From the NCBI GenBank assembly GCA_017354415.1, contig JAFMQY010000002.1:1-58605 (forward strand): a stretch of DNA of 58,605 bases, given 5' to 3'. The notes beneath the pieces are model-generated. The model was given only the letters and a program-made list of their open reading frames with translations, searched no databases and was not told the DNA's origin. Source of the stretch: Nocardioides sp. (GTDB taxonomy: Bacteria > Actinomycetota > Actinomycetes > Propionibacteriales > Nocardioidaceae). Below are positions 1 to 58,605 of the stretch, in pieces (positions within the stretch are counted from its first letter, which is position 1; each line of letters opens with the position of its first letter). A program made the translations under genes and the position numbers.

Positions 1-1092
1 GGCCGGACGGGACGTCGGCCCGGTGTAGATCGCGGAGGGGCGGATCAGGCGCCCGGTGCGCTTCTGCTCGAGGATGTGTGCCGACCAGCCGCCGGTGCGC
101 GCGCAGGTGAACATCGAGGTGAACATGTTCGACGGGACCTCGGCGAAGTCGAGGACGATCGCGGCCCAGAACTCCACGTTGGTCTCGAGCACGCGGTCGG
201 GCCGGCGGGCGCGGAGCTCGGCGAGCGCCGCCTTCTCCAGCGCCTCGGCGACCTCGTAGCGCGGGGCGCCGAGCTCGCGCGCCGTACGCCGGAGGACGCG
301 TGCGCGGGGGTCCTCGGCCCGGTAGACCCGATGGCCGAAGCCCATCAGCCGCTCGCCCCGGTCGAGCAGCCGCTTCACGTAGCCCTCGGCGTCCCCGGTG
401 CGTTCGACCTCCTCGATCATCCCGAGCACCCTGGACGGGGCGCCTCCGTGCAGCGGCCCGCTCATGGCGCCGATCGCCCCGGAGAACGCGGCCGCGACGT
501 CGGCGCCGGTCGAGGTGATCACGCGGGCAGTGAACGTCGAGGCGTTCATGCCGTGCTCGGCCGCGGAGCTCCAGTAGGCGTCGATCGCCTGGACGTGCTG
601 GGGGTCGGCCTCGCCGCGCCAGCGGATCAGGAACTTCTCGGCCAGAGTGGTGCCACGGTCGACCTCGCGCTGGGTGACGACCGGACGACCGAGGCCGCGT
701 GCGGACTGTGCGGCATACGACAGCACCATCACCGCCACCCGCGACAGGTCCAGCCGCGCCTGCTCGTCGGAGATGTCGTAGGTCTGACCCATGCCGAGCA
801 TCGGCGCAAGCATCGCGACGGATGCCTGGACGTCGGCGCGTACGTCGCCGGTGTGGATGGCGATGTTGTACGGCTCGGCCGGCGGCAGCCCGGGCTCATA
901 GGTCCCGTCGACCAGCAGCCCCCAGACCTTCTCGAACGGCACCCGCCCGGCGAGCTCCTCGATGTCGACCCCGCGATACCGAAGCGCCGATCCCTCCCTG
1001 TCGGGCTCGGCGATCTCGGAGGCGAACGCGACCACGCCCTCGAGGCCCTCCTGGACCTGCGACACCCGGGCCTCGCGGCTCTGCTCGGACAT
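1..1092 (-). CDS. Citrate synthase (C-terminus runs off the window)
   Basis: Reverse-strand translation from ATG at 1092: MSEQSREARVSQVQEGLEGVVAFASEIAEPDREGSALRYRGVDIEEL...LHGGAPSRVLGMIEEV...MGFGHRVYRAEDPRA...; citrate synthase motifs. Missing from the ORF track because it is open at the edge. Confidence 0.93.
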   Translation of the reverse strand, partial: MSEQSREARVSQVQEGLEGVVAFASEIAEPDREGSALRYRGVDIEELAGRVPFEKVWGLLVDGTYEPGLPPAEPYNIAIHTGDVRADVQASVAMLAPMLGMGQTYDISDEQARLDLSRVAVMVLSYAAQSARGLGRPVVTQREVDRGTTLAEKFLIRWRGEADPQHVQAIDAYWSSAAEHGMNASTFTARVITSTGADVAAAFSGAIGAMSGPLHGGAPSRVLGMIEEVERTGDAEGYVKRLLDRGERLMGFGHRVYRAEDPRARVLRRTARELGAPRYEVAEALEKAALAELRARRPDRVLETNVEFWAAIVLDFAEVPSNMFTSMFTCARTGGWSAHILEQKRTGRLIRPSAIYTGPTSRPA

Positions 1093-1186
1093 GCGACTCC
1101 TTCGTCGACCGACTGCCCTCGATTCTGCACGCCGTACCGAGGAAGCACACCTGCAGGGTGGGTGGGCAGGGTGGTTGGATCGAGGC

Positions 1187-1825
1187 GTGACGGACCGGTA
1201 CGCCGACCTGCGCCGCGACTACGCTGCGGGCGGCCTCGCGGAGGTCGACCTGGAGCCTGACCCGTTCGCGATGTTCCAGCGGTGGTACGACGCCGCCGCG
1301 GCGGCCGACCTCTACGAGCCGAACGCGATGGTGGTCGCATCGGTCTCCGCGGACGGCCGCCCCTCCGCGAGAATGGTGCTGCTCAAGGGCTTCTCCGAGC
1401 AGGGCTGGGTGTTCTTCACCAACCTCGGCTCGCGCAAGGGCCGCGAGCTGCGCGACAACCCGCACTGCGCGCTGCTCTTCCCGTGGCACCCGCTGGAGCG
1501 GCAGGTCCGTGTCGACGGCGTCGCCCACGAGCTCGCTCGGGAGGACGTCGCGGCGTACTTCGCGACCCGGCCGCGCGGAGCCCAGCTCGGTGCCCACGCC
1601 TCCCACCAGTCCCGCGAGGTCGGCTCGCGGCAGGAGCTGGACGACGCCTGGTCGGCCGCGGACACGGCGTACCCCGACGAGGTGCCGGTCCCGGACGAGT
1701 GGGGTGGCTTCCGGGTGGCGCCGGACGCCGTCGAGTTCTGGCAGGGGCGCCCCGGCCGGATGCACGACCGGCTCCTCTACCGCCGCGACGGCGACACCTG
1801 GACCACGGTCCGCCTGGCCCCCTGA
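1187..1825 (+). CDS. pdxH: Pyridoxamine 5'-phosphate oxidase
   Basis: GTG start inside ORF 962..1825; DRYADLRRDYAAGGL...DPFAMFQRWYDAA...ARMVLLKGFSEQGWVFFTNLGSRKGREL...FWQGRPGRMHDRLLYRR. Confidence 0.95.
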   Translation: MTDRYADLRRDYAAGGLAEVDLEPDPFAMFQRWYDAAAAADLYEPNAMVVASVSADGRPSARMVLLKGFSEQGWVFFTNLGSRKGRELRDNPHCALLFPWHPLERQVRVDGVAHELAREDVAAYFATRPRGAQLGAHASHQSREVGSRQELDDAWSAADTAYPDEVPVPDEWGGFRVAPDAVEFWQGRPGRMHDRLLYRRDGDTWTTVRLAP

Positions 1826-1882
1826 CCCGCGAACCGGCCACGTCGCCCCACGACGGTCCGGGGGAGACGCCTGGGGGGATAG

Positions 1883-1935
1883 TCCCTGACGAAACTGTCG
1901 TGTTCGGGACCGAAACCCGACAGCTTCGTCAGGGA
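1883..1935. repeat. Long near-perfect inverted repeat / hairpin
   Basis: tccctgacgaaActgtcg (1883-1900) pairs with cgacagCttcgtcaggga (1918-1935), 17/18; loop holds a second ttcgg/ccgaa stem. Confidence 0.8.
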
Positions 1936-1954
1936 GTACCCGAATTAACGCCTT

Positions 1955-1973
1955 GTGAGTGAGCACTCACTCA
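1955..1973. promoter_or_regulatory. Putative TetR operator
   Basis: gtgagtgagcactcactca: TGAGTGA-gcac-TCACTCA inverted repeat 17 nt upstream of the TetR start. Confidence 0.65.
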
Positions 1974-1989
1974 GTTACTCTGGCGCTCG

Positions 1990-2607
1990 ATGAGTCCACG
2001 TGCCACCGCGATGTCGCCTGATGACCGCCGCAAGGCGATCGTCCGGGCGCTCGTGCCGTTGCTCGTGGAGCGCGGGGGAGAGGTGAGCACGCGGGAGATC
2101 GCCCAGGCTGCGGGGATCGCGGAGGGCACGATCTTCCGGGTCTTTCCCGACAAGCGGAGCCTGATGCTGGCCGCGGCCCACGAGGCGATCAACCCCACCG
2201 ACGGCCAGGCGGCCTTCGACGAGGCGATCGCCGGGGCGACGTCGTTGCGGGAGAAGGTGGTCGTCGCCGCACAGCGGGTGCTCGACCGGATGCGCCTCAC
2301 GATGTCGGTGATGTTCGCGGTCCGTGGCCACCTGATGGCCGCGGAGGAGCTGCACGAGCACCACAAGAAGGACTTCGGGCCACCGGCGTTCGTGCTCGAG
2401 GCCCAGGCGGAGCTCCACCGCCGCCTGACCGCGATCTTCGAGCAGCACCGCGACGAGATCGCGGTCGATCCGGAGGTCGCGGCCCTGGCACTGCGCAGTC
2501 TCATCTTCGGGGCCAGTCGCCCCGAGTTCGGCATGGCTCCGGCGCTCAACGCCGAGCAGATCGCAGACCTCCTGCTGCAGGGGGTCGGAAGACGGGGAGA
2601 GAGCTAA
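1990..2607 (+). CDS. TetR/AcrR family transcriptional regulator
   Basis: RRKAIVRALVPLLVERGGEVSTREIAQAAGIAEGTIFRVFPDKRSLMLAAA N-terminal HTH. Confidence 0.93.
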   Translation: MSPRATAMSPDDRRKAIVRALVPLLVERGGEVSTREIAQAAGIAEGTIFRVFPDKRSLMLAAAHEAINPTDGQAAFDEAIAGATSLREKVVVAAQRVLDRMRLTMSVMFAVRGHLMAAEELHEHHKKDFGPPAFVLEAQAELHRRLTAIFEQHRDEIAVDPEVAALALRSLIFGASRPEFGMAPALNAEQIADLLLQGVGRRGES

Positions 2608-2611
2608 CCAG

Positions 2612-4345
2612 ATGCTGATCACGCTCGTCCGCAGGTTCCTCGCGGCGTACCGCCGCCCCCTGATCGCCGTCGTCGTGCTGCAGTTCATCGGCACGGTGAT
2701 GGCGCTCTACCTGCCCAGCCTGAACGCCGACATCATCGACAACGGCGTCGTCACCGGCGACACCGGCTACATCGTCCGGACCGGCGCCGTGATGCTGGTC
2801 GTCGCGTTCGTCCAGATCCTCTGCTCGATCGGGGCGGTCTGGTTCGGCGCGCGTACGGCGATGGGTTTCGGCCGCGACGTCCGCGCGGAGATCTTCCGCC
2901 AGGTGGGCACCTTCAGCCAGCGCGAGGTGCAGCACTTCGGCGCCCCGAGCCTGATCACCCGTGAGACGAACGACGTCCAGCAGGTGCAGATGCTCGTGCT
3001 GATGTCGTGCACGCTGATGGTGATGGCGCCGATCATGATGGTCGGCGGGATCGTGATGGCCATCCGCGAGGACCTCGGTCTCTCCTGGCTGATCGCGGTG
3101 ACCGTGCCGGTGCTCGCAGCCTGCCTGGCCGTGATCATCACCCGGATGGTGCCGAGCTTCCGGCTCATGCAGACCCGCATCGACGAGGTGAACCGCCTGC
3201 TCCGCGAGCAGATCAGCGGCGTCCGCGTCGTACGCGCGTTCGTCCGGGAGCCGCTGGAGACGGACCGCTTCCAGACCGCCAACCGGGAGCTCACCGACGT
3301 TGCCACCCGGGCCGGCCGCTGGCTGGCCACGATGTTCCCCACCGTGATGCTGGTGGCCAATCTCGCCTCGGTCGCCGTGCTCTGGTTCGGCGGTCATCGG
3401 GTGGCGTCCGGCGACATGCAGGTCGGTGCCCTGACCGCATACCTCGCCTATCTCATGCAGATCGTGATGTCGGTGATGATGGGCACCTTCATGATGATGA
3501 TGATCCCGCGCTCGGCCGTGTGCGCCGACCGGGTCATGGAGGTTCTCCACACCGACACGTCCGTGCCCACGCCCGAGGAGAGCGTCACCCATCTCCCCCG
3601 GCGCGGGACCCTGCGGCTCGACGACGTGACGTTCAGCTACCCGGGTGCCGACCTGCCGGTCCTGCGTGACGTGTCGTTCGAGGCCCGCCCGGGGGAGACC
3701 GTCGCCGTGATCGGCTCGACCGGGGCCGGCAAGAGCACCCTGGTCAACCTCGTGCCACGGTTGTTCGACGTCACCGCGGGCACGGTCGAGGTCGGCGGGG
3801 TCGACGTACGCCGGATCGACCCGGAGACGCTCTGGTCGGGGATCGGGCTGGTGCCGCAGAAGGCCTACCTGTTCTCCGGGACCGTGCGCAGCAACCTGCT
3901 CCACGGCAAGGAGGACGCCACCGACGAGGAGCTCTGGAGGGCCCTCGAGATCGCCCAGGCGGCGGACTTCGTGCAGGCCATGCCCGAGGGACTCGACGCC
4001 CCCATCGCCCAGGGCGGCACCAACGTCTCGGGGGGCCAGCGCCAGCGGCTCGCCATCGCCCGCGCCGTCGTACGACGCCCCGCGCTCTACCTGTTCGACG
4101 ACTCCTTCTCCGCGCTCGACCTGGCCACCGACGCCCGGCTGAGGGCCGCGTTGCGGCCCGTCACCCGGGACGCGACGGTGCTGATCGTCGCCCAGCGGGT
4201 GTCCACGATCCGCGACGCCGACCTGATCCTCGTCCTCGAGGACGGCGTCATCGTGGGACGCGGCACTCACCACGAGCTGCTCGCGGACTGCGCGACGTAC
4301 CAGGAGATCGTCGAGTCCCAGCTGAGCGCCGAGGAGGCCGCATGA
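2612..4345 (+). CDS. ABC exporter, fused permease/ATPase, subunit 1 (degenerate catalytic site)
   Basis: GSTGAGKST Walker A, VSGGQRQRLAIARA signature, LYLFDDSFSALD Walker B with D where E is usual. Confidence 0.95.
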   Translation: MLITLVRRFLAAYRRPLIAVVVLQFIGTVMALYLPSLNADIIDNGVVTGDTGYIVRTGAVMLVVAFVQILCSIGAVWFGARTAMGFGRDVRAEIFRQVGTFSQREVQHFGAPSLITRETNDVQQVQMLVLMSCTLMVMAPIMMVGGIVMAIREDLGLSWLIAVTVPVLAACLAVIITRMVPSFRLMQTRIDEVNRLLREQISGVRVVRAFVREPLETDRFQTANRELTDVATRAGRWLATMFPTVMLVANLASVAVLWFGGHRVASGDMQVGALTAYLAYLMQIVMSVMMGTFMMMMIPRSAVCADRVMEVLHTDTSVPTPEESVTHLPRRGTLRLDDVTFSYPGADLPVLRDVSFEARPGETVAVIGSTGAGKSTLVNLVPRLFDVTAGTVEVGGVDVRRIDPETLWSGIGLVPQKAYLFSGTVRSNLLHGKEDATDEELWRALEIAQAADFVQAMPEGLDAPIAQGGTNVSGGQRQRLAIARAVVRRPALYLFDDSFSALDLATDARLRAALRPVTRDATVLIVAQRVSTIRDADLILVLEDGVIVGRGTHHELLADCATYQEIVESQLSAEEAA

Positions 4346-6483
4346 GCACGAACGAGCATCCTCACGCGGTCTCGGCAGGTTCGACGGACGCACACAGCTC
4401 GACCGGTGGTGCCGGTTCGACTGACGGGGGCGGACCGGTCGTCGTGCCGGGCGGCGAGCCGGCCGGCATCCCGGTCGGGGAGCCCGGCACGGCGTCCGAG
4501 AGCGGCCAGCTGAAGGAGACCGAGCGAGTCACGGCCGGGCCGGGCCACGGGCGCGGTCCGTTCGGCGGCGGAATGGTCGGCCAGAAGGCGAACGACTTCG
4601 GACCGTCCGCCAAGCGCCTCGTACGCCGGATGGCGCCCGAGCGCACCAAGGCGATCCTGGTCGTGCTGCTCGCGATCTGCAGCGTCGGACTGATGTCACT
4701 CGGACCTCGGATCCTGGGCCGGGCCACCGACCTGATCTTCGCCGGCATCCTCGGCCAGCAGCTCGGCAGGTCCGTGCCGGCGGGCACGTCTCAGGAGCAG
4801 GTCGTCCAGCACCTCCAGCAGGCGGGCCAGGACCGGCAGGCCTCGATGATCGCCTCGATGAGTCACTTCGTCGTCGGGCAGGGCGTCGACTTCACTGCGG
4901 TCGCTCACGTGTTGCTGCTCGTCCTCGCCGTGTACGCCGGGGCGTCGCTGCTGTCGTGGCTGCAGGGCTTCCTGCTCAACGACGTCGTCCAGAGCACGAT
5001 CTTCCGGATGCGGTCCGAGGTGGAGGACAAGGTCAACGCCCTGCCGTTGAGCTACTTCGACCGGCAGCCGCGCGGAGAGCTGCTCAGCCGGGTGACCAAC
5101 GACATCGACAACATCAGCCAGACCCTGCAGCAGACGATGAGCCAGCTGCTGACCTCGCTGCTCACGGTGGTCTTCGTCGTCGGCTTCATGTTCTCGATCT
5201 CGTGGGAGCTGGCGCTGGTCGCCCTGGTCACCGTGCCGATCACGATGGTGGTCACGGGCGCGGTGATGAAGCGCAGCCAGGGCATGTTCATCGACCAGTG
5301 GCGGCGTACCGGCCGGCTCAACGCCCACATCGAGGAGACGTTCTCCGGCCACGCCCTGGTCAAGGTGTTCGGACGCCAGCAGGCCGTCGAGGACACCTTC
5401 GCCGAGGAGAACGAGAAGCTCTACGAGGCGTCGTTCGGCGCGCAGTTCGTCAGCGGGCTCATCATGCCGACGATGATGTTCATCGGGAACCTCAACTACG
5501 TCGTGATCGCCGTCCTGGGTGGCCTCAAGGTGGCGAACGGATCCATCTCCCTGGGCGACGTACAGGCGTTCATCCAGTACTCCCGCCAGTTCACCCAGCC
5601 GCTCACCCAGGTCGCCTCGATGACCAACCTCCTGCAGTCCGGAGTCGCCAGTGCGGAGCGGGTCTTCGAGCTCCTGGACGCACCCGAGCAGGAGCCTGAC
5701 GCGACCGGCGAGCCGGCTCCGGCCCACCTCCGGCACGGCGAGGTGCGGTTCGAGGACGTGTCGTTCTCGTACTCCGAGGACAAACCGCTGATCGAGGACC
5801 TCTCGCTGGTCGCCGAGCCGGGCAACACGGTCGCGATCGTCGGGCCCACGGGCGCCGGGAAGACCACGCTGGTCAACCTGGTGATGCGCTTCTACGACGT
5901 CAACTCGGGTCGGATCACCCTCGACGGCGTGGACATCGCGTCCATGCCGCGGGCGGCGCTGCGCGAGCAGATCGGGATGGTCCTCCAGGACACCTGGCTG
6001 TTCGAGGGGTCGATCCGCGACAACATCGCCTACGGCCGCCCCGACGCGACCGAGGAGGAGATCCTCGAGGCCGCACGCGCGACGTATGTCGACCGCTTCG
6101 TCCACTCCCTGCCCGACGGCTACGACACGCACATCGACGAGGAGGGCAGCAACCTGTCGGCCGGCGAACGACAGCTCGTCACGATCGCGCGCGCCTTCCT
6201 GTCCGACCCGGCGCTGCTGATCCTCGACGAGGCGACGTCGTCGGTCGACACCCGCACCGAGCTGCTGCTCCAGCACGCGATGGCAGCACTGCGCACCGAC
6301 CGTACGTCGTTCGTGATCGCCCATCGGCTCTCCACGATCCGCGACGCCGACCTGATCCTGGTGATGGAGGACGGCGCGATCGTGGAGCAGGGCACCCACG
6401 ACTCGCTGCTCGAGGCCGACGGCGCCTACGCGCGGCTCTACAACGCCCAGTTCGTGGCGCCGGAGGAGAGCGCCGTCGCCTGA
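4342..6483 (+). CDS. ABC exporter, fused permease/ATPase, subunit 2
   Basis: 4-bp overlap with subunit 1; GPTGAGKTT, LSAGERQLVTIARA, LLILDEATSSVD; about 90-aa low-complexity N-terminal extension. Confidence 0.95.
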   Translation: MSTNEHPHAVSAGSTDAHSSTGGAGSTDGGGPVVVPGGEPAGIPVGEPGTASESGQLKETERVTAGPGHGRGPFGGGMVGQKANDFGPSAKRLVRRMAPERTKAILVVLLAICSVGLMSLGPRILGRATDLIFAGILGQQLGRSVPAGTSQEQVVQHLQQAGQDRQASMIASMSHFVVGQGVDFTAVAHVLLLVLAVYAGASLLSWLQGFLLNDVVQSTIFRMRSEVEDKVNALPLSYFDRQPRGELLSRVTNDIDNISQTLQQTMSQLLTSLLTVVFVVGFMFSISWELALVALVTVPITMVVTGAVMKRSQGMFIDQWRRTGRLNAHIEETFSGHALVKVFGRQQAVEDTFAEENEKLYEASFGAQFVSGLIMPTMMFIGNLNYVVIAVLGGLKVANGSISLGDVQAFIQYSRQFTQPLTQVASMTNLLQSGVASAERVFELLDAPEQEPDATGEPAPAHLRHGEVRFEDVSFSYSEDKPLIEDLSLVAEPGNTVAIVGPTGAGKTTLVNLVMRFYDVNSGRITLDGVDIASMPRAALREQIGMVLQDTWLFEGSIRDNIAYGRPDATEEEILEAARATYVDRFVHSLPDGYDTHIDEEGSNLSAGERQLVTIARAFLSDPALLILDEATSSVDTRTELLLQHAMAALRTDRTSFVIAHRLSTIRDADLILVMEDGAIVEQGTHDSLLEADGAYARLYNAQFVAPEESAVA

Positions 6484-6589
6484 TCGACGCTGTGGGGAGT
6501 CGCCGGCGGACCCGGTACACCACCGACTCCCCGCAACCGCGATGCGAAACGGCTTGAGCGCCCTTGGCCCCGCGGGTTAGCGTCGTCGT

Positions 6590-6760
6590 ACACGAGGAAG
6601 GAGGTGGTCCAGAGTTGAGTACTTCTAGGACGCGTGAGGTGGCTGCGGTCTAGCAGCAACCGGCCAGCCGAAGTACTGCTGGCAATTCAACGCAGACACC
6701 CGACCCGTAGGTGATCCGGCCCACGTCCGGCTGGAGGGACCCTGGCTAGCCCTGTGGTCA
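6590..6760 (+). promoter_or_regulatory. Structured 5' leader with short uORF (LSTSRTREVAAV) upstream of MFS transporter
   Basis: gaggaaggaggtggtccagag RBS-like then TTG at 6615 to TAG at 6653; agtacttc (6618-6625) complements gaagtact (6670-6677); competing stem gccagc (6663-6668)/gctggc (6678-6683). Confidence 0.6.
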
Positions 6761-6817
6761 CACCTGCGGGTCGTCTGCATTTCCTCGACTTGGCGAGAGC
6801 CCTCTCGATGGAATAAA

Positions 6818-6832
6818 GTTGACCAGGTCAAC
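6818..6832. promoter_or_regulatory. Putative MarR operator
   Basis: gttgac-cag-gtcaac inverted repeat just upstream of the likely MFS start. Confidence 0.5.
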
Positions 6833-6845
6833 CGTTGACTCCACC

Positions 6846-8537
6846 ATGAGGAACTCGTCCGTGTCAGAGACCACCACTCCACCATCCAACGTCGACCCCG
6901 CCGAGCAGACGGGGACGATGACACATCGCGAGGTGCTGGAGGCGCTGTCCGGTCTCCTGCTGGCGATGTTCGTCGCCATGCTGTCGAGCACGGTGGTGTC
7001 CAACGCGCTGCCTCGCATCGTCGGGGACCTCCGCGGCAGCCAGACCGGGTACACCTGGGTGGTCGTGGCAACGCTCCTGACGATGACGGCGACCACGCCG
7101 ATCTGGGGCAAGCTCGCGGACCAGTTCTCCAAGAAGACGCTCGTGCAGTCCGCGCTCGTCATCTACGTCATCGGGTCCGTGATCGCCGGCACCGCCGCGA
7201 ACATGGGCGTCCTGATCGGCGCCCGCGCGGTCCAGGGCCTCGGGGTCGGTGGCCTCACCGCGCTGGTGCAGGTCGTGATCGCGAGCATGGTGTCGCCGCG
7301 TGAGCGTGGCCGCTACAGCGGCTACATCGGCGCGGTCTTCGCGACGGCGACGGTCAGCGGTCCGCTGATCGGCGGCGTGATCGTCGACACGCCGGGTCTG
7401 GGCTGGCGCTGGTGCTTCTACGTCGGCATCCCCTTCGCGGTCGCGGCGTTCGCCGTCCTGCAGAAGACCCTCCACCTTCCCGTCGTACGCCGCGAGCACC
7501 ACGTCGACTACCTCGGCGCGACGCTGCTGATGGGCGGCGTCAGCATCCTCCTGGTCTGGGTCAGCCTGGCCGGCAACCAGTTCGCGTGGGGCTCGACCCT
7601 CAGCTTCACGCTGGTGGTCCTCGGCCTGGCCGTGATCGCGTCGGCGGTGTACGTCGAGGGGCGGGTCGCCCGAGACCCGATCATCCCGCTCCGTCTCTTC
7701 CGCGACCGTACGACGGCGCTCGCCACCGCTGCGTCGGTGCTGATCGGGGTCGCGATGTTCGGCGCCACCGTCTACCTGAGCCAGTACTTCCAGATCTCGC
7801 GGGGCATGACCCCGACCCACGCGGGCCTGATGTCGATCTTCATGGTCGGCGGTCTGGTGATCTCCAGCATGGTCACGGGCCGCATCATCACCCGCACGGG
7901 CACCTGGAAGCCGTACCTCGTCTCCGGCATGATCGCTGTCGTGGTGGGCCTGGCGTTGCTGAGCCGGATCGACGAGTCCACGCCGCTGCCGTTGCTGGGC
8001 GTCTACATGGCCGTGCTCGGCCTCGGCCTCGGCGCCACCATGCAGAATCTCGTGCTCTCGGTGCAGAACAACGCCGCCCAGGCCGACATGGGCGCCGCCA
8101 GCTCGCTGGTCGCGTTCTTCCGCAGCCTGGGCGGCTCGATCGGGGTCGCCGGGCTCGGCGCCGTCCTCAGCCACCAGGTGTCCAGGACCGTGTCCTCCGG
8201 CCTCGCCCAGATGGGCGCCCCCGCCAACACCCACCAGAGCCACCAGATCCCCGACCTGTCGACGCTGCCCGGCCCGATCCGCGACCTGTTCCAGATGGCC
8301 TTCGGCGAGGCCACCGGCCACGTCTTCCTCGTGGCCGTCCCGTTCGCGGCTCTGGCGCTCGTGTGCGTGCTGTTCATCCGCGAGGTGCCGCTGCGCACAA
8401 CCGTCCTGCGCGCCGACGAGGTCGCCGCCCGTGACGAGGAGGAGCGGGACGCCGTCCGACTCGACGGGCCCCACCCCGAGCCGGTCGGACGGCCCCTCGC
8501 CGGTCCGGAGGCGGTGACGTCCCGTGTCACGGGCTGA
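6846..8537 (+). CDS. MFS drug efflux transporter, DHA2 (EmrB/QacA) type
   Basis: 14-TM-like ORF 6819..8537; LDxxVVNxALPxI-like SSTVVSNALPRIVGDL, GxxxDxxxKK-like GKLADQFSKKT. Start chosen at ATG 6846; could be 6819 or 6861. Confidence 0.92.
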   Translation: MRNSSVSETTTPPSNVDPAEQTGTMTHREVLEALSGLLLAMFVAMLSSTVVSNALPRIVGDLRGSQTGYTWVVVATLLTMTATTPIWGKLADQFSKKTLVQSALVIYVIGSVIAGTAANMGVLIGARAVQGLGVGGLTALVQVVIASMVSPRERGRYSGYIGAVFATATVSGPLIGGVIVDTPGLGWRWCFYVGIPFAVAAFAVLQKTLHLPVVRREHHVDYLGATLLMGGVSILLVWVSLAGNQFAWGSTLSFTLVVLGLAVIASAVYVEGRVARDPIIPLRLFRDRTTALATAASVLIGVAMFGATVYLSQYFQISRGMTPTHAGLMSIFMVGGLVISSMVTGRIITRTGTWKPYLVSGMIAVVVGLALLSRIDESTPLPLLGVYMAVLGLGLGATMQNLVLSVQNNAAQADMGAASSLVAFFRSLGGSIGVAGLGAVLSHQVSRTVSSGLAQMGAPANTHQSHQIPDLSTLPGPIRDLFQMAFGEATGHVFLVAVPFAALALVCVLFIREVPLRTTVLRADEVAARDEEERDAVRLDGPHPEPVGRPLAGPEAVTSRVTG

Positions 8538-8958
8538 CGAGCTCGGCCGTCTCGAGCAGGAGGTGGGCGTGCTGATCCGCCGCGTGAAGCGGGTGATCGG
8601 CGAACGCGCACGAGCCGTCCACCCGGACCTCCAGCCCGCGTCGTACCTGATGCTCACCTACCTGGCCTCCGCCGGGCCGCAGCGGTCGTCGGTGATGTCG
8701 GAGAAGTTCGGGGTCGACAAGGGCGCGATCAGCCGCCAGGTACAGCACCTGTGCGACCTCGGCCTGCTGCACCGGGAGCCGGACCCCGCCGACGGCCGGG
8801 CGGTGCTGATCTCGGCCAGCCCGAACGCCGTACGCCGGATGCGGGCGGTGGACCGTGACCGCCGCCGCTGGCTCGAGGAGAAGCTCTCGGAGTGGTCGGA
8901 GGACGACCTGCGGGACCTCGTGGCAGGGCTCGCGAGCTACAACGCCGCCCTCGACTGA
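8524..8958 (+). CDS. MarR family transcriptional regulator
   Basis: Overlaps MFS gene by 14 bp; SVMSEKFGVDKGAISRQVQHLCDLGLLHREPDPADGRAVLISAS wHTH. Confidence 0.92.
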   Translation: MSRADELGRLEQEVGVLIRRVKRVIGERARAVHPDLQPASYLMLTYLASAGPQRSSVMSEKFGVDKGAISRQVQHLCDLGLLHREPDPADGRAVLISASPNAVRRMRAVDRDRRRWLEEKLSEWSEDDLRDLVAGLASYNAALD

Positions 8959-9043
8959 ACCGCGGTTCTGTCCCGTGGAGCCGCGGGACCGTCGCGTGGT
9001 CAGAACCCGCGGCACGAGTGGTCACAACCCACGGTTCAACCAG

Positions 9044-10636
9044 TCACGCGCACGCAACCCAGGCCGCCGTGTCTGGAGGAAGCAAGTGACCGTCGAGCGG
9101 GCCGCTGGTCAGGACCACCGTCCCGGGCGGCAGCCTCGCCGGTCGCGGTCCGCAGTTGCAGACCACCGTCAGCGGGCCGCGGCGTACCTCGAGCACGGTC
9201 GCCCGACCGTCCACGATCTCGACGTCCTCGCCGGCGTCGGCGAACCTCCTCCGGGCGCGCAGCGCATCGCGATAGAAGGACCACGTCGACGCGGGGTCGC
9301 GGCGCTGGGCCGCCACGGTCAGCCGTGCCCAGTCGTCGGGCATCGGCAGCCAGGGCGTGGTGCCCGCACGGCTGAACCCGTACGGCGAGTGGGTGCCGCG
9401 CCACGGCATCGGCACCCGCGCACCGTCGCGGCCGACGCCACCGGTGCGGAACCAGACCGGGTCCTGCCGGAACTCCGGGGGTACGTCGACCTCCTCCAGC
9501 CCGAGCTCCTCACCCTGGTACAGGTAGGCCGACCCTGGAAGCGCGAGCATCGTCAGGGTCGCGGCCCGCGCCCGGGCGAGACCGCGGTGGCCGCCGCCGT
9601 ACCGGGTCGGGTGCCGCACCACGTCGTGGTTGGACAGCACCCAGGTCGGGGCGGCGCCCACCGGTCGGACCGCGTCCAGGGTGCCTCTGATGACGTCGGC
9701 GAACGCGGCGGCCGACCACGGTGCCAGCAGCCAGGCGAAGTTGAACGCCTGGTGGAGCTCGTCCGGGCGCACGTAGCGAGCCATCGACTCGGGCGTCCGG
9801 GTCCACGCCTCGGCCACGGCCATCCGGTCGCCGTCGTAGGTGTCGAGCAGACGACGCCACGAGCGGTAGATGTCGTGCACGCCCGGCTGGTCCCACATCG
9901 GCTCGTCGACGTCCCGGCGCTCCACCATGCTTCCCTGGCGGTCGGACGGGAGATCGGTCTCTCCGGATCTCCGGCCGCGCTGGTTGCGCAGGCTCCGGTC
10001 CTTGGCGAGGCCGTGTGCGACGTCGATCCGGAACCCGTCCACCCCTCGGTCGAGCCAGAACCTGAGCACGTCGTCGAACATCGCGGCGACCTCCGGGTTG
10101 CTCCAGTCGAGGTCGGGCTGCGTGGCGTCGAAGAGGTGGAGGTACCACTGCCCATCGTGGATGCGGGACCACGCGGGACCACCGAAGACCGACGACCAGT
10201 TGTTGGGCGGCCGCGCCCCACCTCGGCCCTTGCCCGGGCGGAACAGGTAGCGCGCCCGCTCGGGGCTGCCGGCCGGGGCGTCGAGGGCGGCCCGGAACCA
10301 CGCGTGCTCGACGGAGGTGTGGTTGGGGACGAGGTCGACCACGACCTTCAGCCCGAGCCGGTGGGCGCGGGTGAGCAGGTCGTCCACGTCGCCGAGCGAG
10401 CCGAACAGCGGGTCGACGCCGGTGTAGTCCGACACGTCGTACCCGGCATCGTGCTGGGGGGACGGGTAGAAGGGGGTGATCCACACCGCGTCGACGCCGA
10501 GGTCGCGCAGGTAGCGGAGGTGGGACGTGATGCCCGGCAGGTCTCCGAGGCCGTCGCCGTCGGAGTCGGCGAAGCTGCGGACGTAGACCTGGTAGAAGAC
10601 GGCGTCGCGCCACCAGGGGGCGGAGGGTGCGGGCAT
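9044..10636 (-). CDS. GH13 alpha-glucosidase / oligo-1,6-glucosidase-like
   Basis: WWRDAVFYQVYVRSFADSDGDGLGDLPGI, DLVPNHTS, GVDGFRIDVAHG, WVLSNHDVVR. Confidence 0.95.
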   Translation of the reverse strand: MPAPSAPWWRDAVFYQVYVRSFADSDGDGLGDLPGITSHLRYLRDLGVDAVWITPFYPSPQHDAGYDVSDYTGVDPLFGSLGDVDDLLTRAHRLGLKVVVDLVPNHTSVEHAWFRAALDAPAGSPERARYLFRPGKGRGGARPPNNWSSVFGGPAWSRIHDGQWYLHLFDATQPDLDWSNPEVAAMFDDVLRFWLDRGVDGFRIDVAHGLAKDRSLRNQRGRRSGETDLPSDRQGSMVERRDVDEPMWDQPGVHDIYRSWRRLLDTYDGDRMAVAEAWTRTPESMARYVRPDELHQAFNFAWLLAPWSAAAFADVIRGTLDAVRPVGAAPTWVLSNHDVVRHPTRYGGGHRGLARARAATLTMLALPGSAYLYQGEELGLEEVDVPPEFRQDPVWFRTGGVGRDGARVPMPWRGTHSPYGFSRAGTTPWLPMPDDWARLTVAAQRRDPASTWSFYRDALRARRRFADAGEDVEIVDGRATVLEVRRGPLTVVCNCGPRPARLPPGTVVLTSGPLDGHLLPPDTAAWVACA

Positions 10637-10637
10637 G

Positions 10638-11447
10638 TCAGGCGAAGTCAGCGGCGTCGACAGTGATCCACAGATGCTCTGCCGAGCCCACCACGCGGCC
10701 GTCGGCGTCGTACATCGTGGCGGAGGTCCACGTCTTGCGACCGTCGTTGCCGCGCCCCATTCCCACCAGCACGTGCTCCTCGCCGATCGCGGGCAGCGAG
10801 TCGAGGCGCGCCGTCATCCGGGCCAGGACGATCATCCGCGCTCCGAAGTCGCCGGCCCAGCCGCCGACGCAGTCGAGGGCCGCCCAGGCGACTGGCAGCG
10901 CGGCCCGCGGGGTCCCGTCGGCGTAGGCGTGGAAGTCCTCCGCAACCGACGGGTGCGGCGTCCAGGTGGCGGCCACGCGCGGCCCACCGGGGTTGCGGTC
11001 CACCGGCGGCGCGTGGGCGACCCGGCCGGGGAAGATCCGTAACCCGTCTCCGGGATCGCGTCGGGTGCCACAGCCGAAGCACGTCGGGAACGGGTGGCTG
11101 GTGAGCCCGGCGAACGACGCGCTGGCGGCGCGGGCCTCCTCGGCCGGCACCGGCTCGACCACCCGCACCTCGTCGTGGCTGCACCGGGCCGTGAGCACCG
11201 GCTTCCCGCCGTACGACGCGACGACGCCGCCGTCCTCGGCTCGCGAGACCTGCATCGGCACGTCGAGCGGGGGCGGCGCCAGCAGCGAGACCGTGACCGT
11301 CGGCCAGGGCTGGGCGTGGTCGTGCGGGCACTCCTGTCCGGCATGCGCCGAGATGGCACCGGCCGACCAGCCGCCGTTTCCGGATGAGGGGGGCCCGCAG
11401 AACCGGGACGGCACCACCAGGTCGGGGAGGTCCGGCAGGTCGTTCAT
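10638..11447 (-). CDS. Hotdog/thioesterase-like hypothetical protein
   Basis: [30 protein letters not shown]...[26 protein letters not shown]; start after upstream [12 protein letters not shown]. Confidence 0.7.
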
Positions 11448-11520
11448 GGCACTCCTCGTCGGGGATCGGCGGTGGTCCCACACTCTGCCAGGCCATCCGG
11501 GGATGGGTCACAATGACCGG

Positions 11521-12207
11521 GTGAGTGACCTGATCGACACCACGGAGATGTATCTCCGGACCATCTACGAGCTGGTCGAGGAGGGCATCGTGCCGTTGCG
11601 TGCGCGGATCGCCGAGCGCCTGCACCAGTCGGGGCCGACGGTGTCGCAGACGGTCGCCCGGATGGAGCGGGACGGCCTGGTCACGGTGGAGGGCGACCGG
11701 CACCTCGAGCTCACCGCCGAGGGCAACCGGCTGGCCACGCGGGTGATGCGCAAGCACCGGCTCGCCGAGCGGCTGCTCACCGACGTGATCGGGCTCGACT
11801 GGGAGCTGGTCCACGCCGAGGCGTGTCGGTGGGAGCACGTGATGTCGGAGACGGTGGAGCGCCGCTTGGTCGACCTGCTCGACCACCCGACCGCGTCGCC
11901 CTACGGCAACCCCATCCCCGGCCTGGACGAGCTCGGCGAGTCGGCGACCGGCGAGGTGTTCCTCGACGGCACCGAGATGCTGGCCGACCTCGCCGGTGCC
12001 GAGCAGTCCACGGTGCGGGTCCGCCGGATCTCCGAGGAGCTCCAGAAGGACGAGCCGCTGATGGGGACCCTCCGCCGGATCGGCGCGCTCCCGGACAAGG
12101 TGGTCGGCGTGACCGCGACCGAGGTCGGGGTACTGGTCGGCTCGGGCGGCGAGACTGCGGAGCTCGACCTCGAGGCCGCTGGGCACATCTTCGTGTCTCG
12201 GGTCTGA
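11521..12207 (+). CDS. DtxR/IdeR family metal-dependent regulator
   Basis: [54 protein letters not shown]...[14 protein letters not shown]...[11 protein letters not shown]-terminal FeoA-like domain. Confidence 0.92.
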
Positions 12208-12299
12208 GCGCGTCGGGCCCGCCCGGCTCATCACGCTGGGCAGGGTCATACGGAAACTCGGCACGTGGCGCTCCCCTGGGCCAGGGATGGTTCGACCGC

Positions 12300-13145
12300 T
12301 CAGCGTGATGAGCCAACCTCAGCGGCCGCAGACCGCACCCCGACAAGCGCGGTCAGGAACTCGCTGCATCCGAGCTCGAGCTTCATGGAGGCGAGGTCGT
12401 CGCCGCGCGTGGCGCCGCGGTTGACGATCACCACCGGGACGCCGGCCCGCGCCGCGCGGCGCACGAAACGGAAGCCGGACATCACCGTCAGCGACGATCC
12501 CACCGACAGCAGCACGTCGTCACGGGTGAGCGCGTCGACCGCTTCGTAGCACTGCTGCACGCGCTGCGGCGGGACGTTCTCGCCGAAGAACACCACGTCC
12601 GGCTTGAGGATCCCGCCGCAGTCGTCGCAGTCCGGTACGACGAAGTCCGCCGTGTCGTCGAGGTCCACGTCGCCGTCGGGCCGGGTCACCGCGCCGGCGT
12701 GGGCATCGTGGAACCCAGGGTTGGCGGCGGTCATCCGCTGCTCGAGCCGCGCCCGGCCCGTCGTACGCCGGCAGGAGAGGCAGACGACGTCGGCGATCCG
12801 GCCGTGCAGTGCCACCAGCCGACGCGAACCAGCCGCCTCGTGCAGGCCGTCGACGTTCTGGGTGATCAGCAACTCGGGATCGAGGGCCGCGAGCGCCAGG
12901 TGACCGGCGTTGGGCGAGGCGCCGCGCATCCGGCCCCAGCCGAGGTGGCTGCGGGCCCAGTAGCGCTGTCGAGCGGCCGGGCCGCTCACGAACTCCTGGT
13001 ACGTCATCGGCTGCCGCGCCCGCGAGCCCGGGCCGCGGTAGTCGGGGATCCCGGAGTCCGTGGACAGGCCGGCGCCGGTGAGCACGACCAGGCGGCCGTC
13101 CCGGAGCAGGTCCGGTACGACGACCTCGGGCGCCTCGACGGTCAT
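12300..13145 (-). CDS. Sir2-family NAD-dependent protein deacylase
   Basis: VVLTGAGLSTDSGIPDYRG, TQNVDGLHEAAGS, CxxC pairs, KPDVVFFGENVP. Confidence 0.95.
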   Translation of the reverse strand: MTVEAPEVVVPDLLRDGRLVVLTGAGLSTDSGIPDYRGPGSRARQPMTYQEFVSGPAARQRYWARSHLGWGRMRGASPNAGHLALAALDPELLITQNVDGLHEAAGSRRLVALHGRIADVVCLSCRRTTGRARLEQRMTAANPGFHDAHAGAVTRPDGDVDLDDTADFVVPDCDDCGGILKPDVVFFGENVPPQRVQQCYEAVDALTRDDVLLSVGSSLTVMSGFRFVRRAARAGVPVVIVNRGATRGDDLASMKLELGCSEFLTALVGVRSAAAEVGSSR

Positions 13146-13152
13146 CGACGTG

Positions 13153-13422
13153 TCAGCTCGCGTAGCGCGCCTCGGAACGCGCTCGGCGCTTGGCCGCCTC
13201 TTCCTCACGGTTCTTCGGCGGAGCGCTGGTGACCAGGGCGTCGAGCAGGTGCTGCGTCGCGTGCGCGATCTCGTGGACCGCCCGGTCGAAGGCCGCCTGG
13301 TTGGCCGCCGAGGGCCGGGAGGAGCCACTGACCTTGCGCACGAACTGCAGCGCCGCGTCGTGGACCTCCTGCGAGGTGGCGGGCGGCTCGAAGTTGTGGA
13401 GCGGACGGATGTTGCGACACAT
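13153..13422 (-). CDS. DUF2277 family protein
   Basis: MCRNIRPLHNFEPPATSQEVHDAALQFVRKVSG. Confidence 0.9.
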   Translation of the reverse strand: MCRNIRPLHNFEPPATSQEVHDAALQFVRKVSGSSRPSAANQAAFDRAVHEIAHATQHLLDALVTSAPPKNREEEAAKRRARSEARYAS

Positions 13423-13478
13423 GAGAAGGAGCCTACGTGGTCTGGCAGCACGCTTCCCCGGGCTGAGACGATGGGTGG

Positions 13479-14660
13479 ATGACCGATGCGTCAGCCTCCG
13501 GCCGCGAGCTCGACCTGATCCTGTTCGGCGCCACCGGGTTCACCGGTCGCCTCACCGCGGAGTACCTCGCGCGTCACCGGCCCGGCGGCCTGCGCTGGGC
13601 ACTGGCGGGCCGCAACCAGGCGAAGCTCGAGGGCGTGCGCGAGCACCTCACCACGATCGACGACTCGCTCGGCGACCTGCCTGTGCTCACCGCGGACGTC
13701 ACCGACGACGTCTCGCTCAAGGAGGTCGCCCACCGGGCACGGGTCGTGATCACGACCGTCGGGCCCTACCTGACCTACGGCGAGCCGCTCGTGGCGGCAT
13801 GTGCGGAGGCCGGCACAGACTACGTCGACCTCACCGGGGAACAGGAGTTCGTCGACCGGATGTACGTCGCCCACGACGCGACGGCCCAGGACTCCGGCGC
13901 TCGGCTCGTCCACTGCTGCGGCTTCGACTCGATCCCCCACGACCTCGGGGCGATGTTCACCGTCGGGCTGCTGCCCGAAGACGTGCCGATCACGATGCGT
14001 GGGGTCGTCCGGGCCAGCGGGATGGTGTCGGGCGGCACCTTCCACACGACGATGAACGGCATGGCGCGGACGCGGCAGGGACGGGCGGCCGCTGCGGCGC
14101 GGCGTTCGATCGAGCCACGGCCCCAGGGCCGCTCGTCGCGCGCGGTCAGCGGCAAGCCCCACCACGATGCGGTCCTCGGCCGCTGGCTACTGCCGCTGCC
14201 GACGATCGACCCGAGGGTGGTGGCCCGCAGTGGCGCTGCGCTCGCGTCGTACGGCCCCGAGTTCCGCTACTCCCACTACGCGGGCACCAAGACGCTGCGC
14301 TACGCCGTCGGCGGCGCAGCGGGTGTGATGGCGCTCGGCGCGGCCGCACACGTTCCGCCGCTCCGGCGCGCTCTGCTCGAGCGGATCAAGCCGGGCGAAG
14401 GGCCGGATCATGCGCGTCGGGCGCGGTCGTGGTTCACGGTGGACTTCGTGGGCGAGGGCGGAGGACAGACCGTGCACACCCGGGTCTCGGGTGGCGACCC
14501 CGGCTATGACGAGACGGCGAAGATGCTCGCCGAGTCCGCGCTCTGCCTGGCCTTCGACGACAACCCCGCGACGTCGGGTCAGGTCACCACCGCCCAGGCG
14601 ATGGGGGAGGCGCTGACCGCGCGGCTGGTCGCTGCCGGGCTCAAGTTCGAGGAGCTGTGA
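13479..14660 (+). CDS. Saccharopine dehydrogenase-like / trans-acting enoyl reductase family protein
   Basis: LDLILFGATGFTGRLTAEYLARH...LAGRNQAKLEGVREHL; GEQEFVDRMYVAHDATAQDSGARLVHCCGFDSIPHDLG. Confidence 0.88.
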   Translation: MTDASASGRELDLILFGATGFTGRLTAEYLARHRPGGLRWALAGRNQAKLEGVREHLTTIDDSLGDLPVLTADVTDDVSLKEVAHRARVVITTVGPYLTYGEPLVAACAEAGTDYVDLTGEQEFVDRMYVAHDATAQDSGARLVHCCGFDSIPHDLGAMFTVGLLPEDVPITMRGVVRASGMVSGGTFHTTMNGMARTRQGRAAAAARRSIEPRPQGRSSRAVSGKPHHDAVLGRWLLPLPTIDPRVVARSGAALASYGPEFRYSHYAGTKTLRYAVGGAAGVMALGAAAHVPPLRRALLERIKPGEGPDHARRARSWFTVDFVGEGGGQTVHTRVSGGDPGYDETAKMLAESALCLAFDDNPATSGQVTTAQAMGEALTARLVAAGLKFEEL

Positions 14661-17093
14661 CTAGGTCACGTTGACGGGGATCCTGGTGACCGTGCTGACC
14701 TGCTCGTAACCGCGGTAGACGATCTTCAGGGTGTGCGTCCCCCTGACCATGCGCCGCAGCAGGCGGCTGCCGTGGCCGTTGGTGACGGCGACCCGTCCGA
14801 GGAACCGCTTGCCCACCGATACCCTCGCGTGCCCGCTCGGTGACGGCAGCCCGGGCGCGGTGACCGTCAGGTCGAGCAGCACCCGGCTGCGGCGCATCGA
14901 GGTGGTCGGGTCGAGCTTCGGGGTGGACCGGACGTCACCGACGGCGAGAGAGCGCCTGGCGTGCGTCACCCAGTGGTGCGCCGTCATCGTCACCACGACA
15001 TGCAGGCGGTGGCCCACGTCGCGCGCCCGCACGACGTAGGTCTTGTCGCGTGCAGCGTGGATGGGCTGGTCGTCGCGGTACCACCGGTAGTGCCGTGTCG
15101 CGTCCTTCGGCACCACCCCGGTGACGTGGGCCTCCAGGGTCCGGCCGACGACCGCGGTGCCGGAGATGGTCGGCTGGTCGAAGGCGACGGTGCCGAGCAC
15201 GACCCGGTCGGTCGGGGCCGACGACGCCGACGCGGCGGTGTAGCCGGCGTGCTTCGCGGTCACGACGACATGGATCCGTTGCCCTGCCTTGCCCGCGGTC
15301 ACGACGTACGACGACCCGGTGGCACCGGCGATGGCCGTGTTGCCGGCGTACCACTGGTACCGCAGGGTGGTCGGCGTGATCGACCACGAGCCGCTGGTCG
15401 TGGTCAGCCGTTCGCCGTCGACCGCCTCGCCGGAGATCTTCGGGAGCGCGGTGTTGTGGATGACGCCGCGCGCGACGACCGCGGTCGGGGGGCTCGACAC
15501 GTCGGCCGTCACGTAGCCCGGTCGCGAGGCGATGACCTTGACGGCGACCTTCTTGCCCAGGTCCTGGGGGCGGGGGGTGAACGTGCGTCGAGTGGCGCCG
15601 GCGACCTTGGTGCCGTCGACCTTCCACTGGTAGGCGATCGTGGCGGTCGGGGTGAAGGTGCCGGGGTGGGCCGTCAGCTCGACACCGACCCGTGGTGTCC
15701 CGGTGACCGACGGCGCCACCGAGTTGAGGAGAGTGCCTCGCGCGACGGCGGTGGTCGGCGTCGACCTGGCGACGGCGTCGTCGTACCCCTTGAGGCTGAC
15801 GGTGACCTTGACCGAGATCTGCTTATGCAGGTCGTTCGGCGTCGGGGTGTACGACGAGACGGTGGCGCCGGTGATCGGCTTCCCGTCGGCGAGCCACTGG
15901 TAGGCGACCTGGCCGGCCGGGGCCCACGTGCCCGGATGGGCCGTCAGCGGCTGGCCGACCTGGGCCACGCCGGAGATGGAGGGCGGAGTGCGGTCCACGA
16001 TCTCGCCGGGGATGACCGCGTTCGTCGGCGCTGACAGTACGCGGAGGGTCCGGTAGCCGGGGGCGCTCGCGATCACCCGGAGCCTGAGCACTGCGTCGAG
16101 CTGGTCGGCGGTCGGCGTGAACGTCGTACCCGTTGCGTCGGCGATCGGCTTCCAGCCGGCCAACCACCGATAGCGCAGCTGGGTCGTGGGCTTGATCGTG
16201 CCGCTGGTCCCGCTGAGCTGGACGCCCACCTGTGCGGTGCCGGAGACCACGGGCTGGGTACTGCTGACGAACACGCCCTTGATGACGGAGTCGGTGGGGG
16301 CCGACCGCGCGGTGCCCGAGTGCGCGCCGGCCTTCGACGCGGTGACCTCGGCGCGGATCCTCTTCCCGAGCTGGTCTGCGGTCGGCTTGAACGCCCTGCT
16401 GGTGGCACCCGGGATGGGGACCCCGTCGGCGAGCCACTGGAAGCTGAAGGTGAGGTTCTTCGCGTTCCAGGTGCCGCGCGTGGTGGTCAACCTGACACCG
16501 ACCTGTGGCTTCCCCGACACCACCGGCACCCCGGTGTTGATGATCTGGGTGTCCTTGATGTGGATGAACCCGCTCGGCCACAGCGAGCTGCTGCTGGAGA
16601 TCGTGCGGGTGTCGTACTTCCCGGCGTGGAGGTAGTTGTACTCCTCGACGGTGATCGCTCCGTCGCCGACGGTCTCGACCCAGGCGACGTGCCCGCGCGA
16701 GGAGCCCGCGGAGCCGGCGGCCCACCAGGCGACAGCGCCTCGTGTGGGGTTGTTGTCGACCGGGACGCCCAGGGACTTGGCGGCGTTCCTCCAGTTCGAG
16801 GCGTTGCCCCAGTGCGCTCCGTGCCAGTAGTCGTTGAACGCGACCTTGTTCTCGGAGTTCAGCCGCCACGCGACCCACGACGTGCACTCGCGGTTGTAGA
16901 ACAGCCACGGGTCGACCAGGGAGTCCTGAGGTGCGTTCTTCAACCGGGACGGATAGTCGTCGACTCCGGACGCGGCGCTGACCGACTCCGGATGCAGCAC
17001 CGGCGCGAGGGCGGCGAGGACACCAAGCACGAGAACGGCGCTCGCCCGACGTGTCGAGGAGCCACGCCGAGTTGAACCCCGTTTGACACGCAT
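14661..17093 (-). CDS. Secreted CHAP-domain protein with about six Ig-like repeats
   Basis: Signal peptide; ECTSWVAWRLN...HWGNASNW...GAVAWW...GHVAWVE CHAP; repeats of P.(V/I)SG....G..L......W....L.(F/Y)QW.ADG..I.GAT...(F/Y).PT.. Confidence 0.88.
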   Translation of the reverse strand: MRVKRGSTRRGSSTRRASAVLVLGVLAALAPVLHPESVSAASGVDDYPSRLKNAPQDSLVDPWLFYNRECTSWVAWRLNSENKVAFNDYWHGAHWGNASNWRNAAKSLGVPVDNNPTRGAVAWWAAGSAGSSRGHVAWVETVGDGAITVEEYNYLHAGKYDTRTISSSSSLWPSGFIHIKDTQIINTGVPVVSGKPQVGVRLTTTRGTWNAKNLTFSFQWLADGVPIPGATSRAFKPTADQLGKRIRAEVTASKAGAHSGTARSAPTDSVIKGVFVSSTQPVVSGTAQVGVQLSGTSGTIKPTTQLRYRWLAGWKPIADATGTTFTPTADQLDAVLRLRVIASAPGYRTLRVLSAPTNAVIPGEIVDRTPPSISGVAQVGQPLTAHPGTWAPAGQVAYQWLADGKPITGATVSSYTPTPNDLHKQISVKVTVSLKGYDDAVARSTPTTAVARGTLLNSVAPSVTGTPRVGVELTAHPGTFTPTATIAYQWKVDGTKVAGATRRTFTPRPQDLGKKVAVKVIASRPGYVTADVSSPPTAVVARGVIHNTALPKISGEAVDGERLTTTSGSWSITPTTLRYQWYAGNTAIAGATGSSYVVTAGKAGQRIHVVVTAKHAGYTAASASSAPTDRVVLGTVAFDQPTISGTAVVGRTLEAHVTGVVPKDATRHYRWYRDDQPIHAARDKTYVVRARDVGHRLHVVVTMTAHHWVTHARRSLAVGDVRSTPKLDPTTSMRRSRVLLDLTVTAPGLPSPSGHARVSVGKRFLGRVAVTNGHGSRLLRRMVRGTHTLKIVYRGYEQVSTVTRIPVNVT

Positions 17094-17284
17094 GTGACAG
17101 ACGTTAACTGTGAGAACGAGGTGACGGGAGAGGGTACAGAGAACTACAAACCTGTGGTTTCGACGGGCTGACGGGGCGCCTCTCCACCCTGCGCGCCATC
17201 CCGGCCGCGTGGGTCTGGCGGTGAGCCGGCGCCCTTTTCGGCACCGCGAACGGTGGCTGACTCACCGCTGCGTGTCTGCGGCGG

Positions 17285-17428
17285 TGCCCCAGGCCAGAGT
17301 CGAACTGGCGGGCCTTTCGCCTTGGGTGGGGCCGGCTGCTCGTGGTCGTGCGGTGGTGCCCCAGGCCAGAGTCGAACTGGCGGGCCTTTCGCCTTGGGTG
17401 GGGCCGGCTGCTCGTGGTCGTGCGGTGG
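17285..17428 (-). repeat. Two identical 72-bp tandem degenerate tRNA-Arg copies
   Basis: 17285-17356 is identical to 17357-17428 (tgccccaggccagagtcgaactggcgggcctttcgccttgggtggggccggctgctcgtggtcgtgcggtgg); first 26 nt identical to the tRNA 3' end at 17429. Confidence 0.9.
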
Positions 17429-17501
17429 TGCCCCAGGCCAGAGTCGAACTGGCGACCTTTCGCTTAGGAGGCGGCTGCTCTATCCACTGAGCTACTGGGG
17501 C
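17429..17501 (-). tRNA. tRNA-Arg(CCU); CCA encoded at 17426-17428
   Basis: RC: GCCCCAG TA GCTC AGTGGATA GAGC A GCCGC CTCCTAA GCGAA AGGTC GCCAG TTCGACT CTGGC CTGGGGC A CCA; acceptor, D and T stems intact; two mismatches in anticodon stem. Confidence 0.85.
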
Positions 17502-17861
17502 GGGGGTTCGGAATTACAGTCGGAATTACCCTCGGGATAACAAGGGTGTCGTTCCAATCAGAATGGAAGACCCCAACCGACGTCAGTATGCCTCAGACCG
17601 GCGAGGCCCCAACCGATCGGGCCGGGGGACACCACCGCAGGGACGCGTCAACCCGGCGGATTGGGGCACGTCGCCGCGGCGAAGCCTCCAAGGTCCTTGG
17701 GCGCTGACGATTTGTTCGAGCTCCGTCCGAAGTGCCCTGCCGCGATGATCGCCGCCGGCATTAACGCGCTCGTCGCGGGTACTGCGTAGGACTGTTCACC
17801 TGTGGTGGCCGTGCGGCGCATCGCCTGGGGCCATCTCCCTGATAATTGAGGAGGTCTTCTG

Positions 17862-18617
17862 ATGAGGATTGCTGTGAGCGGTGCGAGTGGGACGGTCGGC
17901 CGCCATGTCGTCAATGCCGCTGAACGGCGCGATCACGAGGTCGTGCGTCTGAGCCGTGCCGACGGCGTGGACCTGACCCACGCCGACACGCTGGCGGGGG
18001 CACTGCAAGGCGCGGACGTGGTGATCGACGCGTGCAACGCGTCGACGATCGAGGAGGGGCCGGCGCGTGAGTTCTTCACCACCGTTGCCGGCAACCTGCA
18101 GCGCGAGGGTGCCCAGCAGGGTGTGGAGCGGATCGTGACTTTGTCGATCGTCGGCATCGATGACGCGGACTTCGGCTACTGCCGCGCCAAGGTGGGCCAC
18201 GAGCGCGCGGCGGCATCCGGGACGGTCCCGCACACCATCGTCCGGGCCAGCCAACTCCACGAGCTTCCGGGACAGCTGATCGGACTGACGCGCCACGATC
18301 ACCAGGCGAGCGTTTTCGATGCCGAGTCGCAGACAGTAGCCGCATCGTCTGTCGCCGAGGCGCTTGTCGATGTAGCAGAACGCTCGCCCGGTGAACGCGG
18401 ATCGGACCTGGCTGGACCTGAGCCTGCGGCAAACCTTGTAGATCTGGGCCGCGCTTTCATCGCCCGGCGAGGCGTCGACCTGCAGGTACAGCCCGACACC
18501 GAGACGATGAGCGGGATCCCCGCTGGCGGACTGCTGCCGGGCTCAGACGTCACCGTGATCGGTCCGACCTTCGCCGACTGGCTGGATTCACCCGACGCCG
18601 CAGCCCTTCCCATCTAA
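17862..18617 (+). CDS. NAD(P)-binding SDR / NmrA-like protein
   Basis: MRIAVSGASGTVGRHVVNAAERRDHEVVRLSR...DADFGYCRAKVGHE. Confidence 0.9.
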   Translation: MRIAVSGASGTVGRHVVNAAERRDHEVVRLSRADGVDLTHADTLAGALQGADVVIDACNASTIEEGPAREFFTTVAGNLQREGAQQGVERIVTLSIVGIDDADFGYCRAKVGHERAAASGTVPHTIVRASQLHELPGQLIGLTRHDHQASVFDAESQTVAASSVAEALVDVAERSPGERGSDLAGPEPAANLVDLGRAFIARRGVDLQVQPDTETMSGIPAGGLLPGSDVTVIGPTFADWLDSPDAAALPI

Positions 18618-18801
18618 CGGACCGCCGCACGGCGGCGGAGCCACTCAGTGCAACCACCGCAGTGTCGGTTGGGACCCATGCCGATAGACCGGCGGAATGG
18701 GACACCTCGCCAGGCAAGGGAAGAGGGTAGGGATCGATCCGAGACGACTGTGGGGGGCCTGCGTTGATCGGCGGGGTGAAGGTCTTGTGTCTTGCCGCGG
18801 G

Positions 18802-20112
18802 CTACGGGGCAACCCCGAAGCCAGCGTGGTCCGCGATAGTCAGTTGGTAGGCCCAGTAGGTCTCCATGTCGTCCAGCCACTCGACCGGCAGACCCGCATG
18901 CTCGATCCGGATCGTGGTCCACGGTTCGCCATCGCGCTGCGACTGGGTCAGCGAGACCGTCATGATCGAATCGGCCGCCAGGACAGGGTTGTTGTCCCGG
19001 GTTGCGTTCCCGTTCGCTCCCCTGGGCTGCATCCAGTTCCACCGGCGCACCGCTCGGGCCGGCTTGTCGACCTCGACGAAGGACGAGCGGATGGCGCCGT
19101 TTCTGCCCGTCAGCTGGTCGGGATGGTCAACCGAGTAGCACCAGATGTCTTTGTCCAGCTCGTAGTTCACCCATGCGCCACCCCATATCCACGACGAGGG
19201 CAGGTGCGATCCCGGCTCCGGGGTCCACAGGTGGCTCCAGGAGTCCAGATACGCACAGTCGCGGAAGAGCTTGCGGCGCGTGCCCCGGATCGTCCGCTCC
19301 ACCGCCACCACGGACCCGAGCTCGCCCGACAGCACCCGCGCACCCGGGTCGCCCTCCACGTCTCGGCCGATCCGAGCCGCGGCGGCCAGCCCCGCCTCAC
19401 CCTCGGGAATCACCAGGGCCGGGGCAGTTGCGTCCTCGACGGGGGGGTAGCACAGCGATGGTGCCTGGAAGAACTCCGACTCGAGCACGGAGGCGACGTG
19501 GTCAACGGTCAGCTCGACCCCGGTCACGAGCTCGGCCATGGCGAGCCCTGCGGCAAACGGGTCTGCGCGTTTGTTGTCTGTGCCGTCCTCCTCGATGTCC
19601 TCCCAGGCTGCGTCGAACATCGGGCGAAGCTCGGCCGGCACCCTGTCCGGATCGCGCAGGAAGATGAACTCGTCGTCGTCGAAGATCAGCTCGCCGGTGC
19701 GGGCACACCCGAAGCGGTAGTGGGCCTGGATGTTGCCGCGGACCACCGCCGCCGCCCCGGCCTTCGACAACCAAGCCAGGTCGGTCAAGGACGGGTCGCC
19801 GTAGCCCGACAGCTCGACCGCGATCACGCCACCGGGAACCTCCACCGCAGCCCACGCCGTCGACCTCTCGTCGGTGTCCCAGGCGTCCTCCGCCGGACTC
19901 GACAGATCGGCGCCAAGGCTGGCCAGGACGGCATCGCGCGTCACGCCGGACGCCACCACAACCGTGAGGGACTCGGTGTCTGGGAACGTGGACACCACCT
20001 GCTCGTAGAACTCGATGCTCGCCGCCACGGCCGGAGCATACGGCTGCGAGGACAGCCGCCAGGACACACCGTCTTCGAGAACGACACACTGGCATCCCCG
20101 CAACGGAGCCAT
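18802..20112 (-). CDS. Hypothetical protein, N-terminal region DUF6461-like
   Basis: In-frame part of ORF 18802..20679; AVEVPGGVIAVELSGYGDPSLTDLAWLSKAG...VVRGNIQAHYRFGCARTGELIFDDDEF. Confidence 0.7.
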   Translation of the reverse strand: MAPLRGCQCVVLEDGVSWRLSSQPYAPAVAASIEFYEQVVSTFPDTESLTVVVASGVTRDAVLASLGADLSSPAEDAWDTDERSTAWAAVEVPGGVIAVELSGYGDPSLTDLAWLSKAGAAAVVRGNIQAHYRFGCARTGELIFDDDEFIFLRDPDRVPAELRPMFDAAWEDIEEDGTDNKRADPFAAGLAMAELVTGVELTVDHVASVLESEFFQAPSLCYPPVEDATAPALVIPEGEAGLAAAARIGRDVEGDPGARVLSGELGSVVAVERTIRGTRRKLFRDCAYLDSWSHLWTPEPGSHLPSSWIWGGAWVNYELDKDIWCYSVDHPDQLTGRNGAIRSSFVEVDKPARAVRRWNWMQPRGANGNATRDNNPVLAADSIMTVSLTQSQRDGEPWTTIRIEHAGLPVEWLDDMETYWAYQLTIADHAGFGVAP

Positions 20113-20393
20113 CCACGACCCGCGTGACCCGGACCCGCGCTCAGCGGCGTCTCCTTGCCCGATCGCACGCCGGCGGTGAGACGCATCTTTGGGGCTTCTG
20201 GCTACGTGTCCGCGTCGCCCCATGCTGTGATGGTCAGCCGTCCCTTTCATGGGCACTTCCCCCCGCTGTGGCGGCGGCCGGGGGAGAGGGAGCCTGTGCG
20301 GGAGGCTTTGCCTGCGAGGGCTCGCTCGGGGACGGTCATGCGCGTATAACTCTCCTGGGCGCATGCGTCGGGTTGCGTCTGGGGAGGGTGACG

Positions 20394-23186
20394 GTGAGGC
20401 GTCGACGGCTGGGGGTTCTCGGGGTGTCCGCATTCGTGGTGGGCGTCGTCGCTGCCGGCTACGTGGCTCCTGCCCATGCCGACGAGGACGCTGAGTCGCG
20501 GACGGCATTGTCGCTCCAGGGGTTCTCAGACGCGGTTGTGGATGATGCCCGGGGGTGGGTCTATGTCTCGGGTGGGCCGAGCGAGGATCACCTCGTGGCG
20601 ATCCGGCCGGACGGCAGCCAGGCACGTGACATTCCCGTCGCCGGGGTGACGAACCTTGCGGTGAGCGAGGATGGGTCACGCCTGGCGGCCTCGATCCCGT
20701 CGGCGCACGAGATCGCGGTGGTGGACACCGGAACGGACGAGGTGATGACGTACCCAGCCCAGGGATGCCCCGCGGCGCTGGCGATCGTCGGCTCCAAGGT
20801 GTGGTTCGCCGACACCTGCGACGGAGGGTTCACGAGGCTGCACGACCTGGACCTCGCCACGGGCACGGGTGGGTCCGAGTTCGGCTATCCGGTCGGATAT
20901 CTCCACGATCCGGGGATCTATGCGGTGCCGGGCACCCACCAGGTGCTCGTGTTCGGCACCGGTGGCGCGGACCTGAGCGTCTTCGACGCCGACACCGGCC
21001 AGCTGATCTCTCAAGCTCAGGCTAGTGCGAGCGCCACGCGGCGTCCGGTGGTCTTCGGTCCCGATCCCGACACGGTGCTGCTCGGGATGCAGGAGTATCA
21101 CCTTCCCGACCTGACTGCGCTCGGGACCATCCAGTTCTCCGACTCCGCCCGGCAGTTGCTCACCGCCGACGACAACTACCTTGTCGCTGCGAGCAACGAG
21201 GGTGGCTTCGAAGTATTCGACCGCGGCACTACCGATCTGCTCAACACCGTCCAGTTCGGCGGTGACCAGAACCGTGTCGTCGTGAGGGTCGCCCTGGCGC
21301 AGGGCAACTTGCTGGCGTTCGCCTACGTCGACGGTGCCATGCAGATGTATGAGGAGCCCACCCCGGGGATCCCGGCACCCACGTTGACCGCGGAGGTCGA
21401 ACAGCCGGTGGTCATCGAGCACCAGACGACTCTGTCCGGCACGCTGAGCGAGGCCGGGTCGCCGGTGTCCGGCTCACAGGTCACGGTCCGTCGGCAGTTC
21501 AGCCGCGACGTCCTCGCGAGCACGGTCACCGACGCGACCGGGGCCTGGGAAGTTCCTTACACCTTCGACACCTCTGGCGGTGAGTACCTCACGGTCACTG
21601 CGGCCGGGGCGGGATCACACAAGGCCGCGGTCACCCAGCTTTCCTTCTACGTCCAGAAGCTGATGCCGGCGTTCGCCCTGCAGGGGCCGGACTCCGTCAC
21701 GCCTGGGAGCTCCATCGACGTGCACGGCGTCCTGAGCGCCGACGGCGTCGCGCTCGGAGGCCGGGACCTCACCTGGAACGCCACCTGCCCGTCCGACTAC
21801 ACCACGCTCCTCCCACACGGATCCCTCACCACACAGCCCGACGGCACCTTCACGCTCAGCTACGACCCCGGTCGCTGCGCGGAGCCACAGCTCGAGGTCT
21901 CCTACGCCGGCGACGACCGGGTCTACGACGGTTTCGAGACCGTGAGCACGCACGTCAGCTGGCACATCGCCCATGTCAGTCTGTCGTTGCCCGCCTTGGC
22001 GTACGTCGGCGACGACGTCCACGCCACGGCGTTCGCGACCGTCGACGGCGAGCATGTGGGCGGCCTCCCGGTACACGTAGAGGTTCGAGTTCCCGGTGAG
22101 CCCTACCAGGAGTTTGTGGGCACCACCAGGGCCGACGGGTCGATGCCGTTCACCTTCGACACCCCGACCCATGGCAGCTACGGCATCACTGTCTGGGTCG
22201 CCGACACCGACGACATCCTCGGAGACACCGTAGACACGACCATGAACGTCGCGCAGGTGACCAGCGACCTCTCCGTAGAAATCTCGTCCACCGAGGTCAC
22301 GCTCGGAGGCTCGTTCACCTTCACCGGACAGCTGACCCACGCCGACGGTGCCTCTGCTGTGGGATCGACGATCCGCATCGCCGTCATGGACGCGTCGGGC
22401 TCCACGACACTGCGGACCCTCACCACCACCACCGCAGCGGACGGCTCCTTCCAGCTCACCGACACTCCCACCTCTCCGGGTCAGCTGGCCTACGACGTCA
22501 GCTATGACGGCGACCCGCCGCGCTACGCAGCCGTTCGGGGCACCTACAGTGCATTCGTCGTCGTCGACAAGATCACCCCACACATCAGCCTCGAGACCGA
22601 CAGGCCCTCCTACGCCGCCGGTGACCAAGCCACCCTCCACGTGGACCTCACCGACTCCACGTCACGTCAGGTGATCGTCACCGCGACCCGCGAGGGCGAA
22701 CAGCCACAGGTCCTCTTCACCGGTACCGTGCCCGACGACGGCCTGACCCTGCGGCGCACGATGGCTCGTACCGAGACCATCACGGCTACGACACCGGCCG
22801 ATGACACGCACTCCTCCGCCGACGCCTCGGTGACCACCCCTGTCCGCCTCGTGATGGCGACCTACCCCCGCCGCCCCCTCGCCTGGCGCGGCCAGACCGC
22901 CGTCTTCGCCTCCGACGACGACCCGGTCTTCCGCGGCCGCCAGGCCAAACCGCGCAGGCTCGACATCCAGGTGGTCTTCCAGGTCCAGCGACACACCGAC
23001 ACCGGGTGGAGGTCCGTGGTCACCTCCAAACCGGAAGGCTTCGACCCGGACGGCCGCACAGGATGGACCTTCGTCCACCACCACCGAGCTGGCGTCACCT
23101 ATCGCGTCCGCACCCGGTTCGCCGGGGACCCCGGCAACGCGACCTCGACGAGCAATTGGCTGCACTTCCGGTTCCGCCGATCCTGA
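20394..23186 (+). CDS. Secreted protein: YncE/SMP-30-like beta-propeller plus Ig-like repeats
   Basis: GTG start with signal peptide VRRRRLGVLGVSAFVVGVVAAGYVAPAHADED; propeller-like repeats then SGTLSEAGSPVSGSQVTV / FTGQLTHADGASAVGSTIRI modules. Confidence 0.82.
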   Translation: MRRRRLGVLGVSAFVVGVVAAGYVAPAHADEDAESRTALSLQGFSDAVVDDARGWVYVSGGPSEDHLVAIRPDGSQARDIPVAGVTNLAVSEDGSRLAASIPSAHEIAVVDTGTDEVMTYPAQGCPAALAIVGSKVWFADTCDGGFTRLHDLDLATGTGGSEFGYPVGYLHDPGIYAVPGTHQVLVFGTGGADLSVFDADTGQLISQAQASASATRRPVVFGPDPDTVLLGMQEYHLPDLTALGTIQFSDSARQLLTADDNYLVAASNEGGFEVFDRGTTDLLNTVQFGGDQNRVVVRVALAQGNLLAFAYVDGAMQMYEEPTPGIPAPTLTAEVEQPVVIEHQTTLSGTLSEAGSPVSGSQVTVRRQFSRDVLASTVTDATGAWEVPYTFDTSGGEYLTVTAAGAGSHKAAVTQLSFYVQKLMPAFALQGPDSVTPGSSIDVHGVLSADGVALGGRDLTWNATCPSDYTTLLPHGSLTTQPDGTFTLSYDPGRCAEPQLEVSYAGDDRVYDGFETVSTHVSWHIAHVSLSLPALAYVGDDVHATAFATVDGEHVGGLPVHVEVRVPGEPYQEFVGTTRADGSMPFTFDTPTHGSYGITVWVADTDDILGDTVDTTMNVAQVTSDLSVEISSTEVTLGGSFTFTGQLTHADGASAVGSTIRIAVMDASGSTTLRTLTTTTAADGSFQLTDTPTSPGQLAYDVSYDGDPPRYAAVRGTYSAFVVVDKITPHISLETDRPSYAAGDQATLHVDLTDSTSRQVIVTATREGEQPQVLFTGTVPDDGLTLRRTMARTETITATTPADDTHSSADASVTTPVRLVMATYPRRPLAWRGQTAVFASDDDPVFRGRQAKPRRLDIQVVFQVQRHTDTGWRSVVTSKPEGFDPDGRTGWTFVHHHRAGVTYRVRTRFAGDPGNATSTSNWLHFRFRRS

Positions 23187-23442
23187 GCCGACGGCAAGCG
23201 GTCGACCCGAGCCGGAGGCACAGGCGAAGACGGGCTGCACCGGCAGATGGCCCAGGCAAGTTACGCCCAGATCGCGGTCAGTGCTCGCGTGACACGACCG
23301 CTGTCGCGGCGATTAGACGCACCTTTAGCGACGTGAAGTGAGCGGGCTGGTGTCGTCGAGACCAACGTCGGTGGTCACTGCAATCCTGAGTCATGCGAGC
23401 CAACCTGACCTTGGCCGGCCTGGTCGCGTCCGTTGAAGTGCT

Positions 23443-24969
23443 ATGGGTGCAGCCGCAAAGGAGCTTGACGCAGCGATGAAGGGAACCGTTCTCAGCTTGT
23501 CCATGCACTGGGCGGTGGGCGACCTCCTTGGCAGTGGCGGCTTCGGCCGCGTCTATGAGCTGACCGGTGGCAACCAGCCAGCGGTCGCCAAGTTCGTCCC
23601 GAAGGCACCCGGCGCAGATCGTGAACTGCTGTTCGTCGAGCTTGAAGGTGTGCGCAACGTGGTGCCCATCATCGACTCCGGCGAGTACGAGGACAGTTGG
23701 GTGCTGGTCATGCCGCGTGCCGAGAAGTCGCTCCGTCAGCACTTGGAGGACCACGGTGATGTGCTCGACCTAAACGATGCCGTCGCGGTGTTGGGCGACG
23801 TCGCCATGGCGCTCGTCGACCTTGAAGGCTCGGTTGTGCACCGTGATCTCAAGCCGGAGAACGTCCTGCTGCTGGATGGCTCCTGGTGCCTGGCAGACTT
23901 CGGCATCTCCCGCTACACCGAGGCATCCACTGCTCCCGACACACACAAATGGGCTATGTCCCCGCCCTACGCGGCACCCGAACGCTGGCGCTCCGAGCGT
24001 GCCACCAGCGCAGCTGACGTCTACGCCCTTGGGGTCATGGGCTTCGAGATGCTCAAGGGGCATCGTCCGTTCACAGCCTCAACCATCGAGGAGTTCCGAG
24101 AACTGCATCTGCATCACAACCCGCCGGCGCTGGATGGTGTGCCCGTTGCGCTTGCGACCTTGCTGGTTGAGTGTCTATTCAAGTCTCCCGCCACGCGACC
24201 GTCGCCAGAGAACTTGCTGGCTCGGCTAAACCGGCAGCAGGCCGCACCGGGTAGCGGTGGACTCGCCGCGCTCCAGGCCGCCAACCGATCACAGGTGCGG
24301 CGGCAGATTGAAGCCGAGCGAGACGCGTCCATTGCAGCCACTGCCTCGGAGCAGCGGGAGCAGCGTGTCGCCGCTGCCAAAGTGCTCTACGAACGGATCG
24401 CTGACTCCCTACGCGATGCCATCATGGACGCTGCCCCCGCCGCGGAACTGGCGCAAGACCGCAACATGGGCCGGGCGCGCAAGCTTGGCTGGGTCATCAA
24501 GCTGGGAGACGCCAGGCTCACCTTCTCGAATTGCAGCACGGGTACTGCATCGTGGGGTGACTGGCAGTCACCTGCCTTCACGGTCGACGCATGGGGCGAG
24601 CTTCAGGTGCGTATTCCTCGGACGTACTACGACTACGAAGGGCGGGCGCACTCGCTGTGGTTCGGTGACATCCAGCAGGCTGGGCAGTTCGGGTGGTACG
24701 AAACGTCCTTCATGCTCTTGGCGCTGAGCGGGCGGCGATCGACCGTCGACCCGTTCTCCCTCGACCCGGGAGCGGAAGCGGCCAAGGCCGTTGGGAGCGG
24801 CATGGCGGAGTACCAGTTGGCTTGGCCACTCACAAAGCTGGAGCCGGACAACCTGAACGAGTTCATCGAGCGCTGGGCAGGCTGGTTCGCTGTCGCCGCA
24901 TCGGGACAACTCAGCCATCCGTCGAGCCTGCCAGAGCGGCCGCCGCATGGCTCTTGGCGGCTATCCTGA
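23443..24969 (+). CDS. Soluble Ser/Thr protein kinase with uncharacterised C-terminal domain
   Basis: GSGGFGRVYEL, VVHRDLKPENVLL, LADFGISR, APERWRSERATSAADVYALGVMGFEML; no obvious TM or PASTA. Confidence 0.92.
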   Translation: MGAAAKELDAAMKGTVLSLSMHWAVGDLLGSGGFGRVYELTGGNQPAVAKFVPKAPGADRELLFVELEGVRNVVPIIDSGEYEDSWVLVMPRAEKSLRQHLEDHGDVLDLNDAVAVLGDVAMALVDLEGSVVHRDLKPENVLLLDGSWCLADFGISRYTEASTAPDTHKWAMSPPYAAPERWRSERATSAADVYALGVMGFEMLKGHRPFTASTIEEFRELHLHHNPPALDGVPVALATLLVECLFKSPATRPSPENLLARLNRQQAAPGSGGLAALQAANRSQVRRQIEAERDASIAATASEQREQRVAAAKVLYERIADSLRDAIMDAAPAAELAQDRNMGRARKLGWVIKLGDARLTFSNCSTGTASWGDWQSPAFTVDAWGELQVRIPRTYYDYEGRAHSLWFGDIQQAGQFGWYETSFMLLALSGRRSTVDPFSLDPGAEAAKAVGSGMAEYQLAWPLTKLEPDNLNEFIERWAGWFAVAASGQLSHPSSLPERPPHGSWRLS

Positions 24970-25073
24970 TCCCCACATAGATCGTTAGCTTTGACACGTT
25001 ACCGGGCGGCGCGGTCCCCAGCCGGCGATGTGACGCGCCACGACTTGGAGCCCGTTCCGGGTCGTGCTGGGTG

Positions 25074-26206
25074 CTAAACCGGGACGTCGTTGGGCGCGGG
25101 GAGGGTCTTGCGGGTGCGCAGGGCGCAGTCCGGGGTTGGGATCGATGTGGTCCTCGGGGGCGGCGGGAGCGGCTGTGGTGGGGGTGTCGGAGTGCGGTGC
25201 CGGCGGGGAGTGGCGAGGCTGTAGGTGCTGTGGGCGGTGCTGGGGTGACGGGGTGGTCGGCGACGACGTCGACCAGGCCGGGGTCGTCGTCGACGCGTGG
25301 GACGCCGCGGGCGGGCGGGCCAAGGAGCTGGGTGGCGGTCTTCGTGATCGCCACGTGGGAGTTCCCAGCGCGGGTCGATCACTGGCGCGACGGGTCCGCC
25401 GAACATCAGCAGCGGCACCCGGGGCCTGTGGGCGCACTGGACACCATCGCTGGTGTGCTCGACGTTCGGCGTGACGACGTGGTCGTCCCAACCTCCCCAG
25501 TCGTCCCAGTTCAACAAGGAGACCGTGGTGTCCCAGTGGCCGACGGCGACCACCGCGTTCACGATCGCCCTGACCGCTGCCTCGCCGACCGTGACGTCGG
25601 CCGGCGGGTGCTCATCGGCGGGGCTGGTGTGCCAGACCATCGACAACGCCGCTTGGTCACCGGACTGGGCGTCGGTGAGGAACTGGTCGGTGCCCACCAG
25701 GTTCGCCGAACCGTGGAGCTGGGTGTAGAACGAGACTGGGTAGCCGCCTGTCGGGGCAGTAGCAGCGCCAGGACACGCCGTGGTCGTCGGCCAGGCCCGG
25801 CAGGGAGGGCAGGTCCCATTCGGGTGGGTTGGTGAACGGGGGGTTCCGCATCGTCGGGCTCTGACCGCCCACGATCAGCAGGTGGTTGGGGGTGGAGTTG
25901 GTGCCGAACCCCGAGCAGTGGTTCTCCAACAGCGCACCGGTCAACGCCAGGTGGGAGTAGTAGGGCAGCACCCGCCAGGGTGTCGAACGACGTCCGGGTC
26001 GCGGTTCCGTTGGTCAGCCACTGGAAGTAGGCGTGCCGATCGTGGCGCTGATCCTTGGCCGGCGGTTTTTGCTCCACCGGCCACCAGGTCGCTACGTTCA
26101 CCCCCCACGGCGCCAGGCCGGCGAAGTAGTTGTCCATCGTGTGGTTCTCCTGAACCAGGACCACCACCTGCTCCACAAGGGGATGGGGCGCCGGAGGCGC
26201 CGGCAT
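25074..26206 (-). pseudogene. Phosphoesterase (phospholipase C / acid phosphatase-like) broken by frameshifts
   Basis: Consecutive fragments in different frames: VVVLVQENHTMDNYFAGL (25559..26206), HCSGFGTNSTPNHLLIVGGQSP (25657..25971), TTVSLLNWDDWGGWDDHVVTP (25074..25697). Confidence 0.8.
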
Positions 26207-26478
26207 CCCTCGATGTGGGTCGTGTCGACGCGCCAGGCTCCTCGGCAGGCTTTAGGCGCTTGGGCGCGGGCTTCTTCTTGGCTCCTCCCGAGTCAGCACA
26301 CCTGGCCTGCGAGGCTGTCTCGTACCCCGCCACCGATCAGCAATACCCAACACCGCTGGGACGCGCGCCAGGAACTTTCCTTCCGGCGGCGGGGCGCGTA
26401 TCCGTTGGCAGAGGTGAGCACGTTGGCTGTCTTCGCAAGGTCCCGGCCGATGACGGTGGCCGGGACCTTGCGGTGTAG

Positions 26479-27324
26479 TCAGCTCGTGGTTTTGGCGGCG
26501 TCGTTGATCAGATTGGCGACGATCTGGGGATGGCTGATCATGGCGACGTGGGATGAGGTCGGGACTTCGACGATCTTGCGGGCGTTGGCTCGGTTGTACA
26601 TGAAGCGCTCGCAGGCGGGTGGGATTGCCTTGTCGCGGCCGGCGACCAGCCCCCATGACGGGATGGTCTTCCACGCGGCGGCCTGGGTGGGGTAGATGAA
26701 GGAGTCGGCGTCGAAGGGCCGCTGGGTGGCTTGTAGGAGTCGGAAGGTGTCGGTGGGGATGTCGGCTGCGAAGGCTGGTTGTCCGTCCGGGCTGAGGTAC
26801 AGGTCGGTTCCGGTGGTGCCGTCGGGTTTGGTGTAGGTGACGGGGACGCTGACGGGCAGGACCTCGCTGCCGGGGAACTTGTTGATGAGGTCCCCTTGGG
26901 TCTCGCCGACGTCGGGCACGAACGCTGCGATGTAGACCAACGCCTTGACGTTGGTCTTGCCAGCGGCGGCGTTGGTGATGACGGTGCCGCCCATGGAGTG
27001 TGCGACCAGTACGACGGGGCCGTTGATGGAGTCCAGCAGGCTTCCGATGTAGGGGGCATCGGTGGGGATGCCTCTGAGCGGGTTGGACCCCGCGATCGTG
27101 GTGTAGCCCTTGTCTTGCAGGGTCTGGATGGTTCCGTTCCAGCACGACGAGTCGGCGTAGCCGCCGTGGACGAGCAGGATGGTCGGCTTGGGCTTCGACC
27201 CCGACTCTCCAGCCTGGGCGGCGGTCGCGGCGTCCGCTCCGAGCGGGGTGCCGATCAGCGCAGCAGACCCGGCAACGGCTGCGCCGGCCGCTAACACCTG
27301 CCGGCGTGAAACATTCGAGCTCAT
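26479..27324 (-). CDS. Alpha/beta hydrolase, Tat-type signal peptide
   Basis: MSSNVSRRQVLAAGAAVAGSAALIG...ILLVHGGYADSSCWNG...LVAHSMGGTVIT. Confidence 0.92.
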   Translation of the reverse strand: MSSNVSRRQVLAAGAAVAGSAALIGTPLGADAATAAQAGESGSKPKPTILLVHGGYADSSCWNGTIQTLQDKGYTTIAGSNPLRGIPTDAPYIGSLLDSINGPVVLVAHSMGGTVITNAAAGKTNVKALVYIAAFVPDVGETQGDLINKFPGSEVLPVSVPVTYTKPDGTTGTDLYLSPDGQPAFAADIPTDTFRLLQATQRPFDADSFIYPTQAAAWKTIPSWGLVAGRDKAIPPACERFMYNRANARKIVEVPTSSHVAMISHPQIVANLINDAAKTTS

Positions 27325-27506
27325 GGTGGTCTCCTCAGTGGGTTTGTCCCTGGTTGGCGGTGCAGTGCACCGCATGACGAGCGGCATGACTGATGGAGGT
27401 CCGCCCGGCGCGGCGACGTCGGTTCCCGCAGCACGGGTGGGGGGCTGGGCCGGGAGGGGCGCGGCAGCGGTGGTGCTGCGGCGCCCCTACCCGTGGGTGA
27501 GTTTCG

Positions 27507-28199
27507 TCAGCCGAGGGACTCGACGGCGGCGTGGATGAGGTCGGCGGTGGCCTGCGGCTGGGACACGTAGACCGAGTGGCTGCCGGAGACTTCGCGTGTG
27601 GTGGCCCCGGCTCGTTCGGCCATGCCGCGTTGGGCGGGCGGCGGGATCATCCGGTCATCGGAGGCGACGAGATACCAGCTGGGCTTGACCCGCCAGCCGG
27701 GGTCGGTGACGGTGCCGCCAAGAGCGTCGATCCCCCAGGGGACTTGGGAGTCGGCCATGAAGGCCGCCTCGTCGGCCGGGAGGTCGCCGGCGAAGGAGTC
27801 GTGGAACTTGTCTCGGTCCAGGAAGAGGTAGCCGTCTTGTGGGGGCAAGATCGGCGGCACGGGGGCGCCAGGGGGCGGGTCTGCGATCAGGGTGTTGACC
27901 GACTCGCCTTTGTCCGGGGCGAACGCGGCGATGTAGACCAGGCCGGCGACGCGGTCGTCGGTCCCGGTCTCGGTGATGACCACGCCGCCGTAGGAGTGGC
28001 CCACGAGCACGGCGGGGCCGTCGAGGGTGTCGAGGACTTGCTTGGTGGTGGCCACGTCTCCGTCCAGGGACACGGTGGGGTTCTGGACGATGGCGACACG
28101 GTGGCCCTGCCTCCGGAGCCGGTCGTAGACGCCTCGCCATCCGGAGCCGTCGACGAAGCCGCCGTGGACCAAGACGATGGCCGGGGTTGTTGTGCTCAT
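27507..28199 (-). CDS. Alpha/beta hydrolase, cytoplasmic paralog of the preceding gene
   Basis: IVLVHGGFVDGSGWRGVYDRL...VLVGHSYGGVVIT...ALVYIAAFxPDxGE region shared with the neighbour. Confidence 0.92.
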   Translation of the reverse strand: MSTTTPAIVLVHGGFVDGSGWRGVYDRLRRQGHRVAIVQNPTVSLDGDVATTKQVLDTLDGPAVLVGHSYGGVVITETGTDDRVAGLVYIAAFAPDKGESVNTLIADPPPGAPVPPILPPQDGYLFLDRDKFHDSFAGDLPADEAAFMADSQVPWGIDALGGTVTDPGWRVKPSWYLVASDDRMIPPPAQRGMAERAGATTREVSGSHSVYVSQPQATADLIHAAVESLG

Positions 28200-28219
28200 G
28201 TTGTCTCCTGCGTGTCGAT

Positions 28220-28260
28220 GACACCCGCGGGTGTCGCGGTTCCTCGACGGTAGGAACCGC
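28220..28260. promoter_or_regulatory. Two adjacent palindromes in divergent promoter
   Basis: gacacccgcgggtgtc (16-nt perfect palindrome, 28220-28235) directly followed by gcggttcct-cgacggt-aggaaccgc (28236-28260). Confidence 0.7.
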
Positions 28261-28364
28261 GCGTCGGGCTCACTTGAGTCGAATGACTGAGATTCGTGCA
28301 GAATCCCCGGGGGTCAGGTGAGCGATCGGGGCGAGAGAGACCCGGCGCGAGCGGGAGGACGACT

Positions 28365-31136
28365 GTGACGACTGCCAGTTCGAGCAAGAACATCAGCGAG
28401 AGCCGCGATTCGCTCGTGGGGCGTGGTCGGGAGTTGCAACAGCTTGACGGGCTGGTTGATCGGATCGGGACCAGCGGCGGCACGCTCGTGGTGCGCGGGG
28501 CGGCCGGGATCGGCAAGTCGGCGCTGCTCGCGGCTGCCAGCGAACGGGCCCGAGGTCACGGGGCACGGGTCGTGGTGACCGCGGGAACGCAGTCGGAAGC
28601 ACATCTGGCTTTCGGCGGACTGCACCAGCTGCTGCAGCCTTTCCTGGGCCGTCATGTCCAGCTCCCAGAGCCTCAGCGCCGAGCGCTCGACGTGGCCTTG
28701 GGCATCACCAACGGGCCGGCACCGGACCTGTTCCTGATCGGTCTCGCCACCCTCGGCGTGCTCACCGAGGCCGCCGAGACGACTCCTCTGCTCCTGGTGG
28801 TGGAAGACGCCCACTGGCTGGACCGCTCCTCGGCGCAGGTGCTCGCCTTTGTGGCCCGGCGGCTCGAGATGGAGGTCGTGATTCTGCTCTTCGCGGTGCG
28901 CGACGGGGTGACGGGCGGCGTCTTCGAAGACTCGGGTCTCCCTGAGCTGGGGCTCCAGCCCCTGGACGACGATGCGTCGCGCGCACTCCTCCAAATCCGC
29001 AACTCCGTCCTGCAACCAGAGTTGCGGGAGCGGATATTGACCGAAGCCGCCGGTAACCCCCTCGCCCTGATCGAGCTTCCACGTGCCGTCGCCGGGCTCG
29101 ACAGGGTCGCGCCCGAAGAGCCGCTGCCGCTGACGGCGCAGCTGAAAGCGGCGTTCGCGTCTCGGCTGAACACGCTGGAGCCGGAGATCCGCACGCTGTT
29201 GCTGCTCGCGGCATTGGATGACCGCGAGGTTTCCGAGCTGACCCGAGCCGCCGAACACCTCTTTGAGGGCAGGCGCGTGTTCCTTCACGACTGGGTCGCG
29301 GCCGCGGCCACCGGGCTGGGCAGCCTCGAGACCGGAACGTTCCGATACCAGCACCCCCTGATGAGATCAGCCGTGTACGAGGCGGCCGGCGCCGACCAGC
29401 GCCGGCGGGCGCACCTGGCTCTGGCGGAGGCGTTGACGAAGGACCCTTACCGGACGGTTTGGCATGAGGCTGCGGCAGCGGAGGGGACCGACGAGGGTGT
29501 CGCGTCCGCTCTCGCAGACATGGCCGACCAAGCGAAAGCCCGAGGCGATCTCGAGGCCGCCTCATCGGCCATGCGGCGCGCGGCTACCCTGACCGCCGAC
29601 CCCACCCTCCAGGCGGCACGGCTACTGGGTGCCGCCGACCTCACCCTGGAGCAGGGCCGCGGCATCGACTGCATCCCGCTCTACCGAGAGGCGCTCCGGG
29701 TCGGCCTACCCCCCCACGACGCGGTGCGAGCATCGTTCACGCTCGAAGCCATGTCGAGCGCATGGTCGGGCGCCTCGGCCATCCCCCGCTTCGCCGAGAT
29801 CGCCGAGGAGCTCGTCGGCCGCGGCGACGCCCACGCAGCGCTGCAGGCCCTGGCCACGGTCGGCATGCGCGCATTCTTGGGGCCCCTACAAGACAGCACC
29901 AGGCAGCGTGTGTCGGCCATCGCCTCGGGGCTCGCCGTACCGACAAACGACCCGCAACGTCTCGCGACCCTGGCACTGGTCGACCCGGTTCACCGAGGGG
30001 GCGAGGTCATACAGCAACTCGAGCGCATCTCACCCCTCGACGTCATCGACGCCCGAGACCTGACCGCACTCGGGGAAGCAGCCTCGGCCGTGTGGGCCGA
30101 CTCCCTCGCCGGCCCCCTGCTGACGGCCGGAGTGGAGAGCCACCGGGCGGACGGCCGGCTGGTCTGGCTCGCCCAGACCCTCACACTTCAAGCGTGGGTC
30201 GACGCCAGACGGGGCGCAGTCCGCGAGGCGATGACCGCCGCAGCCGAAGCTTCCAAGCTCGGCATCGAAACCCGCCAGCTGCGCTACACCCTGGTCGCCA
30301 ATCTCGCGCACGCCATCGCCGACGCCGACATCGGAGAGGCGGACCGATCCCAGCAGATGATCGCGGACGTCGAGGCGGCGCTGATGCCGATGGGCGCCCA
30401 TCCACTACTGGCCCTCGCCACGTTCGCCCGCGGCCGTACCGCGCTGGCCGCCGACCGCCCAGCGGAGGCGTACACCGACCTGATTCGGATCTTCAACCCG
30501 ACCGATGTTGCCTTCCAACCCTTCGTCCAGGGATGGGCGCTCGCCGACCTGGCAGAGGCAGCCCTTCATGGCGACGGCGACCTCGACCTCGTGGACGGCT
30601 TCATGCGCCGTTGGAGCGAGGTCGCCACCTCAGCCGGCGCCCCGTCCCTGAGAGTTCAACTCGCGTACGTGGAGGCCATGCTCGCCGACGATCGGATCCC
30701 ACCCGACCGGTTCGAGGCCGCGCTCACGAGAGGCGCCGACGGGTCACCGTTCTACCTCGGCCGTGCACAACTTGCCTACGGCCAGTGGTTGCGTCGACAA
30801 CGACGAGACATCGAGGCACGCGAACCTCTGCGAGAGGCCACGCAGGTCTTCGACGCCCTCGGCCAGCGTTGTTACGCCGACCGCGCCCGACGAGAGCTAC
30901 GCGCCACAGGTGAACGCCCCCGACGCCGCCACCCCGACGCCTGGACACAACTCAGCCCCCAGGAACTCCAAATCGCACAGCTGGCTGCCGAAGGACTCTC
31001 AAACCGAGAAATCGGCCAACGCCTCTACCTCTCACACCGAACCATCGGAACCCACCTCTACAACCTGTTCCCAAAGCTCGGCATCACCGCCCGCGCACAA
31101 CTCCGCGATGCGCTCAACGCGCCGCCAGACGAGTAG
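28365..31136 (+). CDS. LuxR-family large ATP-binding (LAL) regulator
   Basis: LVGRGRELQQLDGLVDRIG...VVRGAAGIGKSALL Walker A; C-terminal LSPQELQIAQLAAEGLSNREIGQRLYLSHRTIGTHLYNLFPKLGI. Confidence 0.93.
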   Translation: MTTASSSKNISESRDSLVGRGRELQQLDGLVDRIGTSGGTLVVRGAAGIGKSALLAAASERARGHGARVVVTAGTQSEAHLAFGGLHQLLQPFLGRHVQLPEPQRRALDVALGITNGPAPDLFLIGLATLGVLTEAAETTPLLLVVEDAHWLDRSSAQVLAFVARRLEMEVVILLFAVRDGVTGGVFEDSGLPELGLQPLDDDASRALLQIRNSVLQPELRERILTEAAGNPLALIELPRAVAGLDRVAPEEPLPLTAQLKAAFASRLNTLEPEIRTLLLLAALDDREVSELTRAAEHLFEGRRVFLHDWVAAAATGLGSLETGTFRYQHPLMRSAVYEAAGADQRRRAHLALAEALTKDPYRTVWHEAAAAEGTDEGVASALADMADQAKARGDLEAASSAMRRAATLTADPTLQAARLLGAADLTLEQGRGIDCIPLYREALRVGLPPHDAVRASFTLEAMSSAWSGASAIPRFAEIAEELVGRGDAHAALQALATVGMRAFLGPLQDSTRQRVSAIASGLAVPTNDPQRLATLALVDPVHRGGEVIQQLERISPLDVIDARDLTALGEAASAVWADSLAGPLLTAGVESHRADGRLVWLAQTLTLQAWVDARRGAVREAMTAAAEASKLGIETRQLRYTLVANLAHAIADADIGEADRSQQMIADVEAALMPMGAHPLLALATFARGRTALAADRPAEAYTDLIRIFNPTDVAFQPFVQGWALADLAEAALHGDGDLDLVDGFMRRWSEVATSAGAPSLRVQLAYVEAMLADDRIPPDRFEAALTRGADGSPFYLGRAQLAYGQWLRRQRRDIEAREPLREATQVFDALGQRCYADRARRELRATGERPRRRHPDAWTQLSPQELQIAQLAAEGLSNREIGQRLYLSHRTIGTHLYNLFPKLGITARAQLRDALNAPPDE

Positions 31137-31284
31137 CTCGATATCTACTCTCGCCGACACCCTGTGCGCGCCCCCGCCGGATCAGGCGAGTTCATCGCTG
31201 GTCGCGCAAGAGACGCAGGCGCGAACTCATGCACCGCTGACGACGGACTCGAGTCACCCAGTACCGGCGGTGTGACGCTGCCTC

Positions 31285-32049
31285 TCAAGCTCGGGCCTCG
31301 GATGGCGACTTCGGCCCGAACGCCTCGAGGACCACGGAGTCGGACGGGACACTCAACAGGTTCTGTGCGAGGAACTCCTCAATCCCCGGATAGCCGGCGG
31401 CACGCGCCCGCATCAATGCGGCGGCGGCCTGGAGGTCGTAGGCGGTCCGGCACAGCGTGACGGCGGGGCCGAGCAGCGCCCAGTGGGCGCCCGGGTTGCC
31501 GTAGGGCATGCCGACGCTGCCGGGGTTGACGAACCGGCGGCGATCGGCGAGCCGGTCGAACGCCATGTGGGTGTGTCCGAGCACCACGATCTGCTCCTCG
31601 ACGCCAGGGAAGCATTCGGCGAAGCGAGCGACCGGGGAGTCGACGAGCACGATCTCGGTGTCGCTGCGCGTGGTGGCGTGGCAGAACCGCACCGGGCCCA
31701 GCCCGTCGAGGTCGAGGCTCACGTCGAGCGGCAGTCCGGCGAGCCGGTCGCGCTGCTCACGGGAGATTTCCGTGGCCGCGTACTCGGTCGGCGGGATCGC
31801 GGCGGGATGCAGGTCGGGCGTCAACGTGCCGTCGTAGGCGTTGACGACCTCCCGGTCGGCGTTGCCCCGCACCCACACCGCCCGCTCGCCAAGAGACTCC
31901 AGCAGCGACAGTGCCTCGGCCGGCATCGGCCCGGTGACGAGGTCCCCATTGAGCACGATCACGTCCACACCCGCCGCGTCGACATCGTGCAGCACCGCCT
32001 CCAGCGCGGGCAGGTTGCCATGGATGTCGGCGAGAACGGCGACACGCAT
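31285..32049 (-). CDS. Calcineurin-like metallophosphoesterase
   Basis: MRVAVLADIHGNLPALEAVLHDV...VIVLNGDLVTGP...VLGHTHMAF. Confidence 0.93.
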   Translation of the reverse strand: MRVAVLADIHGNLPALEAVLHDVDAAGVDVIVLNGDLVTGPMPAEALSLLESLGERAVWVRGNADREVVNAYDGTLTPDLHPAAIPPTEYAATEISREQRDRLAGLPLDVSLDLDGLGPVRFCHATTRSDTEIVLVDSPVARFAECFPGVEEQIVVLGHTHMAFDRLADRRRFVNPGSVGMPYGNPGAHWALLGPAVTLCRTAYDLQAAAALMRARAAGYPGIEEFLAQNLLSVPSDSVVLEAFGPKSPSEARA

Positions 32050-32470
32050 CTCGGCATCGTATGACCGTGCCGCGAGAGGCACGGGCCAACTGCCACGCTC
32101 AGATCGGCCAAGCCAAGGACGCAGTTGGGCGCCCTCGAGGTGACCGGCCACCACGAAGCGATCATCCGCGTCCTGACCCGGCCCGACCCAGGTGCGCGCC
32201 AGGACCTACACGGCCCGCACTGCGCGCAGCGAACGCGGGCCAGGATGTCCCCAGATCACCACGACGTCCCAGCGCCACCGACCAAGGGAGTTGAGACATC
32301 GTGGGCCCGTGTCCCGGCGAAGTGGGACACCTCCCCGGGGCCTCTCGGAGGGGATCTGGGGGGTTCCGCCTCCGTTTCGCCCCGATACGCCAGAGCTGGC
32401 CACCGATCCCACGCCCCCAGCGGTGTCGATCCGACACCAACTCAACTGCCAAGCCGCGCGAATGTACCTA

Positions 32471-32498
32471 TTGACAGAAGATTATAACTTTGTATGGT
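32471..32498 (+). promoter_or_regulatory. Consensus-like promoter for GntR operon
   Basis: TTGACA (32471) - 16 nt - TATGGT (32493); AT-rich island in GC-rich DNA. Confidence 0.6.
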
Positions 32499-32505
32499 TT
32501 GTGGC

Positions 32506-33282
32506 GTGACGGCGGTGACCATGGAGCAGCGTCTGGCGGCGGAGGTTCGTCGGCACAGCCCGACGCCGTTGCACCATCAGATCAAGGTGGCGGTGCTTCA
32601 GGGCATCGAGCAGGGGTGGCTGCGGCCGGGGACGCAGTTGCCGCGGGAGCGGCGGTTGGCCGAGGCGCTCGGTGTGAGCCTGGCTCCGGTCCGGCAGGCG
32701 ATGCTCGACCTGACCAAGGAGGGCTACGTCGACAGGACGCGCGGCAAGGGCACCTTCGTCCGTGAGCGCAAGCTGATCGAGAAGATCCAGATCCTGGGTA
32801 GCTTCCACGGCTCGATGCGCCAGCAGGGGCTGGATCCCGTTGTCCGGGTCCTGAGCTCCACGATCGAGCGGGCGTCGGACCAGGTCGCGGAGGCGCTCCA
32901 GTTCTCGGGACGCAGGCGCGTGTGGTCCTTGCGCAGGCTTGCGATCCTCGAGGACATCCCGGTCGCGCTGCTGTCGGCTTGGCTGCCCGCGAGCTACCAG
33001 AAGGGCATGTCGTCGCGGGACTTCGGTGAGGGGTCGTTGTACGAGGCGCTGGCCGAAGTGCATGGAGTCGAGATGACCTCGGCGGACAACCTCGTGGAGG
33101 TCGGCAGAGCGGGCCTGGATGATGCTGACCTTCTCCAGCTCACGCCCGGCAGCCCTCTGCTGGAGGTCTCCGGGGTCACCCGGGACCAGCGGGAGCAGCC
33201 GGTGGAGTACTCCCGGGTGCTCTACCGACCTGAGCACTTCCGCTTCGCCATCGAGAGCCGTCGAGGCGAGAACAACCACTGA
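32506..33282 (+). CDS. GntR/UTRA (HutC-type) transcriptional regulator
   Basis: PLHHQIKVAVLQGIEQGWLRPGTQLPRERRLAEALGVSLAPVRQAMLDLTKEGYVDRTRGKGTFV; start GTG 32506 or ATG 32521. Confidence 0.92.
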   Translation: MTAVTMEQRLAAEVRRHSPTPLHHQIKVAVLQGIEQGWLRPGTQLPRERRLAEALGVSLAPVRQAMLDLTKEGYVDRTRGKGTFVRERKLIEKIQILGSFHGSMRQQGLDPVVRVLSSTIERASDQVAEALQFSGRRRVWSLRRLAILEDIPVALLSAWLPASYQKGMSSRDFGEGSLYEALAEVHGVEMTSADNLVEVGRAGLDDADLLQLTPGSPLLEVSGVTRDQREQPVEYSRVLYRPEHFRFAIESRRGENNH

Positions 33283-33334
33283 CTCGGGGCCCGGACGGGC
33301 ACCAGGGAACCAACCGCAGCACTGGAGGAACGAC

Positions 33335-35005
33335 ATGGCAGAGGTCTCGATCCCCTCAGACTTCTCCGAGGGTGGACAGCTGTTCGTACGGAACGCGACC
33401 GGCCTCGTCCGGGAGGTGTCCAAGTGGGACGCCCTGATCATGAACACGCTGGGCATGAACGTCGCCCTCGGCGCGGTGTTCATGCTGTTGCAGGCGCCCG
33501 GCAACTTCCCCGGCGGCAGCATGCTGCTCTCGATCGTGATCGGAACGCTCGTGATGGCGTTCACCCTGCTGTGGGTCTACGCCGAGTTCTCCGCGGCGAT
33601 GCCGCGCTCCGGAGGCGACTACGTGTTCGTGAGCCGGGCGCTCCACCCGATCGCGGGCTGGCTGCTCGCGTTCAGCCAGGGCATGTGGTTGATCTTCTTC
33701 TGGATCGGCTTCAACGCCTGGTTCTGCCTGACGTTCGCAGCCCCGGTCGCTCTGACCACCATCGGCGCGGTCACCGGTCATCAGGGCTTCATCACCCTGA
33801 GCGACAACCTCGTCGGTGACCACACCTTCCTGGGGATCACCACCGCATGGTGGGTGATCGTCGTTGGTGCCGCACTGACGCTTGGCTTCATGGCCCTGCT
33901 GATCTACGGCGCCCAGTGGTACTGGCGGGTGCAGAAGTGGCTGTTCGCCCTCGCCGGGCTCAGCATCCTGCTGGTGGCGGCCCTGCTGCTGCTCAAGAGC
34001 GGCGACATCGCCGCACGGTGGAACGACCTGGCCGCGACCAACCACGGGCTCGCCTACAACGACGTGATCGCGACAGCCAAGTCGGCCGGGTTCAACCCGA
34101 CCCACAGCTTCAGCCTGAGTGCGACGATCCTGATGCTGCCCTGGGTCTTCTTCGTGGTCGGTTACGCCCAGGGCTCTGCCCAGATCGGCGGCGAGGTGAA
34201 ACGTGCGAGCCGCACCCAGTACTTCGCCATGGTGGGCGGCGTCCTGATCAACGGGGCCGTCTTGGCGGGCATCGTGCTGATCTACCAGCACGCGGTCGGA
34301 CACCAGTGGGCGAACAGCCTCAGCTATGTGAGCAACACCGCCCCCGACAAGCTCGGCACTCCCGGCGGGGTCCCGGCCAGCATCAACTACCTGGCCAGCA
34401 TTCTCACCGGCAGTGTCCCCCTGCTGCTGCTGATCGGTATCGGGTTCATCCTGTGGGCTCTGATGGGGACACCCCTGTCGGCCCTGCAGGCCACCCGCTA
34501 CGTGCTCGCCTGGTCCCTGGACCGGACTGTGCCTCGCCAGCTCGGCGAGGTCAGCGACCGCCACCACACCCCGGTCAAGGCGATCCTGCTCTGCGCGGTC
34601 ACCGGCACCGCCGCCCTGGTCGCCCTGGTCCAGATCCCACAGGCAAGCCTGCTCGGTGCGCTGATGGCCCAGATCGCCGCCTTCATCCTGGTCAGCATCG
34701 CCGGAATGGTCTTCCCCTACCGGCTCCCCCAGATCTGGGAGGGCGGCGGCGGACGACGCATCCTCGGCATCCCCGCGATCACCCTGGCCGGCCTCGGCGG
34801 CGTCATCGCCCTGGGCGGGCTGATGGTCATGTTCATCTTCAACAACACCGTGAACGCCACCTTCGCTGCCACCCGCGGCCTCTCGCTGAAGTTCATGATC
34901 GGCGTGATCGTCGTCGGCGCGATCTGGTACGCCGCCAGCTGGGCCCTGAACAGGCGGCGGGGCGTCGACCTGTCCCTGTCCTACCGAGAGATCCCGCCCG
35001 AGTGA
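33335..35005 (+). CDS. APC-superfamily amino acid permease
   Basis: About 12 hydrophobic segments; AEFSAAMPRSGGDYVFVSRALHPIAGWLLAFSQG. Confidence 0.92.
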   Translation: MAEVSIPSDFSEGGQLFVRNATGLVREVSKWDALIMNTLGMNVALGAVFMLLQAPGNFPGGSMLLSIVIGTLVMAFTLLWVYAEFSAAMPRSGGDYVFVSRALHPIAGWLLAFSQGMWLIFFWIGFNAWFCLTFAAPVALTTIGAVTGHQGFITLSDNLVGDHTFLGITTAWWVIVVGAALTLGFMALLIYGAQWYWRVQKWLFALAGLSILLVAALLLLKSGDIAARWNDLAATNHGLAYNDVIATAKSAGFNPTHSFSLSATILMLPWVFFVVGYAQGSAQIGGEVKRASRTQYFAMVGGVLINGAVLAGIVLIYQHAVGHQWANSLSYVSNTAPDKLGTPGGVPASINYLASILTGSVPLLLLIGIGFILWALMGTPLSALQATRYVLAWSLDRTVPRQLGEVSDRHHTPVKAILLCAVTGTAALVALVQIPQASLLGALMAQIAAFILVSIAGMVFPYRLPQIWEGGGGRRILGIPAITLAGLGGVIALGGLMVMFIFNNTVNATFAATRGLSLKFMIGVIVVGAIWYAASWALNRRRGVDLSLSYREIPPE

Positions 35006-35075
35006 GCACCGGCCAAGATCCAGGTTCGACCCGCCAGACAGCGATCCAGCAGACAGCTACCCGGAAGCGCACGGA

Positions 35076-37178
35076 GTGAAGAACACACCTGACCCCTCGG
35101 GCCACAGCGGCCGTGTCGTCGTCGTCGGGAACCTGACCATCGACGACGTCGTCCTCGCCGACGGCACCACCCTGATGGCCACCCTCGGCGGAAACAGCGT
35201 CCACACCGCGGCCGCAGCGGCCGCCTGCGGCGCCCCGGTCGCACTGGTTGCCCGCCGAGGCGAGGACTTCCCCGCCGACGCCTTCACGCGGCTGCAGACC
35301 GCGGGAGTCGACACCACCGGCGTCGTGGACATCCCCGGACCGACAGTGCGGAACTGGGTGATCTACGAGCCGGACGGACGCCGGCACTGGGTGTACCGCA
35401 CACCCGCAATCCGCTCCGCCGAGGTGGCGCCGCTCCCGGCCGACGTCGCGGCGACCGCACGAGACGCCCGTGTCGTCCATGTCGCCGCGATGCCGCTGGC
35501 TAACGCCGAGGCCGTGGTGGATCAGGTACGCCGAACCACGCCCGACGCGCTGGTCACACTCGACACCCACGAGGGGTGGGCCGACGAACCCCCGACCCGC
35601 GTCCTCGCCCTGGCCGCCTCGGTGGATCTGTTCGAGCCCAGTCTCGAGGAGCTCCAGGCCCTCACCGGCGATGCCACCGCAACCGGCGGCCTTCGCGCTC
35701 TGGCCAATGCCGGAGTCCGACACGCGGTGGTCAAGGCTGGAGCGGACGGCGCCTACGCCCTCGCCGCCGAAGCAATCGTGCACATTCCGGCGCTCCAGAC
35801 CCCGGTGGTGGACACCACCGGGGCAGGGGACTCCTTTTGCGGGGGCGTCGCCGCCGGCCTCGCCCGGGGCCTGGAAACGCTGCCTGCCGTGGGACTGGGG
35901 GTGGCCGCCGCCGGCACGGCGATCACATCCTCGGGGAGCCTCCGTCTGCTGGACCACGACACCGAATTGCTGCTGGAGATGGGCCGCGACCGCACCGCCC
36001 GCGCCAGCGCGGTCCCCCCAGCCCCGCCCCGCGTGGCCGACCCCACTACCGGCAGGGAAGGCCCGCGGGACGAAGCGGCCTACGACATCGAGGTGATGCG
36101 CCGGGAGATCGAGATGATCCCCGACGTCGTGTCGGACGTGCTCGACGACACCGACGGCCACATTCGCCGGCTGGGCCGCGCCCTGGTCGACCGCGAGGTC
36201 GAGCACCTGTGGCTGACCGGCTGCGGGGACAGCGCCTTCGCCGGACACGCGGCCGCCTTGGCGTTCCAACGCCACACCGGGATCACCGCTCACCCGGTCC
36301 ACGCGCTCGACTTGGCCCGATACCTGCCCCGCGCCCTGCCCAAGGCCAGCGCCGTCGTGTGCGTGTCCTTCTCCGGCAAGGTGGGCCGCACCACCGAAGC
36401 AGCCATCCAGGCCCGTCGCTTCGGACACCCGGTCTTCGCCCTGACCAACACCGCCGACAGCCAGCTCGGCCGCGCCGTCGACGAGGTCGTGCCGCTCGAG
36501 GTCACCACACTCGGATTCTCCCCGGGCACCTCGACCTACGTCGCGATGCTCGGCAGCCTCCTCCGGCTCGCCGCCGAGGTAGCCGCCCACCGCGGACAAG
36601 ACGGCACCCTCGGGCGGGCACTGGTCCGGCTCCCCGCCTCCGTCGCTGACACCCTCGAGTTGACCCGACCAGTCGCCGCAGACTCTGCCCGGCTGATGCT
36701 GGCCGCACCGTGGACGACCTTCCTCGGAGCCGGCCCCAACGAGGCGACCGCCAAGTTCGGTGCCGCCAAGCTCTTCGAGGGCCCACAACGGCTCGCCGTG
36801 TCCACCAACCTCGAGGAATGGGCGCACGAGGAGTACTTCGTCACCTCACCCGGTGACCCAGTCGTTCTCGTCAACCCGACCGGAGCCGGCCACAACCGGG
36901 GTGTCGAGATCCTGTCCGAGCTCCGCTTCATCGGCGCCACCCCCGTCGTCGTCTCCGATGCCGAACCCGACCGTCGCCTCCCCGGTGAGCTCTGGCTGCC
37001 GCTGGCGCCCGACGTGACCGAGGAGCTCTCACCGGTCACCGCAGCCCTGCCCCTGTCCCTGGTCGGGTTCCACCTGGCCCAGCTCGTCGGCAAGCAGTCC
37101 TACAACTTCCCCAGCGAAGCCGCGCGCACCGAGCATTACCAGACCATCCACCGCGCCACGATCGGAGAACCCGCATGA
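35076..37178 (+). CDS. Fusion protein: PfkB sugar kinase (N-term) + SIS isomerase/deglycase-like domain (C-term)
   Basis: GNLTIDDVVLADG..LGGNSVHTAAAAAACG and DTTGAGDSFCGGVAAGL (PfkB); LWLTGCGDSAFAGHAAALAFQ, VCVSFSGKVGRTTEA (SIS). Confidence 0.92.
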   Translation: MKNTPDPSGHSGRVVVVGNLTIDDVVLADGTTLMATLGGNSVHTAAAAAACGAPVALVARRGEDFPADAFTRLQTAGVDTTGVVDIPGPTVRNWVIYEPDGRRHWVYRTPAIRSAEVAPLPADVAATARDARVVHVAAMPLANAEAVVDQVRRTTPDALVTLDTHEGWADEPPTRVLALAASVDLFEPSLEELQALTGDATATGGLRALANAGVRHAVVKAGADGAYALAAEAIVHIPALQTPVVDTTGAGDSFCGGVAAGLARGLETLPAVGLGVAAAGTAITSSGSLRLLDHDTELLLEMGRDRTARASAVPPAPPRVADPTTGREGPRDEAAYDIEVMRREIEMIPDVVSDVLDDTDGHIRRLGRALVDREVEHLWLTGCGDSAFAGHAAALAFQRHTGITAHPVHALDLARYLPRALPKASAVVCVSFSGKVGRTTEAAIQARRFGHPVFALTNTADSQLGRAVDEVVPLEVTTLGFSPGTSTYVAMLGSLLRLAAEVAAHRGQDGTLGRALVRLPASVADTLELTRPVAADSARLMLAAPWTTFLGAGPNEATAKFGAAKLFEGPQRLAVSTNLEEWAHEEYFVTSPGDPVVLVNPTGAGHNRGVEILSELRFIGATPVVVSDAEPDRRLPGELWLPLAPDVTEELSPVTAALPLSLVGFHLAQLVGKQSYNFPSEAARTEHYQTIHRATIGEPA

Positions 37179-37942
37179 CCGCGCCCCTCAACGACGTCGT
37201 GGCCGAAGGCCGGCGTCTCGTCGAGTCGGCGGCGCCCGACCTGCGGATCCGGCTGCTCGGCGGCGTCGGAGTCGCCCTGCACGACCACCGCCCGGTGCCG
37301 GCTGCCCTCGAACGCGGCTACGGCGACCTCGACGTGGTCGTCCCGCCCAAGTCGGCCAGGCAGACCACCGCCGCCATGACCGCCGCTGGATACGAGCCGA
37401 ACGAACGGTTCAACGCCCTCCACGGCGCCCAGCGGATGCTGTTCTACGACACCGATCACAAGCGGCAGGTCGACGTGTTCGTCGGCGTCTTCGCGATGTG
37501 TCACCGCCTCGACCTATCCGCACGCCTCGACCAGCACCCCTACAGCCTCGACGCCGCCGACCTGCTGCTCACCAAGCTGCAGATCCACCAGATCAACCGC
37601 AAGGACCTCGTCGACGCCGTCCGCCTGATCCTGACCCACGACAACGTCGACATCACCGGCGGCGGCGAAGGCACCACCCACGCCATGTCCTTGGACCGCC
37701 TCCGCTCGGTCACCTCGACCGACTGGGGATGGTTCACCACCGTCACCGACAACCTGCAGCTCGTCCGCGCCGCCGCATCCGAGCTCCTCGAACCCGAGGA
37801 CGCCGGGCTCGTGGAGTCGCGCGTCGACCAGATCGACACCGGCCTCCGGGCCGCACCCAAATCGATGCGGTGGAAAGCGCGCAGCGTCATCGGCCGAAAG
37901 ACACCCTGGTACGAGCTCCCCGAAGAAGTAGGAGGTGCCTGA
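37175..37942 (+). CDS. Nucleotidyltransferase-fold protein
   Basis: RIRLLGGVGVALHDH...RGYGDLDVVVPPK...KRQVDVFV...SLDAADLLLTKLQIHQINRKDLVDAVRLI; 4-bp overlap with upstream gene. Confidence 0.72.
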   Translation: MTAPLNDVVAEGRRLVESAAPDLRIRLLGGVGVALHDHRPVPAALERGYGDLDVVVPPKSARQTTAAMTAAGYEPNERFNALHGAQRMLFYDTDHKRQVDVFVGVFAMCHRLDLSARLDQHPYSLDAADLLLTKLQIHQINRKDLVDAVRLILTHDNVDITGGGEGTTHAMSLDRLRSVTSTDWGWFTTVTDNLQLVRAAASELLEPEDAGLVESRVDQIDTGLRAAPKSMRWKARSVIGRKTPWYELPEEVGGA

Positions 37943-38895
37943 TGAAAGACACGAAGATCTTCTTCGCCACCGACATCCACGGCTCTGACGTGTGCCTGCG
38001 GAAGTTCCTCAACGCCGGCAAGTTCTACGGTGTCGACGCCGTCGTCATGGGGGGCGACATCACCGGCAAGATGATCGTGCCCATCGTGGAGGAGACGCCC
38101 GACGAGTACGTGGCCCATCTGTTCGGCCGACGCCGTGTCGTGGACTCAACCGGGCTGCCCGGACTGCAGAAGTTCATCGCCGACGCCGGTTTCTACCCCC
38201 ACCACATGAGCCCCGACGAGATGACGGCCCTCCGAGCCGACCCCGCGGCGGTCGACGAGCTGTTCCAGAAGATGATGACCGAGACCATGAGCCGATGGGT
38301 CGACATGGCCGAGGACCGCCTCGGCGGCACCGGCGTCGAGGTGATCTTCGCCCCCGGCAACGACGACCCGCTGTTCGTCGACGACCTGCTCAGCGGCAGC
38401 GACGTCGTGGTGAATCCCGACAGCCGGGTCATCGAGCTCCCCAGGGGCTACCCGATGATCTCGGTCGGCTACTCCAACCGCACCCCCTGGGACTCCCCAC
38501 GGGAGCTCGACGAGGACGACCTGCGGAAGGTCATCGACGAGGAGGTCGCCAAGCTCGACGACCCCCGGCGTGCCGTGTTCAACCTGCACGTCCCACCCAA
38601 GAACACCCCGATCGACCAGGCGATGGAGCTCGACGCCGAGTTCCGACCCGTCGTGAAGGGCGGCTCACCGGTCATTACCGGGGTCGGCAGCTCCGCGGTC
38701 CGTGACGCCATTGCCACCTACCAGCCGATGATGAGCCTGCACGGCCACATCCACGAGTCCCGCGGCGAGGCCAGGATCGGCAAGACCGTCGCCCTCAACC
38801 CCGGCAGCGAGTACAGCGAGGGCCTGCTCCGCGGCGTCATCATCACTCTGTCGCAGAAGAAGGGCCTCCGTGGCTACCAGCTCGTCTCCGGCTAA
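37942..38895 (+). CDS. Metallophosphoesterase
   Basis: KIFFATDIHGSDVCLRKFL...VVMGGDITGK...APGNDD...LHGHIHESRG; start overlaps upstream stop. Confidence 0.9.
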   Translation: MKDTKIFFATDIHGSDVCLRKFLNAGKFYGVDAVVMGGDITGKMIVPIVEETPDEYVAHLFGRRRVVDSTGLPGLQKFIADAGFYPHHMSPDEMTALRADPAAVDELFQKMMTETMSRWVDMAEDRLGGTGVEVIFAPGNDDPLFVDDLLSGSDVVVNPDSRVIELPRGYPMISVGYSNRTPWDSPRELDEDDLRKVIDEEVAKLDDPRRAVFNLHVPPKNTPIDQAMELDAEFRPVVKGGSPVITGVGSSAVRDAIATYQPMMSLHGHIHESRGEARIGKTVALNPGSEYSEGLLRGVIITLSQKKGLRGYQLVSG

Positions 38896-39463
38896 AACAC
38901 GCGCCGGCGACACCATCGAGGTCGGCGTCATCGGCTCGGCCAGGATCGACCCCGGCGACCCGCGCTATGCCGACGCCGAACGCCTTGGCCGAGCCCTCGC
39001 AGCCGAGGGCTGGACCGTCGTGACCGGCGGCTACGGCGGCATGATGGGCGCCACCTGTGCCGGCGCGGCCGCCCCCCGCGGCCCCACCGTCGGACTGCCC
39101 ATGTCGGACTGGAAACACCTCACACCACACGAGAGCAACGCCGAGCTCCGCTGGGCCGTCGATTACGCCGAGCGAATCCGCCTTCTGCTGGCAAGCGACG
39201 TCGTCGTCGCCCTGCCCGGTGGCATCGGCACCCTCAGCGAAGCAGCAATGGTCTGGGCTGCTGCGCAAACCGAACCCGACGCCGCGCAGCTCATCCTGGT
39301 CGGCGAACAATGGCGAGAGCTCCGCGACGCCATCGGCACCGGACTCGTCGTCGACTCCGACGACCTCGCCCTGGCCCGGTGCGTGAGCACCGTCGACGAC
39401 GTGGTGGGCGCCATCCACCAAGCACTCCACCGACCCGGCAACGCGCGCGGCGCCCGCGGCTGA
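38870..39463 (+). CDS. SLOG / LOG-like nucleotide-binding protein (TIGR00725-like)
   Basis: VGVIGSARIDPGDPRYADAERLGRALAAEGWTVVTGGYGGMMGATCAGA...VVALPGGIGTLSE. Confidence 0.9.
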   Translation: MATSSSPAKTRAGDTIEVGVIGSARIDPGDPRYADAERLGRALAAEGWTVVTGGYGGMMGATCAGAAAPRGPTVGLPMSDWKHLTPHESNAELRWAVDYAERIRLLLASDVVVALPGGIGTLSEAAMVWAAAQTEPDAAQLILVGEQWRELRDAIGTGLVVDSDDLALARCVSTVDDVVGAIHQALHRPGNARGARG

Positions 39464-39510
39464 GCGCACCTCCACGGTTCGCCGGCCCGCTGGACACCCA
39501 GGGAGAACCC

Positions 39511-40395
39511 ATGACACCCCACGGCGAGTGGATCGACTTCACACCCCTGAACGCCCACGCCCCGGCTCAACCGCTCGGCGTCCAGTGGATCCACGGCTCG
39601 CCCTCGGCCAAGCACAACACCGACCCCGACATCCAGGTCCACTGGCACGACGAGCACACCGTGATCCTGCGGCAGAACAAGGCGATCGACTACGAGGCGC
39701 CGTTCATGTTCCTGCTGTTCGGGAACCACCGCGCCGTCCTGATTGACACCGGAGCCACCGAGTCTGCCGAGTTCTTCCCGATCCGAGCGACGATCGACCT
39801 CCTCATCGCGGAATGGCTGAACGGCCACCCACGAGCCGACTACCAGCTCGTGGTCCTGCACAGCCACTCCCATCACGATCACCTCGCCGGCGACGCGCAG
39901 TTCGTCGACCGCCCTGGAACAACCGTGGTGCCCGCGAGTCCCGCGGCGGTGTACGGCTACCTGGGGCTCACGGCTGAGCTGGACCGCCCGGCCCGCCTCG
40001 ACCTCGGCGGGCGGATGCTGGACTGCATCGCGAGCCCCGGTCACGACGCTGCCGCCGTCACCTTCTACGACGCGTTCACGGGGTTCCTTCTGACCGGAGA
40101 CACCGTCTACCCCGGTCGCCTCTACGTCAGGGACTGGCCCGCCTTCGCCGCGACCATCGACCGGCTGGTCACCTTCGCCAAGGAGCACCCGGTCAGCCAC
40201 GTGCTGGGCTGCCACATCGAAATGACCACGACCCCCGGCGCGGACTACCCGATCCGAACCACCTACCAGCCAGACGAGCCCCCGTTGGAGATGTCTGTTG
40301 ACCAGCTGCACGACGTCCACCGCGCAGTGAACGAGATCGAGGACCGGCCCGGCCGGTACGAGTACCCGAACTTCGTCATCCAGCACCTGGGCTGA
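39511..40395 (+). CDS. MBL-fold metallo-hydrolase
   Basis: VVLHSHSHHDHLAGD, ASPGHDAAAVTFYD, FLLTGDTVYPGRLY. Confidence 0.92.
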   Translation: MTPHGEWIDFTPLNAHAPAQPLGVQWIHGSPSAKHNTDPDIQVHWHDEHTVILRQNKAIDYEAPFMFLLFGNHRAVLIDTGATESAEFFPIRATIDLLIAEWLNGHPRADYQLVVLHSHSHHDHLAGDAQFVDRPGTTVVPASPAAVYGYLGLTAELDRPARLDLGGRMLDCIASPGHDAAAVTFYDAFTGFLLTGDTVYPGRLYVRDWPAFAATIDRLVTFAKEHPVSHVLGCHIEMTTTPGADYPIRTTYQPDEPPLEMSVDQLHDVHRAVNEIEDRPGRYEYPNFVIQHLG

Positions 40396-40536
40396 ACTCG
40401 CAACCAGACCTGGGTCTACCGGAGCTCGCGCCGCAACCCATTAGCCGGAACCCATGAGATGGCGCTGTTCGCTACGTTGCGGTCAGGTAGCGGTCCATTC
40501 CCCGCCGGAAAGACGCACACCCTGTCACGGCGACGG

Positions 40537-40968
40537 TTAGGCGGGAAGTAGCTCACCGCGATCAGCGTCGTGACTGCGTAGCTTGAGTTCGATCTGGTGG
40601 ACGGCCTCGGCGGAGATGTAGCTGACGCTCTGCGGCACGGCTGGACGAGGTCGCAACTCCGACAACGGGATCGGCTCTTCGAAGCTGACAACTGATCCAA
40701 GGACCAAGGCCACCCCAGTCGAGCGCGATGCGTAGTAGTCCATGAACTCGGGTCTCGTGATTGACCCGACCTCAGCGAAGCGTCGCCACAATCCACGGGG
40801 CGAGAGGCGCACCGTGTCGACGATCCTGAACAACCCAACGATCCGTTGGGTGGGTGCGGTTTCGTAGATCAGGACCGTTTCTACGTCCGGCGCGAGTGCT
40901 CGCTTGCGGAACTCGACTGTCTTGGCGCCAGAAAGGATTGCCTGGGCATACCCGGGTTGGATCGCCAT
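40537..40968 (-). CDS. ASCH/PUA-fold protein
   Basis: MAIQPGYAQAILSGAKTVEFRKRALAPDVETVLIYETAPTQRIVGLFRI; start overlaps upstream stop by 1 nt. Confidence 0.85.
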   Translation of the reverse strand: MAIQPGYAQAILSGAKTVEFRKRALAPDVETVLIYETAPTQRIVGLFRIVDTVRLSPRGLWRRFAEVGSITRPEFMDYYASRSTGVALVLGSVVSFEEPIPLSELRPRPAVPQSVSYISAEAVHQIELKLRSHDADRGELLPA

Positions 40969-42599
40969 CAGCCCGACCCGACCAGTCGTTCCCGCACCCA
41001 TCCGGCTCCCGCTCCGTCCAACTTTGTGATCGACTGCGGCCTGCCTCCCAGGACGCCAGCGACTCGCAACGCGTCGTAGGTCCACGGCGGCTCTACGAAC
41101 CGATCCTGCCTGAATCTGATGGCCAGGACTCCTCTGACACTCCGCGTCATCCGCGCAATCTCTGCCGGTGAATAGACAGTGCGTCGGCCCACGAACTTGA
41201 CGACCTCGTCCGGATCGACGGACCGCAGTGCGTCTTCCACGATGCCGATGGCACTGATGGCCTGCGCGTCCTGGGATCGATAGAAGAGCAGGACGTCTCC
41301 CAGTTCGATCTGGTTGGTCGGGCTGTTGCACAGGTACGCCTTGCGTAGCGCGTTTCCCCAGGGATGAGTCACTGGGCTACCGAGCGGGAACAGTTCGAGC
41401 TGCTCGGATCGGCGTCTTGGCGCTCGCTCCGGGAACAGTTGATCGTGCCACCGCGGCTCGATCGGGACCACGAACACCTGCTGGCTGCAGCGCAGGGCTG
41501 GCGGTCCGAATCGAATGTGGTATTCCAGGTCGCTCAGGTCGGCTCCGTGACTCTCAGTGAAGGGCCGAAGCGACTTGGCGAGCACGTGTTCCTTCCGAGT
41601 GTTGCGGGAGCCGGTGTCGACGAAACCGAAGCTCTCCAGGAAGCCGATCACTCCTGGATGGGAAGGCAGAACCTCGACGTACAGGGTCGCGGTTGGCGAG
41701 TCGGCAGCGTCCATCAATATTGCTTTGAGAAGGAGCTCGCCGAACTTCACGTTCGGGTGTTCCGAGGAGACCTTGAAGGTGCAGATCTTCATGACCGGCT
41801 GGTGGAGCTCGTACGGACAATCCGGCTCAGGCTTGAGAATGGCGAGAGCAGCATGTCGGTCACCCTCGTCAATGAGATAGCAAGTGCGGGTCTCGCTTTC
41901 TGCCCGGACCTTGGCGAACCAGTCATCGAACTCGTCGTAGTCGGCTCGCAAGCTGTCGAAGATGGGGTCGTCGGTTCGTAGGGTGTAGGTGGCTGGCTTG
42001 CTCACCCGCGGTGGCGGCGGTGTCTCGGCTGGTTCGAACTGGGCCAAGAGCGCGACAGCTTCCTCGAGTGTCATCACCCGCTCCGCGAGCCCGGCCCTTT
42101 CAGCCCTTCGGCGAAGTTTGTAATCGTCGGTGACCAGGTGAGTGGCCGCACCGGCGTGCAACGCAGCGATGATCCGCAGGTCTCGGTGGTCGTTTGTTCC
42201 CGGGACGCTGTTTCCGACACGTGCAGTGAGCGCGTCCGGTATCGGGACTTCCTCGAGAATGTGGAACTTCTCGAGCTCGGCCAAGCGTTGAGCGCGCTGC
42301 GCGGGGTCCTTAGCTTCAAGCAGGTCGTCTCGGGTGGCCACGGTGACGCAAAGAAGTTGTCCTTGCTCGTTGGCCAGCCTGAGCAGTTTGGCGCCACTTC
42401 GCATCCCGGGTTCGAGTACGCCCGAATAGGGCTCCACCGCAATGACCACGTTGGAGTCCAGGAGCAGCCGCAGGCGCAGAGCACGGCCCGATCCGCCAGT
42501 CACGTCAACATAGTGCGCGACCTCAGGGCAGAAATGTCGGAGTCTTCGTTGATTGCGGTTGGCGCAGTCAATGAGCCCGCCACCGCGCGGGTGTGACAC
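40968..42599 (-). CDS. Multidomain PIN + GNAT + EVE/PUA-like protein
   Basis: LLLDSNVVIAVEP...DHRDLRIIAALHAGAATHLVTDD (PIN); KFGELLLKAILMDA...YVEVLPSHPGVIGFLESFGF (GNAT); GNALRKAYLCNSPTNQIELGDVLLFYRSQ (EVE-like). Exact start uncertain. Confidence 0.82.
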   Translation of the reverse strand: MSHPRGGGLIDCANRNQRRLRHFCPEVAHYVDVTGGSGRALRLRLLLDSNVVIAVEPYSGVLEPGMRSGAKLLRLANEQGQLLCVTVATRDDLLEAKDPAQRAQRLAELEKFHILEEVPIPDALTARVGNSVPGTNDHRDLRIIAALHAGAATHLVTDDYKLRRRAERAGLAERVMTLEEAVALLAQFEPAETPPPPRVSKPATYTLRTDDPIFDSLRADYDEFDDWFAKVRAESETRTCYLIDEGDRHAALAILKPEPDCPYELHQPVMKICTFKVSSEHPNVKFGELLLKAILMDAADSPTATLYVEVLPSHPGVIGFLESFGFVDTGSRNTRKEHVLAKSLRPFTESHGADLSDLEYHIRFGPPALRCSQQVFVVPIEPRWHDQLFPERAPRRRSEQLELFPLGSPVTHPWGNALRKAYLCNSPTNQIELGDVLLFYRSQDAQAISAIGIVEDALRSVDPDEVVKFVGRRTVYSPAEIARMTRSVRGVLAIRFRQDRFVEPPWTYDALRVAGVLGGRPQSITKLDGAGAGWVRERLVGSG

Positions 42600-42675
42600 G
42601 CCCGCGTAGCGGCGGATTGACCCACCACTCGCTCGCTGGAATCAGTTGTGCGAGGCGGTAGGCCGGCGCACAAAG

Positions 42676-42709
42676 CGAAACCCCAGCTACCTTCGTAGCT
42701 GGGGTTTCG
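42676..42709. terminator. Strong intrinsic hairpin terminator
   Basis: cgaaaccccagctac-cttc-gtagctggggtttcg, 15-bp perfect stem, 4-nt loop. Confidence 0.85.
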
Positions 42710-42747
42710 TGCTGCAGCAGGTTGCTGGTGTTGCTACACGCCGGTGC

Positions 42748-44490
42748 TCACTTGAGCTTCAAGACGATGGTGCGCTTGGCGGTGGGACCTCCGGCCACGG
42801 TCGCTGTCGCGTTCGTTGAGATGCTGTGCGTCTTTGCCTTGTGGAGCATGGTCATGCCAGCCGCCGTCACGTGCAGCGTGACGGTCTTGGTGGAGCCGCC
42901 GGTCGTCGTGTAGGCGTTTGCGGCCACGACCTTCTTGCTCGCCACGAGCTTGATTTTGCCTGTGCACACCATGGCTCCGGAGCAGGCCACGGTGACTTTG
43001 GTCTTGCCGGAGGCTACGACCGCCGTACCGGTCTTGATCGCGATGTGGGCGCTGGTGACCTGGTAGGAGATCGACGCGGTGCCCTTGTACCCGTCGTCGG
43101 AGGTGCCGGTCACCTTGTAGGTGTGGGACCCAGCCGTGCTGGTGTCCAGCTGGCCGGTGCCGCCGTCGACGGTGAATGAGCCGGTGGAGTCGTTGCAGGC
43201 CACCAAACCGGGTCCCCCGAGCCCTTCGGTGCATGAGAACGTCGTCGGAACCGTCTGGCCCAGCTTGTAGATGCCGCCGGTGGCCGGCGAGGAAATGTTC
43301 GCGGTCGGCGGGTACATCACCGTGTACGAGATCGAGGTGGTGTCGCTCAACCCGCTTGAGGACATCGCAGTCACCGTGTAGGTATGGAATCCGCCGACCG
43401 AGGTGTCCAGGGTCCCGGAACCGCCCGTGGCGGTCGTGGTGCCGTTCGAGTCGTCGCATGAGGTGAGCCCGGAGCCCCCGACGCCCTCCGTACATGCGAA
43501 GCTCGTGTGCACGGTCTGACCGACCACGTAGGTGCCGCCGTCCACCGGTGCCGAGATCGAGGCTGACGGCGGCGCGGCAGCCGGGTAGGTGATCGAGACC
43601 ATCCCCGCGCTGGCAGTCGGCGCTGGCGCGCTCACGACGTAGGCAGTCGACTTCACGTAGCTGGATCCGCCGCCACCTGAGCCGCCACTGCCAGCAGCTC
43701 CGCCACCGCCACCACCGCCGCCGAAGTAGCCGCCACCGCCGCCGCCGCCACCGGCGCCGAAGTCGGTGGTGCCGGAGCCACCCGTGCCTGCGTTCCCGCC
43801 GAGGAAGGCGGAGCCGTCGGAACCGCTTGTGGCATTGCTGCCGCCCTGGGCGGCACCGCCCAGCCCGGGTCCGGACTGGGTGCCGGCGGTGCCTTGACCT
43901 CCGCCGCCGTTGCTGCCGTCCTTTCCGGCATCGCCGCCCGCGACGTCGTAGGTGCCGCCACCCCCTCCACCTGCCACGAGGAGCACGCTGGCCGAAGTCG
44001 GAGCGCCGGCTCCGGTGCTGAACATGGAGGCGCCACCACCGCCTCCACCACCAGAGGCGCCGACGCCGGGCTTCCCCGCACCTCCGGTGCCGCCGCCGCC
44101 GACGCCACCCGCGGTTCCCGTGCCCGCGCAGAATCCGCCGCCAGCACCCGCGCCGGCGACTTGGACCCGGTACTGGAAGTTCGCGGCCACGGGCACGATC
44201 GCAGTCACCGTGTCGCCTCGGCCACCAGCGCCGTTGAAGCAGTCGCCGCCTCTGCCTCCGACCGCCGTGATCTGCACCGCGGTCACCCCAGCCGGGGCGG
44301 TCCAGGTGGTCACCCCCGGACTGGTGAAGTTGACCGTGGTCTGCCCTGCGGCGTCGGCCGCCGGTGCCGCCACCACTGTCACGGCCGCGAGCCCGCCAAG
44401 CAGCGTGGGAGCAGCGAGTAGGCCGGCGCCCCACCGTGCAACAGCACGAGGGCGCGCTCGACCTGGAATCGAAGGGGCCACAGAACTCAC
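42748..44490 (-). CDS. Secreted glycine-rich protein with C-terminal Ig-like repeats
   Basis: Signal peptide; VNFTSPGVTTWTAPAGVTAVQITAVGG; long GGGG tracts; two repeats (YxVGQTVxTxFxCTEGxGGxGLxxCxDSxG). Confidence 0.88.
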   Translation of the reverse strand: MSSVAPSIPGRARPRAVARWGAGLLAAPTLLGGLAAVTVVAAPAADAAGQTTVNFTSPGVTTWTAPAGVTAVQITAVGGRGGDCFNGAGGRGDTVTAIVPVAANFQYRVQVAGAGAGGGFCAGTGTAGGVGGGGTGGAGKPGVGASGGGGGGGASMFSTGAGAPTSASVLLVAGGGGGGTYDVAGGDAGKDGSNGGGGQGTAGTQSGPGLGGAAQGGSNATSGSDGSAFLGGNAGTGGSGTTDFGAGGGGGGGGYFGGGGGGGGAAGSGGSGGGGSSYVKSTAYVVSAPAPTASAGMVSITYPAAAPPSASISAPVDGGTYVVGQTVHTSFACTEGVGGSGLTSCDDSNGTTTATGGSGTLDTSVGGFHTYTVTAMSSSGLSDTTSISYTVMYPPTANISSPATGGIYKLGQTVPTTFSCTEGLGGPGLVACNDSTGSFTVDGGTGQLDTSTAGSHTYKVTGTSDDGYKGTASISYQVTSAHIAIKTGTAVVASGKTKVTVACSGAMVCTGKIKLVASKKVVAANAYTTTGGSTKTVTLHVTAAGMTMLHKAKTHSISTNATATVAGGPTAKRTIVLKLK

Positions 44491-44719
44491 GATCCTTTCG
44501 GTAGGGCAAGAACATGTCGCTGCTCCAGGCCCCGAAGCCCCTCATTCGAGCGAGAACCTCACCAGCCCCCGAGGGCGGGCTTCTGAGGTAGCCATCGGAG
44601 AGTATCGAAACCAGCCGTGTGAGGTAAGCACCCAAGTCGGCCACGGGACGACCGAACGATCGACCTACTGGTTCCGGCGTACGCCGGTCAAGATGCTCTG
44701 GCCCGAGCCAACACGCAAA

Positions 44720-44746
44720 GGGCCGAACCTGACCGAGGTTCGGCCC
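44720..44746. terminator. Hairpin, probable terminator
   Basis: gggccgaacct-gaccg-aggttcggccc, 11-bp perfect stem. Confidence 0.6.
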
Positions 44747-44837
44747 TGGTGGTCGGGCGACCTGCATTCTTGCCGAGGCCCGGACGGTCAAAGCGGACAA
44801 GGCCGACACCAGACGTGCGGCCGGTAAGGAACCTGCT

Positions 44838-45406
44838 TTGTCTGCCATGCACCAGATCAGCGCCCTCGGCCTGGTCCTCTTCGCCATGCTCCTCGGTGCC
44901 GTCGTCGGCTACGAAAGGAGCCTGCTGAACAAGCCCGCCGGGCTGAAACCCACATGCTGGTATCCGGCGCAGCGTGTCTCATCATGCACCTCGGGCAGAT
45001 CGCTATGGACCAGCAGGCACACAGCGCTGATCCCACCCGCACTCTGCATGCGGTCGTCACAGGCATCGGCTTCCTCGCCGGCGGCGCGATCATCCGCGAT
45101 GGTGCCAACCCGCAGGGGCTCACGACCGCAGCAACGGTCTTCTTCGCCGCCGCACTCGGATGCGCTGTCGCTCTCGGTACGCCACTCCTTGCCGCCGGCG
45201 CTGTTGCCGCTTGCGAGAGCGCTTGCTTCTCCTCTTGGCCATGCAACCAGCGTGCTGGCGACGGCAGTTCAGCCACGCTCGGCCACCGGAGGTCGGAAAT
45301 CCAAGTCGTTCCTGCGCCAGACACGCCGCAAGGAGTCCGGCCGCCTGCGGGCCTGGCGTCCGTGCGCGTTCCGGAACGGGCCAGCCTCGTTCCCGTTTCG
45401 AGTTAG
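44838..45406 (+). pseudogene. MgtC/SapB family membrane protein, frameshifted
   Basis: ALGLVLFAMLLGAVVGYERSLLNKPAGLK in frame 3 then HMLVSGAACLIM...VVTGIGFLAGGAIIRDGANPQGLTTAATVFFAAALG in frame 2; break near 44950. Confidence 0.82.
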
Positions 45407-45657
45407 AGGTCCGCGTCGTCCAACCCGTTGCAGCAGTTCAGAGCTGTAATTCCGACCCCCCACTGGGGCAGTGGTTCGGAATAGTAGTGGTGACGCCGTT
45501 CAGGACTGGCTCCGGGAGCACCCACGGTCGAAACGCATTACCCTGAGTGTGGCCGAATTCTCTCGTCGTGTGTCGACTTCCGAACAGCATCGTTCGGACG
45601 ATTCATGCGTCACTGGGTCGCGACGCTTCGAGGGGGGAGCCGCACGGGGGGTGCCAC

Positions 45658-46449
45658 ATGTGGGTTCTGCGCAGCTATGAGGAATGGCTCGAGTTAGTCC
45701 GCGACCTCCTCAATCACCCCTCGCGGGAGTTCCCACGAATCCAGGTCCACATGCAACTCGCGAGCACCCTCGACACCATGGTGTCCTGGAACTGGGAAGA
45801 GCCCGATGGTTCCTATGGGGTCGAGTTTTCGCACCCGGTCTCACGCTGGCCGACCGCCGAGTCCTTCGAGATGTGGGAAGGCGGCGTTCGAGACCTTCAC
45901 CCGCTTCTCTGCTGGTTCCGCGGCACAGAAGACCCCCGACCGATGTCGTTGGGCCGTGTCCCGGACACCTACATCGCTCCTGGCGCGATGGAGCTCACCC
46001 GCGAGTTCAGCGCCCCGGTCGGCGCCGATCAGCAGCTGTCCATCCCGTGCTTCGTCGGCAACGGTTACCGTGCGTTCGTCGCGGCCAAGAGCGGGGATGA
46101 CTTCAGCGACGAGGCACTCCAGTTGGCCCGGCGCATCCAGCCCCTCCTGGCCCTGTTGTGGTTGCAGAACGCGGCCCTGGAGCGATGCCCCGACCACGAC
46201 GAGTCGTCGGGGCTGACCGGCCGCGAGCTCGCGGTGCTCCAACTGCTGGCCGACGGGCTGACCGCCGAGGCGATCGCACGCCGGCTCGGGATCTCCCCGC
46301 GAACGGTGCACTGCCACCTGGCACATGTGTACCGCAAGCTCGGCGTCGCCGACCGGATGCGGGCGGTCCTCGTCGCCCAGGCTGCCGGACTCGTCACCCT
46401 CGACCACAAGCCGGAGCCGGGATTGGACCGGACCACGTCGGACGTCTGA
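45658..46449 (+). CDS. LuxR-type HTH regulator
   Basis: C-terminal LTGRELAVLQLLADGLTAEAIARRLGISPRTVHCHLAHVYRKLGVADR; start at ATG 45658. Confidence 0.9.
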   Translation: MWVLRSYEEWLELVRDLLNHPSREFPRIQVHMQLASTLDTMVSWNWEEPDGSYGVEFSHPVSRWPTAESFEMWEGGVRDLHPLLCWFRGTEDPRPMSLGRVPDTYIAPGAMELTREFSAPVGADQQLSIPCFVGNGYRAFVAAKSGDDFSDEALQLARRIQPLLALLWLQNAALERCPDHDESSGLTGRELAVLQLLADGLTAEAIARRLGISPRTVHCHLAHVYRKLGVADRMRAVLVAQAAGLVTLDHKPEPGLDRTTSDV

Positions 46450-46528
46450 AGAGCAAGTCGGTAGAACTACTGATCGCGCGTCCTACGTGACTGGAGGGAG
46501 CCTGGAACCTCGGGGGAAGGAGCCCGCC

Positions 46529-48775
46529 ATGTCCGTGTCCGGCGCTGCCCATGACCGGTCGAACGCTCGGGGTCGCATCCGCAGGTGGCGCGTGCACGGG
46601 CTTGCGCTGGTGGCGGTCATCGCCGCTCTCGCCATGCGGCCGACGTCGCCGGCGGGCGCTGACACCGGTGATCCGGTCTCAGCGCCCGCATCCGCCGCCG
46701 TCCCGGACGTCCTCACCGGCGACACCTGGCTCCGCCACCACCGCGAGGACCTCATGCCCTACTGGGATCAGCCGGCCGCGCTCGGCGATCCGGTGGGGAA
46801 CTTCCCGTCCTTCCGCGACCGTAACGGTGACCTCATCCCGGCGAGTCCGGACACCCAGGACAGCTCGGACCCGAGAGCTCTCTCGACCCTGGCCCGACAG
46901 GTCTACGGCTACTCCCTGTCGTTCATGCTGACCGGTCAGGACCGGTACCTCACCTACGCCAAGGCCGGGCTCGACTGGATCGACGCACACGCCAAGGACC
47001 CGGTGTACGGCGGCTACTACGGCGACCTCAACGCGGACGGCAGCCCGGTGAATCCCCAGGGAAAAAAGGACCTGTTCGACCTGGCCTCCCTCGGGCTGGC
47101 GTACGGCATGTACTTCAACGTCACCCGGGACCCGGCCGTCGAGAACGAGCTGCTCGCCGTACGTGACCTGATCTTCGACAAGTACTACGACCCGGCCCAG
47201 CACCGGATGAAGGACTCCCTGACCTATGACCTGTCCACCGAGGTGGACACCGGGGGACCCGGAGAGAACATCACCGATCTCCTCATCCCCGCCACCGCGG
47301 TTTCACTGTCCAACTGGGCGCTGCTGAGCGACCCCGCCCGTCAGACGCAGTTCAAGAACGACCTGCGCGAGCTGGTCTCGATCCTCATCGCGAACCACAA
47401 GAACGACGGCGCCACGAACCCGAACAACCGGTTCTACTTCTGGGGACCCAGCGGCAGGTTCGGCAGTTTCTCCTCGCTGGAGACCGACTTCGGTCACAAC
47501 CTGCTGAGCTATGCGGTCATCTACGACGCCAACCACCTCTTCCCGGACCGTCCCTGGGACGGCCTGAGCGACGACCGCGCCCGGCTCCTCTCGCATGCGT
47601 GGGACGGCGCGGCGTCACGGTGGAACGAGCGCATCGTGCGGAGCTTCGCGACGGGCAACGTCGAGCCGGACAGCGGGTGGTGGATGCACGACGAGGGGGA
47701 CCAGCTGCTGGCCACGCTCGACCTGTCCGAAGGCTTCACGAACACCGCCCAGATCGACCAGCTCGCTCGGAGTGCCCAGACCTTCCTCGACATCTACGTC
47801 GACCGCGACCCGGCGTACCCGGCCCGCGAGACGTTCGCCCGGATCGACAACGTCGGCGACCAGACGGACCTGCGCAAGACCTTCGCCGGCAAGAACATGG
47901 ACCACAACTTCGAGCACGCGCTGATCATGTACCTGCACGGTCAGGCTCTCGAGGGGAAGCCCGCGACCCTCTACTACGCCTTCCCTGCCGACCAGGCACT
48001 CACGGCCGTCGCCGAGCCCTACTGGTTCAACTCGGCCGGCCAGACCCGCACCGTCACGCGTGATGTCAGCACCCTGGCCGGGCACAAGGTCGTCGAGGTC
48101 TCCTTCACCGGCATCGGCCAGGCAGCCGGCGAGCCCTACCCGGCGCCGAACGACACCACGGCACCGACGACGACCGTCACGAGGTCACCCGACGCGAACC
48201 AAGCCGGCTGGAACGACGGACCGGTCACCCTCGATCTGAATGCCACGGACGACCCCGGAGGCGTGGGCGTCAAGGAGGTCCACGTCCTGATGGACGACCA
48301 GGCCGGGCTCACCCCTGACCGCGCCGTCATCGAGCCCGGCGCCCATGCCACCGTCACCCTGAGCTCCGAGGGCGACTACGACGTCAGCTACTACGCAGTC
48401 GACCTGCTGGGCAACCGCGAGCCCGTGCAGACGACCCGCGTCCGCGTGGACCGCACCCCGCCGACCGTGTCCGGCCTTCCGGAGCAGCCGTGTGCGATCT
48501 GGCCGCCCAACGACCGCATGGTCACCATCGCCCACGTGGTCGGAGCGGACGCCCTGTCCGGACTTGCCGACCTGACGGTGGACGTGACCGCGGACGAGCC
48601 CGACGCGGGCGACGTCCTCGTCGACGGTGGCACGGTCCAGGTGCGCGCGTTCCGCGACGACGAAGGCGACGGCCGGGTCTACACCGTGACGGCCACCGCC
48701 ACCGACGCCGCGGGCAACGTCACCGTCGGACAGGGCACCTGCACCGTGCCGCACGACCAACGCGGAGGCCACTAG
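46529..48775 (+). CDS. Secreted AGE-like (alpha/alpha)6-barrel protein with Ig-like C-terminus
   Basis: Signal peptide; QVYGYSLSFMLTGQDRYLTYAKAGLDWIDAHAKDPVYGGYYGDLNADG; C-terminal TTTVTRSPDANQAGWNDGPVTLDLNATD. Confidence 0.8.
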   Translation: MSVSGAAHDRSNARGRIRRWRVHGLALVAVIAALAMRPTSPAGADTGDPVSAPASAAVPDVLTGDTWLRHHREDLMPYWDQPAALGDPVGNFPSFRDRNGDLIPASPDTQDSSDPRALSTLARQVYGYSLSFMLTGQDRYLTYAKAGLDWIDAHAKDPVYGGYYGDLNADGSPVNPQGKKDLFDLASLGLAYGMYFNVTRDPAVENELLAVRDLIFDKYYDPAQHRMKDSLTYDLSTEVDTGGPGENITDLLIPATAVSLSNWALLSDPARQTQFKNDLRELVSILIANHKNDGATNPNNRFYFWGPSGRFGSFSSLETDFGHNLLSYAVIYDANHLFPDRPWDGLSDDRARLLSHAWDGAASRWNERIVRSFATGNVEPDSGWWMHDEGDQLLATLDLSEGFTNTAQIDQLARSAQTFLDIYVDRDPAYPARETFARIDNVGDQTDLRKTFAGKNMDHNFEHALIMYLHGQALEGKPATLYYAFPADQALTAVAEPYWFNSAGQTRTVTRDVSTLAGHKVVEVSFTGIGQAAGEPYPAPNDTTAPTTTVTRSPDANQAGWNDGPVTLDLNATDDPGGVGVKEVHVLMDDQAGLTPDRAVIEPGAHATVTLSSEGDYDVSYYAVDLLGNREPVQTTRVRVDRTPPTVSGLPEQPCAIWPPNDRMVTIAHVVGADALSGLADLTVDVTADEPDAGDVLVDGGTVQVRAFRDDEGDGRVYTVTATATDAAGNVTVGQGTCTVPHDQRGGH

Positions 48776-48798
48776 CTAGTGGAGGGTGACCTCACACC

Positions 48799-49515
48799 CT
48801 AAACAGCGAGGCTCACAGCCGCCCGGGGCACCGAACTGACGGGAGCTTCCCCGAGGCGCACTCGCAGCCCCGGGATGCGGGACACCTTCGAGAGTCCCCA
48901 GCCGACGCAAACTCCGACGCTGACCACGGTGCAGGCAACCCCGAGACCACCGTGGACCGCGACCGTGGCATCGGGTGGGAGCCGCATGGCCCAGGCGCCC
49001 ACAGCTGCGCTCGCCAGGTGCACCACTCCGTAGATCAGGGTCAGGTCCCTGAAGAGGTGCCTCACCCGCGGGTTCGCCGTCACCGACGCGGGAAGATGGA
49101 CGAAGTCGTGGGCGAGTCGCATCGTCAACGGACGCGTCCCGAATGCCGCAACGACGAACATCCCGCCCGTCAGCACTGACAAGATGATCGGCTGCCACAG
49201 GTAGACCACGACCGAGGTCACCGCAAGCGACGAGACGGTGCGCGCCGCGAACAACGCGAACGCCATCCACACCGTCGCGGGAACCCGGGCGCCGCGTAAC
49301 CAGCGCGCGAAGATGCACGACGACCGCCACGCGAGCACCGCGAGAAGTCCGATCATGTCGTGCCTGGCCCGCACGAAGGGGAACAGGAGGATCGCCGGGA
49401 CGACGACCGTCTCGGCCACCAGCCACAGCCCGTGCAGGAGGGTCGGCGCCAGGCGCCCGAGGTGAATGGTCGTGTCCGCGCTCGTATCAGCGTCGGCGGT
49501 GGTCGAGGTCGGCAT
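48799..49515 (-). CDS. Integral membrane hypothetical protein (VC0807-like)
   Basis: Several hydrophobic helices; ORF 238 aa. Confidence 0.7.
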   Translation of the reverse strand: MPTSTTADADTSADTTIHLGRLAPTLLHGLWLVAETVVVPAILLFPFVRARHDMIGLLAVLAWRSSCIFARWLRGARVPATVWMAFALFAARTVSSLAVTSVVVYLWQPIILSVLTGGMFVVAAFGTRPLTMRLAHDFVHLPASVTANPRVRHLFRDLTLIYGVVHLASAAVGAWAMRLPPDATVAVHGGLGVACTVVSVGVCVGWGLSKVSRIPGLRVRLGEAPVSSVPRAAVSLAV

Positions 49516-49645
49516 GAAGTGTGTGTCGTCGCGTTCGTGGTCTCGATGACCGACGAACGCTGCGCTTCAGGCCCGACGGCGCTCGAACAGTACGTCATGA
49601 ATGGCCCGCGCGAGAAAAGAACGCGGAATCTGGGCTACGGGAGGA

Positions 49646-50425
49646 TCAGCCGGTCGCGCTGCCCGCGAGGTCGGCGGCCGCCAGTGCCACCTCGGAGGCG
49701 ATCCGGCCGGGGACATCGTCGTCGGCGACGGCCACGACCACCGCCCACGCCGGGTCCGTACGGGTAGGGCGCGGCACCAGGGCGGCGGTGCACGAGACGC
49801 CGTCGCGGAACTCTCCGTGCTCACTCACCAGCGCACGGTCGGGGATCGACCCCAGCTCCGCCTCGAGCTGCTCGACGTCGGTACGGGTGCGGGAGGTGAA
49901 CGGACGCAGCTCGTGGGTCTCCAGGAACCGATGTCGCTGACGGGGGGTCATCGCGACCAGCAGCGCCTTGCCGAGGGCGGTCGCGTGCGCGGAGACGTCC
50001 AGGCCGACCTCGAAGTCCTCCAGGTACGGCGACCCCGCGGCCTCGGCGACCTCCACCACCGTGACCCGCTCGTCCTGGAGCAGGCCGAGGTAGGAGCTCA
50101 GCCCGACCCGTTCCGAGAGCTGTCGCAGCACCACGGCCGCGTCCGGCGGGCGATCCAGCGACGTGACGAGGTCGCGGAACCTGCGGGCGACCGACTCGCC
50201 GATCACGTAGGTCCCGTTGGGGAGCCGCGCCAGGTAGCCCTCATAGGCGAGCGTGCGCACGAGGTGATAGCTCGTGGAGATGTTCAGCTCGCACTTGCGG
50301 GCGATGGCCTTGACGGGAAGACCCGGTTCGCGGCCGACTGCCTCCAGAACTCGGACTGCGCGGCCGACACTCTGCACGAAGTCGTCCGGTCGGTTGTCAT
50401 CCCGGACCCGGTCATCAGGCTCCAT
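49646..50425 (-). CDS. IclR family transcriptional regulator
   Basis: FVQSVGRAVRVLEAVGREPGLPVKAIARKCELNISTSYHLVRTLAYEGYL; IclR effector domain. Confidence 0.92.
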   Translation of the reverse strand: MEPDDRVRDDNRPDDFVQSVGRAVRVLEAVGREPGLPVKAIARKCELNISTSYHLVRTLAYEGYLARLPNGTYVIGESVARRFRDLVTSLDRPPDAAVVLRQLSERVGLSSYLGLLQDERVTVVEVAEAAGSPYLEDFEVGLDVSAHATALGKALLVAMTPRQRHRFLETHELRPFTSRTRTDVEQLEAELGSIPDRALVSEHGEFRDGVSCTAALVPRPTRTDPAWAVVVAVADDDVPGRIASEVALAAADLAGSATG

Positions 50426-50556
50426 CGCACACCTCACCACAGCCATCGCCCCCTCGGCTGTGGACCCATCGTAGGCAGCCGCCTCGGGGCCCACCGTTTC
50501 GTGATGTGAAATCCGAGGGGCTGTCAGGGCCACGGGAGCGGCGCGAAACTGGCGGC

Positions 50557-50961
50557 GTGATCGACCCGTCGGTGCGCGCTGTCCTGGGCGACGTCTACGA
50601 CCCGTGCTGCCGCGACAAGGGGATCTCCGTCGTCGACATGGGTCTGGTGCTCAGCGCGGAGATCGACGGGAGATCCGCACGGGTCGAGCTGATCCTCACC
50701 TCGGGGTGGTGCCCGTTCGCCACGAGCGTGCTGGGCGACGTCGAGTCGGCGGTGTGCTCGCTCCCGGACGTGGACACGGCGACGGTCGAGCTCGTATGGC
50801 ACGAGCCGTGGTCGCCCGAGCGGCTCTCCGACAGCGCCAAGGCCAAGCTGCGCTTCCTCCCTGACCCGGTGACCGTCGGCGACCCTACGTCGTACGTGGC
50901 CGCGAGCCGGGCCCGGCCACACTCCCCAGCCCTCTCTTCGAAGGACAGTCATGATCGGTGA
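50557..50961 (+). CDS. DUF59/MIP18-type metal-sulfur cluster assembly protein
   Basis: VLGDVYDPCCRDKGISVVDMGLVLSAEIDG...LILTSGWCPFATSVLGDVE. Confidence 0.85.
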   Translation: MIDPSVRAVLGDVYDPCCRDKGISVVDMGLVLSAEIDGRSARVELILTSGWCPFATSVLGDVESAVCSLPDVDTATVELVWHEPWSPERLSDSAKAKLRFLPDPVTVGDPTSYVAASRARPHSPALSSKDSHDR

Positions 50962-51949
50962 CGCATTCGTGTTCGACGGTGTCGCACACCCCTTCAACTT
51001 CGAGGCCGACAACGCCCGCGGACCGGCCGGCCAGATGTTCTCCAACCATCTGTACGCGTTCCACACGGTGCTGACGCCTCCGGGGCTGCCGTTGATGTCC
51101 GCAGAGGAGTTCTTGCACAAGTGGAGCGTCGAAGAGATCCACGAGATGGTCTATGGGAACTCCGACACCGACATGCTGGTCGCGATGCCGCTCCCCTTGA
51201 CCGACATGTACAAGGACGGACTGTCTCCGTGGACGGAGTGCGCCAAGCTCGCGCAGCTCGACCCCGAACGCACCGTCATGTGGGGCACCGTCAACCCCTT
51301 GGAAGGCAAGGCGGCGCTCGACGACCTGACCCGTCAGGTCGAGGAGTACGGCGCGAAGGCGTTCAAGTTCTACAACGTGCGCTACGAGGACGGTGGTCAG
51401 GTGCCGTGGCGGATGGACGACCCGAAGGTCGCCTTCCCCATCTTCGAGCGGATGCAGGAGCTGGGGGTGAACCTCGTGGGCGTGCACAAAGGGGTCCCGC
51501 TCGGGCCGCAGATGATCGAGCACACCCAGACCTGGGACATGGACGGCGCGGCCGGCGCCTTCCCGGACATCAACTTCGTGATCTACCACGTCGGCCTGCC
51601 TTTCATCGACGAGACCTGCTGGCAGCTGATCCGCTACCCGAACCTGTATGCCTCACTGGCGGCGACCATCAACTTCGTGGTCCGCTCACCCCGGCTGTTC
51701 GCGGAGCTGCTCGGCAAGCTGCTCTTCTGGTGCGGCGAGGACAAGATCGTCTACGGCAGCGAGGCGCCGATCTGGCAGCCGCAGTGGGCACTCGAGGCGT
51801 TCTGGAACTTCGAGATCCCCCAGGACCTCGTCGACGGCTACGGCTACCCGCCGCTGACCGAGCAGGCCAAGCGCAAGATCCTCGGCGAGAACCTCTTGCG
51901 CCTACACGGAATGGACGTCGAGGAGACCAGGGCGCGGCTCGCCGGCTGA
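50951..51949 (+). CDS. Amidohydrolase family (Amidohydro_2) protein
   Basis: VFDGVAHPFNFEADNARG...AKAFKFYNVRY...LVGVHKGVPLGP...FVIYHVGLPF...IVYGSEAPIW. Confidence 0.9.
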   Translation: MIGDAFVFDGVAHPFNFEADNARGPAGQMFSNHLYAFHTVLTPPGLPLMSAEEFLHKWSVEEIHEMVYGNSDTDMLVAMPLPLTDMYKDGLSPWTECAKLAQLDPERTVMWGTVNPLEGKAALDDLTRQVEEYGAKAFKFYNVRYEDGGQVPWRMDDPKVAFPIFERMQELGVNLVGVHKGVPLGPQMIEHTQTWDMDGAAGAFPDINFVIYHVGLPFIDETCWQLIRYPNLYASLAATINFVVRSPRLFAELLGKLLFWCGEDKIVYGSEAPIWQPQWALEAFWNFEIPQDLVDGYGYPPLTEQAKRKILGENLLRLHGMDVEETRARLAG

Positions 51950-51990
51950 CTCGTCCGTCGGCTCGGCGACGAGCGGGGTGATCTGAATGG

Positions 51991-52407
51991 TCATCGGACG
52001 AGCTCCGCGAGCAGGTTCTCGACCCGGTGACGGATCTCGTCGCGGATCGGACGGACCACCTCGATGGCCTGGCCGGCGGGGTCGTCGAGGACCCAGTCCT
52101 CGTAGCGTTTGCCCGGGAAGTAGGGACATTCGTCGCCGCAGCCCATGGTGACGACGACGTCCGCCTCGTGGACCGCAGTGTCGCTCAGCAGCTTCGGGGC
52201 TTCGCTGGCGATGTCGATGCCCTCCTCGGCCATCGCCGCGACGGCGACCGGGTTGACCTGGTCCGCGGGTTGCGAGCCCGCCGAGAGCACCTGGACCCGG
52301 TCGCCGGCGAGGTGCTGGAGGTATCCCGCGGCCATCTGCGAGCGGCCGGCGTTGTGCACGCAGACGAACAGCACGGTCGGTGTGGCGTGGTCGGGCTGAC
52401 GGGTCAC
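51991..52407 (-). CDS. arsC: Arsenate reductase, LMW-PTP type
   Basis: VLFVCVHNAGRSQMAAGYL P-loop; VTMGCGDECPYFPGKRYEDWVLDDPAG. Confidence 0.93.
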   Translation of the reverse strand: MTRQPDHATPTVLFVCVHNAGRSQMAAGYLQHLAGDRVQVLSAGSQPADQVNPVAVAAMAEEGIDIASEAPKLLSDTAVHEADVVVTMGCGDECPYFPGKRYEDWVLDDPAGQAIEVVRPIRDEIRHRVENLLAELVR

Positions 52408-53093
52408 GGCGTCTCCTCGGAGACCGGCTGACGGGCGGGCGCCGACCGGAGCAGCAGGACGGCGCCGGCTCCCAGTGCACCGCCCACGAGCTGCATGAGG
52501 ACGAACGGCGGAACCGAGGAGGGCGCGATCCCGGCGAAGGTGTCGGACAGCATACGGCCGATCGTCACTGCCGGGTTCGCGAAGCTCGTGGAGCTGGTGA
52601 ACCAGTACGCCGCGGCGATGTAGCCCCCGACGGCGAACGCCACCGTTTCGATCCTCGGGGATCGGAGCGCCCCGAAGACGACGACCACGAGGCCCAAGGT
52701 CGCCACCACCTCGCCCAGGAGGTGCCCGCCGGTGGCCCGGTCGTGGCCGGAGATCGACACCGCATCCAGGTCGAACATCAGGTTCGCGACGATCGCGCCC
52801 ACGATGCCGCCGGCCACCTGCGCGGCGATCGACCACGCCGCATGACGGGTTGTGATCCGGCCCAGGGCTCGCTCGACCAGCGTGACGACCGGGTTGAACG
52901 ACGCCGAGACCGGTTGCAGGGCGAGGATCAGCGCGACCAGGACCGCGCCGGTCGCCAGGCTGTTCTCGAGCAGCTGCACGCCGGTGTCGTGCGGCGACAA
53001 CCGCTGCGCTGCGATCCCCGAGCCGATCACCGTGGCCACGAGGAACGCGGTGCCGAGGAGCTCGGCCGCGGTGCGTTGGACCAAGGTCGGCAT
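52404..53093 (-). CDS. MIP family aquaporin/aquaglyceroporin in ars operon
   Basis: Two NPA-type motifs (SFNPVVTL, FANPAVTIGRM); overlaps arsC and arsR. Confidence 0.92.
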   Translation of the reverse strand: MPTLVQRTAAELLGTAFLVATVIGSGIAAQRLSPHDTGVQLLENSLATGAVLVALILALQPVSASFNPVVTLVERALGRITTRHAAWSIAAQVAGGIVGAIVANLMFDLDAVSISGHDRATGGHLLGEVVATLGLVVVVFGALRSPRIETVAFAVGGYIAAAYWFTSSTSFANPAVTIGRMLSDTFAGIAPSSVPPFVLMQLVGGALGAGAVLLLRSAPARQPVSEETP

Positions 53094-53452
53094 CAGACGC
53101 TCACGCCGCCGAGCAGCGTGGCCAGGTCGCTCAACGCGCCGGCGTCGATCCGGTAGTACACCCACACGCCCCGCTTCTCACGATCCAGCAGTCCCGCCTC
53201 GTGCAGCAGCTTGAGGTGGTGGCTGATGGTCGGCTGCGACAGTGCGAAGGCGTCGTTCAGGTCGCACACACAGGCCTCCCCGTCGGCGTGCGACGCGACC
53301 AGGGACAACAGCCGTAGCCGAACCGGATCGGCGATCGCCTTGAGCAACGGCGCGATGCGCTCGGCGGACTCCGCGGACAGTGGCTCCCGGGTGACCGGGG
53401 AGCAGCAGGCCACCGCCTGGACCGGGGTCAGCTCGAGCAAGGACTTCGACAT
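53093..53452 (-). CDS. arsR: ArsR family metalloregulator
   Basis: LLKAIADPVRLRLLSLVASHADGEACVCDLNDAFALSQPTISHHLKLLHEAGLLDREKRGVWVYYRI. Confidence 0.95.
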   Translation of the reverse strand: MSKSLLELTPVQAVACCSPVTREPLSAESAERIAPLLKAIADPVRLRLLSLVASHADGEACVCDLNDAFALSQPTISHHLKLLHEAGLLDREKRGVWVYYRIDAGALSDLATLLGGVSV

Positions 53453-53474
53453 GTGTCTATGTTGACAGACGTCG

Positions 53475-53606
53475 ATGTCTCGTGCCAGTGTCCGGTGGTC
53501 GATCAACCATCTCGGGGTCGAGGTGGCCGACACCGACGCCGTCGACGCCGAGCAGACCCGGCTCGCCGAAGCCGGCTTCGCCTCGATCGACGAGAGGGGC
53601 AGCTCC
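53475..53606 (+). pseudogene. Truncated ArsI/CadI-like glyoxalase-fold remnant
   Basis: MSRASVRWSINHLGVEVADTDAVDAEQTRLAEAGFASIDERG resembles the middle of ArsI/CadI (LNHLGVEV..TDEV..AQ.RL...GL) with the first domain half deleted. Confidence 0.7.
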
Positions 53607-53756
53607 CCAGGTCGCGGACTGCTGCTGAGCCGCGCGGAGCAGGACGACGCGCCCGGCGTCGTAGGCCCTCGGGAAAGGGAGCAACGGCGCCACCACGGCG
53701 TTGTTCTTCGTATACGGTTGACGCGCAGGTGCTGGCGTACCGAGGGAGGTACTGGG

Positions 53757-54485
53757 GTGAGCTCTCCTGACGGTCCGACCTGGGAACCGGATCTCGTGGA
53801 CCCGATGCGCGCCTCGATCGGGGATCGCCACCTGAGCCTGCGCGACCAGGTGCTCGCAGAGCTCCGTCGCCGGATCATCGACGCGGAGTACCGGCCGGGC
53901 GAACGCCTCACGGAGGATCGGCTCGCCGAGGACTTCGGGGTCTCCCGCAACCCGGTCCGGGAGGCGCTGCGGGTGGTCGAGGCAGAGGGCTTCGTCGTCC
54001 TGCAACCGCGTCGGGGGGCGGTGGTGGCCGATCCGGATGAGCGCTTGATGCGTGACATGTTCGCCGCGCGGGCGGTGCTGGAGCCGTTGGCGGCTCGGAT
54101 CGCGGCCGAGCGGGCCAGTGAGGAGCAGCTGCACGGGCTTCGCCGCCTGTTGGACCGCGCCCGTGAGGCCACGGAAGCAGACGACCTCGCGACAGTCGCC
54201 GAGCTCAACACCGAGCTGCACGGCGCGGTGGCGCAGATGTCGGGCAACCGGTGGCTCGTGCAGTTCTCGACCTCGATGTACCGCCACGTCCACTGGGTCT
54301 TCCGCCTCGGCGCGTCCGCGCGCGCCGTGCACTCGTGGCAGGAGCACGTCCGGCTGGTCGAGGCCCTCGAGTCGCGGGATCCCGACGCCGCGGAGCGGGC
54401 CGCCGCCGACCACGTGCATGCCGCCGAGACCGCAGCGATCGACCGCGGCAGCACCGGGAACGAGTCGCTACCGGCTGGGGTCTGA
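53757..54485 (+). CDS. GntR/FadR-type (FCD) transcriptional regulator
   Basis: LRDQVLAELRRRIIDAEYRPGERLTEDRLAEDFGVSRNPVREALRVVEAEGFV; GTG 53757 preceded by gagggaggt. Confidence 0.92.
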   Translation: MSSPDGPTWEPDLVDPMRASIGDRHLSLRDQVLAELRRRIIDAEYRPGERLTEDRLAEDFGVSRNPVREALRVVEAEGFVVLQPRRGAVVADPDERLMRDMFAARAVLEPLAARIAAERASEEQLHGLRRLLDRAREATEADDLATVAELNTELHGAVAQMSGNRWLVQFSTSMYRHVHWVFRLGASARAVHSWQEHVRLVEALESRDPDAAERAAADHVHAAETAAIDRGSTGNESLPAGV

Positions 54486-54505
54486 GCTCCGGCGCTTCAC
54501 GCGGC

Positions 54506-56290
54506 TCAGCGTCCCGCGGCGTACCCCTGGGATCCGCGCGGATTGGCCGCGGCCGACAGCAGTCCGGTGCCGGGGTCGCGGGCCACGGCACACAGCCGGC
54601 CCAGGGACCACGAGCCACTTCGGGTGACCCGATGGCCGAGCACCGCCAACCCGTCGAGGACGACGTCGCCGAGGCGGTCCTCGGCGACGAGCTCGCCGGG
54701 GATCATCTCGCGCGGGTAGAACGAGCTGGGGAAGGACGTCGTATGGAACGACGGCGCGTCGATCGCCGCCTGGAGGTCCTGTCCTCCGACGAGATGGCGC
54801 AGCAGGAACGGCAGCTGCCACTGGTCCTGCTGGTCGCCGCCGGGGGTGCCGCAGGCCAGCACCGGACGGCCGTCTCGCAGCACCAGCGTCGGCGACAAAG
54901 TCGTCCGGGGACGGCGTCCCGGAGCGAGAGACGAAGGGAGCCCCTCGTCCAGCCAGAACATCTGCATCCGGCTGCCCAGGCAGAACCCGAGCTCGGGCAC
55001 CGTCGGCGAGCTCTGCAGCCATCCGCCGCTCGGGGTCGCCGAGATCATGTTGCCCCAGCGGTCGACGACGTCGATGTGGCAGGTGTCGCCTCGCGTCTCG
55101 CCGCTCCGCGCCACCGTCGGTTCGCCCAGGCCTGCGCCCGTCGGGACGCCGGACGTGCGGCGTAGATGGCCGGGCAGCCGAGGGGCCAGTCCACCGGCTG
55201 CGCCGGGACGCAGCTCCGGTGAGGCCTGATCGCCGACCAGGTGTCGCCGCTCGGCGACGTACGACGGCTCGAGCAGCTGGTCGAGGGTGACCGGGCTGTC
55301 CTCGCCGTACCACGCCTCGCGATCGGCGAAGGCCAGCTTGAGCACCTCGGTGATCGTGTGCACGCCCTCGACCGTCGACGGGTCGAGCGCCTCCGCCGGC
55401 ATCCCGTCGAGGATCGCCAACGACTGGAGCAGGACCGGGCCCTGGCCCCAGGTCCCGGTCTTCGCGACGTCGACGTCGCGGAAGCGGTGGACCGCCGCGG
55501 GCTCGTACGACGCCTGCCACGCGGCCATGTCCGCGGCTGTCACGAGCCCGGGATGGTCGGCGCCGCTGGAGTCGCGGTACGGCAGCCGCTGGAAGGCGTC
55601 GACCGCCTCGGCCACGAATCCCTCGCGCCATGCCCGGCGGGCGGCGGCGAACTGGGCTTCCCGATCCGATCCTGCGGCCTCGCCCGCCTCGACCAGGCGG
55701 GCAAGCACCTCGGCGTACGCCGGGTTGACCACGAGCTCCCACGGTCGGGGCGCTCGTCCGTGCGGCAGCCACTGAGCCGCCGATGTCGGCCAGTGGTCAC
55801 GGAACGTCGGCTCCATGGCCGCAACCAGCGCCGCGGCCCGGGGCAGGATCGGGTGGCCGGATCGGGCGTACCCGTGGGCGTAGGACAGGACGTCGCGGAG
55901 GTGACGGGTGCCGTGGTCGGCGGCCAGCATCAGCCAGGCGTCGACGGCTCCGGGTACGGCGGCCGCCAGCGGGCCGGCGCCCGGGACCAGGTGGAGCCCG
56001 AGATCGAGGTAGTGCTCGCGCGTCGCCCCCGCCGGCGCCGGACCCTGACCGCAGAGGACGGTCGGCGTGGGGTCGTCGGCAGTCGCGAACACGGCGGGCA
56101 CCTCGCCACCGGGGCCGTTCAGATGGGGCTCGACCACATGCAGCACGAAGGCGCCGGCGACGGCGGCGTCGAACGCGTTGCCGCCCGCCTCCAGCTCCGC
56201 CATGGCCGACTGCGACGCGAGCCAGTGCGTCGACGACGTCATGCCGAACGTGCCGCGGAGTGTGGGGCGCGTGGTGAAGTCCTCGCTCAC
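54506..56290 (-). CDS. Gamma-glutamyltransferase family protein
   Basis: FGMTSSTHWLASQSAMAELEAGGNAFDAAVAGAFVLHVVEPHLNGPGG; GDTCHIDVVDRWGNMISATPSGG with catalytic-type Thr. Confidence 0.93.
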   Translation of the reverse strand: MSEDFTTRPTLRGTFGMTSSTHWLASQSAMAELEAGGNAFDAAVAGAFVLHVVEPHLNGPGGEVPAVFATADDPTPTVLCGQGPAPAGATREHYLDLGLHLVPGAGPLAAAVPGAVDAWLMLAADHGTRHLRDVLSYAHGYARSGHPILPRAAALVAAMEPTFRDHWPTSAAQWLPHGRAPRPWELVVNPAYAEVLARLVEAGEAAGSDREAQFAAARRAWREGFVAEAVDAFQRLPYRDSSGADHPGLVTAADMAAWQASYEPAAVHRFRDVDVAKTGTWGQGPVLLQSLAILDGMPAEALDPSTVEGVHTITEVLKLAFADREAWYGEDSPVTLDQLLEPSYVAERRHLVGDQASPELRPGAAGGLAPRLPGHLRRTSGVPTGAGLGEPTVARSGETRGDTCHIDVVDRWGNMISATPSGGWLQSSPTVPELGFCLGSRMQMFWLDEGLPSSLAPGRRPRTTLSPTLVLRDGRPVLACGTPGGDQQDQWQLPFLLRHLVGGQDLQAAIDAPSFHTTSFPSSFYPREMIPGELVAEDRLGDVVLDGLAVLGHRVTRSGSWSLGRLCAVARDPGTGLLSAAANPRGSQGYAAGR

Positions 56291-57312
56291 CGCCGGCGCT
56301 CCACGAGACGGCTGGGCTGCGTCGGGTCCGGGAGGTCGCGCACGTCGGGCCCGGTGCCGTCGTCGGCGACCAGATGACAGGCGACTGACCCGTGCGACAT
56401 CTCCCGCAGGGCGGGGACCTCGGTCCGGCAGCGGTCCTCGGCCAGTGGGCAACGAGTGTGGAACCGGCAGCCGGAAGGCGGGTCGATCTGGCTCGGGAGC
56501 TCGCCGGAGAGCACCACCCGGGTGCGCTTCCGCTGGCGACTCGGGTCGGGCACGGGTGCGGCCGACAGCAGTGCCTGCGTGTAAGGGTGCCGCGGGTGCT
56601 CGAAGATCAGCTCCCGGGTCCCCACTTCGGCCACCCGGCCGAGGTACATCACGACCACCCGGTCCGCGAGGTACTCGACCGCCGCCAGGTCGTGGGTGAT
56701 GAAGAGGCAGGCGAACCCGAGATCGCGCTGGAGGTCGGTCAGCAGGTTCAGCACGCTCGCCTGCACCGAGACGTCGAGGGCGCTGGTGGGCTCGTCCGCG
56801 ACCAGCAGTCGCGGCCGCGAGACCAGCGCCCGGGCGATGCTGACGCGCTGCCGCTGGCCGCCGGACAGCTCATGGGGGTAGCGCTCGGCGACGCCCGCCC
56901 GCATCCCCACCTGCTCGAGCACCTCGCGCACCCGGGCCGAGCGGTCGGATCGTGGGACGCCGTGCAACCGGAGGGGCTCGGCGACGATGTCTCCGACCCG
57001 CATCCGCGGGTCGAGCGAGCTCGCGGGGTCCTGGAAGACGATCGAGACGGTACGACGGTGGGGCCGCAGGGCGCGACGGGACATGCTCCCGACGTCGACC
57101 CCGCCGATCCGCACGGTCCCCGACGTGGGGTCGATCAGCCGGACGATGAGCCGGCCGACGGTCGACTTCCCGGAGCCACTCTCACCGACCAGCGCGAGGA
57201 CCTCGCCGGGGTCGACCCGCAGCGAGAGGCCGTCGACCGCGTGGACCGGGCCGAAGTGCTTCACCAGGTCGACGACCTCGCAGACGGCGGTGGTCGTGGC
57301 CTCCGCGGTCAT
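56287..57312 (-). CDS. Oligopeptide/dipeptide ABC transporter ATP-binding protein (DppF type)
   Basis: GESGSGKSTVGRLI, LSGGQRQRVSIARAL, C-terminal CRFHTRCPLAEDRC. Confidence 0.95.
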   Translation of the reverse strand: MTAEATTTAVCEVVDLVKHFGPVHAVDGLSLRVDPGEVLALVGESGSGKSTVGRLIVRLIDPTSGTVRIGGVDVGSMSRRALRPHRRTVSIVFQDPASSLDPRMRVGDIVAEPLRLHGVPRSDRSARVREVLEQVGMRAGVAERYPHELSGGQRQRVSIARALVSRPRLLVADEPTSALDVSVQASVLNLLTDLQRDLGFACLFITHDLAAVEYLADRVVVMYLGRVAEVGTRELIFEHPRHPYTQALLSAAPVPDPSRQRKRTRVVLSGELPSQIDPPSGCRFHTRCPLAEDRCRTEVPALREMSHGSVACHLVADDGTGPDVRDLPDPTQPSRLVERRR

Positions 57313-58346
57313 GCCGTCTCCTTCCCGCCGGTGCCCGCCGGATGCCAGCACGCCACCTGATGGCTGCTCTGTGGGGCCCGCTCGAGCGGTGGCTGACGCG
57401 TCCGACAGGTCTCGTCGGCGGCCGGGCACCGCTCCGCGAACGTACAACGGTCCTCCGGGCTCTCCAGCACCGGGACCAGCCCCGGGATCTCCCGGAGTCG
57501 GCGCTCGTCCTCGTCGATGCGAGCCGTGGGAACCGCACCGAGCAGACCGACCGTGTAGTGGTGTCTCGGCCGGGCGAAGAGCTCGTGGATCTCTCCGCGC
57601 TCGACCACTCGACCGGCGTACATCACCAGCACGCGGTCCGCGATGTCGGCCACGACGCCGAGGTCGTGGGTGATCAGCACGACCGCGGCCCCGAGCCGGT
57701 CGCGCAGGTCGCGGAGGACGTCGAGGATCCCGGCCTGGACGGTCACGTCCAGGGCGGTCGTCGGCTCGTCGGCGACGAGCACCTCCGGGTTGCCGGCGAC
57801 GGCCATCGCGATCATGACCCGCTGACGCAGGCCGCCGGACAGCTGGTGGGGGTACTGGCGCAGACGCTCGCGCGGGTTGGCGATCCCCACCAGGTCGAGC
57901 AGCTCGGCCGCGCGGTCCAGGGCGTGCCGGCGGTCCATGCCCTCGTGCACCCGGAGCACCTCCGCGACCTGGCGCCCCACCGTGAACACCGGGTTGAGCG
58001 AGGTCATCGGCTCCTGGAAGACGTAGGCGATCCGCGAGCCGCGCACGCGCTGGAGCTCTGCCTTCGAGGCCCCGACGAGCTCCTGTCCGGCCAGCTGGAC
58101 GCTGCCGGTCACGGTCGCGTTGCGCGGCAGCAGGCCGGACAGCGCCATCGCCATCACGCTCTTGCCGCAGCCGGACTCTCCCACCACCGCGAGCAGCTCA
58201 CCTGCTCGGGCCTCCAGGGAGACCTGGTCGACCGCGCAGACATGGCCGTCCTCGGTGCGGAAGTCGACGCTCAGGTCGCGCACCTTCAGCAGCGGGCTGC
58301 CCGAGCCCGGATGCCACGGGTCGACGTCTGTCGTGGTGATCGTCAT
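57309..58346 (-). CDS. Oligopeptide/dipeptide ABC transporter ATP-binding protein (DppD type)
   Basis: GESGCGKSVMAMAL, LSGGLRQRVMIAMAV, CTFAERCPAADETC. Confidence 0.95.
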   Translation of the reverse strand: MTITTTDVDPWHPGSGSPLLKVRDLSVDFRTEDGHVCAVDQVSLEARAGELLAVVGESGCGKSVMAMALSGLLPRNATVTGSVQLAGQELVGASKAELQRVRGSRIAYVFQEPMTSLNPVFTVGRQVAEVLRVHEGMDRRHALDRAAELLDLVGIANPRERLRQYPHQLSGGLRQRVMIAMAVAGNPEVLVADEPTTALDVTVQAGILDVLRDLRDRLGAAVVLITHDLGVVADIADRVLVMYAGRVVERGEIHELFARPRHHYTVGLLGAVPTARIDEDERRLREIPGLVPVLESPEDRCTFAERCPAADETCRTRQPPLERAPQSSHQVACWHPAGTGGKETA

Positions 58347-58605
58347 CTGCGAGTCCCACGGGGGTCGAGGGCGTCGCGCAGGCCGTCGCCGAGGAGGTTG
58401 AAGGACAGGGTCAGCACCATGATCGCCAGCCCCGGGATGACCGCGGTCCAGGGTGCGCGGGTGATGGACTCCTGGGCCTCGGACAGCATGGTGCCGAGGC
58501 TCGGCGACGGCGGCTGGATGCCGAGGCCGAGGAACGACAGCACCGCCTCGCCCAGGATCGCCGCCGGGATGGCCACCGTCGCCTGCACGATCAGCACACT
58601 CACGG
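58343..58605 (-). CDS. Oligopeptide/dipeptide ABC transporter permease (DppC type), truncated by window
   Basis: EAVLSFLGLGIQPPSPSLGTMLSEAQESI...LAIMVLTLSFNLLGDGLRDALDPR. Confidence 0.93.
   Translation of the reverse strand, partial: VSVLIVQATVAIPAAILGEAVLSFLGLGIQPPSPSLGTMLSEAQESITRAPWTAVIPGLAIMVLTLSFNLLGDGLRDALDPRGTRR

Follow-up and report, generated by a model that had tools for sequence, protein, structure and literature searches.

A stretch of 58,605 nucleotides of the Nocardioides sp. contig JAFMQY010000002.1 (the window) was analysed and found to contain a conserved operon core of six genes, which code for a GntR/UTRA regulator, an APC-superfamily permease, a PfkB kinase fused to a SIS domain, a nucleotidyltransferase (NTase), a metallophosphoesterase (MPE) and a SLOG protein. 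Within it, the NTase, the MPE and the APC subfamily make up an undescribed three-gene module that is present in distant bacteria and archaea. The operon is probably devoted to the uptake and breakdown of a sugar-linked purine or ureide compound.

Organization and conservation of the operon

The seven open reading frames of the original prediction were confirmed; all are present on the + strand, tightly packed with short gaps or overlaps as had been described, and Pfam bears out the families of all but the NTase and MPE, which score under its thresholds. The first gene (32506..33282) codes for a HutC-type regulator (UTRA 1e-34, GntR 5e-18) and is kept at the head of homologous operons. It is followed by a 52-bp gap, the APC gene, a 70-bp gap and the PfkB-SIS gene, which overlaps the NTase gene by 4 bp. 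The NTase and MPE genes overlap by 1 bp (TGATG), MPE and SLOG by 26 bp, and 47 bp separate SLOG from the last gene, coding for a metallo-beta-lactamase-fold hydrolase (MBL; 39511..40395; Lactamase_B 3e-9). The promoter-like site TTGACA-N16-TATGGT (32471..32498, + strand) is the sole sigma-70-type match in 8.6 kb (mean of 0.3 in shuffles), and its position predicts a transcription start at about 32506, at the leaderless GTG 32506.

The order GntR-APC-PfkB/SIS-NTase-MPE-SLOG was repeated in ten other loci of Actinomycetota, and the core was partly present in Chloroflexota. Since the first six genes stand in identical order at these ten loci, the gene set is above chance. The linkage initially proposed for the whole operon holds for these six genes and fails for the MBL gene, which was absent from every homologous locus compared and was rejected as a conserved component, being specific to the window. 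Contamination of the metagenome-assembled contig was ruled out because positions 1-14.6 kb of the window are collinear with same-genus chromosomes. In agreement with the view that the gene set is undescribed, no paper describing it was found in the open-access literature, which likewise yielded no relevant work on the APC-NTase-MPE module, on PF14907 or on PfkB/SIS in the company of purine genes.

The PfkB-SIS fusion, the SLOG protein and their gene neighbourhoods

The fusion protein (35076..37178, 700 aa) consists of a PfkB kinase (residues about 16-288) and a double-SIS domain (about 340-690; Pfam SIS match at residues 376-492). Its homologues are 51-58% identical, and it had no match among viral contigs. 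PfkB and SIS are encoded by separate adjacent genes in loci L006, L017, L019, L021 and L023-L025; their fusion in some lineages and adjacency in others bear out the functional coupling suggested earlier. The SIS part retains the catalytic Glu/His pair found in GlmS and FrlB, and amino sugars or ketosamines are the usual substrates of such SIS domains. The SLOG protein (38870..39463) carries a PGGIGTLSE motif and matches LDcluster4 (SLOG cluster 4/Lysine_decarbox, 3.5e-21) as well as LOG phosphoribohydrolase structures (1e-14, PDB 5wq3). Fold and PGGxGTxxE catalytic motif are those of the LOG cytokinin-riboside 5'-monophosphate phosphoribohydrolases, whereas its score against the LOG equivalog NF058542 (41 bits) is far beneath the cut-off of 300. 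It is a putative nucleotide-type N-glycoside hydrolase, resembling the LOG nucleotide N-glycosidases.

In nine actinobacterial loci, the six-gene core is directly followed, right after SLOG, by genes for AllB and an Asp/Glu-racemase-like protein, as in allantoin/ureide operons (AllB, allantoin racemase, allantoicase). Eight of the nine also carry allantoicase, which was not detected in L013, and both AllB and allantoicase exceed the NCBIfam cut-offs; the nine loci are not independent because they mostly belong to one taxonomic order. Classical allantoin operons, for their part, lack PfkB-SIS, SLOG, NTase and MPE, and ureide genes are missing from the window operon: neither allantoinase nor allantoicase was found there, and in the rest of the genome AllB copies lie on other contigs, with no allantoicase match at 1e-8. 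More distant operons (Mesorhizobium, Bacillota, Spirochaetes) combine a SIS of the same clade, about 30% identical, and an adjacent PfkB with BtpA/SgcQ and BMP-type ABC genes. They adjoin genes for XDH-type subunits, cytosine-deaminase-like, NCS1, uridine-phosphorylase-like, hydantoinase and tartronate-semialdehyde-reductase proteins, so that nucleobase and hydantoin functions are again nearby. They differ from the window operon by an ABC nucleoside-type transporter in place of the APC permease, by the presence of BtpA and by the lack of SLOG, NTase and MPE. These neighbourhoods of allantoin, purine, nucleoside and hydantoin genes, rather than genes for amino-acid deglycation, fit the nucleoside-phosphosugar pathway that had been offered as an alternative, and the likeliest substrate would be a purine or ureide N-glycoside in phosphorylated form.

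The pathway favoured at the outset was of the frl type. In such a pathway the APC permease would import a glycated amine, PfkB would phosphorylate its C6 and SIS would deglycate the product to glucose 6-phosphate and the amine. The E. coli fructoselysine operon frlABCDR does bring together GntR/UTRA, APC permease, PfkB and SIS as in the window, the catalytic Glu/His pair is common to both SIS proteins, and the GntR regulator is 27% identical to FrlR (1e-26). The likeness of the enzymes and of the permease is however at superfamily level only, with 20% identity to FrlB, 26% to FrlD (2e-6) and a 45-residue stretch of FrlA. The profiles PRK11382 (FrlB-type deglycase) and PRK09813 (FrlD-type kinase) scored 20.9 and 42.8 bits, far under their cut-offs of 430 and 247, the FrlC epimerase is absent from the operon, and, unlike frlABCDR, the window operon adds NTase, MPE and SLOG while its homologues carry ureide genes. 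Phylogenetic placement of the SIS domain, on which the original prediction partly hung, gave a clade of its own outside FrlB, and by profile the domain is nearer to the GlmS isomerase (75 bits) than to FrlB. With purine/ureide neighbourhoods in addition, the frl/Amadori identity is not supported and such a pathway is improbable. GlmS, followed by NagB-II (51 bits), is the best NCBIfam match of the SIS part, which speaks for an amino-sugar substrate, with SLOG as a sensor and SIS as a GlmS/NagB-II-like deaminase; both scores are nevertheless far beneath the NCBIfam cut-offs and the purine/ureide linkage occurs in two independent operon types, which leaves this reading little probability.

Linkage of the APC permease to the NTase and MPE genes

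The permease (33335..35005; AA_permease_2 5e-19) belongs to an APC subfamily with conserved termini, FVRNATGLVR at the N-terminus and YREIPPE at the C-terminus in the window protein. The N-terminal motif was found in 28/30 module permeases and the C-terminal E[ILV]P in all 30; both are missing from FrlA. The minimal NTase (37175..37942) is NTP_transf_5-like (PF14907, 29.1 bits against a gathering score of 31.2) with Asp51, Asp53 and Asp100 as catalytic residues, and the calcineurin-like MPE (37942..38895) has a full metal-ligand set and a phosphodiesterase-type fold. Both are divergent families, since they fall under their Pfam gathering scores, and in both the catalytic residues are invariant in 30/30 proteins. 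The closest solved fold to the NTase is that of the LnuA/ANT(2'') adenylyltransferases, LnuA being the best-supported neighbour of its model (TM-score of 0.62 by target length, 15% identity); the NTase differs from them by an extra C-terminal helical part and by always adjoining a permease and a phosphoesterase. An anti-phage defence role of NTase and SLOG was rejected, PADLOC giving weak partial matches alone (23 and 15 bits).

Among 398 Actinomycetota genomes, the APC subfamily occurs in 46 and NTase/MPE in 51, with 45 of the 46 having both (Fisher 1e-51). Of the 63 APC genes, 57 have an NTase/MPE gene no more than 6 kb away; for 54 it shares their strand, and for 50 the distance is at most 200 bp. 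At least five different gene orders occur. Tree distances correlate (APC-MPE 0.92, NTase-MPE 0.88, APC-NTase 0.80), and the three window proteins group with module members in all three trees. The APC query matched two of 72,556 plasmid records, from Halobellus and Thermomicrobium; the MPE query matched the same two, beside APC in both. The NTase query matched the Halobellus plasmid, so that a haloarchaeon has all three genes, and no NTase was detectable on the Thermomicrobium plasmid. An apparent APC-MPE fusion in L076 (879-aa ORF) was discarded because its N-terminal part is a frame artefact, APC lying in another frame.

The three genes are obligately linked and co-evolve irrespective of the downstream pathway. 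As the module neighbours differ by locus (sulfatase/choline-type, sarcosine-type, agmatine, glutamine synthetase, BtpA with a sugar kinase), the most likely role of NTase and MPE lies with the transporter, which they might control as a switch by reversible nucleotidylylation. The earlier idea that four added enzymes handle a nucleotide-like or toxic intermediate does not hold for these two, which track APC across unrelated pathways. The NTase could instead adenylylate the imported substrate for trapping or activation, the MPE later removing or cleaving the nucleotide in a group-translocation-like uptake, as the LnuA/ANT-like fold and the linkage to transport would allow. This is unlikely, because module partners (agmatinase, sulfatases, sarcosine-oxidase-type enzymes) degrade unrelated free compounds by ordinary means, several of these compounds have no obvious common acceptor group, and a nucleotide put on and then taken off would be futile. 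It is also rather implausible that the NTase makes a small CdnE-like nucleotide signal gating the permease, with the MPE as its phosphodiesterase. CdnE is the top E-value match of the NTase model (2e-4, at a low TM-score) and the MPE fold is suitable, but the CdnE/OAS architecture is absent from the short NTase, and no ligand-binding effector domain was found on the APC protein.

A proposed two-unit explanation of the operon

We propose, with about even confidence, that one GntR regulator joins an uptake unit switched by nucleotidylylation to a unit for N-glycosyl purine/ureide catabolism. In the former, made of the APC permease and its dedicated NTase and MPE, the NTase would attach a nucleotide to the permease, or to some small regulator of the latter, and the MPE would take it off again, turning uptake on or off, the conserved cytosolic ends of the permease being candidate docking or target sites. 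The catabolic unit is grounded in the protein families, in the conservation of their catalytic residues and in neighbouring allantoin, purine and hydantoin genes; in it, PfkB would phosphorylate the imported compound, the LOG-like SLOG would hydrolyse the N-glycosidic bond of the product and SIS would isomerise the sugar phosphate or itself deglycate, probably in that order. The substrate may be a ribosyl- or glycosyl-ureide, an oxidised purine nucleoside or another purine- or ureide-type N-glycoside. Weighing against the scheme are the small molecule that LnuA, the nearest fold to the NTase, modifies, the APC-MPE pair without a detectable NTase on the Thermomicrobium plasmid, the position of the window genome's allantoin genes outside the operon, the relatedness of the nine loci, the usual substrates of such SIS domains and the lack of SLOG in distant operons.

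Nucleotidylylation is known to control nitrogen uptake and assimilation in GlnD-PII-AmtB and GlnE-GlnA, in which, as in the module, an NTase-superfamily enzyme is tied to the uptake of nitrogen compounds. The module, a candidate for such control, differs in having no PII protein, a separate MPE instead of a bifunctional enzyme and an APC instead of an Amt transporter. That its two enzymes travel with one transporter family suggests a new way of uptake control. More tentatively, and at somewhat less than even odds, the APC permeases of this family in deep-branching Actinomycetota, Chloroflexota/Thermomicrobia and haloarchaea may exemplify a new class of transporter control or energisation, in which a dedicated NTase and MPE act as the switch, whether by nucleotidylylating reversibly or through a nucleotide signal of their own, and which is reused across unrelated nitrogen-compound pathways, here with an undescribed N-glycosyl purine/ureide route. 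If so, the switch would have been overlooked because annotation gives its enzymes no names beyond 'nucleotidyltransferase' and 'metallophosphoesterase' and they adjoin ordinary catabolic genes. The catabolic half would widen purine/ureide salvage to sugar-linked forms via an unusual fused kinase-isomerase, and the module, if the explanation is true, would represent a portable nucleotide-based uptake switch in bacteria and archaea, by which dozens of orphan genes would become testable transporter regulators.

Organization and conservation of the operon

At 32506-40395 (+), seven genes of the same direction are separated by gaps of 47-70 bp or overlap by 1-26 bp. Domain scans identified GntR/UTRA, an AA_permease_2 (APC) permease, a PfkB+SIS fusion, a weak NTP_transf_5 nucleotidyltransferase (NTase), a divergent metallophosphoesterase (MPE), SLOG and a metallo-beta-lactamase-fold protein (MBL), in agreement with the close packing and the families of the original prediction. 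One strong promoter-like site is compatible with a leaderless GTG start at 32506. An AAA/LuxR-type regulator of 946 aa (28296-31136) lies a short distance upstream, and a YfcE-like second metallophosphoesterase (31288-32154, minus strand), whose Pfam family (Metallophos_2) differs from that of the operon MPE, immediately precedes the operon.

The contig is chromosomal, since chromosomes of the same genus are collinear with it over its initial 14.6 kb; past the operon, the 41.0-58.6 kb flank gave only scattered matches. The tRNA-Arg(CCT) at 17426-17501, outside the 1-14.6 kb synteny, is a possible border of an accessory region. The fusion was not found in any other of 198 relatives (E 1e-60), and the operon is therefore probably an acquired accessory element. 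At 46325-48775 and 49646-50533, a GlcNAc 2-epimerase-like protein and a nearby IclR regulator may form a separate sugar cluster.

In a single scan of GTDB genomes, the fusion query found 18 loci, in which gene order was read by tblastn of the window proteins. The proposed linkage recurs as GntR-APC-PfkB/SIS-NTase-MPE-SLOG, in the same order, in Nonomuraea, Planotetraspora (three species), Microbispora (two), Sphaerisporangium, Actinacidiphila and a Streptosporangiaceae MAG, but it does not extend to the MBL, which was detected in none of the homologous loci examined. Two freshwater MAGs (L017 and L019) keep the core order, with PfkB and SIS unfused and GntR not detected; Ktedonobacteraceae and one Chloroflexi MAG carry incomplete versions.

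The APC-NTase-MPE module

The joint NTase and MPE query matched 51/398 Actinomycetota genomes, almost all outside the window's class. An APC permease adjoins the pair in the 20 of 20 neighbourhoods fetched, in at least five gene orders, with the reservations that L067 has an MPE and no NTase match, that the NTase of L074 is ~6 kb off and that the APC of L075 is on the opposite strand. Two MPE paralogues flank a single APC in L066, L067, G204:C142, G282:C107 and G347:C34. The reciprocal APC search gave 46 genomes, 45 of them common with the NTase+MPE set (Fisher 1e-51); NTase or MPE was within 6 kb of 57 of the 63 APC genes (same strand, 54; within 200 bp, 50), and in eight genomes all APC matches at E 1e-10 belonged to such a module. 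Two of 72,556 plasmid records matched the APC query, and the MPE query matched the identical two, where the genes are adjacent; the plasmid of the archaeon Halobellus limi carries ALDH-MPE-NTase and APC, that of Thermomicrobium roseum APC-MPE-nitrilase. Tree distances of the module proteins correlate at 0.80-0.92 (0/999 permutations), but the linkage is the stronger argument because shared species history contributes to this correlation.

The other partners differ from module to module: DAO/GCV_T oxidase and a choline-kinase-like gene; sulfatase, ALDH and a choline-binding-like protein; agmatinase, nitrilase, ALDH and an HDAC-type deacetylase; type III glutamine synthetase; or BtpA and FGGY kinase. 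As partners vary and linkage follows the APC, the most parsimonious reading is that NTase and MPE act for the transporter, and not, as had been proposed, on a pathway intermediate.

Across 30 modules, neither Asp51/53/100 of the NTase nor the metal ligands of the MPE vary. The predicted NTase model (pLDDT 86) is similar to LnuA/ANT enzymes and that of the MPE (pLDDT 78) to the uncharacterised calcineurin-like phosphoesterases aq_1956 and TT1561. The module permeases are mutually just 25-30% identical, yet their cytosolic ends are conserved, with N-terminal FxRx[AS][ST]GLxR in 28/30 and C-terminal E[ILV]P in 30/30, motifs that FrlA lacks. On the favoured reading, NTase and MPE would reversibly nucleotidylylate the permease, or a partner, the Ser/Thr of the N-terminal motif being a candidate site. 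It is also possible that they handle a nucleotide signal or that the NTase adenylylates the substrate.

The catabolic half and its putative substrate

The operon had been read as related to the E. coli fructoselysine (frl) system. Its proteins score far under the cut-offs of the FrlB and FrlD models, BLAST against E. coli FrlA/B/D/R gave likeness at superfamily level, and in the SIS tree the whole group, distant operons included, stands apart from FrlB, GlmS and AgaS. The catalytic Glu and His of SIS are retained (KLFE...EEWAHEEYF). From these sequence comparisons, the operon is assigned to SIS-type phosphosugar chemistry and not to frl.

In nine loci, AllB and an Asp/Glu-racemase-like protein come next after the core, followed, except in L013, by allantoicase; in L011, AllB scored 535 bits (cut-off 358) and allantoicase 366 (cut-off 278). 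In L017, BtpA after SLOG takes the place of the AllB and racemase-like genes. In Mesorhizobium, Bacillota and Spirochaetes, distant homologues (~30% identical) form PfkB, SIS and BtpA operons that also encode a BMP-type ABC transporter. Near them are XDH-type subunits, a cytosine-deaminase-like protein, an NCS1 symporter, D-hydantoinase, a uridine-phosphorylase-like protein and 2-hydroxy-3-oxopropionate reductase. Since two different operon types have such neighbours, nucleobase/ureide chemistry is indicated. Operons of this distant, uncharacterised kind, PfkB-SIS-BtpA(-BMP ABC) near nucleobase/hydantoin genes, were seen in L006, L021, L023, L024 and L025 (Alphaproteobacteria, Bacillota, Spirochaetes). 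On a Streptosporangium plasmid (L007, 578-8954), BtpA and SIS lie beside FolE, QueE, QueD, PRTase, NUDIX and phosphotransferase genes, an arrangement resembling a deazapurine-nucleoside biosynthetic cluster employing the same SIS family.

The SLOG protein carries the LOG motif and its best PDB matches are LOG structures. The gene neighbourhoods suggest an N-glycosyl purine or ureide as substrate, which PfkB would phosphorylate; SLOG would release the base from the phosphorylated N-glycoside and SIS would isomerise the sugar phosphate. Another contig of the window genome (L026, G000:C345) bears AllB and, as read from sequence, uricase-like, OHCU-decarboxylase-like, ureidoglycine-aminohydrolase-like (cupin) and XDH-like genes; a ureide released by the operon pathway could therefore be processed by this purine-degradation cluster.
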